Positions 1-64,000 of a stretch of 64,000 nucleotides of DNA are shown in pieces; positions within the stretch are counted from its first letter, which is position 1, and the number at the start of each line of letters is the position of its first letter. The notes under the pieces are model-generated. The model saw only the letters and a list, made by a program, of their open reading frames with translations, was not told the origin of the DNA and ran no database searches. This stretch comes from Flavobacterium agri (GTDB taxonomy: Bacteria > Bacteroidota > Bacteroidia > Flavobacteriales > Flavobacteriaceae): the NCBI RefSeq assembly GCF_013401995.1, contig NZ_JACBJI010000001.1, positions 742,905 through 806,904 on the forward strand, in the 5' to 3' direction. The translations under genes and the position numbers were made by a program.

Positions 1-142
1 AGCATCGGTTTCCGAAAACGATCTTTCGATCCCGATCCAATTCACCGACGGAACGGCCAAAGACCTCAAATTCCTGATGACCGATTACGCCGATCATTTG
101 GAGCATCATTTACGCCAGATCGACCCGAGCTTCGGACGTTAA
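1..142 (+). CDS. C-terminal end of a DinB-like protein (partial)
   Basis: An open frame enters from the left edge (codons in phase from base 2) and stops at TAA 140-142, leaving 46 residues. The tail includes DYADHLEHHLRQID. Paired histidines in a last helix of this kind occur in DinB/YfiT-type four-helix metal-binding proteins, which act as thiol transferases or damage-inducible proteins. The assignment is an inference from this short tail only. The rest of the gene lies outside the window. Confidence 0.45.
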   Translation, partial: ASVSENDLSIPIQFTDGTAKDLKFLMTDYADHLEHHLRQIDPSFGR

Positions 143-197
143 TATTTGGTGAAAGCGATTTGGCAATGGCTGTAAAAAATGTAATTTAATTTCGTTG

Positions 198-255
198 GAT
201 GAGATTCCTCCTTCGTCGGAATGCTCAAAGATTCCGACGAAGGAGGAATCTCATC
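198..255. repeat. Perfect 25-bp inverted repeat, GAGATTCCTCC family
   Basis: Arms 198-222 and 231-255 are exact reverse complements around an 8-base loop. The core is GAGATTCCTCCTTCGTCGG. A second copy lies at 28886-28944. It sits just upstream of the periplasmic-binding-like gene. A TTG-initiated frame reads through it, but the gene more likely starts at ATG 279. It behaves like a dispersed REP-type palindrome. Confidence 0.85.
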
Positions 256-278
256 CTCAAACCTTAAACTCAAGCTTC

Positions 279-1124
279 ATGAACCTAAAAATCGCCGGCG
301 TTCCCGAACATTTCAACCTGCCATGGCATCTGTGCATCGAAAATGGTGACTTTGCAAAAGCCGGACTCGACGTACAATGGACCGACGTTCCCGAAGGCAC
401 GGGCAAATTATGCCAAATGCTGCGATCGGGCGAAACCGATGTGGCCGTGATTCTCACCGAAGGCATCATCAAGGACATTTTGGCCGGAAATCCGTCGAAA
501 ATTGTACAAATCTATGTGCAATCGCCTTTGATTTGGGGCATACACGTTGCGGCAAAATCCGATTACCTGACCATTTCGGATCTTAAAGGAACCACGGCGG
601 CGATTTCAAGGAACGGTTCAGGCTCCCAACTTATGGCCTATGTGAATGCCGACAACCAACGCTGGCCCAAAGACGATCTCAAATTCGAAATCGTCCATAC
701 GATAGACGGCGCGGTCGAAGCCTTGACAAACGGTACTGCCGATTATTTCATGTGGGAACGCTTTATGACCAAACCGCTCGTCGATAACGGGACTTTCAGG
801 CGTGTAGGCGATTGTCCGACACCGTGGCCATGCTTCGTGATTGCGGTGAGAAGCGAGATTTTGGAGAACAATTCCGAAGCGATCGAAGCACTGCTTTCGG
901 TCATCAATGAAAAAACGGCCGGATTCAAGCAGATTGCGGGAATCGACGAGCTATTATCGCATCGGTATCATCAAAAACCCGAAGACATCCGCCAATGGCT
1001 TTCGCTTACCGAATGGTCGCAGGCGAACTTTGGCGAATCGGTGTTAAACAATATTCAAAATCAATTGGCCGGCTTAGGCATTATTGTGAAAAAAGGTACT
1101 TTTGCCGATATCGTGCACGGCTGA
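279..1124 (+). CDS. Periplasmic-binding-like (NMT1/THI5/SsuA-type) substrate-binding protein
   Basis: This 281-residue protein begins MNLKIAGVPEHFNLPW and continues with GDFAKAGLDVQW, the layout of NMT1/THI5/SsuA-like type 2 periplasmic-binding domains that bind small organic ligands. No signal peptide or lipobox is visible and no ABC permease or ATPase lies beside it. It may therefore be a cytoplasmic member of the fold rather than a transporter part. The frame is open back to TTG 195, but that extension would translate the palindrome at 198-255, so ATG 279 is preferred. The transglutaminase gene follows 16 bp downstream. The fold is fairly sure; the ligand is unknown. Confidence 0.65.
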   Translation: MNLKIAGVPEHFNLPWHLCIENGDFAKAGLDVQWTDVPEGTGKLCQMLRSGETDVAVILTEGIIKDILAGNPSKIVQIYVQSPLIWGIHVAAKSDYLTISDLKGTTAAISRNGSGSQLMAYVNADNQRWPKDDLKFEIVHTIDGAVEALTNGTADYFMWERFMTKPLVDNGTFRRVGDCPTPWPCFVIAVRSEILENNSEAIEALLSVINEKTAGFKQIAGIDELLSHRYHQKPEDIRQWLSLTEWSQANFGESVLNNIQNQLAGLGIIVKKGTFADIVHG

Positions 1125-1140
1125 CACCGCGCTATTTCCC

Positions 1141-2073
1141 ATGGTAAAACTCAGCGAAATCCCTTTCCGCAAGATCAAAGACAGGCTTACGATCAAGAAG
1201 CCGTGGGACAACGTCATCATTTTTTTGCTCAACATATTGATCGCGATTCCGGTGTTCATCATCATGCACCGCTATATCATTGATCCGGGTTGGCCATACC
1301 ACATTGACCGCATTTTGCTTTTTGTCGGGATTTTGGTCGTCATCCAATTGGTATTGCGGCTTTTGCGTACGATTATCATCATCTGCATCGCGCTATATCT
1401 GGTGATGCTGGTTTGGGGAAGTCTTTTTGGAGGCTACGGATTCACGAGCGTTTTTGAGGATTACCGCTATATGGTCTATGCGATGAACGACAGCCCGAAC
1501 CCGCAGGATCTGATTTTGTCGCGTCTTTTGCCGTTTCCGAACAAATCGCGCATCCTTAAAGCCGTCCAATACGACAATCCGGCCGTGCGCAACTTTTCGG
1601 TCATGGCTACGACAGAGCATTTCCGCGATGTGAAAGGTTACGGAGATTACCGCACGATTATCCAGTGTTTCGCGGTTTTCAAGGAAATCAACAGCCGATG
1701 GAACTACGTAAGTGATCCGAAAGGACGCGAATACATCGCCACGGCTTCGGAATCACTGCGTTACCTGTCGGGCGATTGCGACGACCATTCGATCCTGATG
1801 TCGTCGTGCGTAAAAGCGATCGGAGGCACGCCACGGCTCATCCACACGGGCGGTCACATCTATCCCGAAATCCTTATCGGTACGAAAAGCGACCTCGAAA
1901 CCGTGAACTACCTGATCAAAAAAGTGCTGTTTCCGAAAGAAAGCAAAGACAAGACGATCCATTACCACATAGACGAGCGCGGACAGGTGTGGCTCAACCT
2001 CGATTATACGGCGACTTATCCGGGCGGACCGTTCATGCACGAGGAGATTTTAGGTGCGTTGACGCTCGATTAA
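1141..2073 (+). CDS. Membrane-anchored transglutaminase-like protein
   Basis: This 310-residue protein has two or three hydrophobic N-terminal segments (about 24-46, 57-75 and 77-97) followed by a soluble domain. It shows a transglutaminase/cysteine-protease triad pattern: Cys213 in GDCDDHS, His239 in TGGHIYPE and Asp288 in LDYTATYPGG. Members of this superfamily cleave or cross-link peptides; the substrate here cannot be read. The frame is open to 1102, overlapping the previous gene, but ATG 1141 gives the typical short basic N-terminus before the first helix. It is probably co-transcribed with the upstream binding protein (16-bp gap). Confidence 0.75.
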   Translation: MVKLSEIPFRKIKDRLTIKKPWDNVIIFLLNILIAIPVFIIMHRYIIDPGWPYHIDRILLFVGILVVIQLVLRLLRTIIIICIALYLVMLVWGSLFGGYGFTSVFEDYRYMVYAMNDSPNPQDLILSRLLPFPNKSRILKAVQYDNPAVRNFSVMATTEHFRDVKGYGDYRTIIQCFAVFKEINSRWNYVSDPKGREYIATASESLRYLSGDCDDHSILMSSCVKAIGGTPRLIHTGGHIYPEILIGTKSDLETVNYLIKKVLFPKESKDKTIHYHIDERGQVWLNLDYTATYPGGPFMHEEILGALTLD

Positions 2074-2159
2074 ACGCTTCCAAGTCGTACATCGATTAAA
2101 CGTTTTAGTGTAGCGGCGAATCAATAAATCAACTTATATTAGCGGTCAAAATCATGCTT

Positions 2160-2741
2160 ATGAAACATTTTCTCGTAGGCTGTCTCCTACTTTCGGGGAT
2201 TGCTTTTGCCCAAGATACCGAATCGAAAAACGAAGGTCCGGTCGCTTCAAAGAAGAATGAAGTGCGCATAGATGCGTTGTCGCTGATCGCTTTCGGCAAG
2301 GCGAACATCTCGTACGAGCGTTTCACTTCGGGGAAATGGTCGTATGGTTTGACCGGAAGTTTTACCGTAGGCGACAAATTCGAGGAAGATTTCGACGAAG
2401 GTTACCGCAGCACGTTGCCCAAATTCGAGATCATCCCGTATGTACGTTATAAAATGTCGGACAGCGACGCGCATTATTATTTCATCGAAGGATTCATCTC
2501 GGCAAACGGAGGTGATTTCCGCCAGATTTTACGCGCAGAAGACGGAACGAACGGTTATTACATGATTTCGAAAGAAGACTATTTCTCTGTAGCTCCGGGC
2601 GCAAGCGTCGGTTATAAAGTATATTTCGGTCATGCCGTGGCACTCGAATTCCTAGTCGGCGCAGGATTGAACATCATGGATACCGACAAAAGCCCAGATG
2701 TGATCTCGCGTATCGGTTTGAACCTTGGTTACAGATTTTAA
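2160..2741 (+). CDS. Outer-membrane beta-barrel protein (DUF3575-like)
   Basis: The 193-residue product begins MKHFLVGCLLLSGIAFA and then QD, a signal peptide with an expected cut near residue 17. The body alternates hydrophobic and polar residues with many Gly, Tyr and Phe. It ends IGLNLGYRF, a C-terminal aromatic residue typical of outer-membrane barrels. The opening NEVRIDALSLIAFGKANISYERF resembles Bacteroidota DUF3575-type barrels. Another ATG lies 6 bp upstream (2154), but 2160 gives the cleaner signal peptide. The lipoprotein gene starts 12 bp downstream, suggesting a two-gene envelope unit. Function unknown. Confidence 0.7.
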   Translation: MKHFLVGCLLLSGIAFAQDTESKNEGPVASKKNEVRIDALSLIAFGKANISYERFTSGKWSYGLTGSFTVGDKFEEDFDEGYRSTLPKFEIIPYVRYKMSDSDAHYYFIEGFISANGGDFRQILRAEDGTNGYYMISKEDYFSVAPGASVGYKVYFGHAVALEFLVGAGLNIMDTDKSPDVISRIGLNLGYRF

Positions 2742-2753
2742 AAAATTGCACAC

Positions 2754-3341
2754 ATGAAAAAGTTCACCCATCTAGCGATCGCCCTTTCCGCCCTGTTTCT
2801 GGCTTCTTGCGATGACGAAGACGGATTTTACAACGAGAAATACATCGACGTCCCGAATCTTGTACAAGTAGAAGCGCAAGACGTATATCAGGTTGGCGAC
2901 AACATGTATATTTTTGCCGATTTTTCGAGATACCTCGACGAACCAGGATTTTCGACGCCTTTGGATATTTTCAAAACGACAAGCGGCGCCCAAGGTTTTG
3001 TGTTTTCGTACACTTTCGAGCGTGAAGTCTCGCCGGGCGTATGGCAGCCAGTCTCGACTACGACACAGGAAATGCATGTGGTCAACGGATCGGTACAAGC
3101 GGGAAGTTTCGTTTTGGCGACCGCAGTTTATGATGCTACCGATGAATCCTACGAATATTACGCAGGTTTCCCGTTGGATGCCGTAGGAAATTACCGCATC
3201 AGCTTCGGTGTCAACAGCGATTCGACGAACGAGATAGAATTGCGTTCCAAAACGCAGGGCAACAATCTTTTCCTGAATATCATTTCAGGTACGAGCCAAC
3301 TCGACAATTCAGGTTTTTACCATTTTACGGTAACCAACTAG
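2754..3341 (+). CDS. Hypothetical lipoprotein
   Basis: This 195-residue protein has a clear lipoprotein signal: MKKFTHLAIALSALFLASC with the lipobox LASC, so Cys19 is the likely lipidated residue. Acidic residues (DDEDG) follow. I recognise no enzymatic motif; the body looks beta-rich. It follows a beta-barrel gene by 12 bp and its TAG stop (3339-3341) directly abuts the stop of the convergent ung gene with no base between. Function unknown. Confidence 0.7.
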   Translation: MKKFTHLAIALSALFLASCDDEDGFYNEKYIDVPNLVQVEAQDVYQVGDNMYIFADFSRYLDEPGFSTPLDIFKTTSGAQGFVFSYTFEREVSPGVWQPVSTTTQEMHVVNGSVQAGSFVLATAVYDATDESYEYYAGFPLDAVGNYRISFGVNSDSTNEIELRSKTQGNNLFLNIISGTSQLDNSGFYHFTVTN

Positions 3342-4016
3342 TCACCACTCGATTTGCGGAAGACCTTTTGATTCGAGATAAGCGTTGGCCTGGCTGAAAT
3401 GCTTGTTGCCGAACCATTTCCCTTGATTGGCGCTCATTGGCGACGGATGACCCGATTTCAACACCAAGTGTTTTGTCGCGTCTATGTTTTTGCCTTTTTG
3501 TTGGGCGTAACTTCCCCAAAGTAAAAACACGACATTTTCCTTGTCGTCCGAAACACGTTGGATGACCGCGTCGGTAAAGGTTTCCCAACCATGGCGTTGA
3601 TGGCTTCCGGGCTGCCCCTGTCTTACAGTCAATGTCGCGTTGAGAAGCAAAACACCTTGATCGGCCCATCGTTCGAGATTTCCGGTTTGCGGAACGGGTT
3701 TGCCTAAATCTTCCTTGATTTCCTTGAAGATGTTGACCAACGAAGGTGGAATCGCGATGTTGTCGGCGACAGAAAAACACAGTCCGTTTGCCTGTCCCGG
3801 CCCGTGATAAGGATCTTGTCCGATGATGACCACCTTGACTTTATCGAACGGACAACGGTCGAAAGCCGCGAAGATTTTCGGTCCCGGCGGAAAACAGGCT
3901 TTGGGATGATCGGCGTATTCCTTTTTCACGAAGTCGATGAGTTTTGCGAAATACGGCTTTTGGAATTCGTCTTTGAGTTCGGCTTTCCACGAAGGATCGA
4001 TGGCGATGTCGGTCAT
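3342..4016 (-). CDS. ung: Uracil-DNA glycosylase (family 1)
   Basis: This 224-residue enzyme removes uracil from DNA to begin base-excision repair. The water-activating motif GQDPYHG (Asp68) and the uracil-binding C-terminal motif GHPSPMSA (His190) are both present, as is LLLNATLTV in the middle. Length matches the Ung family. It converges on the lipoprotein gene with no spacer. A TATCTTTG box (4031-4038, read on the minus strand) lies just upstream of ATG 4016 and could be its -7 element. Confidence 0.97.
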   Translation of the reverse strand: MTDIAIDPSWKAELKDEFQKPYFAKLIDFVKKEYADHPKACFPPGPKIFAAFDRCPFDKVKVVIIGQDPYHGPGQANGLCFSVADNIAIPPSLVNIFKEIKEDLGKPVPQTGNLERWADQGVLLLNATLTVRQGQPGSHQRHGWETFTDAVIQRVSDDKENVVFLLWGSYAQQKGKNIDATKHLVLKSGHPSPMSANQGKWFGNKHFSQANAYLESKGLPQIEW

Positions 4017-4030
4017 GTGTCAAATTTTCC

Positions 4031-4038
4031 CAAAGATA
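4031..4038 (-). promoter_or_regulatory. Probable -7 box of ung
   Basis: TATCTTTG on the minus strand matches the Bacteroidota TAnnTTTG -7 consensus, 15 bp before the ung start codon. No good -33 TTTG was found at the usual distance. Confidence 0.4.
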
Positions 4039-4084
4039 CGACTCGAGCGAGGCTGACACGAATCGGTCCACCCAATTTTTTACG

Positions 4085-4092
4085 TAAATTTG
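4085..4092 (+). promoter_or_regulatory. Probable -7 box of mutS2
   Basis: TAAATTTG matches TAnnTTTG and lies 22 bp before ATG 4115, leaving a leader of about 15 nt. The -33 region is not a clear match. Confidence 0.4.
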
Positions 4093-4114
4093 CTAACCTT
4101 TTTTCATCATTTTA

Positions 4115-6286
4115 ATGATCAGCATAACAGAAAAGACACTGCATGATCTGCAGTTTCCCACCATACTCGAAACCGTTTCCGAAGCCTGCGTGACCGACAT
4201 GGGCAAAGAAAAAGCGCTCGGCATCAAACCTTTCCGCAATAAGGAAGATCTGATGGACGCGCTTTCACAGACCTCGGAATATGTTTCCTCTTTCCAGAAC
4301 AACAACGCGATCCCGAACCACGGTTTCGAACCGATTTCGCACGAGATCAAATTCCTGTCGATTGAAGACAGTTTTCTCGACGCGGCATCGTTCCGGAAGA
4401 TCTCGGCTATTTCGGAAACCTCGAACTTACTTATCCAATTCCTCAAAAAGTTCGATGATTACTATCCGAAGCTCAACATGCGCGCTTCCCAAGTCGGATT
4501 CACGAAAGACATTGTCACAAAAATCGACGTTATCGTAGACAAATACGGAGAAATCAAAGATACCGCCTCGATCGAGCTGCAGGAAATCCGGAGCCAGATG
4601 AACGTGGTTCGTACCAAGGTCAACCAAAGTTTCGGGCAGGCGCTCGCTTCATACAACGGATTGGGTTATCTCGACGACATCAAGGAAAGTATCGTCGAAA
4701 ACCGTCGTGTGTTGGCTGTTCTGGCCATGTACAGACGTAAGGTCAAGGGCTCGATTTTGGGCAGTTCCAAAACCGGTAGCATCGCTTTCATCGAACCCGA
4801 GGCCACACTCAAATTCTCGCGCGAATTGTCGAACCTGGAATACGAGGAAAAACGCGAGATCGAGAAAATCCTGCGCAGACTTTCGGACGACATCCGTCCA
4901 TATCTCGAAATCCTGATCCAATACCAGGATTTCCTGAGTGACGTGGATGTCGTATGCGCAAAAGCGAAATACGCCCAACGCATAAACGGCCTGCTTCCTA
5001 AAATCTCGGATGAAAGGCGACTTTATTTCCGTGAGGCGTTCCACCCTATTTTGTACCTCACCAACAAACGCAAACAAGCCGTCACGTATCCGCAGACGTT
5101 TGAATTGTCGCAAGGCAGCCGGATCATCGTGATTTCAGGACCTAACGCGGGCGGAAAAACAATCTCGCTCAAGACCGTCGGATTGTTGCAATTGATGCTG
5201 CAAAGCGGCATGCTGATTCCGGTTCACGAACGCAGTGAAACGTTTTTGTTCGATAGGATCATGACCGATATCGGAGACAATCAATCTATTGAAAATCATT
5301 TAAGTACATACAGTTACCGACTCAAGAACATGAATTACTTTTTGCGTAAGTGCAACGATAAGACTTTGTTTCTCATCGATGAGTTCGGTACGGGTTCGGA
5401 TCCCGAACTGGGCGGCGCTTTGGCCGAAGTGTTCCTCGAGGAATTCTATCATCGCGAAGCTTTCGGCATCATAACGACGCATTACGCCAACCTCAAGATT
5501 CTCGCCAACGAAATGCCCAACATGACCAACGCGAACATGCTTTTCGACGAGAAATCGCTAGAACCGATGTACAAGCTGGTTTTGGGACAGGCGGGAAGTT
5601 CGTTTACGTTCGAAGTCGCGCAGAAAAACGGCATTCCTTACGGATTGATCAATCGTGCGAAAAAGAAAATCGAAGGCGGAAAAGTGCGTTTCGACAAGAC
5701 GATCGCGAACCTTCAGAAAGAACGCTCCAAACTCGAAAAGACTTCGCAGAATCTCAAGGAAGAAGAAACCAAAGCGCGAGAGGAAAGCAAGAAGCTCGAA
5801 GATACGAACTCGCGCATCCGCCAGAAACTCGAAAGCTACCAAGAACTTTACGACGCCAACCAAAAGACGATTTACCTGGGCCAAAAAGTAGAAGACATGG
5901 CCGACAAATACTTCGGCAACAAAGACAAGAAACTGTTGATCGGGGAATTCCTCAAAATGGTCGAAATAGAAAATTCGAAGCGCAAAAAACTCACGCCTAA
6001 AGAGAAAAAGGTCGAGCAGGAAAAGAAACAGGAAGTCATCCAGGAAGTCAAGGTCGTCGTCGAGGAAATCCGACAAGAGAAAAAGGAAAAGAAAAAGAAA
6101 GAAGCCGTAGCTCCAAAACCGAAAGCGATCCTTAAAGTCGGCGACAGGGTGCGCATGCTCGACGGAAAGGCCATCGGTAGCATCGATGCGATCGAAAAGA
6201 ACAAGGCGACGGTCAATTACGGATTGTTCACCTCTAAAGTAAGCCTGGATGAACTCGAACTCGTCGAAGCCGCGAAAAAGAAATAA
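4115..6286 (+). CDS. mutS2: MutS2-family DNA-binding ATPase lacking the Smr domain
   Basis: This 723-residue protein has MutS core helices, then an ATPase with Walker A GPNAGGKT (residues 342-349) and Walker B LFLIDEFGTGSDP (around 418-430). A coiled coil follows (about 515-600), then a Lys/Glu-rich linker and a KOW-like C-terminal segment (VGDRVRMLDGKAIGSI). MutS2 proteins suppress recombination or act on stalled ribosomes. The Smr nuclease domain that ends many MutS2 proteins is not visible: the protein stops after the KOW-like part. This shorter form appears common in Bacteroidota as far as I recall. The DCC gene follows after 72 bp. Confidence 0.9.
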   Translation: MISITEKTLHDLQFPTILETVSEACVTDMGKEKALGIKPFRNKEDLMDALSQTSEYVSSFQNNNAIPNHGFEPISHEIKFLSIEDSFLDAASFRKISAISETSNLLIQFLKKFDDYYPKLNMRASQVGFTKDIVTKIDVIVDKYGEIKDTASIELQEIRSQMNVVRTKVNQSFGQALASYNGLGYLDDIKESIVENRRVLAVLAMYRRKVKGSILGSSKTGSIAFIEPEATLKFSRELSNLEYEEKREIEKILRRLSDDIRPYLEILIQYQDFLSDVDVVCAKAKYAQRINGLLPKISDERRLYFREAFHPILYLTNKRKQAVTYPQTFELSQGSRIIVISGPNAGGKTISLKTVGLLQLMLQSGMLIPVHERSETFLFDRIMTDIGDNQSIENHLSTYSYRLKNMNYFLRKCNDKTLFLIDEFGTGSDPELGGALAEVFLEEFYHREAFGIITTHYANLKILANEMPNMTNANMLFDEKSLEPMYKLVLGQAGSSFTFEVAQKNGIPYGLINRAKKKIEGGKVRFDKTIANLQKERSKLEKTSQNLKEEETKAREESKKLEDTNSRIRQKLESYQELYDANQKTIYLGQKVEDMADKYFGNKDKKLLIGEFLKMVEIENSKRKKLTPKEKKVEQEKKQEVIQEVKVVVEEIRQEKKEKKKKEAVAPKPKAILKVGDRVRMLDGKAIGSIDAIEKNKATVNYGLFTSKVSLDELELVEAAKKK

Positions 6287-6358
6287 ATCGTTGTTAAACA
6301 AACTAATCGCGTCGGCATTTCAAACTACTTTAGCACCTTGCTTTTGAGCACTTAAATT

Positions 6359-6781
6359 ATGAAACTTTCCGAGCTCCCAAAAGGTAAAAAAATTATCCTG
6401 TTCGACGGGGTTTGCAACCTTTGTGACTCGTTCGTGCAGTTCGTGATCAAACGCGACAAGAAGGACGAATTCCGGTTCGTGCCTTTGCAGTCGGAATTGG
6501 GAGAAAAGATATTGGAGCACATCGGTATCGACCGCGAACACATCGACAGCATGGTCTTGTACGAACCCGGTGTCGCCTACTTCTACAAATCTTCGGCCGC
6601 TATCGAAATTGCCAAAAGCCTTGGCGGACTTATGAGCCTGAGTGTAAGTTTCAAATTGATCCCGAATTTTTTGAGGAACAAAATCTACGACTATGTAGCC
6701 AAAAACCGATACAAATGGTACGGTAAAAAGGACAGCTGCATGATCCCGACGCCGGAATTGAAAGCGAAATTTTTGGAGTAA
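6359..6781 (+). CDS. Thiol-disulfide oxidoreductase, DCC family (DUF393)
   Basis: This 140-residue protein carries the family signature DGVCNLC near the N-terminus (Asp16, Cys19, Cys22), a thioredoxin-like CxxC pair preceded by an Asp. DCC proteins are predicted redox proteins of the cytoplasm; no precise substrate is established. No signal peptide. It is followed immediately by a bidirectional terminator shared with the convergent symporter gene. Confidence 0.88.
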   Translation: MKLSELPKGKKIILFDGVCNLCDSFVQFVIKRDKKDEFRFVPLQSELGEKILEHIGIDREHIDSMVLYEPGVAYFYKSSAAIEIAKSLGGLMSLSVSFKLIPNFLRNKIYDYVAKNRYKWYGKKDSCMIPTPELKAKFLE

Positions 6782-6815
6782 AAAAACCGGACGTAAATCC
6801 GGTTTTTGATTTTTA
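6782..6815. terminator. Bidirectional intrinsic terminator
   Basis: AAAAACCGGA and TCCGGTTTTT pair around the loop CGTAAA, with T-rich tracts on both strands. It lies between the ends of the convergent DCC and symporter genes and can serve both. Confidence 0.85.
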
Positions 6816-6821
6816 AGAGCC

Positions 6822-8072
6822 TTACTCCTTTTCCCATTTGCCGACAACCGACGTCGCCAAAGCGTTGCCCAAGACGTTCGTCGCGCTTCGGAACATGTCG
6901 CAGAAGTGATCGATCGGCAAAATCAACGCGATGCCTTCGATCGGGATATCGAACATTCCGCAAGTAGCCGCCACGACGACGAGACTGGCGCGCGGAACAC
7001 CGGCAATACCTTTACTGGTAAGCATCAGCACCAAAAGCATCGTCATTTGGGTCGGAAGATCGAGATGGATGCCGTACACCTGAGCGATAAAAATACTCGC
7101 AAAAGTCATATACATCATGCTGCCGTCGAGGTTGAACGAATAACCCAGCGGCAACATGAACGACACCACTTTATCCTTTATGCCGAAACGCTCGAGTTCT
7201 TCAGTGAGTTTCGGGAAAACAGCCTCACTGCTCGTCGTACTGAAAGCGATGATCAGCGGACTCACGATGCGTTTGAGCAAAACGCTCATGGATTTGCCCA
7301 AAAACAGGAACCCCACCACAAGCAAGACGACCCAAAGCGAACTGATGCCGACGAGGAATGACCCGAAGAACCTTGCATAAGTAATCAAAAGTTCGTCTAC
7401 GTCGCGTATGGCAAAGACACCGGCAATCGCACCGAAAACGCCGATCGGAGCGAATTTCATCACGTAATTCACCATTTTGAGTACGATGTGCGAAGCCTTG
7501 TCCAATGCGTTTATCACGGTTTTCGAAGCCGTTCCCAAAGAAGCTGCGGCCAAACCGAAGAAAATCGAGAAGATTACGATCTGCAGGATTTCGTTTGTAG
7601 CCAACGCCTCAAAAACGCTTTTCGGGATGATGTGCTCGACGAAATTCTGGGCCGAAAAGTTCTCAGTCTTTGAAGTCACTTCGGCGGCGGCTTCGGTGTC
7701 GAGGTTGCCGAGTTTGAGCCCTTTGCCCGGTCCGAGTGTGTTCACAAAGAACATCCCGATCAAAAGCGAAACCAACGAAGCGGTAAAAAACCAGCCAAGA
7801 GCCTTCCCGCCTATTCGGCCTACGGTCTTGAGGTCGCCGAGTTTGGCGATTCCGACAACGAGCGTCGTGAATACCAAAGGCGCGATGATCATTTGCACCA
7901 GACGGATGAAAACGGTCGCGAGCAACTTGATGTAACCGCTGAAATTCTTGGCGGTCTCTTCGTCGTAATTGTTGTGGATGAGGATCCCGAGCATCGCGCC
8001 GAGAATCATCGCGATCAGGATTTGGCCCGTAAGGCTTTTGAGGAACGGTGTTTTTTGGTTGGTTTCGGTCAT
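6822..8072 (-). CDS. gltP: Dicarboxylate/amino acid:cation symporter (DAACS family)
   Basis: This 416-residue inner-membrane protein has the GltP/DctA layout: eight or so helices plus re-entrant loops. Visible signatures include the serine-rich STTSSEAVFPK segment, NLDGSMMYMT in helix 7 and SKGIAGVPRASLVV in the second loop. Family members import glutamate, aspartate or C4-dicarboxylates using Na+ or H+; the exact substrate is not readable, so the symbol is tentative. Its ATG (8072) lies 26 bp past the edge of the structured repeat at 8099-8247, which separates it from aroC upstream. Confidence 0.9.
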   Translation of the reverse strand: MTETNQKTPFLKSLTGQILIAMILGAMLGILIHNNYDEETAKNFSGYIKLLATVFIRLVQMIIAPLVFTTLVVGIAKLGDLKTVGRIGGKALGWFFTASLVSLLIGMFFVNTLGPGKGLKLGNLDTEAAAEVTSKTENFSAQNFVEHIIPKSVFEALATNEILQIVIFSIFFGLAAASLGTASKTVINALDKASHIVLKMVNYVMKFAPIGVFGAIAGVFAIRDVDELLITYARFFGSFLVGISSLWVVLLVVGFLFLGKSMSVLLKRIVSPLIIAFSTTSSEAVFPKLTEELERFGIKDKVVSFMLPLGYSFNLDGSMMYMTFASIFIAQVYGIHLDLPTQMTMLLVLMLTSKGIAGVPRASLVVVAATCGMFDIPIEGIALILPIDHFCDMFRSATNVLGNALATSVVGKWEKE

Positions 8073-8098
8073 TGGTTTGGTCAGGTGGTGTTTTTGGT

Positions 8099-8247
8099 GC
8101 GAAGCCTTAGCCCGGATAGCAGCGGATAGCCTTTTGAAGAAAAACCGTCGATTTTGTGCGGCTGCGAAGGCGACCGCAGGAAGCCCTTTGCGGGCGTTAC
8201 AAAATAAGGTTTTTCAAGAAAGCTAGCAGCGGGTAGCCGGAATAGCT
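8099..8247 (+). repeat. Long-hairpin intergenic element, copy A
   Basis: About 149 nt that fold end to end. The 5' half contains AGCGGATAGCCTTTTGAA and the 3' half AAGAAAGCTAGCAGCG. The stem includes AAAAACC/GGTTTTT and ATTTTGT/ACAAAAT. Copy B (42004-42151) keeps the outer blocks and the internal GGCGACC and GGAAGCC, but has different, still complementary stem bases. It may be one of the abundant Flavobacterium intergenic structured elements; I cannot confirm which. Its last bases overlap the aroC stop codon. Confidence 0.75.
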
Positions 8248-9310
8248 ACTTATTATACGTTTTGTCAATCAGGTAAAAATCGGCGAGCACGATGGCCGCC
8301 ATGGCTTCGACGATCGGCACGGCGCGTGGCACGACACACGGATCATGACGGCCTTTGCCCTGCATTTCTACGATATTGCCTTGGTTGTCGAGCGCTTCTT
8401 GCTTTTGGATGATCGTGGCCACAGGCTTGAACGCGACGCGAAAATAGATGTCCATTCCGTTCGAAATACCGCCTTGGATGCCGCCCGAAAGGTTCGATTT
8501 GGTCGTCCCGTCGGGGTTGTACAGATCGTTGTGCTCGCTGCCTTTCATCTTCGCTCCGCAAAAACCACTTCCGTACTCAAAGCCCTTGACGGCGTTGATC
8601 GAAAGCATGGCTTTGCCGAGTTCGGCGTGCAATTTGTCGAAAACGGGTTCGCCGAGCCCGATCGGAACGTTTTGGATCACGCAGGTGACCGTGCCTCCGA
8701 CAGAATCGCCCTGTTTGCGGATTTCCTTGATATAGGCTTCCATTTTTTCGGCGGTCGCGGTATCGGGACAACGCACGTCGTTCGATTCGATCTTTGAAAA
8801 ATCGAGCGCCTGATACGGTTTGTCTATGAAAATGTCGCCTACGGACGAAACGAAAGCGTTGATTTTGACGTCTTTGAGGAATTGTTTGGCAATCGCACCG
8901 GCTACGACTCGTGAAGCCGTTTCGCGTGCAGAACTTCTTCCGCCGCCGCGGTAATCGCGTAGGCCGTATTTCTTTTCGTATACGTAATCGGCATGACTCG
9001 GACGATATTGGTCTTTGATGTGCGAATAATCGTGCGATTTCTGGTCGGTGTTCGGGATGATGAACCCGATCGGCGTTCCCGTGGTCTTTCCTTCGAAAAT
9101 GCCCGATAGGAATTGTACTTGGTCGTTTTCCTTGCGCTGTGTCACGATTGCCGATTGTCCGGGTTTGCGACGTTGCATTTCGCGTCGGATCGCATCGAAA
9201 TCGAGTTCGATTCCCGGCGGGCAACCGTCTATGATACCGCCAAGGGCTTCCCCGTGCGATTCTCCGAATGTGGTGATTTTGTAAAGTGTTCCGTATGAAT
9301 TTCCTGCCAT
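8246..9310 (-). CDS. aroC: Chorismate synthase
   Basis: This 354-residue enzyme converts 5-enolpyruvylshikimate-3-phosphate to chorismate using reduced FMN, the last step of the shikimate pathway. The N-terminal signature [18 protein letters not shown] and the internal [15 protein letters not shown] are both present. Length is normal. It stands alone here, away from other aro genes. Its TAG stop (8246-8248) falls in the end of the repeat element copy A. Confidence 0.97.
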
Positions 9311-9349
9311 GGCGTAAAAATAGGGAAAAGTGCCGAGGTGCTAAAGTGC

Positions 9350-9419
9350 TTGAGTGCTCAAGCGCGAACATTAAGACAGAAAGCTGCTTTCTTTAGCACG
9401 TTCGCACTTCAGCACTCAA
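9350..9419. repeat. Imperfect inverted repeat between aroC and phosphoesterase gene
   Basis: TTGAGTGCTCAAGCGCGAAC (9350-9369) pairs with GTTCGCACTTCAGCACTCAA (9400-9419), 18 of 20 positions matching. The loop and flanks hold further AGCAC/GTGCT copies. It occupies the divergent gap between aroC and the phosphoesterase gene, so it could affect either promoter. Confidence 0.7.
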
Positions 9420-9481
9420 AAATAACCTTCGCTTCTCACCTACTTAACATCAAAAAGACACATTTGCAAAACTCCAATCCG

Positions 9482-10330
9482 ATGAAAAAGAGAAAAATAG
9501 AACTCGTAGTCCTGTCGGACGTGCATTTGGGCACATACGGCTGCCATGCCAAAGAACTGCTGCAATACCTGAATTCGATCAAGCCGAAAATCTTGGTACT
9601 CAACGGCGATATCATCGACATTTGGCAATTCCGAAAATCGTATTTTCCGAAATCGCATTTGAAAGTCATCCGAAAAATCATCGATTTCACGTCTAAAGGT
9701 ACCAAAGTCTATTATTTGACGGGCAACCATGACGAAATGCTGCGCAAGTTCAGCGGAACGAATTTCGGCAATTTCAAGCTCGACGACAAACTTGTGCTCG
9801 ATTTGGACGGTTCACAAGCATGGATTTTCCACGGCGATGTTTTCGACGCGTCGGTACAGCACTCCAAATGGATCGCGAAATTAGGCGGTTGGGGTTACGA
9901 TTATTTGATCCTGTTGAACCGTTTCATCAATTGGTGCCTCCACAAACTCGGAAAAGAACCGTATTCGTTCTCGAAGAAAATCAAGGGAAGCGTAAAGAAA
10001 GCGGTCAAGTTCATTTCGGATTTCGAAACCACGGCCACCGAGCTCGCCATAGAAAAAGGATACGATTACGTAATTTGCGGACACATCCACGAGCCCAAAA
10101 TAACCGAGATCGAAAATAAACACGGCAAGACGATGTACCTCAATTCGGGCGATTGGATCGAGAACCTTACCGCTTTGGAATACAATAAAAAACGTTGGAA
10201 ACTGTATCGTTATGCCGACAACAAACCCGAAATCGACGAAGAACTTTTCGAAATGGAAAACATGTTGAGCCAGACCGATTTGACCCAAATGTTATTCTCC
10301 CAAACACGTCTCGTCTCTCGTCGCAACTGA
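9482..10330 (+). CDS. Calcineurin-like phosphoesterase, UDP-2,3-diacylglucosamine diphosphatase (LpxH)-like
   Basis: This 282-residue protein has the metallophosphoesterase motif series DVHLG (residues 12-16), GDIIDIW, GNHDE and GHIHEP, in the order expected for two-metal phosphoesterases. Proteins of this size in Bacteroidota are usually assigned to the LpxH step of lipid A synthesis, cleaving UDP-2,3-diacylglucosamine to lipid X. I infer the function from that resemblance. The frame is open to 9338, but that would translate the inverted repeat, so ATG 9482 is chosen. Confidence 0.8.
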   Translation: MKKRKIELVVLSDVHLGTYGCHAKELLQYLNSIKPKILVLNGDIIDIWQFRKSYFPKSHLKVIRKIIDFTSKGTKVYYLTGNHDEMLRKFSGTNFGNFKLDDKLVLDLDGSQAWIFHGDVFDASVQHSKWIAKLGGWGYDYLILLNRFINWCLHKLGKEPYSFSKKIKGSVKKAVKFISDFETTATELAIEKGYDYVICGHIHEPKITEIENKHGKTMYLNSGDWIENLTALEYNKKRWKLYRYADNKPEIDEELFEMENMLSQTDLTQMLFSQTRLVSRRN

Positions 10331-10417
10331 TTTCGTTCCGTGTTAAATAAATGATAAGCGGTATCGCCTACCGGTTTTCAAAAGTTAATTTTGGGTCTTA
10401 ACCTAAAATGACACGAC

Positions 10418-10930
10418 ATGAAGAAATTGCTTTTGTGCGCCGCTTTCCTACTGGCCGGCGCGTTTTCGGGAGAAGCCCAGACCATTCGCGAAAATGCGAT
10501 CGGGTTAAGGTTGAGTGCCGGTGACGGAATCGGTGCCGACGTTTCCTACCAACGCAAGGTCTTTACCAAAAATCGACTTGAATTCGACTTGGGCCTTCGC
10601 GAAGACGACCATTACGATATCGGTAAATTCGTAGCCACGTTCCAATGGGTTTTCCCTATCGACAACGGCTTCAATTTTTACGTCGGACCCGGAATTGGTG
10701 CCGGACGCTGGGAATACGACCGCAACGTACCGCCGGGATACGATGACGACGGCGGTTTCGGTATCTTGACCGGAGTGGCGGGAATCGAATACGTGTTTCC
10801 GGATGTGCCTTTGCAATTGTCGTTCGACATCCGTCCGGAGCTTCACTTCGGTGATGACCGTGATGATTTCGACGACGATTACAACGAGCTTGTTCCCGAT
10901 ATCGGACTTAGCTTGCGCTATACGTTCTAA
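10418..10930 (+). CDS. Outer-membrane beta-barrel protein
   Basis: This 170-residue protein starts MKKLLLCAAFLLAGAFSGEAQ, a signal peptide ending near Ala20, followed by short beta-strand-like segments with Gly and aromatic residues and ending LSLRYTF. The C-terminal Phe and size suggest an 8-stranded barrel. It contains acidic runs (DDRDDFDDDYNE) probably in loops. Function unknown. A strong terminator follows. Confidence 0.7.
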   Translation: MKKLLLCAAFLLAGAFSGEAQTIRENAIGLRLSAGDGIGADVSYQRKVFTKNRLEFDLGLREDDHYDIGKFVATFQWVFPIDNGFNFYVGPGIGAGRWEYDRNVPPGYDDDGGFGILTGVAGIEYVFPDVPLQLSFDIRPELHFGDDRDDFDDDYNELVPDIGLSLRYTF

Positions 10931-10936
10931 AACAAA

Positions 10937-10972
10937 AATCCCGGCTCTAAACCGGGATTCTTTATTTTATTT
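10937..10972. terminator. Bidirectional intrinsic terminator
   Basis: AATCCCGG and CCGGGATT pair around CTCTAAA, with A-rich and T-rich flanks. It lies between the convergent barrel gene and the PrcB-like gene and overlaps the 3' end of the latter. Confidence 0.85.
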
Positions 10973-11387
10973 CGATAGGTTTTTTCGAATTGATCTTGAT
11001 GATCGCATACGGATATGTGATGACCTGAACCGTCATGTCACCAGACTTGGGTTCGGTCTCTTTTACCGTAACCACGATTTTGTCGGGCTTCTCCTCTACC
11101 TTGTCAACCGTGATCGCATAACCGCCCGTATTTTTCTCGCCCATGTTGAGGATGATGAAATTGGCCGTGTCGAGATCGGAAGCCGAAATTTTCTTCCTGA
11201 GATTCTCGTCGGCCTGAAGCATCTTGATTTCCTCGGGAGTCGTGAGGATTTCGAAGAAGTGGATGTTGCCGCCTCCGTCGGACTGACTTGTCAAAACTTC
11301 GTAAATGGGTTTTTCTCCTTTCGATTTCGGAGCCGACGAACAAGCCGCCAAAAAGACTAAAAGTGCTGCTGTTGCGATTTTTCTCAT
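10962..11387 (-). CDS. PrcB-domain lipoprotein
   Basis: This 141-residue protein has a lipoprotein signal (MRKIATAALLVFLAAC, lipobox LAAC, Cys16) and a C-terminal region with NTGGYAITVDKVEE, the signature segment of the PrcB C-terminal domain. PrcB in spirochaetes stabilises the protease PrtP; here no partner protease lies nearby, so the role is open. Its ATG overlaps the bshA stop by 4 nt (ATGA), so it is translated from the bshA transcript. Confidence 0.75.
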   Translation of the reverse strand: MRKIATAALLVFLAACSSAPKSKGEKPIYEVLTSQSDGGGNIHFFEILTTPEEIKMLQADENLRKKISASDLDTANFIILNMGEKNTGGYAITVDKVEEKPDKIVVTVKETEPKSGDMTVQVITYPYAIIKINSKKPIEIK

Positions 11388-12517
11388 ACTTTGATTTGTA
11401 AAGCTTCTTCGTATAACGCTTCGTATAGCGGCAATATTTTCTTGATGTCGAATTGTTTGGCAACACTAAGAGCATTTGCCCGGAATTGCTGCAGGATGGA
11501 ATCATCTTTGAGGATACGGATCGCGTTGGCGCCCATTTCTTCTACGTTGCCTACATCGCTGAGATAGCCCGAGATTCCGTTGAAATTTACCTCGGGCAAA
11601 CCACCCGAATTGGTAGAAATCACGGGAATTCCCCAAACCATCGCTTCGAGCGCGGCCAATCCGAAGCTTTCGGTTTCGGATGGCAACAGGAACAAGTCGG
11701 TATAACTCAAGATCTGGTCGATCTCATTGCTGTTTCCGAAGAAAATCACCTTGTCTGTAATACCAAGTTTACGGCAGAGTTTCTCGGCTTTAGGACGCTC
11801 TGGCCCATCTCCTACGAGCATCAGTTTCGACGGGATTTCCTGTTGGATCTTATGAAAAATCCTGATCACGTCCGGAATCCTCTTGATTTTCCTGAAGTTG
11901 CTGATATGGGTTACGATGCGCTCGTTTTCCTCGGCCATGACCGAACGGCGGCAACGGATGCTCGGATCTGACGTATTTTTATTGAGTTCGACGAAATTGG
12001 GAATCACATGGATGTCCTTGTGCACGTGAAAATGACGATAGGTATCTTCCTTAAGGCTTTCCGAAACCGAAGTCACGATATCGGATTTATTGATGCTGAA
12101 CGTAACCGCGGGTTTATAGAACGGATGGCTTCCGACAAGCGTGATATCGGTGCCGTGCAACGTGGTCACGATCGGGATGTAAATTCCTTCTTCCTTGAGC
12201 ATCTGCTTGGCCATGTAGGCAGCGTATGCATGAGGAATCGCATAATGCACGTGCAACAATTCGATTCCGTAAAGCTTGACCATATCGACGAGTTTGCTCG
12301 AAAGCGCCAATTCGTAAGGTTGGTAATGGAAAAGCGGATATTCGGGAACGTTGACCTCGTGGTAATGTACGTTAGGGCTCAATTGTGAAAGACGTACGGG
12401 CTGGCTGTATGTGATAAAATGGACTTCGTGTCCGCGACGGCCCAATTCTATTCCTAATTCAGTGGCGACGACACCCGAACCTCCGAAAGTCGGGTAACAG
12501 ACGATTGCTATTTTCAT
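11384..12517 (-). CDS. bshA: N-acetyl-alpha-D-glucosaminyl L-malate synthase
   Basis: This 377-residue GT4 glycosyltransferase joins GlcNAc from UDP-GlcNAc to L-malate, the first step of bacillithiol synthesis. The N-terminus MKIAIVCYPTFGGSGVVATELG is the BshA hallmark. The C-terminal nucleotide-binding part has LLPSETESFGLAALEAM (the E-x7-E element) and GIPVISTNSGG. Length matches the family. It overlaps the PrcB-like lipoprotein gene downstream by 4 nt. BshB and BshC are not in this window. Confidence 0.93.
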   Translation of the reverse strand: MKIAIVCYPTFGGSGVVATELGIELGRRGHEVHFITYSQPVRLSQLSPNVHYHEVNVPEYPLFHYQPYELALSSKLVDMVKLYGIELLHVHYAIPHAYAAYMAKQMLKEEGIYIPIVTTLHGTDITLVGSHPFYKPAVTFSINKSDIVTSVSESLKEDTYRHFHVHKDIHVIPNFVELNKNTSDPSIRCRRSVMAEENERIVTHISNFRKIKRIPDVIRIFHKIQQEIPSKLMLVGDGPERPKAEKLCRKLGITDKVIFFGNSNEIDQILSYTDLFLLPSETESFGLAALEAMVWGIPVISTNSGGLPEVNFNGISGYLSDVGNVEEMGANAIRILKDDSILQQFRANALSVAKQFDIKKILPLYEALYEEALQIKV

Positions 12518-12567
12518 TGTAGTTGCATTGTGACGCGAAGGTACGAAAAACAGCTAATGGCTTGGCG

Positions 12568-13056
12568 TTACTGTGCAGGAGAAAATGTGGTTTCAACATA
12601 ACCCGCAATCTTGTAGATGGTATGATTTATATCTCCGTCATTAATACGCACGTTGTGGTATTGTATACGATACGTGCCGTTTTGTTGGTCCTGGATGGAA
12701 AGCGTGCCAAAGAAAATACTATGGCCGGTATAATCGGTTGTGAACCAAGATTCCGAATTGCCGTTCGTATTGAAGGTATAGTTGCCACTAACGTCTACAG
12801 CTTCTGAAGCCGCTGGTATCCATATCGTAAAAGCTTCCTTACTGGCACTGTAAAGACCGTTGCTGAACCGGAACATACGCTGGCCGCTTTCGGCATCATA
12901 AAACGTTTCGGCATCCTCGGGATCGGCTCCCAATTGAAACAAGTGTCCGTTGATTTTTAACGGACCATCATAATTTTCGACGTCGAAACCTTCGCTATCG
13001 GAAGTACACGAAATCAAACAAAAGACAATAAGCAAGAGGCTGAACAGTTTTTTCAT
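12568..13056 (-). CDS. Hypothetical lipoprotein
   Basis: This 162-residue protein has a lipoprotein signal MKKLFSLLLIVFCLISC (Cys17) followed by a small polar domain with several Trp/Tyr/Phe strands (WFTTDYTGHSIFFGTLSI). No known catalytic motif is visible. It lies 48 bp downstream of the large hydrolase gene and 50 bp upstream of bshA, on the same strand, so it may be part of the same transcript. Function unknown. Confidence 0.65.
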   Translation of the reverse strand: MKKLFSLLLIVFCLISCTSDSEGFDVENYDGPLKINGHLFQLGADPEDAETFYDAESGQRMFRFSNGLYSASKEAFTIWIPAASEAVDVSGNYTFNTNGNSESWFTTDYTGHSIFFGTLSIQDQQNGTYRIQYHNVRINDGDINHTIYKIAGYVETTFSPAQ

Positions 13057-13104
13057 GTTTGGTTGTTTGACACGAAATATACTGCTTTTTTAAGATTTCC
13101 GAGT

Positions 13105-16005
13105 CTATTTTAAAATAGCTTCCTGAATCACTTTCTGCATATCCTCGCGGATGTTCTCTTTAGAAAGCGTATTTACGGTGCTATCAGGGAAAGTGCGGTT
13201 CGAAAGGAAAATGAAGATCGTCTCGGTTTCAGGATCGGCCCAAGCCATCGTTCCCGTGAATCCGGTGTGGCCGAAGCTTTTCATCGAGACACAATTGCAC
13301 GTCGGTCCTGCCTGTCCCGGAAGTTGCGGCTTGTCGAAACCGATTCCGCGACGGTTGCCGTCCTTGATGAAATACGTCGTGTTGAAATCGTCGAACGTTT
13401 TTGGCGTGAAAAATTGGTGTCCGGCGTAATGGCCTTTCCACAAATACATCTGCATGATTTTGGCCACGTCCATGGCGTTCGAGAAAATTCCCGCGTGGCC
13501 CGCGACACCGCCTTCCATGGCTGCTTCCATGTCGTGCACGTAACCCTGGACAATCTGATATCTAAAATATTTGTCGTCTTCTGTCGGCGGAATCACGCTC
13601 ATATCGAACTTGCGCAACGGATTGTACAATGTATGATCCATTCCCAAGGGCTTGAAAATACGATTCGCGCTCAACGAATCCAGCGTTTGCTTTGTGGCTT
13701 TCTCGAGGTATTCTTTCATGATGATGAAAGCAAAATCGCTGTACTTGTATTCCTTTTTCGGAAGCAGTTTACTGTTGGCGATGAACTTCATGATCGAATC
13801 GTGGTAATCGTTTCGGATGTACAGGTTTTCGGCCACTTGTTTCGAAAACATCGGATCGTACATCTTGCGGTAATAACGGTCGTCGGGATGTTTGGTACTG
13901 TCGAGCGTCGCTTTGTAGAACGGCTCCCAAGCCTGAAGCCGCGCGTAATGCGACAACAGTTCCTTGATGCGGATGTTCTTTTTGTCGGAATGATGAAAAA
14001 TCGGAAGCAAATCGCCGAGCTTACTGTCTAAAGTGATTTTCCCTTGATCGTATTGTTGCATCACATTTGGTAATGTGGAAACGATCTTGGTAAGCGATGC
14101 GATGTCATAAATATCGGAATTCATCACCTTCATCATGCCTTCGTACGTGTGATACCCGAATGATTTTTGATACACGACTTTTCCTTTTCTGGCCACCAAA
14201 ACCTGAATTCCGGGCGCCATTTTGCCATTGATCGCTTTATACGCTAGCATGTCGATATTGCTCAATCTGGCCGAACTCATCCCGACATTTTCGGGAGCGG
14301 TAAAACCAAGTACATCGAGTTTTTCGGTAGAAAGTCCGGCCCCAACGCCGAAATTCGTGCCTATGGAAACCGGAAGTTTGCCTTTGGCCGAAATCGCTCC
14401 GAACAACAATTCCGCCGAAACGATCTGTGCTACTTCGCTGTTTTGGTAAGAAACCACCAATCCTTTGAATTTCGAGAAGTCGGTAACCGGCAAAAGCGCA
14501 TACGGCTTGGCGAAAATATCGAGGATGACCTTATTGTATTTGGTTATCGAATCGAGTTTAGCCAACTCCTCGGGTTTGAAATCGTGGTTTTTCCACGCGC
14601 CGTCGCTTTTGTGGTAACCGACGATTACTTTCGAAAACGGCTTCAGTTTTTCGAGCAACAGATGGATGCTGTCGTCGGCGACTTCGGTGACTTCCGTATA
14701 TTTTTTGAGCGTGGAAACGAACGCAAGATTGTTGTCGTCCCCAAGTTTAACGTAAGCGATTTTTTCAGACGCCAGATTCCTGATCGGAAGCGTCTGCTCT
14801 TCGTTTTTGAGTACGGTTATCGCATTTTCGTACAACGTGTACTGCAAAGCCGCGTCTTCTTTGGTATTCACCCCTTCGTACACGTTTTTCGTATCGACAG
14901 GCATGTACATGTCCAATCCAACCTTGTATTTGTATCTCAGGATTTTCTTGACGGAAAACTCGAGGCGTTCTTCGGTCAAAATAGTATCCTGGATTGCGAC
15001 ACAGATCTTGTCAAGCGCTTTCGGAACGTTTTCTGGGCAAAGCAACATGTCGTTTCCGGCTAAAAATGCCTCTAGATCGATGTCTCCGGGCGATTTGAAA
15101 TTCGATGCTCCTTTCATATTGAGCGCATCGGTGAAAATCAAACCGTTAAACCCGAGTTCTTTCTGCAAAAGCTGCGTGACCACGGCATACGAGATCGAAG
15201 ACGGATAATTCTCGCGCGTTTCCAGAACCGGAATGTTCAGGTGAGCGACCATGACCGACGACAATCCTTCGCCTATAAGCCTTTTGTAAGGATAAAGTTC
15301 GATGTTATCAAGCCTTTCTTTCGTAAAATTCAACGTCGGAAGCGAATAATGCGAATCGGTTTCGGTATCGCCATGACCCGGAAAATGCTTGCCTGTGGCG
15401 AGTACTCCGTAGCGTTGGATGCCTTTCATCAAAGCGGACGCTCGTTCGGTCACGTTGACTTTGTCCTCGCCGAAAGAACGCGTCCCGATAATAGGGTTTT
15501 TCGGATTGGTGTTGATGTCGACTACGGGAGCGAAATTGAAATGGATGCCCATCCTTCGCGCTTGTCTGCCGTAAGATTCGCCGACTTTTTCTATCAATCC
15601 GATGTCTTGCACGGCGCCCAAAGTCATGTTCCAAGGGAATCTCGCGACAGAATCGAGTCGCATCGAAAGTCCCCATTCGGCATCGATCCCGACGAAAAGC
15701 GGGATTTTGGATTCGGATTGGTAGCGGTTCGTAAGGTTGGCTTGCCTTCCCGGTCCGCCCTGAAAGAAAATCACGCCTCCGATATGCTGGTTTTTGATCA
15801 GTCGCGAAATCGAATTGACGTGGGCCGTGTCCTTGTTCGAATAAGCCGAAACCATGAAAAGCTGACCGATCTTTTCGTCTATCGTCATGCTTTTGTAGAT
15901 GCTGTCGACCCACACGTCTTCGCGTACGCGCTGGATCGGCGTCTTAGCGAACTGAGCCGAAGCGAACTGGAAACATACGATAAAAGCAAAAAAGGAAATG
16001 CGCAT
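13105..16005 (-). CDS. Fusion of family 3 glycoside hydrolase (NagZ-like) and serine beta-lactamase-like hydrolase
   Basis: This 966-residue exported protein (signal ending about residue 17, ASAQ) contains two enzymes. Residues about 35-360 are a GH3 beta-N-acetylhexosaminidase: KHFPGHGDTETDSH (206-219) supplies the NagZ-type His/Asp loop and Asp293 in FTDALNM is the likely nucleophile. Residues about 580-945 are a class C beta-lactamase/DD-peptidase-like fold: SLTK (637-640), YSD (755-757) and HTG (913-915). A GH3 C-terminal-like segment lies between. The likely substrate is peptidoglycan or muropeptide. Such fusions occur in Bacteroidota. It begins 9 bp after the upstream gene ends. Confidence 0.88.
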   Translation of the reverse strand: MRISFFAFIVCFQFASAQFAKTPIQRVREDVWVDSIYKSMTIDEKIGQLFMVSAYSNKDTAHVNSISRLIKNQHIGGVIFFQGGPGRQANLTNRYQSESKIPLFVGIDAEWGLSMRLDSVARFPWNMTLGAVQDIGLIEKVGESYGRQARRMGIHFNFAPVVDINTNPKNPIIGTRSFGEDKVNVTERASALMKGIQRYGVLATGKHFPGHGDTETDSHYSLPTLNFTKERLDNIELYPYKRLIGEGLSSVMVAHLNIPVLETRENYPSSISYAVVTQLLQKELGFNGLIFTDALNMKGASNFKSPGDIDLEAFLAGNDMLLCPENVPKALDKICVAIQDTILTEERLEFSVKKILRYKYKVGLDMYMPVDTKNVYEGVNTKEDAALQYTLYENAITVLKNEEQTLPIRNLASEKIAYVKLGDDNNLAFVSTLKKYTEVTEVADDSIHLLLEKLKPFSKVIVGYHKSDGAWKNHDFKPEELAKLDSITKYNKVILDIFAKPYALLPVTDFSKFKGLVVSYQNSEVAQIVSAELLFGAISAKGKLPVSIGTNFGVGAGLSTEKLDVLGFTAPENVGMSSARLSNIDMLAYKAINGKMAPGIQVLVARKGKVVYQKSFGYHTYEGMMKVMNSDIYDIASLTKIVSTLPNVMQQYDQGKITLDSKLGDLLPIFHHSDKKNIRIKELLSHYARLQAWEPFYKATLDSTKHPDDRYYRKMYDPMFSKQVAENLYIRNDYHDSIMKFIANSKLLPKKEYKYSDFAFIIMKEYLEKATKQTLDSLSANRIFKPLGMDHTLYNPLRKFDMSVIPPTEDDKYFRYQIVQGYVHDMEAAMEGGVAGHAGIFSNAMDVAKIMQMYLWKGHYAGHQFFTPKTFDDFNTTYFIKDGNRRGIGFDKPQLPGQAGPTCNCVSMKSFGHTGFTGTMAWADPETETIFIFLSNRTFPDSTVNTLSKENIREDMQKVIQEAILK

Positions 16006-16014
16006 GACGATCTT

Positions 16015-16497
16015 TTAAAAAAAGCGGGAATGCCAGCTTTCGTTTGCGGGAACTTCCCAAAATTCATTCCATTCCCCAATCGTGTTCACGAGATTGTTGA
16101 ATACGATCGTGTTTCCGGTCACGGCTTTTTCTTTAGCCATTTTCTTGAAATCCATAAGGGTTTTATGTGCGATGTGCTCGCCGTTGCGGAACGTCACGTT
16201 CATTTTGTCGAGCAGATCGACTGCATATTTCTTCTCGATCTGTTGGATGAAATGTACAGAAGCATCTATCGAACAACCAGTAGCCGCTTGGGTTTCCTGA
16301 TTGATGGCCAGGATGATGAAACGGTTGTATTTCAATTGGTAGGACGCCTCGAGCCCGCTGCCGTGAGCGGCCCAATTTTCGACGAAAGATTGTAGCTCTT
16401 TGTCGATTTCGGCTATTTCTTCATCCGAAAATTTGCGGTTGGATTGGTAGATCCAGATGCGCGAATCTTCGGGTAATGTGTCAAATGGTACGTACAT
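16015..16497 (-). CDS. Conserved hypothetical protein
   Basis: This 160-residue soluble protein begins MYVPFDTLPEDSRIWIYQSNRKF and contains GCSIDASVHFIQQIE. Close relatives in Flavobacteria are, as I recall, often labelled ABC transporter ATPase, but there is no Walker A, Walker B or ABC signature here, so that label is not supported. No signal peptide or membrane segment. It lies 13 bp after the secreted Cys-rich protein gene and 9 bp before the hydrolase gene. Function unknown. Confidence 0.7.
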   Translation of the reverse strand: MYVPFDTLPEDSRIWIYQSNRKFSDEEIAEIDKELQSFVENWAAHGSGLEASYQLKYNRFIILAINQETQAATGCSIDASVHFIQQIEKKYAVDLLDKMNVTFRNGEHIAHKTLMDFKKMAKEKAVTGNTIVFNNLVNTIGEWNEFWEVPANESWHSRFF

Positions 16498-16510
16498 AGG
16501 GTGTGCCGGT

Positions 16511-17119
16511 TCATTTTGTCAGTCCGGCGATGACTTTGTAATAACGGAATTCCTTCATTTTAGGATCGTACAATTCGATTTCGTTGTACGAAACTTTCGC
16601 TTTATCTCCTTTTTTGAGGTTGCCTTCGGTAAACAACGAAGCCGAATCGAAATAATCGAGGAACAGCATCGTATGTGTACGGCCGTTTTCGTCTTTCACT
16701 TGTATACTGACGAACTGTTCGGTCTTGATTTCCAAAATCTTGCCCGTCACACTGGCCAACACGGTTTCTTCTGCGGCCGCCTCTTGCTTTTCTTTTATCG
16801 CATGTTTGCCCAAAGCGAGAATATAATCCGGGCAGATATTGAGCATTTTGACACCTATCTCGGACCCTAACTTCTCTATGGATGCGGAATCGTCAAATTC
16901 CAACTCTTCGCCACCCATGGCTTTTGAATTTGCCGTATAGCTTTGGATCATGCACAATCCGAATTGCCCTTTGAGGTTTTCGAAATCACCGGACATGTCC
17001 AACTTCTTATCCTCTATGCATTTACAGGTTTCTTCTGCAACTTTTTGCAGCAAGGCGTCTTTCTGGCTGAACATGAAATTACCGGCAAATAAAACAGCGA
17101 CTACGATCAATTTCTTCAT
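16511..17119 (-). CDS. Hypothetical secreted protein
   Basis: This 202-residue protein starts MKKLIVVAVLFAGNFMFSQ, a signal peptide. The N-terminal half carries three to four cysteines (ETCKCIEDKK, FGLCMIQ, LNICPDY). The C-terminal half resembles a small beta-barrel (TGKILEIKTEQFVSIQVKDENG then KKGDKAKVSYNEIELYD). Its ATG overlaps the stop of the CCG-protein gene by 4 nt, so the two are translationally coupled. No function recognised. Confidence 0.65.
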   Translation of the reverse strand: MKKLIVVAVLFAGNFMFSQKDALLQKVAEETCKCIEDKKLDMSGDFENLKGQFGLCMIQSYTANSKAMGGEELEFDDSASIEKLGSEIGVKMLNICPDYILALGKHAIKEKQEAAAEETVLASVTGKILEIKTEQFVSIQVKDENGRTHTMLFLDYFDSASLFTEGNLKKGDKAKVSYNEIELYDPKMKEFRYYKVIAGLTK

Positions 17120-17907
17120 AGATCGTGAGCGTTTGCGATCAATTCGGCCACATCCAATACTTTGACTTCGGCTTCTTTTTCTTTGTTCTTCACGCCGTCG
17201 GTAAGCATGGTATTACAGAACGGGCAGGCCGCCGCAATGATTTTCGAGCCTGTATCCAAAGCTTCTTCGGAACGTTCGATATTGATTTCCTTGTCTCCCG
17301 GTTCGGCGTCCTTGAACATTTGCGCTCCGCCGGCTCCACAACACAAACCGTTGGTACGCGAACGCTTCATTTCGACAAGCTCGGCATCGAGTTTCTGGAT
17401 AAGCTCACGCGGCGCTTCGTAAATGTTGTTCGCGCGTCCCAAATAACAAGGATCGTGAAATACGATTTTCTTTCCTTTGAACGTGCCGCCTTCAATCGTC
17501 AATCGTCCGTCGTCTAGGAGCGATTTGAGGAATTGCGTATGGTGCACGACTTCGTAACTTCCGCCCAATCCCGGATATTCGTTCTTGATCGTATTGAAAC
17601 AATGCGGACACGCCGTCACGATTTTCTTGACCTCGTAAGCGTTCAAAAGCTCGATGTTCATCATGGCCTGCATCTGGAACAGGAACTCGTTCCCTGCTCT
17701 TTTCGCGGGATCGCCCGTACAGCTTTCCTCGGTTCCCAACACGGCGAATTCGACACCTGCGCGATTGAGCAGACGCACGAAAGCCTTTGTGATTTTTTTG
17801 GCCCTATCGTCGAAACTTCCGGAACAACCGACCCAGAACAATACTTCGGGCGATTTTCCTTGGGCCATGAAATCGGCCATTGTGGGGACTTTGAGTTCTT
17901 CTGACAT
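17116..17907 (-). CDS. CCG-domain Fe-S protein (heterodisulfide reductase HdrB/GlpC-like)
   Basis: This 263-residue protein carries two cysteine-rich CCG-type units: the first around GCSGSF, ESCTGDP and CPHCFNT, the second around HDPCYLG, GLCCGAGG and ACPFCNT. Such domains bind noncubane or 4Fe-4S clusters and act in heterodisulfide reductase- or lactate/glycolate oxidase-type complexes. The membrane Fe-S protein encoded at 18579-19910 is the natural electron partner. The substrate is unknown. A HAD gene is inserted between the two. Confidence 0.85.
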   Translation of the reverse strand: MSEELKVPTMADFMAQGKSPEVLFWVGCSGSFDDRAKKITKAFVRLLNRAGVEFAVLGTEESCTGDPAKRAGNEFLFQMQAMMNIELLNAYEVKKIVTACPHCFNTIKNEYPGLGGSYEVVHHTQFLKSLLDDGRLTIEGGTFKGKKIVFHDPCYLGRANNIYEAPRELIQKLDAELVEMKRSRTNGLCCGAGGAQMFKDAEPGDKEINIERSEEALDTGSKIIAAACPFCNTMLTDGVKNKEKEAEVKVLDVAELIANAHDL

Positions 17908-17994
17908 TCTTTTATTTTTTAGATTTTCAGATTTTCAGATCTTCAGATTGTCAGACCTCTGTAAATCTGTCAATCTCTAAATCTGTCAATCTTC
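17908..17994. repeat. CAGATTT short-repeat tract
   Basis: The whole gap between the HAD and CCG-protein genes consists of near-repeats of TTCAGAT followed by copies of AAATCTGTCAATCT. The two halves are roughly complementary, so the tract can fold. A related tract with a perfect 16-bp palindrome lies at 55723-55779. Confidence 0.65.
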
Positions 17995-18441
17995 TTATTC
18001 GTGTTTTCCGTCGTCGAAAACCTGGATCGTGACTTCCTTTTCGATCAGATCGGTGAATTTTCCGCGGTAACGCGTCGCTTTGACCAAATGGTTGTCGATC
18101 CAATGATAATTGCCTCCTCTCGGTTTTCCGAAAACGATGCCGTGATACCTGAAACCGTGCTTGTTAAGCCATTCTTCGGTAACCTGACGGTGCGCTTCGG
18201 TGCGCGAGGTGAAGAAGAAAATCACGTGACCTTCGTCGTACCACTTGTTCAACGTGACCAACGCATCGGGATACAATTCGGCCGTGGCCATCCTTTCAGG
18301 TTCTTCGTTCGGGATGTCGTCGCAAATCGTACCGTCTATGTCGATCAGGTAATTTTTGATCTCCGCTGGCAAAACCGGGCTGATGTGCTTGCCGTTTTCG
18401 GTCGCGGGCTGGAGGTTGTCCTCAATTTCTTCCGTTTTCAT
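17995..18441 (-). CDS. HAD-superfamily hydrolase-like protein
   Basis: This 148-residue protein has HAD motif I DIDGTICDD (Asp34, Asp36) and motif II in FFFTSRTEAH (Thr78/Ser79), with HWIDNHLVKATRYRGK towards the end. It therefore looks like a small cap-less HAD phosphatase, probably acting on a phosphorylated small molecule. In related genomes it is sometimes called a phosphoheptose isomerase, which the motifs do not support. It sits between the two Fe-S protein genes on the same strand. Confidence 0.75.
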   Translation of the reverse strand: MKTEEIEDNLQPATENGKHISPVLPAEIKNYLIDIDGTICDDIPNEEPERMATAELYPDALVTLNKWYDEGHVIFFFTSRTEAHRQVTEEWLNKHGFRYHGIVFGKPRGGNYHWIDNHLVKATRYRGKFTDLIEKEVTIQVFDDGKHE

Positions 18442-18578
18442 TTTGTCTGTCTTTAATTAATTTGATTTTTCGAATTGATTAAAAACATCCTTAACCTCAC
18501 CTATAAGAATATTTTTAGCTTTTTTGATTTATGTTACTGATTCATGACTCGCATCTGCCAAAGCTTCTGTTACTGCCA

Positions 18579-19910
18579 TTAATTCTCATTCTTCCAGTTC
18601 AATCGATCCTGTTGGTTATACGGCCAAGGCGCGGCGTTGTTCTCTACATTGCTCATCATCGCGTTCAACGATTGTGGCGCGGCGCTTTGCTCCATCACAA
18701 GGAAACGTCTCATGTCCATGATGATCGACAGCGGGCTGATGTTCACCGGACATTCCTCTACGCAAGCGTTGCAAGTCGTACACGCCCACAATTCCTCTGG
18801 TGTGATGTAGTCGTTGAGCAACGTTTTGTTATCGGGCACGAACGTACCTTTGTTCGCATCTATATTCTTGCCGACTTCTTCGAGACGGTCACGCGTATCC
18901 ATCATGATCTTACGCGGAGACAGTTTCTTGCCTGTAATGTTCGCCGGACACGAAGAAGTGCAACGTCCGCATTCGGTACACGTGTAAGCGTTGAGCAATT
19001 GCACCCAATTCAAATCCTGCACGTCCTGAGCTCCGAATTTTTCGGGAACGGCATTCGGGTCGGCATTGGCCGGAGCCGCGAACGGGTCGGCATTCGGATC
19101 CATCATCAATTTCACTTCGGCCGTTACCGAGTCGAGATTGTTGAATTTCCCTTTCGCGTTCAAATCGGCATAATACGTATTCGGGAACGCCAAAAGGATA
19201 TGCAGGTGTTTCGAGAAATACAGGTAATTCAAGAATACGAGAATGCCTGCGATGTGAAGCCACCAGCACGTTCTTTCGATCACCCAAACCGAATTGTCGG
19301 CCATCCCGTCGAATATCGGCGAAACCACAGCACTCACAGGAAACGCACCTGCTTGTATATAATGAGGGAAATTCCTGTACTGAAGTTGGAAATCGGTTGC
19401 GTTCATCAACAAGAAAAGCGTCATGAGCACGACTTCAAAATACAGGATGTAATTGGCATCGCTCTTCGGCCAACCCTTTAGGTCGGAATGGATAAAACGC
19501 TTGATTTTGATAATGTTCCTTCTGATCAAAAACGCAATGACCGCGAATAAGACCAATACGGCCAAAATCTCGAACGAACCGATCAGGAAGCTGTAGAATC
19601 CTCCGAGGAACGAAAATATGCGGTGTGTCCCGAAAAGCCCGTCGATCACGATTTCGAGCACTTCGATATTGATGATTACGAATCCCACATACACCAAGAT
19701 GTGCAGGATTCCCGAAACCGGACGTTTTACCATCTTCTTCTGGCCAAGCGCTATCATGGCCATATTCGTCCAACGCTCGCCTGGATTGTCGGAACGGTCG
19801 ATGTCGCGGCCCAGCTTGATGTTGCGGATCAGCTTCTTCACGTTCATCGCAAAAAAACCGACTCCTAAAGCCAGGATTACGGCAAAGAATATGTTGTCAA
19901 GGTAATTCAT
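18579..19910 (-). CDS. Membrane-bound dicluster Fe-S oxidoreductase subunit
   Basis: This 443-residue protein has five to six membrane helices in residues 5-235. These are followed by a soluble region with two 4Fe-4S motifs, CTECGRCTSSCP and CTTCNACVEECP. This is the layout of HdrE/HdrD- or NarI-ferredoxin-type quinone reductases that pass electrons between a quinone and a CCG partner. The CCG protein encoded at 17116-17907 is that likely partner. It begins 6 bp after the MlaD-like gene ends, so they share a transcript. Electron donor and acceptor cannot be told from sequence. Confidence 0.85.
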   Translation of the reverse strand: MNYLDNIFFAVILALGVGFFAMNVKKLIRNIKLGRDIDRSDNPGERWTNMAMIALGQKKMVKRPVSGILHILVYVGFVIINIEVLEIVIDGLFGTHRIFSFLGGFYSFLIGSFEILAVLVLFAVIAFLIRRNIIKIKRFIHSDLKGWPKSDANYILYFEVVLMTLFLLMNATDFQLQYRNFPHYIQAGAFPVSAVVSPIFDGMADNSVWVIERTCWWLHIAGILVFLNYLYFSKHLHILLAFPNTYYADLNAKGKFNNLDSVTAEVKLMMDPNADPFAAPANADPNAVPEKFGAQDVQDLNWVQLLNAYTCTECGRCTSSCPANITGKKLSPRKIMMDTRDRLEEVGKNIDANKGTFVPDNKTLLNDYITPEELWACTTCNACVEECPVNISPLSIIMDMRRFLVMEQSAAPQSLNAMMSNVENNAAPWPYNQQDRLNWKNEN

Positions 19911-19916
19911 CGGTGT

Positions 19917-20876
19917 TTATTTTGGTGGAGTTTCTTCGGTAGGCGCCACATACGGCTTGTTCTTCTTTCCGAAAAGCGAGACATTTATATAGCGTGTCGG
20001 ATTCAGCCTTACGTCCTGAAGCAGCAATTCGAGCTCGCGCGACGTCTTGGCGAGGTTGTCGTAAAGCGCGTCGTCTTTGATCAATTTACCCATCGTACCT
20101 TTTCCTGAATCGATCTGCGCCATCAGGTTGTCTACTTTGGTAAGTGTTGTCTTGAGACTTTCGACGGCTTTGTCAAGTTCCGCTTTTTCAAGATCGGAAG
20201 ATATTTTGTTGAAATCGGAAGAGACCTTCTCGAAATTGCTCACGACGTTGTCGATCTTGCCTTTGTTGTTGTCGAGAATGCCGTTGAGGCTGTTCGATGC
20301 CTTGTGGAATTGCGCCATCGTCGCGTTGAGCTCGGCGATCGTATTCTTGAGGTTTTCCTGACTTTTCTTGTCGAGGATGTTGTTGATGCTCGTAATCGTG
20401 CCGTCCAATCCCAAAAGCACTTTGTCGAGTTTGGCCGTAATCGGAGACAGTTTGTCGCCGACCAAAGCCGTCAATCCCGGAACGCTTCCGCCCGTGAGCG
20501 TATCGCCCGAGACCGCGAAGTTCGTATCGGTAAGATTAGGGATGATCTGGATTTGCTTACCCGCGATAAGCCCTGGTTCGTACAGGTTGATCTGGCTCGA
20601 TTTGGCGATTTCGACTTCTTCGTTGGTGATTTGGAATTCCACGACAGGCTTGTTGGTTTTCGGGTGTAGCCTGATTTTGGTCACCTTGCCCACGACCATC
20701 CCGTTAATCGTAACCGGAGCCGATTGCATCAAACCTTCGACATTGTCATACTGAACGTAAAATACCTTGTTGGAATTCAGGATATCGGTACCTTTCAAGA
20801 AGCTGTATCCCCAAATAAACAATAAAATAGAAGCGATTACCAGAATGGCAGTCTTGATTTCCCTTGTAATTTTCAA
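19917..20876 (-). CDS. MCE/MlaD-family lipid-transport protein
   Basis: This 319-residue protein has one N-terminal membrane helix (about 9-27) and an MCE domain (about 38-115, with DNVEGLMQSAPVTINGMVVGKV). A long helical region follows with repeated SNFEKVSSDFNKISSDLEKA-like heptads. MlaD proteins form hexameric rings that move phospholipids across the periplasm. No MlaE or MlaF is adjacent. The start is TTG at 20876; no ATG exists before the domain, and the CAAAAGTA block at 20894-20901 reads TACTTTTG on the minus strand, a good -7 box. Confidence 0.88.
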   Translation of the reverse strand: MKITREIKTAILVIASILLFIWGYSFLKGTDILNSNKVFYVQYDNVEGLMQSAPVTINGMVVGKVTKIRLHPKTNKPVVEFQITNEEVEIAKSSQINLYEPGLIAGKQIQIIPNLTDTNFAVSGDTLTGGSVPGLTALVGDKLSPITAKLDKVLLGLDGTITSINNILDKKSQENLKNTIAELNATMAQFHKASNSLNGILDNNKGKIDNVVSNFEKVSSDFNKISSDLEKAELDKAVESLKTTLTKVDNLMAQIDSGKGTMGKLIKDDALYDNLAKTSRELELLLQDVRLNPTRYINVSLFGKKNKPYVAPTEETPPK

Positions 20877-20893
20877 AGCTTTGCTGTTTTGAA

Positions 20894-20901
20894 CAAAAGT
20901 A
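20894..20901 (-). promoter_or_regulatory. Probable -7 box of the mlaD-like operon
   Basis: TACTTTTG on the minus strand matches TAnnTTTG, 18 bp before the TTG start, and supports that start choice. Confidence 0.45.
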
Positions 20902-20943
20902 AGACAATTATCCCTGAAAATGGGTGGCTTTTTTTGAACTTAG

Positions 20944-21043
20944 AGATAATAGACCGATAGATAATAGACACTCTAAAGTAAATAAAATCTTGTTTCACAT
21001 TTCGGACACTCTATTATCTATCCGTCTTTCATCTATTATCTTA
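20944..21043. repeat. Imperfect palindrome of AGATAATAGA units
   Basis: Two copies of GATAATAGA on the left (20944-20975) face two reverse-complement copies of TCTATTATC on the right (21010-21043). It fills most of the gap between the amidase and MlaD-like genes and could fold as a hairpin acting as a terminator or spacer. Confidence 0.6.
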
Positions 21044-22207
21044 TCAACGGCGGTTTTTAAGGGCTTCGTCAAGGCTCACACGTTGTCCGTCGCGAAAAGC
21101 CACGATATAGGCCGACGGGAATCCTTTTGTTTTCGCTTCCGAAAGTTTTTGGCGCGCGCTCTCGTAGTTCGAGGTTTCTCCGTAAAAATATTTGTAGAGC
21201 TTGCCGTCCGAAATGATCGATACGCCACTCAACCCCTTGAAGTTGCTTGGAGTCGTCGCCAATTTGTTGCCGCTGGCCGAAATCTGCACTTTGAAAACCA
21301 CTCCCGATACCGAATTGTCGACAACTACCGGCTCTACGTTATTGCGAACGGGTACGGTGTTCGAGGATGAAGTGTCCGCAACCGGGGTTTCAACAATCCT
21401 TTGGGACGGACGCTCATCTGCCGGATCGTAATTGCCGCTTCCGAAATATTCTTTTTTGTATCCGATGATGGCATTGGCGATCGCACGTGCCATTTCATCC
21501 TGTCCGTCTTCCGAATCGAGGAAAGAACCGTCTTTAGGATTGGAAATGAAGCCCATTTCTATAAGTACGCGCGGCATATACGCTTTATGCAACACCATAT
21601 ACGGCGCCTGTTTCACGCCACGGCTTTTCTTTCCGAGCGATTTTACGAACACATCCTGGATTTTGCTCGCGAGCGAGATGCTGTTGTCGAGAAACTCTTC
21701 CTGCATGAGCTCTACACCTATCATCGTTTCCGGGTTATGCGGGTCGAAACCTTCATATTTCTGTTTGTAATCTTTCTCCATCGTGATCACGTCGTTTTCG
21801 CGCTTGGCCGCCTCGAGGTTGGACGCGTTCTTGGTCATACCCATCACGTAGGTTTCGGTGCCTTCGGCCGCGCTATTCTTGTTCGCGTTGCAGTGGATGG
21901 ACACGAAAATGTGCGAATCGGCACGGTTGGCGATGTTGGCACGCTCCACGAGTTCGATGAACACATCCGATTTACGGGTATACACCACATCGAATCCGGG
22001 GGTGCTTTCAAGGATCTTGCCTACTTTCTGGACGACGCCAAGCGAGATGTTCTTTTCGATGTGGCCGTTGTAGACCGCTCCGAAATCCTTACCTCCATGC
22101 CCGGCATCGAGCGTGACCTTAAATTTTTGATTTTGTGCGAAAACACCTATCGACGTGAAGATGAAAACCAATAAAACAGACGGTTTCAGCTTGTTGGAAA
22201 TCCCCAT
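21044..22207 (-). CDS. N-acetylmuramoyl-L-alanine amidase with C-terminal SPOR-like domain
   Basis: This 387-residue exported enzyme (signal ending near residue 24) cleaves the amide between muramic acid and the stem peptide. Amidase_3 motifs are present: DAGHGGKD (His37), GHIEKN (Glu51), SIHCNAN and the catalytic Glu in LIEMGFISN. The last 80 residues (VVFKVQISASGN to AYIVAFRDGQ) look like a SPOR domain, which binds denuded glycan at the division site. The frame is open to 22252, but ATG 22207 gives the proper signal peptide. Confidence 0.9.
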   Translation of the reverse strand: MGISNKLKPSVLLVFIFTSIGVFAQNQKFKVTLDAGHGGKDFGAVYNGHIEKNISLGVVQKVGKILESTPGFDVVYTRKSDVFIELVERANIANRADSHIFVSIHCNANKNSAAEGTETYVMGMTKNASNLEAAKRENDVITMEKDYKQKYEGFDPHNPETMIGVELMQEEFLDNSISLASKIQDVFVKSLGKKSRGVKQAPYMVLHKAYMPRVLIEMGFISNPKDGSFLDSEDGQDEMARAIANAIIGYKKEYFGSGNYDPADERPSQRIVETPVADTSSSNTVPVRNNVEPVVVDNSVSGVVFKVQISASGNKLATTPSNFKGLSGVSIISDGKLYKYFYGETSNYESARQKLSEAKTKGFPSAYIVAFRDGQRVSLDEALKNRR

Positions 22208-22283
22208 AAATGCAAAAGTTAATTTTAATGAAATGCGCGAGGCTAAAGTCATTATTTATTTATTTTTGACGGAAAATTATATG

Positions 22284-22291
22284 TAAGTTTG
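22284..22291 (+). promoter_or_regulatory. Probable -7 box of lptD
   Basis: TAAGTTTG matches TAnnTTTG, and TTTTTG lies 15 bp upstream. It predicts a transcript start near 22297, about 40 nt before the TTG start of lptD. Confidence 0.5.
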
Positions 22292-22338
22292 GCGCTTGAA
22301 ATCTAGCCATAATCATTACAAAAGTAGCATTAATAGCG

Positions 22339-25017
22339 TTGCGGGCAAACTTATTCCATATCGTTTTATCAGCAATCTTGCTAACAGTCGGAGCATCAAA
22401 AAGCTACTCCCAGGAACTCCGAAACAACAAGACAAATATCCCGCCAAAAAACCAGCCTCAAGCGAAAAAACCGGTTTCTCCTACTGTTAACGCCGATGAC
22501 AGCCTAAAAATTGCAACGGTTTCGGCACCGGATAGCCTCAAACCCAAAAAGCCACTGCTCGAAAGCAAGATTACGAGAAAAGCCAAGGATTACGAGCGTT
22601 TCAACCAAAAGACCAAACAGCTTACTTTATTTAATGAGGCCGAAGTCTATTATCAGGACATCGAACTCAAATCGGGCATCATCGTGCTCGATTACGGAAA
22701 GGACGAAATCTATGCGGGCCGCATCAAGGATTCAACCGGAAAATTGACGCAACGCCCTGTTTTCAAGCAAGGACAGAACGTGGTCGAGCCCGATTCGATC
22801 CGCTTCAACACCAAGACGAAAAAGGCGCTTATCTGGAATTCGCGCACCGAACAGAGCGAATTCCACATAAAAGCTGATATCGTTAAGCGCGAGAACGACT
22901 CGGTTTACTACATGAAAGGCGCAAGATTCACGACTTCGAAAGACATCGACAATCCCGAATATTACTTTTATACGTCACGCGCCAAATTCGTACCGGGACA
23001 GAAAGTCGTTGTCGGTGGCACGAACATGGTCATTGCGGACGTGCCTACCCCTATTTTCCTTCCGTTCGCGTTTTTTCCGATGACCGATAAGGCGCAATCC
23101 GGGATTTTGCTGCCTTCTTACGGGGAAAGCAACAACCGTGGTTTTTTCCTCCAGAACATCGGCTATTATTTTGCGTTGTCCGACAATTACGACCTCGCGG
23201 TCTTGGGCGATTATTACACCAACGGAAGTTACGCGATGCGCTTTGAGTCACGATATGCGTGGCGCTACCAGTTCAGCGGAAACCTCAATGTACGTTTCGA
23301 GAATCTCATCAACGGCGAAAGAGGTTATCCCGATTATGCCAAACAGCGTATCTACAACATACAATGGTCGCATTCTCAAGATCCGAAAGCAAACGTAAAC
23401 TCGCGTTTCTCGGCATCGGTCAACTTGGGTAGCAGCCAGTATTTCAGGCAATCGATCAACCAGATCAACGTCGGATCGTCGCTGAACAACACGTTGAGCT
23501 CGTCGATTTCGTATTCGAAGACATTCCAGACCGTGCCTCAGGTCAATATGTCGCTTACGGCAAGCCATCAGCAGAATACCGAAAGCAAGGCGATCAGTAT
23601 GACTTTGCCGACGCTTCAGGTGAACGTGGACAGGATTTTCCCGTTCGCTCCCGGAGACGGCCCGAAGAAAGGCTTTATCAAGAACATGAACATCCAATAT
23701 AGTTTGAAGGCCGAAAACCGCTATCAGACTTACGATTCGTTGTTCTTTAAATCGGAAATGTTCCGCGATGCGAAAACCGGTTTCCAGCATACGATTCCGC
23801 TTTCGACGAACTTCAAGCTGTTCCGTTATTTCAGTGCCTCGACCTCTGTAAATTATAACGAGGTTTGGTATTTCAAGACGATCCGCAAGGAGTACGATCC
23901 TACGACGACGCGTGACACGACGTATAACGTGAACGGTTTCGATGCATTTCGTACGTACAATTTCGGTTCATCGTTGGGAACGACGATTTATGGTACGTTC
24001 AACTTCGGAAAGGATAAGAAAATCCAGGCGATCCGTCACGTGATGCGCCCTTCGGTTTCTTACAGCTACACGCCGAGCTTTAACCAATACTACGACAAAT
24101 ACACGTCTCAGGCCACGGCCGAAACCATCGTCAAGGAATACACGCGTTTCGAAAACGGGATTTTCGGATCTCCGGGAAAAAATGTCTCGAACAGCGTCGG
24201 GTTCAGCCTTAGCAATACGTTCGAAGCCAAAGTGACCGATCGGGATACGACGAAAACAGAAGCGAAAAAAATCATGTTGCTCAACAACTTCAATTTGAGC
24301 ACATCCTATAATATCGCTGCCGACTCCCTAAAGTGGTCGCCATTGCGCATTACGGGCGGAACGACTTTGTTCAAAGACAAGATGAACGTCAATTTCGGGG
24401 CGACTTTGAACCCTTATGCGCTTGACAATGCAGGAAGGACAATCAACAAGTTCAACATCGACAACGGCGGAAGCTTGTTCCGTATGACCAACGCGAACCT
24501 TACCGTCGGCTATTCGCTTGCCAGTACCGACGGAGAGGAAGGCAAAAAGAAAAGCCCGGATTCCCAAGGCGTCCGCAACGGTGGTCGCGAAGACGATCTG
24601 TTCGGCGCGAATACCGATCCCAGCGATCCACGTCAGGACGACCAAAAGGACGACGAAGCCACCAATGAAATCAAAGACCTGTTCAAACTCGATATTCCTT
24701 GGGACATGACTCTCGCCTACTCGCTGACGTATTCGAATTCAAGACGTGAAAGCGACATTACGGGCAACTCGCTCATGGTTTCGGCCAATACCGATATCAC
24801 GCCTATGTGGAAAGTCGGGGTCTCTACGGGTTACGATTTTGTACAGGAAGGCTTTACGTTTACCCAAATACGTCTTTCGCGCGACTTGTTGAGTTGGAAA
24901 ATGGATTTTAGTTGGGTACCTTTCGGACAGAATACGTATTGGAGTTTCTTCATCGGTATCAAGTCGAGCATATTGCAGGACGTGAAGTATGATAAACGCA
25001 GCGTGCCGAATCGCTAG
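22339..25017 (+). CDS. lptD: LPS-assembly outer-membrane protein LptD
   Basis: This 892-residue protein inserts lipopolysaccharide into the outer leaflet. Residues about 1-25 form a signal (LSAILLTVGASKSYSQ). An OstA/LptA-like jellyroll follows (about 80-220, with LTLFNEAEVYYQDIELKSG and GIIVLDYGKDEIYAG), then a large C-terminal barrel with alternating strands and many Tyr/Phe. An acidic, charged loop (about 733-780) interrupts the barrel. The only conventional start is TTG 22339. The frame is open further upstream without ATG, GTG or TTG, so the exact start is uncertain. ridA follows. Confidence 0.9.
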   Translation: MRANLFHIVLSAILLTVGASKSYSQELRNNKTNIPPKNQPQAKKPVSPTVNADDSLKIATVSAPDSLKPKKPLLESKITRKAKDYERFNQKTKQLTLFNEAEVYYQDIELKSGIIVLDYGKDEIYAGRIKDSTGKLTQRPVFKQGQNVVEPDSIRFNTKTKKALIWNSRTEQSEFHIKADIVKRENDSVYYMKGARFTTSKDIDNPEYYFYTSRAKFVPGQKVVVGGTNMVIADVPTPIFLPFAFFPMTDKAQSGILLPSYGESNNRGFFLQNIGYYFALSDNYDLAVLGDYYTNGSYAMRFESRYAWRYQFSGNLNVRFENLINGERGYPDYAKQRIYNIQWSHSQDPKANVNSRFSASVNLGSSQYFRQSINQINVGSSLNNTLSSSISYSKTFQTVPQVNMSLTASHQQNTESKAISMTLPTLQVNVDRIFPFAPGDGPKKGFIKNMNIQYSLKAENRYQTYDSLFFKSEMFRDAKTGFQHTIPLSTNFKLFRYFSASTSVNYNEVWYFKTIRKEYDPTTTRDTTYNVNGFDAFRTYNFGSSLGTTIYGTFNFGKDKKIQAIRHVMRPSVSYSYTPSFNQYYDKYTSQATAETIVKEYTRFENGIFGSPGKNVSNSVGFSLSNTFEAKVTDRDTTKTEAKKIMLLNNFNLSTSYNIAADSLKWSPLRITGGTTLFKDKMNVNFGATLNPYALDNAGRTINKFNIDNGGSLFRMTNANLTVGYSLASTDGEEGKKKSPDSQGVRNGGREDDLFGANTDPSDPRQDDQKDDEATNEIKDLFKLDIPWDMTLAYSLTYSNSRRESDITGNSLMVSANTDITPMWKVGVSTGYDFVQEGFTFTQIRLSRDLLSWKMDFSWVPFGQNTYWSFFIGIKSSILQDVKYDKRSVPNR

Positions 25018-25091
25018 TCGGCAGGAATCAGTTGCGGAAAGCAGTTGAAAAAAATTTCAGTCGAAAATCAAACAATCAACAACATAGCATC

Positions 25092-25472
25092 ATGAAAAAA
25101 ATCATTTACACCGATAAGGCACCGGCTCCGATCGGACCATACAGCCAAGCCGTCCAGTTTGGCGACACACTTTACACTTCGGGACAAATTGCGATCGATC
25201 CGACTACCGGACATTTGGTTTTGGGCAATGTAGAATCGGAAACCAAACAGGTAATGGAAAACCTCAAAGCGGTTCTTGAGGCCGCCGATATGGGATTCGA
25301 GCACGTAGTCAAAACCACCATTTTCATTATGGACATGGGCGATTTCACGAAAATCAACGCCGTTTACGGAAGTTATCTCGACGAAGCGAATGCTCCGGCA
25401 CGCGAAACGGTACAGGTGGCCGGTTTGCCAAAAGGCGTTACGGTCGAGATTTCGATGATTGCCAGAAAATAG
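25092..25472 (+). CDS. ridA: RidA family reactive enamine/imine deaminase
   Basis: This 126-residue protein hydrolyses reactive 2-aminoacrylate-type enamines produced by PLP enzymes. It has APAPIGPYSQAV at the N-terminus, GQIAIDP, and the conserved Arg in ARETVQVAGLPKG. Length and motifs are typical of RidA/YjgF trimers. The frame extends upstream to 25032, but ATG 25092 gives the standard MKKIIYTDKAPAPIG start. A bidirectional terminator follows. Confidence 0.93.
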   Translation: MKKIIYTDKAPAPIGPYSQAVQFGDTLYTSGQIAIDPTTGHLVLGNVESETKQVMENLKAVLEAADMGFEHVVKTTIFIMDMGDFTKINAVYGSYLDEANAPARETVQVAGLPKGVTVEISMIARK

Positions 25473-25522
25473 ATTTTTATGTCGCGGATTCGCGGATGTG
25501 AATTCAATAAAAATCATTAAAT

Positions 25523-25557
25523 AAAAAAAGGCGAACCATTGGTTATCGCCTTTTTTT
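25523..25557. terminator. Bidirectional intrinsic terminator
   Basis: AAAAAAAGGCGA and TCGCCTTTTTTT pair, with an inner ACC-ATT-GGT hairpin. It lies between the ends of ridA and the convergent kinase gene and serves both. Confidence 0.9.
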
Positions 25558-25585
25558 ATCTGGTAAAATCCGCGGCTAAAATCTT

Positions 25586-26434
25586 TTAGTTCAAAGAATG
25601 ATACGCAATCAACCCGTCAATCGGGCGACGCAAAACGTTTCCGATCTTGATGTTGTGCTTCTCGAGAACTTCTTTCAATTCTTCGCGTAAATAGAACGCG
25701 ATCGAACCGATGAAATGCACCGGAACTGTCGCATGTTCGTCGTACTGTTTGATGTACAATTCGACGAAATCTTCCATCGCGGCATAAATCAATTTCTTGC
25801 AGAACGCATCGTCCTTGTGCTGAATCAGGAATTTCGCAAAAGTCGCCAAGTACGCGTTCGGGTTGGGTTCTTTGTACAGATTGTGCTTGATCACATCGGG
25901 ATCGAGATTGTGTACTTTTTCGAATTCAGTTGCCAGATGTGCCGGCATTTTGCTAAAATAATACGCACGGATCAACTCACGCCCGAAACGGTTTCCGCTA
26001 CAGTCGTCCATCGCGATATATCCGAGTGATTGCACTTTTTGGTGAAGTTCTTTGCCGTCAAAATAACTGCAGTTCGAACCTGTTCCCAAAATGCAGACCA
26101 CGGCCTTCTCGTTTTTCGGGGTTGTCGCGTAAACCGCGGCATACGTATCCTCGTTGACCGAAATGTTCGCGTTCGGGAAATAATCCCTGAAGATCGCGGC
26201 GAGAAAACTCCTCATGCGCTCCGTACCGCAGCCCGCTCCGTAAAAATACAGATGCGTCACGCTTTTCTTGTTGTGGGAAATGTCGAAACGGTCGTCCAAA
26301 CGAGAAACGATCTCGTCCTTTCCGAGCACTTCGGGATTTACCCCAAGCGATTGTGTGGTGAACAACACCTTGCCCGCATCATCAATCGCGATCCAGTCGG
26401 CTTTGGTCGATCCACTGTCTACTAATAATTTCAT
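25586..26434 (-). CDS. BadF/BadG-type ATPase, N-acetylglucosamine kinase-like
   Basis: This 282-residue protein has the ASKHA phosphate-1 motif VDSGSTKADW (residues 5-14), GTGSNC as phosphate-2 and DDCSGNRFGRELI before the central helix. That set is typical of the BadF/BadG family members called N-acetylglucosamine kinase, which phosphorylate GlcNAc recovered from the cell wall. The substrate is inferred. It sits downstream of gapA on the same strand but behind a terminator. Confidence 0.8.
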   Translation of the reverse strand: MKLLVDSGSTKADWIAIDDAGKVLFTTQSLGVNPEVLGKDEIVSRLDDRFDISHNKKSVTHLYFYGAGCGTERMRSFLAAIFRDYFPNANISVNEDTYAAVYATTPKNEKAVVCILGTGSNCSYFDGKELHQKVQSLGYIAMDDCSGNRFGRELIRAYYFSKMPAHLATEFEKVHNLDPDVIKHNLYKEPNPNAYLATFAKFLIQHKDDAFCKKLIYAAMEDFVELYIKQYDEHATVPVHFIGSIAFYLREELKEVLEKHNIKIGNVLRRPIDGLIAYHSLN

Positions 26435-26610
26435 TGGGTTCTTTGGATGGTTTGGTTTTATTCCGCTGCGCTCCTTGCTCCCGATGTTTCGGGACGGCTA
26501 CGCCTCGGGTGTTATAATGGTTTAAAAAGCCCAAATACGTCCGCTTTTTGATGGAGAAAGTTCGCAGTTCTTCCTTTGGCTTCTGAATTCGGAAAATGCA
26601 ATATAAAAGA

Positions 26611-26645
26611 AAAATCCCGCCTTGTTTCCAACGGGATTTTCCTTT
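26611..26645 (-). terminator. Intrinsic terminator of gapA
   Basis: AAAATCCCG (26611-26619) pairs with CGGGATTTT (26632-26640). On the minus strand it is followed by a T-rich run, directly after the gapA stop codon. It should separate gapA from the downstream kinase gene. Confidence 0.8.
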
Positions 26646-26652
26646 GTAAAAA

Positions 26653-27714
<1,062 letters not shown>

Positions 27715-27747
27715 TCAGGCGGAAACCCAAATCTTGAACCTTTTTTG

Positions 27748-28734
27748 TTATGTGGACATGATGTCTGCGACCTTGAGCAGCTCGCGATCAATCTCAGAAT
27801 GTCCTTTGATGGCTTGGTCGATCGGCGTAAGTGTAATTTTGTCGCCCAAAATCCCGACCATGAAATTCGATTTGCCTTCAATAAGCGATTCGACTGCTTT
27901 CACGCCAAGACGGCTTGCGAGCACGCGGTCGAAACAGGTTGGCGCGCCACCGCGTTGCATGTGTCCGAGAACAGAAACGCGAACATCGTATTCAGGAAGG
28001 TTCGCTTCTACGTAATCTTTAAGTTCGAAAACATTCTTTCCGATCTTGTCGCCTTCGGCAATCACGACGATACTCGACGATTTGCCCGACGCTTTACTTT
28101 TCTTCAATGAATCGAGCAGACGCTCAAGCCCGAGGTCTTCTTCGGGAATAAGGATTTCTTCGGCACCCGCACCGATTCCGGCGTTAAGCGCGATATGACC
28201 GGCGTCGCGACCCATAACTTCTACAAAAAAAAGACGGTTGTGCGATGAAGCCGTGTCGCGAATCTTATCGATGACTTCTACAACCGTGTTGAGTGCCGTA
28301 TCGTAGCCAAGCGTGAAGCTCGTACCATAAATGTCGTTGTCGATAGTGCCCGGAATTCCCATGATCGGGATGTTGAATTCGGAATTGAAGACTTCGGCTC
28401 CTGTAAAACTTCCGTCACCGCCGATGACTACAAGTGAATCGATTCCGGCTTTTTGGATATTGGAAAAGGCTTTTTGACGACCTTCCGGGGTCATGAAATC
28501 TTTGGAACGTGCCGATTTGAGGATCGTTCCGCCTTTATTGACGATGTTGTTGACGCTTCTCGGTCCCATTTCCTTGAAATCGCCTTCAATCATTCCTTGG
28601 TAACCTCTGTAAATACCTACGCATTCAATATTGTGATACGCACAAGTACGCACCACGGAACGGATGGCAGCGTTCATTCCGGGCGAATCCCCACCCGATG
28701 TCAGCACACCAATCCTTTTTATTGTTTTTGACAT
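27748..28734 (-). CDS. pfkA: ATP-dependent 6-phosphofructokinase
   Basis: This 328-residue enzyme phosphorylates fructose-6-phosphate to fructose-1,6-bisphosphate. It has TSGGDSPGMNAAIR at the N-terminus, the ATP-binding GGDGS, the catalytic PGTIDNDI and the substrate motif MGRDAGHIA. The Gly in GGDGSFTGA is the residue found in ATP-type rather than PPi-type enzymes. Length is that of the bacterial allosteric homotetramer. gapA is downstream. Confidence 0.97.
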   Translation of the reverse strand: MSKTIKRIGVLTSGGDSPGMNAAIRSVVRTCAYHNIECVGIYRGYQGMIEGDFKEMGPRSVNNIVNKGGTILKSARSKDFMTPEGRQKAFSNIQKAGIDSLVVIGGDGSFTGAEVFNSEFNIPIMGIPGTIDNDIYGTSFTLGYDTALNTVVEVIDKIRDTASSHNRLFFVEVMGRDAGHIALNAGIGAGAEEILIPEEDLGLERLLDSLKKSKASGKSSSIVVIAEGDKIGKNVFELKDYVEANLPEYDVRVSVLGHMQRGGAPTCFDRVLASRLGVKAVESLIEGKSNFMVGILGDKITLTPIDQAIKGHSEIDRELLKVADIMST

Positions 28735-28885
28735 TTATTATGGTATTAAAATGTAAACTTAGCAAATATGGGCCATTTTTTCGGCACCATTATTACTACT
28801 TTAGCATTTGCGATATTTTCAAACGTTTTCGTTGATAAGTTTTCGGAAAGCCGCTTGTAATAAGTGTTTGAGGGATGTTTTTGGG

Positions 28886-28944
28886 ATTCCGACGGAGGAG
28901 GAATCTCAGCCTTTAATCTACCCAGATTCCTCCTTCGTCGGAAT
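28886..28944. repeat. Inverted repeat, GAGATTCCTCC family, second copy
   Basis: Arms 28886-28906 and 28924-28944 match at 20 of 21 positions and share the core of the 198-255 palindrome. It lies between the divergent pfkA promoter side and the 3' end of tamB. The loop is longer (17 bases) than in the first copy. Confidence 0.8.
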
Positions 28945-28967
28945 AAATACGAAACTAAGATATCGTA

Positions 28968-31900
28968 TCAATTACCGTCTTCTGGCGACGGTGGCGGAAC
29001 TGCTTCCGTATTCGGTTTTGAAGTAGTCGGTTTCTTTTGTTTTTTGTCTTTTACGGGCGTAAAATTCATGCCTTCGTGTATGTACGAATCAGGCACTTCG
29101 GAATCGGCTTTTTCAAGATCGATCTTCGTATTCTTGAACAACTTATTGATGAGTTCCTTGAACGTATCGAAATCGACCTCATAGGTAATACCGACGCCTT
29201 GCGTATAACCTATTCCTTGTCCGATGTAGTTGATGTCGTTCTCTCGGTTGAACACGCGCAGGTTCATCGTACCGTCTTCGTTGACGCGGTATTGCACTTC
29301 CACATCGCCCACGATAGCCGATTCGTTCACGCCACCTACCGGAACGCCGACCTTTCCGTTGATCGTAATGCGGTCTGAAACCTGTGTTGAAACGGTAAAA
29401 CCGACACGACCGTCGGCTTCGGTGCCGGGACGTCTGTCTGCAGCCACGAAATCGACGCCTACCTTGATGTTGGAATCGGGATCCTGGAAAATATCGCCAA
29501 TCAATCCGCTTGCGGTTTCGAACAGGTTGCCCGCAAAATCGGACTCGTTCACGCCTTCCGGACTCAGGAACGTACCCGATGAAAGCAAATACAACGCCTG
29601 CGTTTGGCGTGTGTCCTTATCGTCGAGTTTGTATTGGATTTCCGATTTGAGCACCGAACTCACTGTCGGGAAGTTGATCGCAAAATCGGGCTCCGGGTTC
29701 GACAAGTTGCCGCGTACGCCAATCACGACTTCTACCGGAACTTTTTTGTTCACCGATGGATTCTCGAGCAAAATTGCCGGGTTCGCCGTCGTTTTATATA
29801 CGGCTTCCATATTGAGCACGGCACGCATAGGGTCACCTTCCCAAGTGATCGAGCCGCCTTTCTTGAGCGCGAATTTCTTGTCGATCAAGCCGCCGTACTT
29901 GAAGTTGTAAATCCCTTCGTATGCCTGGAAATCGCCCCACATATTGAATTTACCGAGCGTATTGATCTTGAACAATAACGATCCGAAGCCTTTGCCTTTG
30001 ATGCTGTGGCCGCTGTTTTTGTCAATGATGACTTCCACTTCGGCTTCAGGCGTGATATCGAAGTCGAACTCGAGTTCCAAACCGTTGTAATTGCGCACCT
30101 GTTCTACGATGCCTTTCTCGAGGTTGTATTTTTCTTTCGGACTCAGGAAGTGGATGTAACTTCTCGATCCCGTCGATTCCGTATTGTTGATCGGTACTTT
30201 GATCGAAGTGCCCTGTTCCGATTTCGCATCGACCTTGATGAACAAGCCGTTCGTCGGACCCGAAATAGAAGCCGTTCCGTTTATGAACGCCGTTCCGTAA
30301 TACGCCGCGTCATCGCTGTCCTGTGTGTCGAGTGCAAGCAAGCGTTGTGAAGCGATGTTCAGATCGAGTTCCCAATCGGCAAATTTCTTGTGTTCGATGC
30401 GGCCTTCGAGCGTACCAACGGTTTTGTATTTCGTATCGGTAATCCCGGTATTGCGGATCAGGAATTGGGTTTCGGTCACATCGACTACCGATCGCTTATC
30501 CATTTCGTATTGCGTATTCAGGTACGGCACTTTGAGCGACGCGTCGTCCAGATACAACCTTCCGTTCACGTCGGGATCGCTGAAAGCGCCGTCGATCCTC
30601 GCATTGCCCGAAGCAAAACCTTTGATATCCGAAATGGCTTCCCCGCTTAGCAACGCATTGAGCATCGCGAGGTTGAACCTGTCGAAACGCATGTCGACAT
30701 CAAGTAACGTCTGGCCGCCACTTACCGTGATTTCGCCATCTGCGCGGAACGCTTCGAAATTCTTGTTCTCGAGTACCGAATTCACGTAGAATTTCCGGAA
30801 GCTGTCGTCTCCGTCCACATCGAGCACGAGATTGCCCATTTCGGTTTCGTTGACGAACAGGTTATCTATGCGCACCGACGACATCGGCTGATAAATCTCG
30901 CCATCCTGCTTGAGGCTGACCGTTCCGTTAAGACTTCCTTTGACGCGGAAATTCTGGGAATCGGGCGTGAATTTCGAAAGATCGACATGATCGAAACTCA
31001 ACGTGAGGTCTTTTTTGTTTTTGCCGTTGATCAATCCGTTGAACTTCATGCGTTCGTTGTAGTGCGAAAGCGTGAAATTGTCGAAATTGAAATTCTTGAA
31101 CGAACGATCCATGACGACTTTGTTTCCGTCCTGATCATCCTCGTTCAGATACCACACGTAATCTTTGTATTTGAGTTCCGATTTGTTGAAACCCACGATC
31201 ACGTTTTTCTGTTTGTCGAGCGTGTGATACAGGTTCAGGTTGAACGCATCCTGCCCTTTCGGTCCGCCTTTGAATTCCGTCCTTACGAAAAGCGTGTCGC
31301 GGGCCGTGACGTTGAGCGCGCTGAAATCGGAAATTTTGTACCATTTGGTTCGGATACTGTCCATTTCGACATAAGCGTTGTACAACGGATTCTTGTTGTC
31401 GACCTGGATGCGCACGTTGTCGAAATAATTCTCGTAAGCGCCGATCTGTGGCGAATCGAACCTGAACTTGAAGTCGTTGTTGTCGGAATTGATGCTGCCC
31501 GCGACCTGCGTATTCGGCCCGATCGTTATCCCCGGAAGGAAAATTTCGAGCACTTTGTTGTAAATCGCGAAGTTGAACTTCATGTACTGTCCTTTCGCGA
31601 TTTTGTAAGGCGTGTAGTTCGCGTACAGGCTTCCGAGCGAGTTCTCTATCATTTTCGGCATCTGGTCGAATTTGTATTTTCCGACGATCTCGCCTTCTAT
31701 GATGTCGGGTGAATTGATCGCTATCGTACGCACGCGGTTTTGGTCGAATGAGACGTTTATCGAAAAATCCTCGAAATAATAAATGTCGCGCTTGTTCTGG
31801 TAAGAGGTTTGGTTGATGTGGATGTTGCCCTGAAGATCGTCTATAGAATTTCCCGAAATCTGCGTACTGATGTCGCCTTTGAACACCGCGATCGAATCGT

Positions 31901-33449
31901 TCTTGACCCAACGCATCTTGCCCAGGTTCGCATAGTCGATCTTGGTGTGGAAATCGTATTCGATCTCTTTTTTGCCGAGGTTGACCTTTCCGTCGAAATC
32001 CATGAACAGGTTCGGATCGTTTACGAACACCTGGCCTTCGAACACCGGATTGGTGAAATTCCCGTTGACCAAAATGTTGCTGTACACGTAGTCGCGGTAA
32101 CGGATCTTGAAGATGTCGCCCGAGAACGACGTGTCCATGTATTCCTGTTTGAAACCTTTTCCGTCTACGTCTACGTCAAGACTCACGATTCCCAAATCGC
32201 GTTTGTCGAGGAAATTCCCGATGTCGAAATTGTCGAGTATGATGTGTCCCGTATATTCGGCATTGTCGATGTTTCCGATGTCGGTCATCACGATTTCGGT
32301 CTTGATGTTGCCGAGCGAAGTCGTCATCGAAAGTTCCGTATCTATAGACGAAGTGGTGATTTCGGCCCTGCCGGACATGTTGAACTTGCCGAGTTTTTTG
32401 AGGTTCGTCGGAAGTTTTTTACCCAATACGTTGGGCAACAGATCGACCAGATCCTGATAATCGGAATACACGCGATCGAATGTGCCGTTCATATAGAAAT
32501 TCTGTCCGGTTTTCCCGAAAAGGTTCTTGAAACGCACGTCGCCGATGATCTCGGAACCCTTTTCGTCTTTCAGTTTGAGGTTTTGGGCGTAAAGATTATT
32601 CAGCGTTCCCGTCACATGCGACGTAAGACTGAAATACTTGTTGCGGCCCATTTCCTTGTAGAAATAGTAGATGTCGTTCGTGGCCAAAGTCGCCTGTTTG
32701 ACGTTGATGTCGAACTTGACTTTGTTGTTGAAATCGGAAAAATCAGATTTCACATACGTTAGCAACACATCGCCTTTCATCAACGAATGCGCGGTATTCA
32801 CATCGAGATTCTTGAGACTGATGTTGGTTTTGTTGTATTTGAAAAGCGCCGTAAGGTTCTTCACATAAAGCCCGCGGTAATCCATGAACGCCAGTTCGCG
32901 AATGTCCATCGTGACTTCGGGCCCGTACACCATAAAATCTTTGATGCGTCCGTCGAGCTTGCGGAAATCGGCGTCTTTCGGGTTTTGCCGGTTTTCGTCG
33001 AGAAGGATGAAACGGCTGTTCGAAACGTAAAGATTATCGGCTTTTAGCAAAAATTTCCTGCCCGACGGTTTTGCTCCGGGTTCGTCGAAAAGCTTGAGGA
33101 ATTTGTCGAGGTTGGTCTCGCGCTCGCCTTTGTAGGTTTTCATGTTGAAGACCATGCCGTCTGCGCGGATGTCGCCGAAAAGCAGGTCGCCTCCGTACAA
33201 TCTTTTGAAGCTTAAGATATTGGTTTGTATGCGGTTCGCGTAAATCAGCGTGTCTTTTTTGTAGTCGCGGATCATCACCGTGTTGAGTTTCACGCTGCCG
33301 AAAATGCTGATGGCCACTTTGTCGACTTTGATGTCCGTGCCGTAGTCTTCGTTGATTTTTTCGGTAAGGTATTGGGCGAGTTTGGTCTGTACGGGCGGAA
33401 GCGACAGTAAGATGCCTGTCATAAGCAAAAACAGGATCAAGGCGATCAC
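28968..33449 (-). CDS. tamB: TamB-like translocation and assembly module / intermembrane lipid-transfer protein
   Basis: This very long protein (1493 residues from GTG) has one N-terminal membrane helix, then repeated beta-strand segments. It ends in a TamB (DUF490) domain with the typical GSITWEGDPMRAVLNMEAVYK and TQALYLLSSGTF. TamB-type bridges help assemble outer-membrane proteins or shuttle phospholipids between membranes. The frame is open upstream of the GTG to 33509 with basic residues (KTLTGIKKFKKIAIRT) but no ATG, GTG or TTG. The true start may be a rare codon such as ATT 33500. It is divergent from tsaD. Confidence 0.9.
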   Translation of the reverse strand: MIALILFLLMTGILLSLPPVQTKLAQYLTEKINEDYGTDIKVDKVAISIFGSVKLNTVMIRDYKKDTLIYANRIQTNILSFKRLYGGDLLFGDIRADGMVFNMKTYKGERETNLDKFLKLFDEPGAKPSGRKFLLKADNLYVSNSRFILLDENRQNPKDADFRKLDGRIKDFMVYGPEVTMDIRELAFMDYRGLYVKNLTALFKYNKTNISLKNLDVNTAHSLMKGDVLLTYVKSDFSDFNNKVKFDINVKQATLATNDIYYFYKEMGRNKYFSLTSHVTGTLNNLYAQNLKLKDEKGSEIIGDVRFKNLFGKTGQNFYMNGTFDRVYSDYQDLVDLLPNVLGKKLPTNLKKLGKFNMSGRAEITTSSIDTELSMTTSLGNIKTEIVMTDIGNIDNAEYTGHIILDNFDIGNFLDKRDLGIVSLDVDVDGKGFKQEYMDTSFSGDIFKIRYRDYVYSNILVNGNFTNPVFEGQVFVNDPNLFMDFDGKVNLGKKEIEYDFHTKIDYANLGKMRWVKNDSIAVFKGDISTQISGNSIDDLQGNIHINQTSYQNKRDIYYFEDFSINVSFDQNRVRTIAINSPDIIEGEIVGKYKFDQMPKMIENSLGSLYANYTPYKIAKGQYMKFNFAIYNKVLEIFLPGITIGPNTQVAGSINSDNNDFKFRFDSPQIGAYENYFDNVRIQVDNKNPLYNAYVEMDSIRTKWYKISDFSALNVTARDTLFVRTEFKGGPKGQDAFNLNLYHTLDKQKNVIVGFNKSELKYKDYVWYLNEDDQDGNKVVMDRSFKNFNFDNFTLSHYNERMKFNGLINGKNKKDLTLSFDHVDLSKFTPDSQNFRVKGSLNGTVSLKQDGEIYQPMSSVRIDNLFVNETEMGNLVLDVDGDDSFRKFYVNSVLENKNFEAFRADGEITVSGGQTLLDVDMRFDRFNLAMLNALLSGEAISDIKGFASGNARIDGAFSDPDVNGRLYLDDASLKVPYLNTQYEMDKRSVVDVTETQFLIRNTGITDTKYKTVGTLEGRIEHKKFADWELDLNIASQRLLALDTQDSDDAAYYGTAFINGTASISGPTNGLFIKVDAKSEQGTSIKVPINNTESTGSRSYIHFLSPKEKYNLEKGIVEQVRNYNGLELEFDFDITPEAEVEVIIDKNSGHSIKGKGFGSLLFKINTLGKFNMWGDFQAYEGIYNFKYGGLIDKKFALKKGGSITWEGDPMRAVLNMEAVYKTTANPAILLENPSVNKKVPVEVVIGVRGNLSNPEPDFAINFPTVSSVLKSEIQYKLDDKDTRQTQALYLLSSGTFLSPEGVNESDFAGNLFETASGLIGDIFQDPDSNIKVGVDFVAADRRPGTEADGRVGFTVSTQVSDRITINGKVGVPVGGVNESAIVGDVEVQYRVNEDGTMNLRVFNRENDINYIGQGIGYTQGVGITYEVDFDTFKELINKLFKNTKIDLEKADSEVPDSYIHEGMNFTPVKDKKQKKPTTSKPNTEAVPPPSPEDGN

Positions 33450-33520
33450 CGTCCGGATTGCTATTTTTTTAAATTTTTTGATACCCGTTAATGTTTTAAT
33501 TTTGCCTTTTTAACTCTGCC

Positions 33521-33528
33521 CAAAGATA
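33521..33528 (-). promoter_or_regulatory. Probable -7 box of tamB
   Basis: TATCTTTG on the minus strand matches TAnnTTTG in the 100-bp gap between tamB and tsaD. It predicts a transcript start near 33514, which leaves room for a start codon near 33500. Confidence 0.4.
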
Positions 33529-33549
33529 ACTCAAAAAAAGTGCCATTTT

Positions 33550-34572
33550 ATGAGCCAAAAGGATGTATTTATCCTGTCGATAGAAAGTTCGTGCGACGAC
33601 ACCGCAGCCGCCGTATTGCATAACGACAAGGTATTGTCTAATGTTGTGGCGAACCAGTCGATACACAACGAATATGGAGGCGTCGTACCCGAATTGGCTT
33701 CGCGCGCCCATCAACAGAATATCGTGCCCGTAATCGATACGGCGTTGAAACGCGCCAACATAGACCGCAAACAGCTTTCGGCAATCGCATTTACGCAAGG
33801 TCCGGGATTGATGGGTTCGCTTCTCGTCGGAAGTTCGTTCGCCAAATCGTTGGCACTCGCACTCGATGTACCGCTTATCGCGATCAATCACATGCAAGCC
33901 CATATTTTGGCGCATTTCATAGACGAGCAAGGATTCGACAAACCCGAATTCCCGTTCCTTGCGCTCACCATTTCGGGCGGACACACGCAAATCGTCAAGG
34001 TGAATTCGTTTTTCGATATGGAAATCATAGGCGAAACTACAGACGATGCGGTTGGAGAAGCGTTCGACAAAAGTGCGAAAATCCTAGGACTTCCGTATCC
34101 GGGCGGGCCGCTTGTAGACAAATATGCGCAAATCGGCAATCCGAAGGCTTTTAGTTTCACCAAACCCAAAGTTCCGGGTCTCGACTTCAGTTTTTCGGGA
34201 TTGAAGACCGCGATTTTATACTTCATCCAAAATAACAAAGCGGCAAATCCGAATTTTATCGAGGAAAACCGCGACGACATCTGTGCGTCCATCCAGCATA
34301 CGATCATCGAGATTTTGATGGACAAGATGAAACTGGCCGTCGAACAAACCGGAATCAAACAAGTGGCCATTGGCGGAGGTGTTTCGGCCAATTCCGGAAT
34401 CCGCAAAGCGATGAAAGACGCCGAAACCGATTTGGGCTGGAAGACGTTCATCCCTAAATTCGAATACACGACAGACAACGCCGGAATGATCGGCATCGCG
34501 GGTTATTACAAATTCCTCGACGGCGATTTTGAAGATGCGTCGGTCGTATCGAAAGCAAGAATCGAATTCTGA
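33550..34572 (+). CDS. tsaD: tRNA N6-adenosine threonylcarbamoyltransferase
   Basis: This 340-residue enzyme places the threonylcarbamoyl group on A37 of ANN-decoding tRNAs. It has the ASKHA phosphate motif SIESSCDDT, the metal-binding HMQAHILAH, TISGGHTQ and GGGVSANSG. Length and motifs are standard. It is the first gene of an apparent six-gene operon; the next gene, rsmE, overlaps its stop codon by one base. Confidence 0.97.
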   Translation: MSQKDVFILSIESSCDDTAAAVLHNDKVLSNVVANQSIHNEYGGVVPELASRAHQQNIVPVIDTALKRANIDRKQLSAIAFTQGPGLMGSLLVGSSFAKSLALALDVPLIAINHMQAHILAHFIDEQGFDKPEFPFLALTISGGHTQIVKVNSFFDMEIIGETTDDAVGEAFDKSAKILGLPYPGGPLVDKYAQIGNPKAFSFTKPKVPGLDFSFSGLKTAILYFIQNNKAANPNFIEENRDDICASIQHTIIEILMDKMKLAVEQTGIKQVAIGGGVSANSGIRKAMKDAETDLGWKTFIPKFEYTTDNAGMIGIAGYYKFLDGDFEDASVVSKARIEF

Positions 34573-35279
34573 TGCAACTGTTCTACACTCCCGAAATAAA
34601 CGCCCAAACCGACACCTTCATCTTCGACAAGGAAGAAAGCCGCCACATCGTTAAAGTATTGCGAAAAACGACGGGCGACAAAGTTTACGTGACCAATGGT
34701 TTAGGTTCTTTATTCAAGACCGAAATAACGCTCGCTTCAGACAACAAATGCACGGTCAAAATCGTGTCTGAGGAAAAATCGCAACCGTTGCCATTCCATT
34801 TGCACTTAGCCGTCGCACCAACCAAAATGAACGACCGATACGAATGGTTTCTTGAAAAAGCTACGGAAATCGGTGTTTCGGAAATCACGCCCATCATCTG
34901 CGACCGATCGGAACGCACTCAGGTAAAAATCGACCGTTTCGAGAAAATCGTGGTGTCGGCAATGAAACAATCGAACCAATACCATCTTCCCAAACTCAAT
35001 GAAGCCATGACGTTCAAGGAATTCCTGAAAACGAAACCGGATGGGCAAAAATTCATCGCACATTGTGAGGAAACCGACAAGAAGTCGTTCAAAAGCGAAC
35101 TGCAAAAAGGTGTGGATGCGACGATACTGATCGGACCCGAAGGTGATTTTTCCGAAAAAGAAATTGCGCTCGCCCTTGCAGACGGCTATATTCCCGTATC
35201 TTTAGGCGAAACTAGATTGCGTACGGAAACCGCGGCTGTAGTGGCTTGCCATACCGTCATTCTATTAAATGAATTATAA
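34572..35279 (+). CDS. rsmE: 16S rRNA (uracil1498-N3)-methyltransferase
   Basis: This 235-residue SPOUT methyltransferase modifies U1498 of 16S rRNA. It has an N-terminal PUA-like part (ESRHIVKVLRKTTGD) and a C-terminal knot with LIGPEGDFSEKEI and LGETRLRTETAAV, the RsmE signatures that bind S-adenosylmethionine. The start codon overlaps the tsaD stop (TGATG), pairing two RNA-modification enzymes. Confidence 0.95.
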   Translation: MQLFYTPEINAQTDTFIFDKEESRHIVKVLRKTTGDKVYVTNGLGSLFKTEITLASDNKCTVKIVSEEKSQPLPFHLHLAVAPTKMNDRYEWFLEKATEIGVSEITPIICDRSERTQVKIDRFEKIVVSAMKQSNQYHLPKLNEAMTFKEFLKTKPDGQKFIAHCEETDKKSFKSELQKGVDATILIGPEGDFSEKEIALALADGYIPVSLGETRLRTETAAVVACHTVILLNEL

Positions 35280-35364
35280 TTTTTATTCTTTATTGTTATT
35301 TTTTATTAGACTCGGCAGGAAAACGCATTCTGAATAATAATGGTAATAAATAATTGGAAACACA

Positions 35365-36009
35365 ATGTTTAAAAAACTAATCTTCCTTTTTCTAATAGTC
35401 AGTGTTTTCAACGGAAATGCCCAGGAAATTGCGCTTTTGAAATACAACGGAGGTGGTGATTGGTACGCCAATCCAACCTCGCTTCCGAACCTGATCAAGT
35501 ATTGCAACCGCACACTCAATACGCGCATCACGGCGAAACCTGCAACGGTCGAACCCGGAAGCCCCGACCTGCTCTCCTACCCGTTCGTACACATGACCGG
35601 CCACGGCAATGTGGTGTTCAGCGACAACGACATCCAGAACCTGCGCAATTACCTTGAAGGTGGCGGATTTCTTCATATAGATGACAATTACGGCATGGAC
35701 GAATACATCCGTCGTGAAATCAAACGGATTTTCCCGAGCAACGCTTTGGTAGAATTGCCCGCAAACCACGCGATTTTCCAGAAACCCAACGTGTTTTCAT
35801 CGGGAATCCCTAAAATACACGAACACGACGGCAAGCGCCCGCAAGCGTTCGGGATTTTTATAGACGGACGGCTCGCGTTGCTGTATACGTTCGAAACCGA
35901 CCTTGGCGACGGATGGGAAGACCCTGAAGTACACAACGACCCGGCCGACGTGCGTGAAAAAGCGCTCAAAATGGGCGCCAATATCATCAATTACGTTTTC
36001 AGCAACTGA
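35365..36009 (+). CDS. DUF4159 domain protein, exported
   Basis: This 214-residue protein begins MFKKLIFLFLIVSVFNGNAQ, a signal peptide. It then follows the DUF4159 pattern: YNGGGDWYANPTSLPNL, HMTGHGNVVFSDND, LRNYLEGGGFLHIDDNYGMD and HEHDGK. The domain resembles a glutamine amidotransferase-like fold, but its biochemical role is not established. The gene ends 1 bp before the permease gene, suggesting coupled expression. Confidence 0.85.
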   Translation: MFKKLIFLFLIVSVFNGNAQEIALLKYNGGGDWYANPTSLPNLIKYCNRTLNTRITAKPATVEPGSPDLLSYPFVHMTGHGNVVFSDNDIQNLRNYLEGGGFLHIDDNYGMDEYIRREIKRIFPSNALVELPANHAIFQKPNVFSSGIPKIHEHDGKRPQAFGIFIDGRLALLYTFETDLGDGWEDPEVHNDPADVREKALKMGANIINYVFSN

Positions 36010-36010
36010 T

Positions 36011-37099
36011 ATGACTTCGAACACATTAGCCAAAGGAATCCTCAAAGCCGTCGGCGTTTTGGTCGCGATCGTACTCGTTTTGTATTTTTTATGGCTCGTG
36101 CAATCGGTAATCGTATATCTGGCGGTTTCGTTGATCCTGACGTTGATCGGAATGCCGATCGTGAAATTCCTCAAGAACAAGTGCAAGTTCCGCAACATTT
36201 TCGCGGTGCTTACGACTTTGCTGGTTTTCGTCGGATTCATTTTCGGATTCATCATGATGTTCGTGCCTCTGGTCGCTTCACAAGGACACAATCTCTCGCT
36301 TCTGAACACGGCGGCGATCGAACAGAATGTCATCCAATTAATCGACCAGGCGAGCAATTGGCTCGAAAGCCATAACATCGATTCGGCCAAATTGCTCAAG
36401 GAATCGAACATGACTTCGAAGATCAACTTCAATTTCATCCCGAATTTCCTCAATATGGTCTTGGGCACGATCAGCAGTTTCGGCGTCGGATTGGCTTCGG
36501 TGCTTTTCATCACGTTCTTCTTTTTGAAGGACAGGCAGATGTTCACCAACATCATCCGCGTAAGCCTCCCGGAAACCCACAAGGAAAAAATCCTGAATTC
36601 GCTCGACAAGATCGATTATTTACTGTCGCGTTATTTCATCGGATTGCTCGTGCAGCTGTTGATCATTTTCGTTCTATACCTTGTCGTCCTGCTCATTTTC
36701 GGTGTCGAGAACGCACTCATCATCGCATTTTTGTGCGCGGTCTTGAACATCATTCCGTACGTCGGGCCGCTTATCGGTTCGATTTTGGCCGCAGTACTCA
36801 CGATGCTCAGCAATTTGGGAAGCGATTTCCAAAGCGAGATATTGCCGACGACGATCTATGTGCTTTTCGGATTCTGGATCGTGCAACTGATCGACAATAA
36901 CCTCACGGGCCCGCTGATTTTCTCGAACAGCGTCAACTCTCATCCGCTTGAGATTTTCCTGGTGATTCTCGCTGCCGGCTTCTTTTTCGGGATTTTGGGA
37001 ATGGTGATCGCCGTGCCCATGTATACGATACTCAAAGTCATCGCGAAAGAATTCTTCCCGGACAACAAGATCGTGCAACTGCTAACGCGAAAAATCTAG
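36011..37099 (+). CDS. AI-2E family transporter
   Basis: This 362-residue membrane protein has the AI-2E/PerM layout: a cluster of N-terminal helices, a soluble middle segment (about 95-150) and a C-terminal helix set with VLNIIPYVGPLIGSI and PLIFSNSVNSHPLEIFLVILAAG. Members export autoinducer-like molecules or exchange Na+ and H+; the substrate is unclear. The frame extends to 35903 inside the DUF4159 gene, but ATG 36011 is the natural start. Confidence 0.9.
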   Translation: MTSNTLAKGILKAVGVLVAIVLVLYFLWLVQSVIVYLAVSLILTLIGMPIVKFLKNKCKFRNIFAVLTTLLVFVGFIFGFIMMFVPLVASQGHNLSLLNTAAIEQNVIQLIDQASNWLESHNIDSAKLLKESNMTSKINFNFIPNFLNMVLGTISSFGVGLASVLFITFFFLKDRQMFTNIIRVSLPETHKEKILNSLDKIDYLLSRYFIGLLVQLLIIFVLYLVVLLIFGVENALIIAFLCAVLNIIPYVGPLIGSILAAVLTMLSNLGSDFQSEILPTTIYVLFGFWIVQLIDNNLTGPLIFSNSVNSHPLEIFLVILAAGFFFGILGMVIAVPMYTILKVIAKEFFPDNKIVQLLTRKI

Positions 37100-37101
37100 C
37101 C

Positions 37102-38283
37102 GTGAACCGGGATTTGCTTCGCGACGATGTCCAGAAATGGATTGCCGACCATACGTTTTCGGACGTGAAAAAACTCGCGTTGGCCAAAAATCCGTTTCCC
37201 GATGCCGATTATAAAGAATTGCTGAACCAGATTTCGGCTCGTGCCAAGGCCAAAGACAAATTGCCGGGTTGGTTCAATACGGGCGGAATCGTTTATCCTT
37301 CGAAAATTTCCGTAGAACAGACGTCTTCCGAAAAAACGGCCGAGTATAAATCGCACTTGGTTTCGGGTGAAAAACTCATCGATCTGACGGGCGGTTTCGG
37401 CGTGGACGATTTTTACTTTTCGAAACAGGTAAATCAGGTCGTGCATTGCGAAATGAATCCCGAATTATCTGAAATAGCGGCTCACAATTTCAAGCGACTC
37501 GAACGCCACAACATTGTTTGTGAAAGCGGCGACAGTACCGAAATCCTTAAAAACCTCGAAACGCGTTTCGATTGGATTTACATCGATCCTTCGCGCCGAA
37601 ACGACACCAAGGGAAAGGTTTTCCTTTTGGCAGATTGCCTTCCGAACGTTCCCGAACTTCTCGATTTCTACTTTTCCTTTTCGGACAACATCCTCATAAA
37701 GACGGCGCCGCTTTTAGATATAACCGCAGGTTTGAAAGAACTCTCGCATGTTTCGGCCATTCATATCGTCGCTGTCGAAAACGAAGTCAAGGAATTACTT
37801 TTTGAAGTCCGAAAAGATTTTATCGGATCGCTTCAAATCAAATCGGTCAACCTATTAAAGAACAGCACACAGGAATTCTCATTTTTAATTTCCGAAATGT
37901 ATGTGGAAAGTGAATTCGGAACTCCTAAAAAATACCTTTACGAGCCCAATACCGCCATATACAAATCGGGCGCTTTCGATTTGATCGGACGTCGATTCGG
38001 GCTCACAAAACTGCACAAGCATTCGCATTTGTACACTTCGGAAACGCTAGTTCACGATTTTCCGGGAAGGATTTTTGAGATCCAAACCGTTTTGGATTAC
38101 GACAAAAACGCGATGAAAACCCATCTTCAAGGCAAAAAGACGAATGTTTCGGTGCGCAATTTCCCCGAAACCGTAGAAAAGCTGCGCCAGAAATGGAAGA
38201 TGCTTGACGGAGGCGATTCCTATTCTTTTTTCACGACCGCTTATCCAAACGACAAAATAGTTTTACTTTGCGCCAAAATTTGA
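37102..38283 (+). CDS. Class I SAM-dependent methyltransferase with THUMP-like domain
   Basis: This 393-residue protein starts at GTG 37102, 2 bp after the permease stop. It has SAM-binding motif I LIDLTGGFGVDDFYFS, acidic loop HCEMNPELSEIA and the IYIDPSRRNDTKG motif IV. The C-terminal part (about 300-393) is like the THUMP-like domain joined to these enzymes in Bacteroidota. An RNA target is likely because of that domain and the tsaD-rsmE neighbours, but this is inference. Confidence 0.85.
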   Translation: MNRDLLRDDVQKWIADHTFSDVKKLALAKNPFPDADYKELLNQISARAKAKDKLPGWFNTGGIVYPSKISVEQTSSEKTAEYKSHLVSGEKLIDLTGGFGVDDFYFSKQVNQVVHCEMNPELSEIAAHNFKRLERHNIVCESGDSTEILKNLETRFDWIYIDPSRRNDTKGKVFLLADCLPNVPELLDFYFSFSDNILIKTAPLLDITAGLKELSHVSAIHIVAVENEVKELLFEVRKDFIGSLQIKSVNLLKNSTQEFSFLISEMYVESEFGTPKKYLYEPNTAIYKSGAFDLIGRRFGLTKLHKHSHLYTSETLVHDFPGRIFEIQTVLDYDKNAMKTHLQGKKTNVSVRNFPETVEKLRQKWKMLDGGDSYSFFTTAYPNDKIVLLCAKI

Positions 38284-38287
38284 TTTG

Positions 38288-38857
38288 ATGAAACGTTTTG
38301 CCCTCGTGATCGCCCTGTTGTCGATTTCATTCGCGTATTGCCAGAAACCATGCGACTTCAGCACCAATGTAAAAGACAGCCTCGGGACGTATAAATCTAC
38401 ACGCGAATATGCTTTTTACGAAAAGGTATTCGGAGCGACTTCTTCGCGGATTTTCTTCTCTTTGGTAAAGACCGACGATTTGCCCGCGCTCAACGTGACG
38501 TTCATCTACAAAAGTAACGATTTCATCAAGGCGAACTGTTTCGACAGCAATTCACGCATGTACCTGCAATTGGCAAACGGAAAGGTCGTGACTTTAGTTT
38601 ATGCCGGAAACGACAACTGCGGAACGATGGTTCGCGACCAAGCCGGCATCAACAACCGCATACAAACGGGCGTTTTCCTCTTTATGAAAGATTCGTACGA
38701 GGAACTCAAAAAATCGCCAGTAAACCTCATGCGCATCCGATATGGTACCGAAACGCTTGACTACATTGTCAAAAGCGAGCTGATCTCGGAAGCCGACGGA
38801 CTTACGTACCATCCTGAAACCTATTTCGTCGATGCATTGCATTGCATCATGAATTAG
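38288..38857 (+). CDS. Hypothetical secreted protein
   Basis: This 189-residue protein starts MKRFALVIALLSISFAYCQ, a signal peptide, with ATG 38288 favoured over the TTG 3 bp upstream. Five cysteines are spread through the mature part (KPCDFST, KANCFDS, DNCGTMV, ALHCIMN). It ends the tsaD operon, 4 bp after the methyltransferase gene. Its stop codon overlaps the stop of the convergent vanX-like gene (TTAG). No function recognised. Confidence 0.65.
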   Translation: MKRFALVIALLSISFAYCQKPCDFSTNVKDSLGTYKSTREYAFYEKVFGATSSRIFFSLVKTDDLPALNVTFIYKSNDFIKANCFDSNSRMYLQLANGKVVTLVYAGNDNCGTMVRDQAGINNRIQTGVFLFMKDSYEELKKSPVNLMRIRYGTETLDYIVKSELISEADGLTYHPETYFVDALHCIMN

Positions 38858-39597
38858 CGGCAGTCCCATTTCTCATTCGAGATTTTGTAGTTTGAAGCCC
38901 CGTTCAGGTTGAAGTGCCACCATTCCGATCGCAAAACGGTAAAACCATTCGCAGACATTACGGTTTGCAACAGCTTCCTGTTTTTCTTGACTTCTTCGGA
39001 TAAATTGACGTAGTCCACAGCCGCTTCGGGTCCGAAGTGATCGAAAGCCGTTCCCATGTCGAGTTCTTTTCCTGCTGAATCGACCAGTGTGATGTCTACG
39101 GCTCCACCTCTATTGTGTATCGATCCTTTTGCCGGATTGGCGACATAATCGGGATTGGATACGATTTTCCACATTTTTTTCTGGATGTCTAGCGGGCGAT
39201 AGCAATCGAATATCTTGATGCGGAATCCCAATTTGAGGAAATCCTGATTGGCTTGCATCAACGCCTGCACGGTCTTGAGACGCAGGAAGCATTCGGGGCA
39301 TTCGTATACTTGGCTTTTTAGGAAATTATCGGTCGTGGCGTATTTGATGTCGTAAACGAAATCGGTGCTGTAATTTTTGAGATCGACAAACGTCGTGTCT
39401 GGAATGGCGGGCATGCCTTTTGGTCTTTCGCTCTTTTTGGGCGTAACCGTTTTAGGAAAATCGGATGTAGCGATGATGTCCCCCGAAGGTTGGATTCCTT
39501 CGAGTTGTTGCTGTTTGCTTTTGCAATTCCAAAAAAGAGCAAGTATTAAAAGATATGCGAAGGCTTTTACGGATGGCATCATTTGATTTTTGTTCAA
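38854..39597 (-). CDS. VanX-like D-Ala-D-Ala dipeptidase lipoprotein
   Basis: This 247-residue protein carries the zinc-peptidase motif SIHNRGGAVD (His161, Asp168) and the catalytic E-x-x-H in SEWWHF (Glu225, His228), with Arg134 in DCYRP. These are the VanX/DdpX residues that hydrolyse D-alanyl-D-alanine. The N-terminus has a membrane segment ending LFWNC (Cys25), a plausible lipobox, so it is probably periplasm-facing. Housekeeping members recycle cell-wall dipeptides; there is no van cluster here, so resistance is not implied. Confidence 0.88.
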   Translation of the reverse strand: MNKNQMMPSVKAFAYLLILALFWNCKSKQQQLEGIQPSGDIIATSDFPKTVTPKKSERPKGMPAIPDTTFVDLKNYSTDFVYDIKYATTDNFLKSQVYECPECFLRLKTVQALMQANQDFLKLGFRIKIFDCYRPLDIQKKMWKIVSNPDYVANPAKGSIHNRGGAVDITLVDSAGKELDMGTAFDHFGPEAAVDYVNLSEEVKKNRKLLQTVMSANGFTVLRSEWWHFNLNGASNYKISNEKWDCR

Positions 39598-39704
39598 GAT
39601 AGCGAAAAATCAAAAGTTTAGGAAACGGAAAAATTTATGTTAAGTACTGACAATTAACCGCTTTAAAATCTCACCTGAAAAACTTTTAAAAAAAGAAGTC
39701 ATTA

Positions 39705-39737
39705 TTTTGTAAAATATCGATTGAACGTTTACATTTG
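39705..39737 (+). promoter_or_regulatory. Promoter of the tRNA-Ser/Pro genes
   Basis: TTTTG (39705-39709), a 20-bp spacer and TACATTTG (39730-39737) form a near-perfect Bacteroidota housekeeping promoter. The predicted start is near 39744, upstream of tRNA-Ser at 39772. Confidence 0.75.
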
Positions 39738-39771
39738 CAACCGCAAAAAGCCAAAAGTTCTTTTGCATTTA

Positions 39772-39855
39772 GGAGAGGTGCCGGAGTGGTAACGGAGCAG
39801 ATTGCTAATCTGTCGGCGAGCAATCGTCGCCAGGGTTCGAGTCCCTGTCTCTCCG
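39772..39855 (+). tRNA. tRNA-Ser (GCT anticodon)
   Basis: Acceptor GGAGAGG pairs with TCTCTCC plus discriminator G. The anticodon loop TTGCTAA gives GCT, reading AGC/AGU serine codons. A long variable arm (about CGGCGAGCAATCGTCG) is typical of class II tRNA-Ser, and the T-loop GGTTCGAGTCC is intact. CCA is not encoded. Confidence 0.95.
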
Positions 39856-39871
39856 CTTTTAAAATTATATT

Positions 39872-39891
39872 CAGTAATGCTTTGCTTACTG
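39872..39891. repeat. Small palindrome between tRNA-Ser and tRNA-Pro
   Basis: CAGTAA and TTACTG close over GC-TTT-GC with one bulged base. Its GC-NNN-GC apex resembles the palindromes further downstream. Confidence 0.6.
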
Positions 39892-39896
39892 GATTT

Positions 39897-39971
39897 CGGG
39901 GTGTAGCGTAGCCCGGTCATCGCGCCTGGTTTGGGACCAGGAGGTCGCAGGTTCGAATCCTGCCACCCCGA
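39897..39971 (+). tRNA. tRNA-Pro (TGG anticodon)
   Basis: Acceptor CGGGGTG pairs with CACCCCG with discriminator A. Anticodon stem CCTGG/CCAGG encloses TTTGGGA, giving TGG for CCA-type proline codons. T-loop GGTTCGAATCC is intact. It follows tRNA-Ser by 41 bp, probably on the same transcript. CCA is not encoded. Confidence 0.95.
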
Positions 39972-40113
39972 CAAAGAAAATCCTTCCGCATGTAATGCGG
40001 AGGGATTTTTTGTTTTGTAGAAAAATGGCCGAGCTCGCTCGAGCTATTTTTCTATAAAACAAAAAAGACCGTGCGATGCGCAGCATCGCGTAAAGGATTT
40101 TCTTTGGGTCGAC
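39969..40113. repeat. Nested cloverleaf-like palindrome after tRNA-Pro
   Basis: The outer arms CGAC-AAAGAAAATCC and GGATTTTCTTTGGGTCG enclose a side hairpin CCGCAT/ATGCGG, a long A/T-rich central hairpin, and a second side hairpin GCGATGC-GCA-GCATCGC. The central hairpin is TTTTTTGTTTTGTAGAAAAAT against its near-exact complement, capped by AGCTCG/CGAGCT. The left arm overlaps the tRNA 3' end. The first side hairpin with its T6 run (39977-40011) should also act as the tRNA terminator. Confidence 0.75.
39977..40011 (+). terminator. Intrinsic terminator of tRNA-Ser/Pro transcript
   Basis: A 15-bp stem (one G-T) built on TCCTTCCGCAT and ATGCGGAGGGA, loop GTA, followed by six T residues, starting 5 bp after tRNA-Pro. 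Confidence 0.85.
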
Positions 40114-40123
40114 ACCCACTCTC

Positions 40124-40146
40124 AGGATCACGCGCAGCGTAATCCT
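40124..40146. repeat. Small palindrome AGGATCACGC/GCGTAATCCT
   Basis: Two 10-base arms with one mismatch around the loop GCA. Its apex is GC-GCA-GC, as in the palindrome at 40073-40089. From here to 40265 I see nothing else of note. Confidence 0.6.
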
Positions 40147-40265
40147 GTTAAATTAACGCACTCTTATCGCAGAACTCACCGCCCGCATTTATTCAACTCA
40201 CCAATCTATTACTTATCCTTAATCTTAGATTCTCATTTTTGGGAATTGAGACCGCTTGTTTTGAT

Positions 40266-40290
40266 GATGTCGCTTCGCGACATCTTTTTT
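40266..40290 (+). terminator. Terminator-like hairpin GATGTCGC-TTC-GCGACATC
   Basis: A perfect 8-bp stem with a TTC loop and six T residues. No gene on the plus strand directly precedes it, so its client is unclear. It may belong to the local set of GC-NNN-GC palindromes. Confidence 0.65.
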
Positions 40291-40318
40291 AAGTTTATAG
40301 TTTTAAAGGATTTACAAA

Positions 40319-40435
40319 TCACGAGGATTGCGCTTTGCGCCATCCTTCAGAGCTCCGCTCTGAGAATGCAAAAACCAAACAAAAAAGGCCTCAAGCAAGC
40401 TTGGGCCTTTTTTGTTTGGTTTTTGCATTCATTCG

Positions 40436-40439
<4 letters not shown>
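40319..40439. repeat. Nested palindrome downstream of tRNA-Arg with a perfect 27-bp stem
   Basis: Outer arms ATCACGA (40319-40325) and TCGTGAT (40433-40439) enclose two small hairpins, GGATTGCGC-TTT-GCGCCATCC and TCAGAGC-TCC-GCTCTGA. Beside them is a perfect 27-bp inverted repeat (40364-40390 with 40404-40430), capped by CAAGC-AA-GCTTG. The right outer arm is the tRNA-Arg 3' end. On the minus strand the big stem with its T6 run (RC of 40381-40386) is also a plausible terminator. Confidence 0.85.
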
Positions 40440-40509
<70 letters not shown>

Positions 40510-40526
40510 TTTGTTTTAAAGCGGTG

Positions 40527-40557
40527 CAAATATAGTCAGGTTTATCGGGTTTGACAA
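40527..40557 (-). promoter_or_regulatory. Promoter of tRNA-Arg
   Basis: On the minus strand TTG, a 20-bp spacer and TATATTTG (complement of 40527-40534) fit the Bacteroidota housekeeping promoter. The predicted start lies about 10 nt before the tRNA. Confidence 0.7.
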
Positions 40558-40781
40558 TAACAGATAAAAATAATTTGACAATACCTGTCATTTAAAACTT
40601 AAAGCGCTGTGAATCTGATATCTGAAATTTCTTATTCTGACTCAAAATGCTTTTCGATTCTCGATTTGGCAAATTTTCCATAAATCCGATAATTGATTAC
40701 AACTTATTAACAGAAACATAAATTGAACCCAAGTATTTTGAAAATTCCCTAAATTCGCGCAACACAAACAAAAAAACCATC

Positions 40782-41957
40782 ATGAAGAAAGTAGTTATCG
40801 TATCGGCTGTGAGAACCCCGATAGGAAGTTTTATGGGTGCTTTATCTACCGTTGCCGCTCCACAATTGGGCGCAGCTGCCATTAAAGGCGCTTTGGACAA
40901 GATAAACCTCAAACCTGAAATGGTCGACGAAGTCCTTATGGGTAACGTCGTACAGGCTGGCGTAGGACAAGCTCCCGCGCGTCAGGCCGCATTGGGTGCC
41001 GGTTTGCCGAATTCCGTAATAACGACTACCGTAAATAAAGTATGCGCCTCGGGTATGAAAGCCGTTATGCAAGGCGCGCAGGCCATACAGCTTGGCGATG
41101 CAGAAATCGTCGTTGCCGGCGGAATGGAGAACATGAGCATGATCCCGCATTACGTCCAGATGAGGACTGGCGTGAAGTTCGGGGGCGCGAATCTTATCGA
41201 CGGATTGCAGAGAGACGGTCTTAGCGACGCTTACGACAACAACGCCATGGGTGTCTTCGCCGATGCATGCGCCAAGGAATACAACTTTTCACGTGAAGAG
41301 CAAGATGCTTTCGCAATTCAATCATACGAGCGTTCGGCCAAGGCTTGGGATGCCGGGAAATTCGACAACGAGGTCGTACCGGTTGCCGTTCCCCAAAGAC
41401 GTGGAGAACCTGTAGTGGTTGCCAAAGACGAGGAATACACAAACGTAAAACTCGACAAAATACCGGCATTGAACCCTGCGTTTACAAAAGAAGGAACGGT
41501 TACGGCCGCAAACGCCTCTACAATCAACGACGGAGCCGCCGCTTTGGTGTTGATGAGCGAAGACAAAGCCAAAGAACTCGGATTGAAACCGCTTGCCTAC
41601 ATCAAAGGCTATGCGGATGCCGAACAAGAGCCGAAATGGTTCACTACTTCTCCGGCAAAAGCGCTTCCGAAAGCATTGGACAAAGCCGGAATTTCTAAAG
41701 ACGACGTCGATTTCTTCGAATTCAATGAGGCGTTCTCTGTTGTCGGATTGGCGAACGCAAAAATCCTCGGATTGCCTGCAGATAAAGTAAACGTAAACGG
41801 AGGCGCGGTCTCTTTGGGTCACCCGCTAGGTGCGTCCGGAGCGCGTATCATCGTGACTTTGCTCAACGTTTTGGAACAGAACAACGCCAAAATCGGAGCG
41901 GCTGCGATCTGTAACGGAGGCGGCGGTGCTTCGGCAATCGTCCTCGAAAGAGCATAA
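40782..41957 (+). CDS. Acetyl-CoA C-acyltransferase (thiolase)
   Basis: This 391-residue enzyme has the thiolase signatures: nucleophile Cys in [11 protein letters not shown] (about residue 88), [10 protein letters not shown] with the catalytic His, and [15 protein letters not shown] with the second Cys near the C-terminus. It condenses two acetyl-CoA or cleaves 3-ketoacyl-CoA; which direction or chain length is not evident. No hydroxyacyl-CoA dehydrogenase lies beside it. It is followed by repeat element copy B. Confidence 0.93.
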
Positions 41958-42003
41958 TTGGGCGAATCGCTTTTTTGATTTGGACTGAGTTCGTATTTTT
42001 GTA

Positions 42004-42151
42004 GCGAACCCTAGCCCTGATAGCAGCGGATAGCCTTTTGAAAAAAAGTACTGGTTTTGCAAGACGGTGACGGCGACCAACGGAAGCCGGAAGCGACTTT
42101 TGCAAAACCGTATTTTTTAAGAAAGCTAGCAGCGAATAGCAGGAAAAAGCT
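42004..42151 (+). repeat. Long-hairpin intergenic element, copy B
   Basis: About 148 nt, same plan and same strand as copy A at 8099-8247: AGCGGATAGCCTTTTGAA near the 5' end and AAGAAAGCTAGCAGCG near the 3' end. The inner stem here is GGTTTTGCAA/TTGCAAAACC where copy A has ATTTTGT/ACAAAAT, so pairing is kept while bases change. It fills the gap between the thiolase and NlpC/P60 genes. Confidence 0.75.
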
Positions 42152-42172
42152 CCTACTAACAAACAACATTTA

Positions 42173-42934
42173 ATGTTCGGAATCTGTAATCTAGCCATCA
42201 TTCCTTTGCGAGCTGAAAACAGCGATCGCAGCGAAATTGTGTCACAAGTGCTTTTTGGCGAGCATTTCGAAGTGCTCGAGACCAAAAACAACTGGACGCG
42301 CATCAAGTTGGCTTACGATTCTTACGAAGGTTGGATCGATACGAAACAATACCAAAAGATTTCGCAGGCCGATTACAAACTTTTGTCGGATACGGCGATC
42401 GTGTTGAATTCGGATCTGATCGAATACGTGACGGGTGCGAACAATTTGCTGATGCCGATTCCTCTCGGGGCTTCGCTTTCGTTTTTGAATTCGGAAGAAA
42501 TCAATACGCAGCAGTTTGATTTTGAAGGTTTGAAGGTTTCGGGAATCCGTCCGAAATCGAATTTGATCCCGACGGCTTTCATGTATCTCAACGCTCCGTA
42601 TTTATGGGGCGGAAAAACCCCTTTCGGGATTGATTGTTCGGGACTAACGCAAATGGTGTACAAACTCAACGGTTATCAGTTGCCGAGAGACGCGTCTCAA
42701 CAGGCTTTGGAGGGCGAACCTTTGAGTTTTATAGAAGAAAGCGAGCCTGGTGATTTAGCGTTTTTCGACAATGAGGAAGGCAATATCATTCACGTGGGTT
42801 TGATCATGGAGAACAATTACATCATCCACGCAAGCGGAAAAGTCAGGATAGACAGACTTGACCATTTGGGAATCTACAACGCGGAAACCAATCGCCATAC
42901 CCATAAATTAAGGGTAATCAAGAAATACATATAA
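42173..42934 (+). CDS. C40 (NlpC/P60) peptidase with SH3-like N-terminus
   Basis: This 253-residue protein has a C-terminal NlpC/P60 domain with Cys155 in GIDCSGLTQ, His207 in IIHVGLI and His219 in YIIHASG, the catalytic set for cleaving peptidoglycan stem peptides. The N-terminal 70 residues (FEVLETKNNWTRIKLAYDSYEGWID) look like an SH3b domain. No signal peptide or lipobox is seen, which is unusual for a wall peptidase and suggests cytoplasmic muropeptide turnover. A terminator follows. Confidence 0.88.
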   Translation: MFGICNLAIIPLRAENSDRSEIVSQVLFGEHFEVLETKNNWTRIKLAYDSYEGWIDTKQYQKISQADYKLLSDTAIVLNSDLIEYVTGANNLLMPIPLGASLSFLNSEEINTQQFDFEGLKVSGIRPKSNLIPTAFMYLNAPYLWGGKTPFGIDCSGLTQMVYKLNGYQLPRDASQQALEGEPLSFIEESEPGDLAFFDNEEGNIIHVGLIMENNYIIHASGKVRIDRLDHLGIYNAETNRHTHKLRVIKKYI

Positions 42935-42937
42935 AAC

Positions 42938-42968
42938 AAAAACCCGGACGCGAATCCGGGTTTTTTAT
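42938..42968. terminator. Bidirectional intrinsic terminator
   Basis: AAAACCCGGA pairs with TCCGGGTTTT around CGCGAA, with T-rich runs on both strands, between the convergent NlpC/P60 and TPR genes. Confidence 0.85.
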
Positions 42969-42982
42969 TGAGTTTTGCAAAC

Positions 42983-44281
42983 TTATTTACCTTGTTGCTT
43001 GGCTTTTAGCGCCTTGTACTTATCGGTCATTTCAAGATAACCGTAAACGCTCAATAGGTTGGTCACTACATTGCCGTCTTCTGGAGCAAGCTCGTGGGCT
43101 TTTTCAAGATACGGCAATACCGATTTGAAAAGCGCGATACGCTGGGCTTTAAGCTGGTCGTATTTTTTGTTGTCGGCCGCAGATGTTCCCAATTTATTCA
43201 TTTGCTCGGTCAACGGCTTGTCGGCTGCGAGTTTTACCGCCGAAAGGTTCACGTAAGCATTGGTATAGTTCGGGTCGAGTTTGATGGTTTCGTCGAAATG
43301 CTTTTCGGCTTCGGCCATTTTTTTCTCTTGGAACGCCAAAACGCCAAGGTTGTAAGTAGCATTCGGATCACTTGTGTTGGCCACTTTTTTATAGTCTTCG
43401 TAATTCGCACTGCTCAAGACCATTTCAGACTGGAGCGTTTTGAGTGTGGCATCGTTAGGCAGGATCGCCATACCTTCGGCCAATGCCTTTTTGGCTTCCT
43501 CATCCTTTTTTTGTTGCAGTAGGATACGCACCAGGTTCGAATAAATTTCCGATTGCTTTGACGGTTCCTGCTCTTCTTTAGGCAAAACGTGCGTTCCGAG
43601 TTTTACGGCCTGGTCACGTTCCGCTTTAGAATTGAAACTCTCGTACTTGTCATTAAGTTTGCTCTTGGCAGTGTATACGGTTTTCTCACCCGTGTATTTA
43701 GCCGCATTCAGTTCTTTGTAATACGAGACTGCATTGTCGTAATCCTGTCCGTTCACCGCATAGCTGGCCGCGTAGTACAACACGTCTACATCGGTTTTAT
43801 CCATTTCGTAAATAGAATGCAGGATTTTGGCAGCTTCCTTGTTTTTTCCGGCACTGCCTAAACCGACGGCGTAATTCAACAAAGTCGGCCTGAACGAGGT
43901 AACGGTCTCCTTAATGTCATCTGTATACACCTTTTTGTTCGTTTTCTCGTAGTCGAGCGTGGCGTTCAACGACTTGGCCAAAAAATCTACTCTTTCTGGC
44001 GATAACGCATTCATCACGAATTGTGGATTAGACGCATTTTCCTGTAGACCGATTTCAAGAAGCGGCAACATTCCTTTGTAAAAATTATAGTATACCTTAT
44101 CTGCTGGTTCCGAAACCAAAGGTTCCGCTTTATTCAAAGCTGCCTTGTATTCGCTTATGTCCTTTGCCGACATCTGCTCGATGGCATACAGTTTCTTAAG
44201 TGTCTTAAGCTCATCCTTTTGTGCGCTGGCCGAAAGCGATACCGCCAGAATCGAGGCCAATGCTAAATTGCGTAATTTCAT
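42983..44281 (-). CDS. Exported TPR-repeat protein
   Basis: This 432-residue protein starts MKLRNLALASILAVSLSASAQ, a signal peptide. The rest is helical with several tetratricopeptide-like repeats, clearest in ATYNLGVLAFQEKKMAEAEKHFDETIKLDPNYTNAYVNLS written in two adjoining repeats (about residues 305-345). TPRs bind partner proteins, probably in the periplasm here. It starts 14 bp after gyrA ends, so it is likely co-transcribed. Function not known. Confidence 0.8.
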   Translation of the reverse strand: MKLRNLALASILAVSLSASAQKDELKTLKKLYAIEQMSAKDISEYKAALNKAEPLVSEPADKVYYNFYKGMLPLLEIGLQENASNPQFVMNALSPERVDFLAKSLNATLDYEKTNKKVYTDDIKETVTSFRPTLLNYAVGLGSAGKNKEAAKILHSIYEMDKTDVDVLYYAASYAVNGQDYDNAVSYYKELNAAKYTGEKTVYTAKSKLNDKYESFNSKAERDQAVKLGTHVLPKEEQEPSKQSEIYSNLVRILLQQKKDEEAKKALAEGMAILPNDATLKTLQSEMVLSSANYEDYKKVANTSDPNATYNLGVLAFQEKKMAEAEKHFDETIKLDPNYTNAYVNLSAVKLAADKPLTEQMNKLGTSAADNKKYDQLKAQRIALFKSVLPYLEKAHELAPEDGNVVTNLLSVYGYLEMTDKYKALKAKQQGK

Positions 44282-44295
44282 AATAGTTGTGTTTG

Positions 44296-46854
44296 TTATT
44301 CTTGGGATTCGTCGTTGGTTTCATCGGTTTCCACTGAAAGGTCGTCGTTTGCGATATCTTCATCGGAAATCGGACCGTTTGCTTCAACCGTTTCGGCATC
44401 CACATCGATGGCTTCTTCTTCCTTCATGACTTTCGTAACGGCCGCGATGGAATCGTTTCCTTTGATGTTGATCAGGCGCACACCTTGAGTGGCACGCCCC
44501 ATGACGCGCAAATCCTCGACGGCCATGCGGATCGTCAATCCCGATTTGTTGATGATCATCAAATCATCGGCATCGGTCACGTTGTTGATCGAAACCAGTT
44601 TTCCGGTCTTGTCGGTGATGTTGAGCGTCTTCACTCCTTTTCCGCCACGGTTTGTGATACGGTAATCTTCGAGCGACGAACGTTTTCCGTAACCGTTTTC
44701 GGATACGACCAAAATTTCGGATTCCATATCGTTCACGGTCACCATTCCGATCACTTCGTCTTTGTCGTCGGCAAGCGTGATGCCTCGTACTCCAGATGCT
44801 GTACGACCCATCGGACGTGTTTTCCCTTCTTCGAAACGCACGAGTTTACCAGACTTCACGGCAACAAGAACCTGGCTGTTTCCGGTTGTCAATTTTGCTT
44901 CCAACAGCTCGTCGTCTTCGCGGATGGTAATCGCTGCGACACCGTTTGTTCTCGGACGTGAATATTGCTCCAAAGACGTTTTCTTGACCTGACCTTGCTT
45001 GGTCACCATGATCACGTAATGATTGTTCACGTATTCGGTATTCTTCAGATCCTGCGTACAGATGAATGCCTTGACCTTGTCGTCGTTCTCGATGTTGATC
45101 AGGTTTTGGATCGCACGGCCTTTGCTCGTCTTGTTTCCTTCGGGAATTTCGTAAACGCGCATCCAGTAACATTTTCCTTTTTGGGTGAAGAACATCATGT
45201 ATTGGTGGTTCGTCGCCACATACAGATGCTCAAGGAAATCGGCATCGCGCGTCGCCACGCCTTTTTGTCCGACTCCACCTCTGTTCTGGGTTTTGTATTC
45301 CGAAAGCGGCGTACGTTTGATGTAACCCGCGTGCGAAATCGTGATGACTACGCTTTCATCGGCGATCAAGTCTTCTATACTTACGTCTCCGCCCGAATAT
45401 TCTATCGTAGAACGTCTTTCGTCTCCGTATTTGTCGCGGATTTCTTCAAGTTCCTGCTTGATGAGTTCCATTCGGAGTTCCTTGCTTGCGAGCAAATCCT
45501 TCAAGCGTTGGATGAGCTTCATGATGTCTTCGTATTCCGCACGCAACTTATCCTGCTCAAGACCTGTCAACTGGCGCAAACGCATCTCGACGATCGCGCG
45601 TGCCTGGATTTCGGACAGGTTGAAGCGTTCGATCAATTTCGCTCTCGCTTCATCTCCGTCTTTCGACGCACGGATCAACTGGATCACTTCGTCTATGTTA
45701 TCGGAAGCGATGATCAGACCTTCCAAAATATGGGCGCGTTCTTCGGCTTTGCGCAATTCGAACTGTGTACGGCGGACCACCACATCGTGACGGTGCTCGA
45801 CGAAATAATGGATAAGATCCTTGAGGTTGAGCAACTGCGGGCGTCCGTTAACGAGCGCGATGTTGTTCACGCTGAAAGACGACTGCAATTGGGTGTATTT
45901 GTAAAGCGTGTTCAAAACGACGTTCGGAACGGCTTCTCTTTTGAGGATATATACGATACGCATTCCGGTCCTGTCCGATTCGTCGCGGATGTTCGAGATG
46001 CCTTCGATTTTCTTTTCGTTTACGAGGTCGGCCGTTTTTTTGATCATTTCGGCTTTGTTGACCTGATACGGGATTTCGGTCACGACGATGGCTTCGCGTC
46101 CGTCAACTTCCTCGAAATTCGCTTTGGCGCGCATCACGATCCGGCCGCGACCGGTCTTGAATGCCTCGCGAACGCCTTCGTATCCGTAAATCACACCGCC
46201 CGTCGGGAAATCCGGGGCTTTGATGTGGTTCATCAATTCGTCGATCTCGATTTCTTCGTTATCGATATAAGCAAGCGTTCCGTTGATGACTTCGGTGAGG
46301 TTGTGTGGCGCCATGTTCGTGGCCATACCTACCGCAATACCGGCAGCACCGTTTATCAGAAGATTGGGAACACGCGTCGGCATGACTTTCGGCTCCTCGA
46401 GCGTGTCGTCGAAGTTGAGCTGGAAATCGACCGTTTCCTTGTCGATGTCGGCCAAGATCTCTTCCGAAATCTTCTTCATGCGCGCTTCGGTATAACGCAT
46501 CGCCGCAGGGCTGTCGCCGTCGATCGACCCGAAGTTACCCTGGCCGTCGACCAAAAGATAGCGCAAGCTCCATTCCTGGGCCATACGTACCATGGTATCA
46601 TATACAGAAGAGTCACCGTGCGGGTGATATTTACCCAACACCTCTCCTACGATTCTCGCTGATTTCTTGTGGGCGCGATTAGACAAGACGCCCAACTCGT
46701 ACATTCCGAAAAGCACACGGCGGTGTACGGGTTTTAATCCGTCACGCACATCTGGCAGTGCACGTGACACAATGACCGACATCGAATAGTCGATATAGGC
46801 CGTCTTCATTTCATCTTCAATGTTGATCGGGATTAATTTTGATCCGTCTGACAT
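44296..46854 (-). CDS. gyrA: DNA gyrase subunit A
   Basis: This 852-residue topoisomerase subunit has the winged-helix segment [12 protein letters not shown] and the catalytic Tyr121 in [18 protein letters not shown] GyrA box follows, then six C-terminal beta-propeller blades and an acidic tail. The residues matching the E. coli quinolone sites Ser83 and Asp87 are Ser82 and Asp86 here, the sensitive-type residues. It is transcribed divergently from clpC. Confidence 0.97.
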
Positions 46855-47060
46855 ATTCCGTTTGTTAAAATTTACCTTAGTATTAAAATCCCGCTAATAT
46901 AACGTTTCCGTAGGAGTTTTCGGGACACGCCACACCTAATTTTCCCCTTATTTTATTAACAATTTCAAAGAATTCAAGGTTGATAAATTAGTAGTTGTTT
47001 AACTCGATTATTGCTATATTTTTTGTCACTTAGCTGTGATTGGATTTGGGCTGGGAACGG

Positions 47061-47094
47061 TTTTTGCAATCGGCGTCCGTAATCCTTAACTTTA
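47061..47094 (+). promoter_or_regulatory. Promoter of clpC
   Basis: TTTTTG (47061-47066), a 20-bp spacer and TAACTTTA (47087-47094) fit the Bacteroidota housekeeping promoter with one -7 mismatch. The start codon ATG 47115 follows after a short leader. Confidence 0.6.
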
Positions 47095-47114
47095 TATACC
47101 GAATCCCGCATACT

Positions 47115-49661
47115 ATGGATGATAATTTTTCACCAAGAGTCAAAGATGTAATAACCTACAGCAAGGAAGAAGCGCTTCGTTTGGGGCATGACTTCATTGG
47201 CACGGAACATCTTATGCTGGGCATTCTCAGGGACGGAAACGGAAAGGCGATCACGATACTGAACAACCTGTCGGTCGATCTTGAACACCTGCGCCGCAAA
47301 GTAGAAATCCTGAGCCCGGCGAATCCCAACGTAGACATGAGCAACGAAAAGAAAAACCTTCACCTGACGCGTCAGGCGGAGCGCGCCTTGAAAACCACTT
47401 TCCTCGAGGCCAAAGTTTTCCAGAGCACGTCTATAAGCACGGCACATTTGCTGTTGTGCATTTTGAGAAACGAAAACGATCCTACAACCAAACTGCTGAA
47501 TAAACTCAAAATCGATTATGACGCAGCCAAAGAACAATACCTGAATATGACGCCAAACGAAGAAGAATTCATGGAAAACCTTCCGAGGAACGAGTCGTAC
47601 AACGACGATCCCGGACAAGATGACAGCCTGAAAGAAGGCAGTTTCAACAACCCGCAAAGCAAATCGAACAAGAAATCGAAAACGCCTGTACTCGATAATT
47701 TCGGACGCGACTTGACCGAAATGGCCGAAGAAGGCAAACTCGATCCGGTCGTAGGACGCGAAAAGGAAATCGAGCGCGTGTCGCAAATCTTGAGCCGACG
47801 CAAGAAAAACAATCCGCTTTTGATCGGTGAGCCCGGAGTGGGTAAATCGGCGATTGCAGAAGGTTTGGCCTTGCGCATCATCCAAAAGAAAGTATCGCGC
47901 ATCCTTTTCAACAAAAGAGTCGTGACGCTGGATTTGGCAAGCCTTGTCGCAGGTACTAAATACCGCGGCCAGTTCGAGGAGCGTATGAAAGCGGTAATGA
48001 ACGAACTCGAGAAAAACGACGACATCATTTTGTTCATCGACGAGATCCACACCATTGTCGGTGCGGGCGGAGCTACCGGCTCACTCGACGCTTCAAACAT
48101 GTTCAAACCCGCTTTGGCGCGTGGCGAAATCCAATGCATCGGCGCTACGACTTTGGACGAATACCGTCAATATATCGAGAAAGACGGTGCGCTTGAGCGT
48201 CGTTTCCAGAAAGTGATCGTAGAACCGACTTCGGTTGAAGAGACGATTACGATTCTGAACAATATCAAGAACAAATACGAAGATCACCATAACGTAACCT
48301 ACACGCCAGAAGCGGTAGAAGCTTGCGTGAAGTTGACAAACCGATACATGTCTGAGCGTTTCCTTCCGGACAAGGCCATCGACGCCATGGACGAAGCCGG
48401 TTCACGCGTACACATCACCAATATCGACGTTCCGAAACAAATCCTTGAATTGGAACGCCAGTTGGAAGAAGTACGTGAGTTGAAGAATTCGGTGGTCAAA
48501 AAACAGAAATACGAAGAAGCGGCCAAATTGCGCGACGACGAGAAACGCCTCGAGAAAGACCTTGCCATCGCCCAAGAGCAATGGGAAGAAGATTCTAAAA
48601 GCAACCGTATCGTCGTTACCGAAGATAACGTGGCCGACGTCGTATCGATGATGACCGGAATTCCCGTAAACAGGATCGCACAGACCGAAAGCAACAAGCT
48701 TGCGAAACTACCCGATCTGATCAAAGACAAGGTCATCGGACAGAACGAAGCCGTCGCCAAAATCGCCAAATCGATCCAGCGTAACCGCGCCGGATTGAAA
48801 GACCCGAACCGTCCGATCGGATCGTTTATTTTCCTTGGACAAACCGGTGTCGGTAAAACGCAATTGGCGAAAGTGCTCGCCCGTGAATTGTTCGATTCCG
48901 AAGACGCTTTGGTTCGAATCGACATGAGCGAATACATGGAAAAATTCGCGATTTCGCGTTTGGTCGGAGCGCCTCCGGGATACGTCGGATACGAAGAAGG
49001 CGGACAATTGACCGAAAAAGTACGCCGCAAACCGTATTGCGTGGTGCTTCTCGACGAGATCGAAAAAGCGCACCCTGACGTATTCAACATGATGCTTCAG
49101 GTGCTCGACGACGGTTATTTGACCGATTCGCTCGGGCGCAAGATCGATTTCAAGAACACGATCATCATCATGACGTCGAACATCGGCGCACGCCAGTTGA
49201 AAGATTTCGGACAAGGTGTCGGATTCGGTACGTCGGCAAAAGTCAACCAAGCCGACGAGCATGCCAAATCGGTTATCGAGAATGCACTCAAAAAAGCATT
49301 TGCTCCTGAGTTTTTGAACCGTATCGACGACGTTATCGTGTTCAACCCTCTTGATAAGGAACACATTGACCAAATCATCGAGATCGAGCTCAAGAAATTG
49401 TACGCGCGTATCGCAGATCTTGGTTACACGTTGCGCCTTTCCGATAAGGCCAAAGCGTTCATCGCCGACAAAGGCTTCGACAAGCAGTTCGGTGCGCGTC
49501 CGCTAAAACGCGCTATCCAGAAATATGTCGAGGATGCGCTTGCCGAAGAGATCATCTCGTCTAAAATCGGGGCCGGAGACGAAATCTTCATGGATATCGA
49601 AGACGAAGCCTCGGACGAATTGACCGTCACCGTCCAGAAAGCCCAAGAGCCTACGAATTGA
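47115..49661 (+). CDS. clpC: ATP-dependent Clp protease ATP-binding subunit ClpC
   Basis: This 848-residue AAA+ unfoldase feeds proteins to ClpP. It has two Clp N-domain repeats (about 1-145), the first AAA domain with GEPGVGKS, and a middle segment with a UVR-like motif (KKQKYEEAAKLRDDEKRLEKD) that marks ClpC. The second AAA domain has GQTGVGKT. The LDEIEKAHPDVFN and FLNRIDD motifs are present. ATG 47115 is preferred over the upstream 47040 start because it directly precedes the N-domain (MDDNFSPRVKDVI). Confidence 0.95.
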   Translation: MDDNFSPRVKDVITYSKEEALRLGHDFIGTEHLMLGILRDGNGKAITILNNLSVDLEHLRRKVEILSPANPNVDMSNEKKNLHLTRQAERALKTTFLEAKVFQSTSISTAHLLLCILRNENDPTTKLLNKLKIDYDAAKEQYLNMTPNEEEFMENLPRNESYNDDPGQDDSLKEGSFNNPQSKSNKKSKTPVLDNFGRDLTEMAEEGKLDPVVGREKEIERVSQILSRRKKNNPLLIGEPGVGKSAIAEGLALRIIQKKVSRILFNKRVVTLDLASLVAGTKYRGQFEERMKAVMNELEKNDDIILFIDEIHTIVGAGGATGSLDASNMFKPALARGEIQCIGATTLDEYRQYIEKDGALERRFQKVIVEPTSVEETITILNNIKNKYEDHHNVTYTPEAVEACVKLTNRYMSERFLPDKAIDAMDEAGSRVHITNIDVPKQILELERQLEEVRELKNSVVKKQKYEEAAKLRDDEKRLEKDLAIAQEQWEEDSKSNRIVVTEDNVADVVSMMTGIPVNRIAQTESNKLAKLPDLIKDKVIGQNEAVAKIAKSIQRNRAGLKDPNRPIGSFIFLGQTGVGKTQLAKVLARELFDSEDALVRIDMSEYMEKFAISRLVGAPPGYVGYEEGGQLTEKVRRKPYCVVLLDEIEKAHPDVFNMMLQVLDDGYLTDSLGRKIDFKNTIIIMTSNIGARQLKDFGQGVGFGTSAKVNQADEHAKSVIENALKKAFAPEFLNRIDDVIVFNPLDKEHIDQIIEIELKKLYARIADLGYTLRLSDKAKAFIADKGFDKQFGARPLKRAIQKYVEDALAEEIISSKIGAGDEIFMDIEDEASDELTVTVQKAQEPTN

Positions 49662-49684
49662 TTGATAACAATTATTTGATATTG

Positions 49685-49718
49685 AAACCCGTCTAAATTA
49701 GGCGGGTTTTATTTTTTT
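49685..49718 (+). terminator. Intrinsic terminator of clpC
   Basis: AAACCCG-CTAA and TTAG-CGGGTTT form a stem with a T-rich tail, 23 bp after the clpC stop. Confidence 0.85.
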
Positions 49719-49723
49719 AGCTG

Positions 49724-49774
49724 CGAATAACACGAATTTCACCAATTGTTGACTAGTGAAATTCGTGTTATTCG
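49724..49774. repeat. Perfect 19-bp palindrome, CACGAAT family
   Basis: CGAATAACACGAATTTCAC (49724-49742) is the exact reverse complement of 49756-49774. It shares the CACGAAT...ATTCGTG theme with 54676-54743. It lies between the clpC terminator and the retropepsin/RimK gene. Confidence 0.8.
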
Positions 49775-49833
49775 TGGTCAAAAACTACTCATAAAATTCC
49801 CAAAAAACATTCGCAGCTCAAAGTCAAATCTTT

Positions 49834-49841
49834 TACATTTG
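49834..49841 (+). promoter_or_regulatory. Probable -7 box of the rimK-fusion gene
   Basis: TACATTTG matches TAnnTTTG, 18 bp before ATG 49860. The -33 region is weak. Confidence 0.4.
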
Positions 49842-49859
49842 AATCCAAATACAACCCCA

Positions 49860-51239
49860 ATGCAAGACCAAAAAGTCGTCATCGGAAGCGAGGAATGGTG
49901 CTCCTTCCCTGCTCTCGGAATTCCTAAAATAAAAGCTCGCGTCGATTCGGGCGCGAAAACATCGGCACTTCACGCAATCAACATCGCCCCATTCCGCAAA
50001 GACGAAGAAAACTGGGTGCGTTTCGACGTGAATCCGATCCAAAAAAACGTAAAAACGGTATTGCATTGCGAGGCGCGTCTCGTCGGAAGACGCATCGTCA
50101 AAAGCTCGAGCGGCTACAAAGAACAGCGCTATGTAATTTCGACCGATATATGTTTCGACAACCAAACCTGGCCGATCGAGATGACACTCACCAATCGCGA
50201 TTCCATGGGATTCCGCATGTTGTTAGGACGAGAGGCGATGATCGGGCGCATGCTCGTCGATCCGAGTCAATCTTACCTATTGGGACAACCGACTTCCGAA
50301 GAACTCAAAACCGTCTACCGCGACGCCATTCAAGCCAAAAGCGGATTGCGCATCGGATTGTTGGCAAGCAATCCGGAGCTTTACAGCAACAAACGCATCA
50401 TGGAAGCCGGAGAAAGCCGCGGGCACGACATGCACTTCCTCAACATCAAGGAATGCTATATGAAACTCGACGGACACAATCCCGAAATCCATTACAGAGG
50501 CGGGAAAATCCTTAACGATTTCGATGCGATCATCCCGAGAATTCGTCCAAGTATCACGTTTTACGGATGTGCACTGACACGTCAATTCGAAGCACTTAAA
50601 GTATTCTGTCTCAATTCATCGAAAGCCATTACACAATCGCGCGACAAATTGTATTCGCTCCAATTGCTGCTCAATCACGGCGTCGACATCCCGACGACAG
50701 GATTCGCGAATTCGCCTCTCGATACGGACGATTTGATCAAGATGGTCGGAGGCACGCCGCTTATCGTAAAACTGCTCGAAGGCACGCAAGGAAAAGGCGT
50801 CGTTCTCGCCGAAACCAAGAAAGCGGCCGAATCGGTGATCAACGCGTTCAAAAGCCTCAATGCGAACATTCTCGTACAGGAATTCATCAAGGAAGCCGAC
50901 GGAAAAGACATCCGTTGTTTCGTGATCGACGGAAAAGTAGTAGCCGCTATCCAAAGGGAAGCCTTACCTGGCGAATTCCGCGCGAATATCCATCTTGGCG
51001 GCACGGCATCGATCATAAAACCAACGCAGGAAGAAAAAAGGATTGCGATAAAAGCGGCCAAAGCGATGGATTTGAAAGTGGCAGGTGTCGATATCATCCG
51101 CTCGTCCAAAGGCCCGCTTTTGCTCGAAGTGAACTCATCTCCGGGACTCGAAGGCATAGAAGGCGCTACGAATAAAGATGTCGCGGGCGAAATGATCAAA
51201 GCCATCGAAAAGAATTTTAAATTGCAGAAAACTTCGTAA
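49860..51239 (+). CDS. Fusion of a RimB-like retropepsin and RimK-type glutamate ligase
   Basis: This 459-residue protein has an N-terminal retropepsin-like domain (PF05618-type, about 1-150) with the aspartate motif [12 protein letters not shown] (Asp29) and LLGREAM. A RimK-like ATP-grasp ligase follows (about 165-455, with [15 protein letters not shown] and [15 protein letters not shown]). RimK adds glutamates to a protein C-terminus, classically S6; RimB-type proteins modulate that. Both joined in one chain suggest self-contained modification. The frame is open to 49746, but ATG 49860 begins the conserved MQDQKVVIG. Confidence 0.88.
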
Positions 51240-51243
51240 AACG

Positions 51244-51756
51244 ATGAATCCGTACGTCGATATCGTATTGAGAAGCACGGCCGTGTATGTGTTCATGGTC
51301 GTGGCACTGCGTATTTTCGGCAAAAAAGAACTCTCGCAGCTCAATACGTTCGACGTTATCCTGATTTTACTCATCAGCAATTCGGTCCAGAATGCCATGG
51401 TCGGGCCGGACACTTCACTTTGGGGCGGAATCGCCGCGGCTACGGTATTATTCGCGATCAATTTTATCGTAAAAAAACTGTCGTCGCGATCGATGTTTTT
51501 CGGAAACCTGCTTATCGACAAGCCCGAAATCCTTGTCCACAACGGGAAACCCGATTTCAAGATGTTGGCCAAGCTCGACATAAGCGCCGAAGAATTGGGC
51601 GAAGCGATGCGCGAACACGGCGTCGAACATTATTCGGACGTGAAACTCGCGATGCTCGAGCCAGACGGCAACATCAGTATCATTTCGGGAGAAAACACGT
51701 TGAAGCAAACCCATTACAAACGCCGACGAAACCGCAAAAACATCGTATCGGTCTAA
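51244..51756 (+). CDS. DUF421/YetF-like membrane protein
   Basis: This 170-residue protein has three N-terminal membrane segments (about 8-80) with the family marker RIFGKKELSQLNTFDVILILLI, then a soluble DUF421 domain (PEILVHNGKPDFKMLAKLDIS). The function of this family is not settled; YetF-type proteins associate with the spore or envelope in Bacillus. It starts 4 bp after the RimK fusion and its stop overlaps the convergent esterase stop by CTAA. Confidence 0.85.
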   Translation: MNPYVDIVLRSTAVYVFMVVALRIFGKKELSQLNTFDVILILLISNSVQNAMVGPDTSLWGGIAAATVLFAINFIVKKLSSRSMFFGNLLIDKPEILVHNGKPDFKMLAKLDISAEELGEAMREHGVEHYSDVKLAMLEPDGNISIISGENTLKQTHYKRRRNRKNIVSV

Positions 51757-52742
51757 TTTTTCTTATCGGATTTCTGCCGTTTGTAATTTCTGATTTTGTC
51801 GCTGTCGTAAAACAGGAAAGTATTGAATCTGCCTTTTTTATCGGGAGTAAACCTGAATTCGACGCTCGAGCCTTCAAAAAGATAAAATGTCGTTTCGGAT
51901 GCCGGTATAAACTCGATTTTTTCGTTCGGATTGTTGCCTCCGTAAATCATCAGCTTATCGTTTTCGACCAAAATCGTAATATCCTGGCTTCCGCTTGTCG
52001 TGGTGTACGTTCCCACATATTTCTGCAGATCAGAAACGGGTAACGCCACGCGCTTGAACTTGAACTTCGTTTGGGAAAGCATCCAATCATACACACTGTC
52101 GTTGCTGTATGTCGCGTCCCAACTGTTGTGATTGGCCTCGGGATACAACGTAAATTTTACGTCTTTGCTGTATTTTTCGAGCGAATCGATCATCACTTGG
52201 GATTCGGACGGAAGCACCACATCGTCTTTCGCTCCGTGAAAACACCAAACCGGAATGTGCCGCAAACGATAATTCATCGACGGGTCGCCACCGCCGCACA
52301 CCGGAGCGATTGCTGCAAATTCCTCGGGAAATTCCTGGGCGATTTTCCAAGTGCCGTATCCGCCCATGCTTAAACCCGTCAAATAAATTCGGTCGGTGTC
52401 GATGCGGTATTTCGACTTGAGATCGTTGAGCATCTTCCTGATGATGTCGGGTTTGAAACCTTCGGCCTGCGGCGCCTGGGGCGAAACGACGATCATAGGG
52501 AACTTCTTTCCCTGATCGATGAGTTTGGGCGGGCCGTTCACCTTGACTTTATTGAGGTCGTCACCACTTTCGCCCGACCCGTGAAGAAAGATCATAAGCG
52601 GCCAGTTTCTGTTCTTATCCGAATCGTATCCGTCGGGCAAATACAACAGGTATTTGGTTTCAAGCACGAATTTTTCCGATGTCTGCTGCGCAAAAACCGA
52701 AAGCGCGAACAGAAAGCACAAAGCAAGCAACGATTTTTTCAT
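51753..52742 (-). CDS. Exported alpha/beta-hydrolase (phospholipase/carboxylesterase type)
   Basis: This 329-residue protein begins MKKSLLALCFLFALSVFAQ, a signal peptide. It has the nucleophile elbow GLSMGGYG (Ser within the GxSxG), the oxyanion-side LMIFLHGSGESG and the catalytic His in PEANHNSW. The C-terminal third (LQKYVGTYTTTSGSQ to RNYKR) is a small beta domain as found attached to serine hydrolases. Substrate probably an ester or peptide outside the cytoplasm. Confidence 0.85.
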   Translation of the reverse strand: MKKSLLALCFLFALSVFAQQTSEKFVLETKYLLYLPDGYDSDKNRNWPLMIFLHGSGESGDDLNKVKVNGPPKLIDQGKKFPMIVVSPQAPQAEGFKPDIIRKMLNDLKSKYRIDTDRIYLTGLSMGGYGTWKIAQEFPEEFAAIAPVCGGGDPSMNYRLRHIPVWCFHGAKDDVVLPSESQVMIDSLEKYSKDVKFTLYPEANHNSWDATYSNDSVYDWMLSQTKFKFKRVALPVSDLQKYVGTYTTTSGSQDITILVENDKLMIYGGNNPNEKIEFIPASETTFYLFEGSSVEFRFTPDKKGRFNTFLFYDSDKIRNYKRQKSDKKN

Positions 52743-52796
52743 TTTGTCAAGTTATGACAAAAAAGACGTTGCGTTCCACCCAAATGTTACAGCAAT

Positions 52797-52825
52797 AAAA
52801 AACCTGCCGTGAAGCAGGTCTAAAA
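52797..52825 (-). terminator. Intrinsic terminator of the first small paralogue
   Basis: On the minus strand CCTGC-TTCACG-GCAGG is followed by a T6 run. It lies 10 bp after the stop at 52835. Confidence 0.85.
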
Positions 52826-52834
52826 GTTCAAAAA

Positions 52835-53074
52835 TTACCATCCTGTGTTCGTGTGCGGTTGGTCGCTCGCCGATGAGTGGTTCGAAAACGACCTGTACCT
52901 ACCTATTCCATAGTGCTTAGGAAAATGCCTCTTTTCGTGGCATTCCTCCTGCTTAAATTCTCCGGATGATTCCCCTTGGGTGAGATTTTCGAATTCCGCA
53001 TGGTTTTCCGGATTTTGGTAACCGGCGTCCTGATCATCCCGATCGGACGGGTAATTGGTGTGATTAGTTTCCAT
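52835..53074 (-). CDS. Small hydrophilic protein, tandem paralogue 1
   Basis: This 79-residue protein is rich in Asn, Asp, Glu, His, Ser and Gln and has no membrane segment. It ends FSNHSSASDQPHTNTGW. The protein encoded at 53233-53475 has the same plan: a start of MENN/METN type and the ending SNHSSADDQPTTNTG. Both lie on the minus strand, each with its own terminator. The composition suggests an intrinsically disordered protein. I recognise no family. Confidence 0.6.
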   Translation of the reverse strand: METNHTNYPSDRDDQDAGYQNPENHAEFENLTQGESSGEFKQEECHEKRHFPKHYGIGRYRSFSNHSSASDQPHTNTGW

Positions 53075-53202
53075 ATTACCTAGTCAAATTGTTCCATAAA
53101 AGTACGACGAAACTCCTTGCCTTTGAGCAATTTAAGACAACGTTTGCAGAAATTTGGCAGCTTTTGAAAGTAAAACCCTAATAAAAATTTAATTCCGAAG
53201 TC

Positions 53203-53227
53203 AAAAAAAGAGCCCGAAAGCTCTTAA
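53203..53227 (-). terminator. Intrinsic terminator of the second small paralogue
   Basis: On the minus strand AAGAGC-TTTCG-GGCTCTT is followed by a T-rich tract. It follows the 53233 stop directly. Confidence 0.85.
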
Positions 53228-53232
53228 TGATT

Positions 53233-53475
53233 TTACATATTTCCCGGACCGGTATTCGTAGTCGGCTGGTCATCGGCCGAGGAATGATTCGAATTCGATT
53301 CGTATTTCCTGTTGCCGTGGCCTTGGTGAAAACGCCTTTCCTCGCGCCCTTCCTCGACAATATCGTTTCCCGATACATCTTTGTCGGCACCGAGATATTC
53401 TTCTTTATTGTCGTTTTCGTTGCTGTGATCGCGTCCATCTTCCCGATGTCGCCAATCGTTTCGGTTGTTTTCCAT
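53233..53475 (-). CDS. Small hydrophilic protein, tandem paralogue 2
   Basis: This 80-residue protein starts MENNRNDWRHREDGRDHS and ends SNHSSADDQPTTNTGPGNM. It shares the C-terminal motif (R/K)Y-x-S-x-SNHSSA-x-DQP-x-TNTG with the neighbour at 52835-53074. Rich in Asn, Glu, Asp, His, Arg; probably disordered. The two genes look like a tandem duplication that has diverged except at the C-terminus. Function unknown. Confidence 0.6.
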   Translation of the reverse strand: MENNRNDWRHREDGRDHSNENDNKEEYLGADKDVSGNDIVEEGREERRFHQGHGNRKYESNSNHSSADDQPTTNTGPGNM

Positions 53476-53596
53476 ACTAGTTGCGTGTTATCCATACAAG
53501 ATACGCATCCCAAAACCGGAACCGAAGACGTTTAGCACAACCTTGACATAAGATGACGTTAATTTTTCGGACGTGATGCGGAACCACGCTCAAAGA

Positions 53597-54658
53597 TTAA
53601 ACCGCCGGTTCTTGCTGGCTCAAACAATGAAAACTGCCCAATCCCCAAATGATGTCGGTCGAATCGATTCCGATTACTTTTCTCGTCTTGAAACAATCCT
53701 GCAGGATCGACAACGCTTTATCGTCGTTCGCATCACGGAAAGTCGGTACGATTACGTTCTCGTTCGAAATATAAAAGTTCGCATACGACGCCGGAAGGAT
53801 CTGGTCGTCGTAAATCACCGGTTTCGGCATCGGCAACTCAACAATGTTCAATTGCTTGCCCGTTTCCAGTCTAAGTGCTTTCAGGGTTTTGAGGTTTTCC
53901 TGAAGGATTTCGTAATTCTCGTCCGATTTGTTTTCCTCGATCACCGTCACGACAGTTTCCTCGTCGGTAAAGCGCGTGATATCGTCAATATGGCCATCTG
54001 TATCGTCGCCGATAATCCCGTCGCCTATCCAGAGAATATTGTCCACACCGTAAAAATCGACTAGATACTGTTCGATCTGTTTTTGGTTCAAGTGCGGATT
54101 GCGGTTTTTGTTGAGCAGACAGGCCGTCGTGGTCAAAAGCGTGCCTTTTCCGTTGAACTCGACGCTTCCGCCTTCCATGACGATTCCCGGATTGAAAACC
54201 GGAAGTCCGAGCGCTTTCCCGATTTCGGTCGGAATCACGTCATCCAGATCATACGGCGGATATTTTCCGCCCCACGCATTGTAACCCCAATCGACTATCG
54301 CTTTCTCACGCGTTTCCCTATTCACCAAAAACGCCGGTCCGTGATCGCGGCACCACGCGTCGTTCGTCGGATGGAAATAGAATTTCACGTTGTCCAACAA
54401 ACTTTCGAGATTGCTCACCGATTTCGCGTAATCCGAATTGTAAAGGCTCAACAACGCAAACTCGCGCATTTGCTCACCGCTTACATTGATGCAGACTTTC
54501 TGGTGCGAAGCTACTCTCAAAATAAACTCCGAATACGGGTTGTAGATCGTATGGATTTTGCCCGGCCAAGACGCTTCTTTATGCGGCCAAGACAGCCAGA
54601 GCGCGGTTTGTTTTTCGAATTCTGCGGGAAAATGGAAGCCTAGTTGTTTGGGAGTCAT
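53597..54658 (-). CDS. aguA: Agmatine deiminase
   Basis: This 353-residue enzyme converts agmatine to N-carbamoylputrescine. It belongs to the pentein fold (PAD_porph), with WCRDHGPAF, GDDTDGHIDDI (His and Asp of the site) and the catalytic Cys345 in GSFHCLSQQEP. Length matches the family. Its partner aguB lies 91 bp upstream on the same strand, separated by a palindrome. Together they make putrescine. Confidence 0.95.
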   Translation of the reverse strand: MTPKQLGFHFPAEFEKQTALWLSWPHKEASWPGKIHTIYNPYSEFILRVASHQKVCINVSGEQMREFALLSLYNSDYAKSVSNLESLLDNVKFYFHPTNDAWCRDHGPAFLVNRETREKAIVDWGYNAWGGKYPPYDLDDVIPTEIGKALGLPVFNPGIVMEGGSVEFNGKGTLLTTTACLLNKNRNPHLNQKQIEQYLVDFYGVDNILWIGDGIIGDDTDGHIDDITRFTDEETVVTVIEENKSDENYEILQENLKTLKALRLETGKQLNIVELPMPKPVIYDDQILPASYANFYISNENVIVPTFRDANDDKALSILQDCFKTRKVIGIDSTDIIWGLGSFHCLSQQEPAV

Positions 54659-54675
54659 GGTTTGTGCTTGAATGT

Positions 54676-54743
54676 TTAGCCACGAATGACACGAATTTCA
54701 CTAATCCATTTGTATTTGTGCTATTCGTGTCATTCGTGGCTAA
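54676..54743. repeat. Perfect 21-bp palindrome, CACGAAT family
   Basis: Arms 54676-54696 and 54723-54743 are exact reverse complements built on AGCCACGAATGACACGAAT. It lies between aguA and aguB. A related 19-bp palindrome is at 49724-49774. Confidence 0.85.
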
Positions 54744-54749
54744 CTAATT

Positions 54750-55625
54750 TTAATCTTCGTCGATGAATCTTCTCGTAATCGGCTGATAGCTGTCGATGCG
54801 TCGGTCGCGCAAAAATGGCCAGTGCATCCTGAAGAAATCCGATTGGGATTTGTCGATTTCAACTACAACCGTTTCTTCCTCTTCATGAGAGCCGAGGTAG
54901 AGCAGTTTGCCCTGTGCGTTGGTCACGAAGCTTCCGCCCCAGAATTTCATCGCGCCTTCCTGCTCGAAACCGACGCGGTTCACGCTTACTACAGGAACGC
55001 CGTTTGCCACGGCATGCGAACGCTGGATCGTCTGCCAGGCATTGTATTGATCTTTGTTAGTTTCTTCGTCCTGGTCGGTCGCCCATCCGATCGCCGTCGG
55101 ATAGAACATGATTTCGGCTCCCATAAGTGCTGTGATGCGGCTCGCTTCGGGATACCATTGGTCCCAACAAATCAGGATACCAATCGTCGCGAATTTGGTC
55201 TTGAACACTTTATAGCCAAGATCGCCCGGCGTGAAATAGAATTTCTCGTAATAGGCCGGATCGTCGGGAATGTGCATTTTGCGGTATTTGCCGAGATACG
55301 AACCGTCGGCGTCGATGACCGCTGTCGTATTGTGATACAAGCCTTCTGCCCTTTTTTCGAACAGCGATGCGATGATCACCACACCAAGTTCTTTGGCAAT
55401 TTCCTGCAAAGCCGAAGTGCTCGGACCCGGAATCGCTTCAGCCAGTTTGAAATTCTCGTAATCTTCTACATCGCAAAAGTAAAGCGACGTGAACAATTCC
55501 TGCAAACACACGATCTGCGCGCCTTTTTGGGCGGCGACACGGATTTCGCGTATGGCTTTATTCAAGTTGGCTTGTTTGTCAGCTTCACACGACATTTGCA
55601 CCAAACCTATCTGGACTTTAGACAT
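54750..55625 (-). CDS. aguB: N-carbamoylputrescine amidohydrolase
   Basis: This 291-residue nitrilase-family enzyme hydrolyses N-carbamoylputrescine to putrescine, CO2 and ammonia. The E-K-C triad is visible as Glu43 in CLQELF, Lys116 in KYRKMHIPDD and Cys153 in ICWDQWYPE. The neighbouring aguA supplies the substrate, which supports this specificity over other nitrilases. Confidence 0.94.
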   Translation of the reverse strand: MSKVQIGLVQMSCEADKQANLNKAIREIRVAAQKGAQIVCLQELFTSLYFCDVEDYENFKLAEAIPGPSTSALQEIAKELGVVIIASLFEKRAEGLYHNTTAVIDADGSYLGKYRKMHIPDDPAYYEKFYFTPGDLGYKVFKTKFATIGILICWDQWYPEASRITALMGAEIMFYPTAIGWATDQDEETNKDQYNAWQTIQRSHAVANGVPVVSVNRVGFEQEGAMKFWGGSFVTNAQGKLLYLGSHEEEETVVVEIDKSQSDFFRMHWPFLRDRRIDSYQPITRRFIDED

Positions 55626-55722
55626 AGTTTTTGTTTTTAGGCTGCAAAATTAATCATTAGAAAATTAGTCGATGGAATCGATTAGATAATTTTATGATTG
55701 ATAAGGTAGATTGTCTGATTAT

Positions 55723-55779
55723 CAGATTTACAGATTATAAGATTTAGATTTTCTGACAATCTGATAATCTGTAAATCTG
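55723..55779. repeat. Perfect 16-bp palindrome in a CAGATTT-type tract
   Basis: CAGATTTACAGATTAT (55723-55738) is the exact reverse complement of 55764-55779. The surrounding TCTGAT-rich tract occupies the gap between hutH and aguB. It resembles the tract at 17908-17994. Confidence 0.7.
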
Positions 55780-55787
55780 TGAATCCT

Positions 55788-57293
55788 TTACAACAATTCC
55801 TCCGCAATCCCGAAACTCCTCAAAAACACCTTCGTTTTCTCTATGTCGTAATGCAGGATACGGTCTTCGTTGACGTGCGGAACTTCTTCGCGATATGCCT
55901 TTATGAACGTCTCGATGAACTCGCTCGATTTGAGCGGACGCCTGAAATCCAAGGCCTGTGCGGCGTTCATGAGTTCGATCGCTAAAATCGATTCGAGGTT
56001 GTCTACGACTCTGAGCACTTTCGTTGCGGCGTTCGAGCCCATACTTACATGATCTTCCTGTCCGTTCGAGGAAACGATGCTGTCCGTACTCGCCGGATTC
56101 GCAAGCTGTTTGTTCTGGCTCACGATACTCGCAGCCGTGTACTGAGGAATCATGAATCCGGAATTAAGCCCCGGATTGTCGACCAAAAACGCAGGCAATC
56201 CGCGAAGTCCCGATATGAGCTGATAGGTTCTTCTTTCTGAAATATTGCCTAGTTCCGCCAATGCGATCGCAAGGAAATCCAAAGCCAAAGCAAGCGGCTG
56301 GCCATGGAAATTCCCGCCCGAGATGATCTGGTCGGCATCGATGAAAATGTTCGGATTATCGGTCACAGAGTTGATTTCGGTCTTGAAAACCTTGTGTACG
56401 TACTCGATCGCGTCTTTCGAAGCGCCGTGAACCTGTGGCATGCATCGGAACGAATATGGATCTTGGACGTGCTTTTTCTGTTGTTTTATGATTTCGCTTC
56501 CTTCGAGGAAAACGCTGATGCGCGCTGCCGTCACGATCTGGCCTTTGTGCGGACGTACGGCGTGGATGAGTTCGTTGAACGGTTCTTTGCGCCCGTCGAA
56601 AGCCTCGAGTGAAATCGTACCGATCAAATCGGACAAATAAGAGAGCTTGTTCGCCTTGATGAGCACGTGCGCACCGTAAGCCAGCATGAACTGCGTGCCG
56701 TTCAACAGCGCGAGACCTTCTTTCGACTTCAAGGCGATCGGCTGCCAATTGAAATGCTTGAGCACGTCGGCTGCCTGTTCCTTTTTTCCGTTGTACCACA
56801 CCTCGCCTTCTCCGATCAACGGCAACGACAAATGCGCGAGAGGAGCCAAATCCCCGGACGCACCAAGCGAGCCTTGGTTATAGACGACCGGCAATATGTT
56901 TTCGTTGTAAAAATCGACAAGGCGCTCGACGGTTTCAACCTGAACGCCCGAATTGCCATAGCTCAACGATTGGATTTTGAGCAAAAGCATCAGTTTGACG
57001 ATGTCCTGAGGCACTTCTTCGCCGGTTCCGCAAGCGTGCGACTTGACGAGGTTTTCCTGCAGTTTCGACAAATCAGCGGTATCGATCTTGATGTTGTAAA
57101 GCGATCCGAAACCGGTATTGATCCCGTAAATAGGATCGGTTTGGGAATCCATCTTGTTGTCGAGATATTCGCGGCATTTGCGGATGTTGACCACGGCCTC
57201 TTCTGAAAGCTCGAGTTTTTTATCGGAAGAAATGATTTCTGAAAGTGTATCCAGGTTCAGGATATCGGTGCTGATGTAATGGTGGGTTTCCAT
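55788..57293 (-). CDS. hutH: Histidine ammonia-lyase (HAL/PAL family)
   Basis: This 501-residue enzyme removes ammonia from histidine to give urocanate. The Ala145-Ser146-Gly147 tripeptide of the GSLGASGDLAPL motif forms the MIO cofactor, and Tyr56 in YGINTGFG is the conserved active-site tyrosine. Length is typical. The other hut genes are not here, so another MIO enzyme of the same fold cannot be ruled out. The start is ATG 57293, not the upstream ATG at 57323. A minus-strand TATCTTTA (57331-57338) may be its -7 box. Confidence 0.93.
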   Translation of the reverse strand: METHHYISTDILNLDTLSEIISSDKKLELSEEAVVNIRKCREYLDNKMDSQTDPIYGINTGFGSLYNIKIDTADLSKLQENLVKSHACGTGEEVPQDIVKLMLLLKIQSLSYGNSGVQVETVERLVDFYNENILPVVYNQGSLGASGDLAPLAHLSLPLIGEGEVWYNGKKEQAADVLKHFNWQPIALKSKEGLALLNGTQFMLAYGAHVLIKANKLSYLSDLIGTISLEAFDGRKEPFNELIHAVRPHKGQIVTAARISVFLEGSEIIKQQKKHVQDPYSFRCMPQVHGASKDAIEYVHKVFKTEINSVTDNPNIFIDADQIISGGNFHGQPLALALDFLAIALAELGNISERRTYQLISGLRGLPAFLVDNPGLNSGFMIPQYTAASIVSQNKQLANPASTDSIVSSNGQEDHVSMGSNAATKVLRVVDNLESILAIELMNAAQALDFRRPLKSSEFIETFIKAYREEVPHVNEDRILHYDIEKTKVFLRSFGIAEELL

Positions 57294-57507
57294 TTTAAGA
57301 TTGTTTGGATTCCAAAATTCCACAATGACCTAAAGATACGCAAGCGATTTCGTCGAAACTTTTCAAGACGATCTGAGTCGAAAATTTGCATATCGATAAA
57401 AAATCATCTTTTCGAACCAATAGTTAATTTATTATCGAAACAATTCTTAAAATCAATTCATGATTCTTTAAAAATTTACACAACTTATATCCGAAAGGAA
57501 AAATCCG

Positions 57508-57515
57508 TATTTTTG
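57508..57515 (+). promoter_or_regulatory. Probable -7 box of the thr leader
   Basis: TATTTTTG matches TAnnTTTG. The transcript would start within a few bases of the leader ATG at 57520, so the leader peptide could be almost leaderless. Confidence 0.45.
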
Positions 57516-57519
57516 ACAC

Positions 57520-57606
57520 ATGCCGACAAAATTCACATACACTTCTTCGATCACGGCCTCATGGGTTGCGACTACAGTTGGCACAACCACAACCCTTCGG
57601 GGTTAA
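57520..57606 (+). CDS. thrL: Threonine-rich leader peptide of the thr operon
   Basis: A 28-codon open frame from ATG 57520 to TAA 57604 encodes a peptide with ten threonines, including TTVGTTTT near its end, plus Ser, Ile and Leu. It lies 72 bp before thrA and is followed by hairpins and a T-rich run. This is the classic layout of a leader that senses charged threonyl-tRNA. The gene symbol is used by analogy with enterobacterial thrL. Confidence 0.8.
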   Translation: MPTKFTYTSSITASWVATTVGTTTTLRG

Positions 57607-57648
57607 TCTTTGCACATATCAGCCCTTTTAGGCTCCTTTTTTAAGGAG
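57563..57648 (+). promoter_or_regulatory. Alternative-hairpin attenuator before thrA
   Basis: The segment AACCC (57591-57595) can pair with GGGTT at 57563-57567 inside the leader gene or with GGGTT at 57600-57604 across a TTCG loop. Downstream, AGCC/GGCT (57621-57624 with 57631-57634) is followed by T6 and looks like the terminator. CTCCTT/AAGGAG (57633-57648) overlaps it and could compete. Stalling on Thr codons would favour expression of thrA; this switch is inferred. Confidence 0.65.
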
Positions 57649-57678
57649 TGACTATCCTTTTCCCTTAACATTTTCATC

Positions 57679-60126
57679 ATGAACGTATTGAAATTCGGCG
57701 GGACTTCGGTCGCCAACGCCAACAACATAACACAGGTATGCCAAATCGTGGCCGATAAAAGCAAAGAAGACAAACTGGCCGTGGTCATTTCGGCTTTCAG
57801 CGGCGTTACCGACCTGTTGCTTTCCGCTTCGTTAAAAGCCGCGGCAAAAGACGAATCCTATCGCGAATTGCTTTCCGAAATCGAGAAAAAACACTTCGAC
57901 GCCATTAAAGAATTACTGCCGATCCAACAACAAAGCGCGCTTTTGAGCCATGTAAAACGCATCGTCAACCATCTTGAAACCTTGCTTGACGGTTGTTTCC
58001 TTTTGGGCGAGCGCTCGGCGCGGACTTCGGATACCATAATCGGTTTCGGGGAATTGCTTTCTTCGTGCATCGTGGCCGAAACCTTAAAGCAATCGGTTGC
58101 GAAAAGTACTTACAAAGACAGTCGCGAACTTATCCGCACCGACGACAATTTCGGAAAGGCCAATGTGGATTTTGCAAAGACAAATGTGTTGATCAAGGAA
58201 TATTTCGCTTCGACCGATGCACACGTAATCGTGCTTCCCGGATTCATCGGTTCGTCCGAAAACGGCGACAATACCACGCTCGGACGCGGCGGATCTGATT
58301 ATACGGCCGCCATTCTCGCCTCTGGCCTCAACGCCGATAAACTCGAAATCTGGACCGACGTGAACGGCATGTTTACCGCAAATCCGAAAATCGTGAGGCA
58401 AGCACAACCGATCGCGTCCATTTCGTACCAGGAAGCTATGGAATTGTCGCATTTCGGGGCCAAAGTGCTGTATCCGCCGACGATCCAGCCCGCACTTGAC
58501 AAGAACATCCCAATTTTTATCAAGAACACGTTCGAACCCAATGTATATGGCACATTGATTTCGGCGAATCCGGAGAAATCTCAAAATCCCATAAAAGGCA
58601 TCAGTCATATCGAAGGAATTTCCCTTGTCACGCTTGAAGGTTCGGGCATGATCGGTGTCGCGGGCTCGTCGAAACGTCTGTTCGAAGTTTTATCGGATAA
58701 AGGCATCAACGTCATCTTCATCACCCAGGCGTCTTCGGAACATTCGATTTGCATCGGGATTCTCGACAGCGACTCGGAAAAGGCACAAAAAGCGATCGAC
58801 AACGCATTCGAAACCGAGATCTCACGTCACCGAATTGAGCCGTGTATCGTTGAGAAAGGATTGTGCATCGTAGCACTAGTGGGCGAAAACATGAAAAACC
58901 ATCAAGGTTTGAGCGGAAAAATGTTCAGCACTTTGGGAAAGAACAACGTCAACATCAGGGCTATCGCACAAGGCGCTTCGGAAAGAAACATCTCGGTAGT
59001 CATTAACGAACGCGACGTTAAAAAAGCGCTCAACACGTTGCACGAACGCTTTTTTGAGGACAATACCAAACAGATCAACCTCTTCGTGATGGGCGTGGGT
59101 AATGTAGGCGAGAAATTCCTGGACCAGATCCATCAACAGAAAAAATTCCTCAGGGACAACCTCAAAATCAACCTGCGCGTGATCGCTTTGTCGAATTCGA
59201 AAAAAATGATATTCGACGAAGAAGGTCTCTCGCTCAAGGACTGGAAACAGCAACTCGAAAGCGGTGAAAATGCCGACATCGGCCGCTTTGTACAAAACGT
59301 GAAAACGCTCAACCTGCGCAACAGCATTTTCGTTGACATTACCACGAATCAGCATGTTTCCGACAGTTATCATCAATATCTCGAGGACAGCATTGCGGTG
59401 GTAACCTGTAATAAGATCGCGTGTTCATCGGTTTATGAAAATTATGTCGACCTCAAGAATACGAGCCGGAAATACGGCGCGCCTTTCCTTTTCGAGACCA
59501 ATGTCGGAGCCGGATTGCCGATAATCGATACACTCAAGAACATGGTCGCTTCCGGGGATAAAGTCAACAAGATACAGGCGGTGTTGTCGGGAAGCCTCAA
59601 CTTTATTTTCAATAATTTCGATGGAAATTCAAGTTTTCACGACGTCGTAAAAGAAGCAGGTATTCAAGGTTTTACGGAACCCGACCCGAAAATTGATTTA
59701 AGTGGCGTCGATGTGGCGCGCAAAATCCTGATCCTGATCCGCGAAAGCGGTTACGAGATGGAAATGCACGATATCGAGAACAAATCGTTCCTTCCGAAAG
59801 AATGTCTCGATACCCAATCCGTGCCCGATTTTTTCGTGTCGCTCCTCACCCATGCCAAACATTTTGACGACCTTTATGACCAAGCGAAATCGCAGGATTG
59901 CCGACTCAAATACGTCGCACAGTTCGAAAACGGGAAAGCGGCGGTAGGATTGCAATTCATCCCGAAAGACCATCCGTTCTATAACCTCGAAGGAAAGGAC
60001 AACATCGTTTTGTTTTTCACGGACCGCTATTCGGACCAACCGCTTCTGATTCGTGGCGCAGGTGCTGGTGCGGCGGTTACGGCGAGTGGGATTTTTGCAG
60101 ACGTGATACGTGCCAGCAATAATTAA
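57679..60126 (+). CDS. thrA: Bifunctional aspartate kinase/homoserine dehydrogenase
   Basis: This 815-residue protein carries two steps of threonine synthesis. Residues about 1-460 are aspartate kinase (KFGGTSVANA at 5-14, LGRGGSDYTA) with a pair of ACT domains that bind the feedback inhibitor. Residues about 468-815 are homoserine dehydrogenase (FVMGVGNVGEKF, then GAGAGAAVTASGIFADV at the end). It is the first gene of thrABC and is preceded by the Thr-rich leader. Confidence 0.96.
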   Translation: MNVLKFGGTSVANANNITQVCQIVADKSKEDKLAVVISAFSGVTDLLLSASLKAAAKDESYRELLSEIEKKHFDAIKELLPIQQQSALLSHVKRIVNHLETLLDGCFLLGERSARTSDTIIGFGELLSSCIVAETLKQSVAKSTYKDSRELIRTDDNFGKANVDFAKTNVLIKEYFASTDAHVIVLPGFIGSSENGDNTTLGRGGSDYTAAILASGLNADKLEIWTDVNGMFTANPKIVRQAQPIASISYQEAMELSHFGAKVLYPPTIQPALDKNIPIFIKNTFEPNVYGTLISANPEKSQNPIKGISHIEGISLVTLEGSGMIGVAGSSKRLFEVLSDKGINVIFITQASSEHSICIGILDSDSEKAQKAIDNAFETEISRHRIEPCIVEKGLCIVALVGENMKNHQGLSGKMFSTLGKNNVNIRAIAQGASERNISVVINERDVKKALNTLHERFFEDNTKQINLFVMGVGNVGEKFLDQIHQQKKFLRDNLKINLRVIALSNSKKMIFDEEGLSLKDWKQQLESGENADIGRFVQNVKTLNLRNSIFVDITTNQHVSDSYHQYLEDSIAVVTCNKIACSSVYENYVDLKNTSRKYGAPFLFETNVGAGLPIIDTLKNMVASGDKVNKIQAVLSGSLNFIFNNFDGNSSFHDVVKEAGIQGFTEPDPKIDLSGVDVARKILILIRESGYEMEMHDIENKSFLPKECLDTQSVPDFFVSLLTHAKHFDDLYDQAKSQDCRLKYVAQFENGKAAVGLQFIPKDHPFYNLEGKDNIVLFFTDRYSDQPLLIRGAGAGAAVTASGIFADVIRASNN

Positions 60127-60232
60127 AGGAACGCTGAAAACGCTGATTTCCGCAGATTGACACAGACAAAACCAAACAAAATCAACAGAAATCAGGTTAT
60201 CTGCGCTATCTGTGTTCCAAAAAACCAAAACT
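60127..60232. repeat. Degenerate inverted repeat in the thrA-thrB gap
   Basis: CGCTGATTTC and CGCAGAT on the left match the complement of GAAATCAG and ATCTGCG on the right, with ACACAGA near both ends. This style of dispersed intergenic repeat is common in Bacteroidota. It is the only long gap inside the thr operon. Confidence 0.5.
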
Positions 60233-61162
60233 ATGGATTACATCAAAATATTCTCCCCCGCTACAATCGCGAACCTTTCGTGCGGTTTCGACGTACTCGG
60301 ACTTTGCCTTGATAATGTCGGAGATGAAATGACGGTTAGGAAAATCGACGAAAAAACCATCCGGATCACCAAAATCGAAGGTGCCGATTTGCCATTGGAA
60401 ACCGAAAAAAACGTTTCGGGCGTCGCAGCTTTGGCCCTACTTCATGAATGGGATACCGACTACGGGTTCGAAATCGAGATCACCAAAAACATAAAAGCCG
60501 GAAGCGGGATAGGAAGTTCGGCAGCCAGCGCGGCAGGCTCGGTTTTCGCGATCAACGAATTGCTCGGCAGGCCGTATGAAAACAAAGACCTCGTAAGATT
60601 TGCGATGCAAGGCGAAAAACTGGCATCGGGAAGCGCACATGCAGACAATGTCGCGCCTGCTTTGCTAGGCGGGATCACGCTCGTGAGAAGCTACGATCCG
60701 CTGGACATCATCAAAATCGAAGCGCCCGAGGAATTATTCGCGACTGTGATCCATCCACAAATCGAGTTAAGGACGGCCGACGCCCGATCGGTATTGAAAC
60801 AACACATCACGTTGCAAAACGCCATTACCCAATGGGGAAACGTGGGCGGTTTCGTTGCCGGATTATACACGAGAGATTACGGCCTTATCGGACGCTCGCT
60901 CCAGGATAAGATCGTCGAACCCATACGCGGCCTTTTGATTCCCGGTTTCGACCGATTGAAAATCGCGTGCCAGACGCAAGGCGCTTTGGGTTCCGGAATT
61001 TCGGGAAGCGGACCTTCTGTATTTGCACTCAGTCGCGGTTTTGAAACGGCTCAAAACGCAGCATCGGCCATGAGCCAGGTATACGACGACATGAAATTGC
61101 CATACGAGATCCATATATCGGGAATCAATCCGGAAGGCATTAAAATCCTTGATAAAAAATAG
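60233..61162 (+). CDS. thrB: Homoserine kinase
   Basis: This 309-residue GHMP kinase phosphorylates homoserine. It has the phosphate loop KAGSGIGSSAASAAG, the N-terminal PATIANLSCGFDVLG and the C-terminal GISGSGPSVFAL. Length is standard. ATG 60233 is favoured over an upstream start at 60212. thrC starts 1 bp after its stop. Confidence 0.96.
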   Translation: MDYIKIFSPATIANLSCGFDVLGLCLDNVGDEMTVRKIDEKTIRITKIEGADLPLETEKNVSGVAALALLHEWDTDYGFEIEITKNIKAGSGIGSSAASAAGSVFAINELLGRPYENKDLVRFAMQGEKLASGSAHADNVAPALLGGITLVRSYDPLDIIKIEAPEELFATVIHPQIELRTADARSVLKQHITLQNAITQWGNVGGFVAGLYTRDYGLIGRSLQDKIVEPIRGLLIPGFDRLKIACQTQGALGSGISGSGPSVFALSRGFETAQNAASAMSQVYDDMKLPYEIHISGINPEGIKILDKK

Positions 61163-61163
61163 C

Positions 61164-62462
61164 ATGCGATACTTCAGTTTACACCACTATTCTCCTAAAA
61201 TCGGTTTTCGCGAAGCCGTCATTCAAGGTTTGGCGCCCGATAAAGGTTTGTATTTTCCTGAAATCATTGCGCCTTTGGATTCCGACTTCTTCGATTCGAT
61301 CGAAACCTTATCGGACTACCAAATCGCGTTTGAGGCGATCCGTCAATTCGTTGGAGACGAAATTCCCGAACACGAACTCAAAAATATCATAAATGAAACG
61401 CTTTCGTTCGATTTTCCGATCATCGAAATCGAAAAGGACGTGTATTCGCTCGAGCTTTTCCATGGGCCGACAATGGCTTTCAAGGACGTCGGGGCGAGGT
61501 TCATGGCGCGCTGCCTCGGCTATTTCAACAGAGAGCGCACACACGCAAGGAACACCGTGCTCGTCGCGACTTCGGGCGATACGGGTGGCGCCGTCGCAAG
61601 CGGATTTCTTGGCGTTCCAGGCGTGGATGTCGTGATTTTGTATCCGAACGGAAAAGTCAGCGACATACAGGAACGCCAACTTACGACGCTGGGCCAAAAC
61701 ATTACGGCTTTGCGCGTGGACGGTGTTTTCGACGACTGTCAGGATATGGTTAAACAAGCCTTCCTCGATAAAGATCTGCAACATTTGAACCTGACATCGG
61801 CCAATTCGATCAACATCGCACGTTGGTTACCGCAAATGTTCTATTTCTTCTTCGCCTACAAACAACTCAAGAAAAGCAGGAAACCGATGGTGGTTTCGTG
61901 CCCGAGCGGCAATTTCGGCAACATTTGCGCAGGCATTCTCGCTAAAAAGTTGGGATTACCGATTTCGCGTTTTGTAGCCGCGACGAACGCCAACGACACC
62001 GTACCGAGATTCCTTGAGAATTGGAAATACGAACCGAAAGCGTCGGTACAGACATTGTCGAATGCGATGGATGTGGGAAATCCGAGCAATTTTATCCGGA
62101 TACGCGAATTGTATGGAGACGACAAGGCGACATTCGAAAAGGAATTCTCGTCTTATGCGTTTTCGGATGCAGAAACCCGCCAAGCCATGAAAAGTGTTTA
62201 TGGAAATTCGGGTTATGTATTGGAACCGCACGGCGCAGTCGCTTATCTGGGATTGAAAAAAGAACTTGAAAAACACCCCGAGTCTATAGGTGTTTTGCTT
62301 GAAACCGCCCATCCTGTAAAATTCATCGACGTCGTGGAAGATGTCTTGGATTTTACACCGCAAATTCCCGATCAAATCTCATCGATTATAGATAAACAGA
62401 AAGTGTTTTCAAACATTTCGTCTTATGAAGAATTGAAAACGCTACTATTAAATAAAAAATGA
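61164..62462 (+). CDS. thrC: Threonine synthase
   Basis: This 432-residue PLP enzyme converts O-phosphohomoserine to threonine. The PLP-binding Lys107 lies in GPTMAFKDVGARF, and ATSGDTGGAVA and SGNFGNICAG bind the cofactor phosphate. The N-terminal MRYFSLHHYSPK matches the type of the family with thrB neighbours. The start is ATG 61164, not the upstream 61149. Its stop overlaps the next start by ATGA. Confidence 0.96.
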   Translation: MRYFSLHHYSPKIGFREAVIQGLAPDKGLYFPEIIAPLDSDFFDSIETLSDYQIAFEAIRQFVGDEIPEHELKNIINETLSFDFPIIEIEKDVYSLELFHGPTMAFKDVGARFMARCLGYFNRERTHARNTVLVATSGDTGGAVASGFLGVPGVDVVILYPNGKVSDIQERQLTTLGQNITALRVDGVFDDCQDMVKQAFLDKDLQHLNLTSANSINIARWLPQMFYFFFAYKQLKKSRKPMVVSCPSGNFGNICAGILAKKLGLPISRFVAATNANDTVPRFLENWKYEPKASVQTLSNAMDVGNPSNFIRIRELYGDDKATFEKEFSSYAFSDAETRQAMKSVYGNSGYVLEPHGAVAYLGLKKELEKHPESIGVLLETAHPVKFIDVVEDVLDFTPQIPDQISSIIDKQKVFSNISSYEELKTLLLNKK

Positions 62463-63073
62463 AGAAAAGCGCACTTGAAATATTCAATGACAATGCATTG
62501 AAGTATCAGCATAAATTTATGTATCTGGATTTATACGACGATTCGTACGATGCTTTTTTGAGTAACCTGAAACCAAATGCGCATGTGCTCGAAGTCGGTT
62601 GCGGGCCGGGAAACATCACGCGTTATCTTCTCGAAAAACGTCCCGACCTTAATCTTCTCGCCACCGATTTTGCACCCAACATGATCGAACTGGCGCAAGC
62701 CAATAATCCAAAAGCAACCTGCAGATTATTGGACGCACGTCGAATACTTGACTTGAATGACCGTTACGACGCAATCGTATGTGGATTTGTCGCGCCGTAT
62801 TTTTCGAGTGAAGAACTTGAAACATTCATCCAAAACGTTTCGAAGATTTCCAATAACGACGGATCGCTTTATTTGTCGGTGATCGAAGGCGAATATTCCC
62901 AGTCAGGCTGGCAGCATTCGAGCGACGGGAAAAGCAGCACGATGGTATATTTATATTCTGAAGCCGATTTGGAAAAAATGCTTTCCCGAAACGGTTTCGA
63001 AACCAAACACGTCTTCCGAAAAGCCTACGCCGAATCGACCCATCTTATTTTCGTGGCGGCGATTTCGCGATAG
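62459..63073 (+). CDS. Class I SAM-dependent methyltransferase
   Basis: This 204-residue enzyme has motif I VLEVGCGPGNITRYL and then LLATDFAPNMIELA, followed by DAIVCGFVAPYF. The substrate is unknown. It overlaps thrC by 4 nt, so it is translated with the threonine operon, although no known threonine-pathway methyl transfer explains this. Its 3' end overlaps the convergent nnrD end by 29 nt. Confidence 0.85.
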   Translation: MKKSALEIFNDNALKYQHKFMYLDLYDDSYDAFLSNLKPNAHVLEVGCGPGNITRYLLEKRPDLNLLATDFAPNMIELAQANNPKATCRLLDARRILDLNDRYDAIVCGFVAPYFSSEELETFIQNVSKISNNDGSLYLSVIEGEYSQSGWQHSSDGKSSTMVYLYSEADLEKMLSRNGFETKHVFRKAYAESTHLIFVAAISR

Positions 63074-63905
63074 ACAGGAACGCTTTTCCTAAATACCGTA
63101 TCACATCGGAAGCCACGAAATATTCCGTTCCTGTTTCGGGCAATGCCAGATCGGCGGTCAAACCATGCAGGTATACGCCTAATTTCGCGGCATCCAGAGC
63201 TTCATATCCTTGAGCCAGCAAGGCCGTGATTATGCCGGTGAGCACATCTCCGGTTCCTCCCGTCGCCAAAGCGGCGTTTCCGGTCGTATTTTGAAAAAGC
63301 GAATTGCCATCGGTGATGAACGTAGGTGCGCCTTTCAAAACCAAAATGAGCTTATGCTGCCTGGCGAATCGGATCGCGTTTTCCTTACTGTCTTCTTCCG
63401 ATGCAAATTCACCGATAAGCCGCGACAATTCTTTGGGATGAGGCGTCAAGATTGTATTTTTGGGCAAAAGTGAAATCCAGTCCTTTTTTTGGGAAAGGAT
63501 GTTGAGACCGTCGGCATCGACGACCAAAGGTTTTCGTACACGTCTCAAAAATTCATGGAAAGCATGCTGCACACCTTGCTCCTGCCCGATTCCCGGTCCG
63601 ATTCCGATAGCATTTGGCTCGATCTCGTATTGGATGTTGGACAGATGTTTGTGTCCCATATCGGTAATGACCATTGCTTCGGGAACCACGGTCTGCAAGA
63701 TTTGATAGCCACATTCGGGGATGAAGGCCGTAACCAGTCCGGCACCCGAATGCAAAGCCGCTTTTACAGACAATGTGATCGACCCCATTTTACCATAACT
63801 TCCACCGATAAGCAACGCGTGACCCTGCGTGCCTTTATGTGTTTTCGGATTGGCAGGTCTGTAGATTTTTTGGATGTGGGATTTCGTCAGTCGCGTCGTC
63901 TTCAT
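63045..63905 (-). CDS. nnrD: ADP-dependent NAD(P)H-hydrate dehydratase
   Basis: This 286-residue ribokinase-fold enzyme repairs hydrated NADH and NADPH. It has GHALLIGGSYGKMGS, GIGPGIGQ, VVDADGLN and the nucleotide-binding NAALATGGTGDVLTG. Only the dehydratase half is present, without the NAD(P)HX epimerase domain fused to it in many bacteria. The TAACTTTA at 63909-63916 (minus strand) may be its -7 box. Downstream of it on the plus strand, 63917-64000, I see no gene. Confidence 0.93.
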   Translation of the reverse strand: MKTTRLTKSHIQKIYRPANPKTHKGTQGHALLIGGSYGKMGSITLSVKAALHSGAGLVTAFIPECGYQILQTVVPEAMVITDMGHKHLSNIQYEIEPNAIGIGPGIGQEQGVQHAFHEFLRRVRKPLVVDADGLNILSQKKDWISLLPKNTILTPHPKELSRLIGEFASEEDSKENAIRFARQHKLILVLKGAPTFITDGNSLFQNTTGNAALATGGTGDVLTGIITALLAQGYEALDAAKLGVYLHGLTADLALPETGTEYFVASDVIRYLGKAFLSIAKSPPRK

Positions 63906-64000
63906 GTTTAAAGTTAGGGATTATTTGCCATTTTAAGGCGAATCACGACCTAGTTACGGCGGACGATGTCGACAGCATCAAAAATTCGTCAATCCGCTAA

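Follow-up and report, generated by a model that had tools for sequence, protein, structure and literature searches.

Leader-peptide attenuation is a textbook case of gene regulation, and its known parts come mainly from proteobacteria. In the window (the whole stretch of Flavobacterium agri DNA that was analysed, 64,000 nucleotides long), a short Thr-rich open reading frame (ORF) stands directly before thrABC. This raises the question of whether a member of the Bacteroidota governs its threonine operon through a leader peptide and, if so, by which step transcription would be turned off. On balance, the leader probably works as a threonine-sensing, thrL-like element that attenuates thrABC according to ribosome position and threonyl-tRNA, with an OFF step that would in most relatives be something other than a canonical intrinsic terminator.

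A threonine leader before thrABC

The operon and the Thr-rich part of its leader are arranged as follows:
57571–57594, forward strand: Thr-rich stretch of the leader ORF, codons 18–25
57679–60126, forward strand: thrA, bifunctional aspartate kinase/homoserine dehydrogenase I (NF006959, 1053.8 bits)
60233–61162, forward strand: thrB, homoserine kinase (NF002288, 397.7 bits; TIGR00191, with the profile run on 60242–61159; start placed by eye)
61149–62462, forward strand: thrC, threonine synthase (TIGR00260, 302.3 bits)

The identities of thrA, thrB and thrC rest on curated profile models, and a divergent hutH (histidine ammonia-lyase) lies upstream of the leader. The leader ORF occupies 57520–57606 on the forward strand, from an ATG at 57520 to a TAA at 57604–57606, and its 28 codons encode the peptide MPTKFTYTSSITASWVATTVGTTTTLRG. 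Ten of them are Thr codons (codons 3, 6, 8, 12, 18, 19 and 22–25), little Ile is encoded, and 72 nt separate the stop codon from the thrA start (57679). The frame described in the sequence-only reading, with 28 codons and ten Thr directly before thrA, is thus present in the sequence. The same is true of the other elements to which that reading pointed, namely AACCC at 57591–57595 with two literal GGGTT partners (57563–57567 and 57600–57604), and the AGCC (57621–57624), GGCT (57631–57634) and T6 (57637–57642) of a proposed terminator.

Judged by Thr count alone, the leader frame is not unique and lies within chance, a density of 6 Thr in 12 codons being reached by 4 of the 958 ORF ends in the window (15–60 aa). 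Folding of the region 57490–57700 is not unusually stable (z -1.1; 31/200 shuffles equally good). An Rfam search across the window at gathering threshold gave no match at the thr leader, and Thr_leader was absent among the matches at E 10 over 57300–57800. Elsewhere in the window, Flavo-1 RNA (Rfam RF01705) was matched twice, at 8105–8247 and 42009–42150.

Relatives were searched at several taxonomic depths. Within the genus, ThrA was searched against 199 genomes and 127 thrA upstream regions were taken among the matches listed (the window's own, 29 loci and 97 further loci), with 12 listed thrA places and 3 five-prime-truncated ones left out. Three more sets reached beyond the genus: 86 upstream regions belonged to other genera of the family, 22 (L284–L306 without L303) to other families of the order, and a further 22 came from the class. 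Distant paralogs (L130–L132) and loci whose start was not located (L206, L221 and L222) were dropped before the counts, and L303, L307–L313 and the genus or family loci L273–L283 were excluded from the order counts.

The Thr-rich frame on which the sequence-only reading had staked its case is kept in these relatives. A Thr/Ile-rich ORF with its stop codon in or beside a GC stem-loop was found in 115 of the 127 genus upstreams and in 51 of the 86 from other genera of the family, compared with 1/381 and 0/258 shuffles of these two sets, which were the only ones shuffled for this test. The same combination occurs in 6/22 upstreams of the order and 6/22 of the class; it was not found in 12/127, 35/86, 16/22 and 16/22 upstreams of the genus, the other family genera, the order and the class, respectively. 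At least 5 Thr in 12 codons are present in 117/127 genus, 33/86 other family and 6/22 order upstreams, the corresponding shuffles giving 6/381, 0/258 and 0/66. The ORF with its stem-loop is lacking at 11 order loci (L284–L294), all from one genus of 0.6 Mb genomes. The Thr leader is therefore real, older than the genus and thinning beyond the family. Because ORF and stem-loop are conserved far above shuffles, a threonine leader peptide before thrABC is well supported at the level of sequence, and the leader is very likely a threonine gauge.

The composition of the run varies among relatives. At L122, L123 and L124, the leader Thr codons have Ser runs beside them (such as TSTSSSSSTSTP), which looks as though serine might be sensed as well. 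At L134–L162 and in other family genera, Ile codons are interspersed among the Thr codons of many leader runs (IIT, TIITP). The leader run of E. coli thrL likewise mixes Ile with Thr, and Ile is made from threonine.

Predicted start and conserved hairpins

Around the leader ORF, the following features were placed:
57508–57515, forward strand: Bacteroidota -7 box TATTTTTG (TAnnTTTG), box position following PMC9723704
57554–57568, forward strand: hairpin P1, CGGCC/GGUUG, lying within the ORF; two of its pairs are G-U, and it is weak in the window; register set by alignment and by eye
57591–57604, forward strand: hairpin P2, AACCC-UUCG-GGGUU, which includes the last Thr codon and extends into the stop codon
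57607–57626, forward strand: G-poor linker with CACATATCAGCCC (in many relatives ACATATAATCC)
57621–57642, forward strand: terminator-like AGCC/GGCT hairpin with T6, foldable in the window and not conserved as such
57633–57648, forward strand: hairpin P3, CTCCTT-TTTT-AAGGAG, not followed by a U-tract in the window

In F. psychrophilum, the -7 box is placed at -12 to -5 (PMC9723704). The motif TAnnTTTG precedes 114 of 117 genus leaders (9.1 expected), and in 111 of the 113 leaders tallied it lies 4–12 nt from the in-frame ATG (4 nt in the window). The corresponding distance in the same genus is 18–36 nt in 23 his leaders, while among ilv frames a box was found in 9/18, at 18–21 nt. From the spacing of 4–12 nt, a near-leaderless thr leader is therefore predicted: 0 to 8 nt would precede the ATG in the genus thr leaders, and none in the window, where the A of that ATG (57520) is the predicted first base of the transcript. 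Leaderless mRNAs make up 5.5% of the set in PMC9723704, and in F. johnsoniae 87% of predicted transcripts have leaders of more than 10 nt (PMC6847099).

The hairpins were followed in two sets of relatives: alignment A1, with 52 representatives below 80% identity drawn from 119 located sequences, and a second set of 84 representatives from 164 located of 213 sequences. P1, which lies upstream of the Thr run, pairs in 83% of A1 cells, and 5/5 tested pairs change on both sides somewhere. P2 (ACCCC..GGGGT in A1) pairs in 96% of cells and is hardly variable; the stop codon of relatives falls in its loop, in its 3' arm or just after it. P3 is conserved in position and differs in stem sequence, with 75–81% of A1 cells pairing and changes on both sides in 4/5 pairs. 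A P3 hairpin was found in 74/84 representatives (p 9e-13), and in 50 it was better than all 8 shuffles; in some genus rows this search was anchored on an earlier GTATA, and the spacings of those rows are not comparable.

Taken together, the 15 pairs of P1, P2 and P3 pair in 86.5% of A1 cells, compared with 32–57% when they are slid, and all three hairpin regions are more stable than shuffles among 85 representatives (P1 p 4e-13, P2 p 1e-15, P3 p 5e-14). Going by the aligned sequences, P1 and P3 are covarying. RNAalifold on the 52-row A1 recovered three P2 pairs and nothing more, and a blind covariation scan of the 84 representatives returned mainly a relatedness signal in which P1 and P3 were not singled out. 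Additional pairings were considered and rejected: CATAT with the next 16 nt failed an energy test against shuffles, and a stem that would enclose P3 (AUCC/GGAU), noticed by eye in a single genus clade, was dropped because other clades lack it.

Between P2 and P3, the linker ACATAT..TCC is G-free in 50/81 relatives, against 7.7 expected. Base content is C 0.26 and G 0.08 in the Thr run, C 0.16 and G 0.03 in the linker, and C 0.12 and G 0.11 upstream of the leader; the low G of the Thr run is largely a consequence of its ACN codons and so partly forced. By eye, the linker motif ACATAT(A/C)AT.C (57614–57624) looks like a direct repeat of a stretch early in the leader ORF (57535–57543). Again by eye, a number of relatives seem to repeat the motif in a similar way, one clade carrying ACATATCATTC in the ORF.

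These features also bear on whether the frame could encode a small protein, or have arisen by chance, and have no regulatory role. The fact that four window ORFs reach its Thr density would be compatible with such a reading; however, the Thr run, P2 and the promoter spacing are kept across genus and family, while the remaining peptide varies. On this comparison, a small protein or chance frame appears largely refuted and is extremely improbable.

Turning transcription off

For the threonine gauge favoured here, we infer ribosome stalling, polymerase pausing, a role for Rho and the direction of control along the following lines. The first transcribed base would coincide with the leader ATG or lie no more than a few bases from it, so that ribosomes would load on an almost bare 5' end. 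The phylum Bacteroidota lacks Shine-Dalgarno sites. P1 would pause RNA polymerase until the ribosome arrives. At low threonyl-tRNA, the ribosome would stall in the Thr run, which it would cover together with the 5' arm of P2, and transcription would continue into thrA. With enough threonine, the ribosome would pass P2, reach the stop codon and leave, freeing the C-containing, G-poor run and the linker, and transcription would end near P3. In most relatives, the OFF step would probably depend on a factor, for which Rho acting at a P3 pause is a guess.

The sequence-only reading had proposed a leader peptide with alternative hairpins. Its Thr peptide before thrABC and the ribosome as likely sensor have stood; its exact switch has not. 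For example, AACCC was said to have two competing partners. The pairing within P2 holds across the 52 sequences of A1, whereas the partner GGGTT at 57563–57567 pairs in relatives at 60.0% compared with 59.6% in shuffles (68.1% and 67.9% in the neighbouring register). This 1:2 pairing was rejected as being at shuffle level, and the GGGTT falls in the local hairpin P1.

A classical trp/thr-type attenuator could nevertheless be drawn from the remaining elements. A ribosome stalled at Thr22 would free GGGGUU (57599–57604) to form an antiterminator with AGCCCU (57621–57626), whereas with a ribosome at the stop codon, or with none, AGCC/GGCT before T6 would end transcription. When the leader in the window was folded under assumed ribosome masks, a kind of check that the sequence-only reading had suggested, the classical states appeared: with Thr22 masked, GGGGUU pairs with GGCUCC in RNA to 57639 or with AGCCCU in RNA to 57660, and AGCC/GGCT forms in RNA to 57639 with the ribosome at the stop (-4.5 kcal/mol) and also without a ribosome. 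However, masking Thr25 still leaves AGCC/GGCT free and it forms there too, contrary to a simple switch.

The alignments divide in a similar way. The 3:4 pairing is kept in 90% of alignment cells, with five double-changed cells (0.7 in shuffles; 0/500 as high), yet the 3:4 hairpin falls short of shuffles in stability (-1.4 vs -2.3) and the 4:5 hairpin is at shuffle level (p 0.62). The window's best hairpin-plus-U score lies above 10/10 shuffles, but the terminator stem has four pairs and shares its GGCT with P3, and a terminator scan of 57200–58000 (stems of at least 5 pairs) lists none. The 3:4 antiterminator (GGGUAUA/UAUAAUCC) with a 4:5 terminator, fine by eye, in the window's folds and in cell counts, was thus rejected on unsupportive energy tests. 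As an account of the leader, the classical attenuator is rather unlikely; the window species itself may use a three-state switch of the classical kind, in which the terminator would be weak.

As a general feature, the proposed terminator was not borne out. Downstream of P2, 48 of the 84 representatives have no hairpin with a U-tract, while a hairpin-plus-U score of at least 10 is reached in 16/84, the window included. The window's own candidate is a weak 4-pair stem with T6, and its GGCT (57631–57634) overlaps the 5' arm of the conserved P3. Exceptions near P3 include real terminators at L211 and L212, weaker ones at L174 and L018, and one recognised by eye at L205, where the hairpin-plus-U scan ranked another hairpin first.

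The his and ilv leaders of Flavobacterium provide a comparison within the genus. Like the thr leader, they encode peptides rich in the product amino acid near hisG or ilvD; in addition to their greater distance from the -7 box, they differ from it in carrying strong hairpins with U-tracts. At least 5 T in 8 at the hairpin end were counted in 15/74 thr P3 hairpins, in 25/25 his frames (all with at least 6) and in 13/13 ilv frames, under the same tail rule but with the hairpin search beginning after the stop codon for his and ilv and after the CATAT anchor for thr, and with his and ilv frames picked by rule (25/26 hisG and 13/24 ilvD loci, some of these fragments). By eye, the His leaders (M..QLHHHH..) in the genus hisG upstreams (L223–L248) end in a canonical terminator, and many of these upstreams have a loop GAGTACATC with a complementary TGTACTC further on as a recurring loop partner. 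In the window's own genome, hisG and ilvD gave no match (contigs may be incomplete), while thrABC and its leader are kept; auxotrophy for His and branched-chain amino acids is possible on this gene content.

Control could also act after transcription, with translation of the leader deciding mRNA cleavage or decay in the ACATAT linker, or the translation of thrA. The linker core is nearly fixed in sequence and is followed by P3, and could thus mark a processing site; to our knowledge, however, no nuclease site fits the ACATAT linker, and in passing no conserved structure caught the eye around the thrA start. The spacing from linker to thrA is also free: the CATAT-to-thrA distance ranges from 64 to 253 nt in the relatives listed, an argument against a structure that would close off the start of thrA. 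Post-transcriptional control is improbable.

Within the attenuation model, two observations favour a factor-dependent end: a U-tract is usually missing from P3, and CATAT and thrA do not keep a set distance. The window's genome encodes rho (TIGR00767, 626 bits). A Rho- or factor-dependent end at P3 remains a guess, to which somewhat less than even weight is given.

Distribution and known counterparts

The covariance model R1 matched 41/61 genus genomes at E 0.05, although many of these genomes contain the model's source sequences and the weakest matches may be chance. Across the class, R1 matched 5/149 genomes at E 0.01 with strict filters, three of them within the genus; the other two matches, in genomes of other families, each lie directly upstream of a thrA. 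Among the 22 class thrA loci, a P2-like appearance was noted by eye at L331, L335, L338, L350 and L351; the first two are also the places of the R1 matches from other families, and L350 may also carry a hairpin with a U-tract. Strong terminators were seen by eye at L340–L342 and L344. At L339 and L343, from another family, a mirrored stop-codon hairpin was noticed by eye (CGGG-stop-CCCG), with the strands of P2 swapped. By these sequences, the class seems to contain both designs.

It is conceivable, if somewhat doubtful, that a second type of threonine attenuator is widespread in the Bacteroidia. Its near-leaderless leader would have the stop codon set in a hairpin, a fixed motif left unpaired would come next and then a hairpin of the pause type, and it would work with neither intrinsic terminator nor antiterminator pairing, alongside his and ilv leaders in the genus that use canonical terminators. 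Within a single genus, two designs seem to be in use: the his and ilv leaders carry canonical terminators, whereas the thr leader, which extends to other families of the class, mostly does without them and is predicted to begin almost at the first base of its mRNA. If true, this would be a natural case, open to direct testing, in which an amino acid is sensed with another kind of OFF step, be it Rho, pausing or decay, and it would add a conserved RNA element that went unrecognised by Rfam in the present searches.

The closest counterpart in function is the E. coli thr operon leader thrL, which we take to be the Rfam family Thr_leader (RF00506). Both have a Thr-rich peptide directly before thrABC and use the ribosome as sensor. 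The window-type leader differs in its predicted near-leaderless start and its stop codon within a hairpin, in the little Ile of the window peptide, and in that a conserved terminator was not found. By eye, E. coli-like Thr/Ile leaders with strong terminators occur in some Bacteroidia outside the order, at L340–L342.

Other systems share parts of the proposed mechanism. In tnaC, expression is decided by a ribosome that stalls on a short ORF, and the mechanism involves Rho. Rho-dependent regulation through a short ORF has also been described for topAI (PMC12121999). As in these systems, ribosome stalling on a short ORF would set expression at the thr leader; unlike them, the thr leader would sense codons for the product amino acid and not a nascent peptide or drug, and Rho is here a guess.

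Within the Bacteroidota, the view of the sequence-only reading that few such switches have been described is fair, but the field is not empty. Clues for leader-peptide attenuation before amino-acid operons come from F. psychrophilum (PMC9723704), likewise a Flavobacterium, whose structured 5' regions include named elements at pheA and hisG, not thrA; the word 'threonine' is absent from the main text of that paper. Leader-like sORFs are mentioned for B. thetaiotaomicron (PMC7366714), and leader genes have been counted by distance in Bacteroidetes among others (PMC4833913). Among the matches listed in open-licence literature, no description of a threonine leader in Bacteroidota was found. A parallel to the predicted near-leaderless start is provided by mycobacteria, in which leaderless short poly-Cys ORFs have been described (Canestrari et al. 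2020, as cited in PMC9031893). Like the thr leader, these are regulatory ORFs with contiguous codons for the sensed amino acid, although the amino acid and the phylum differ.
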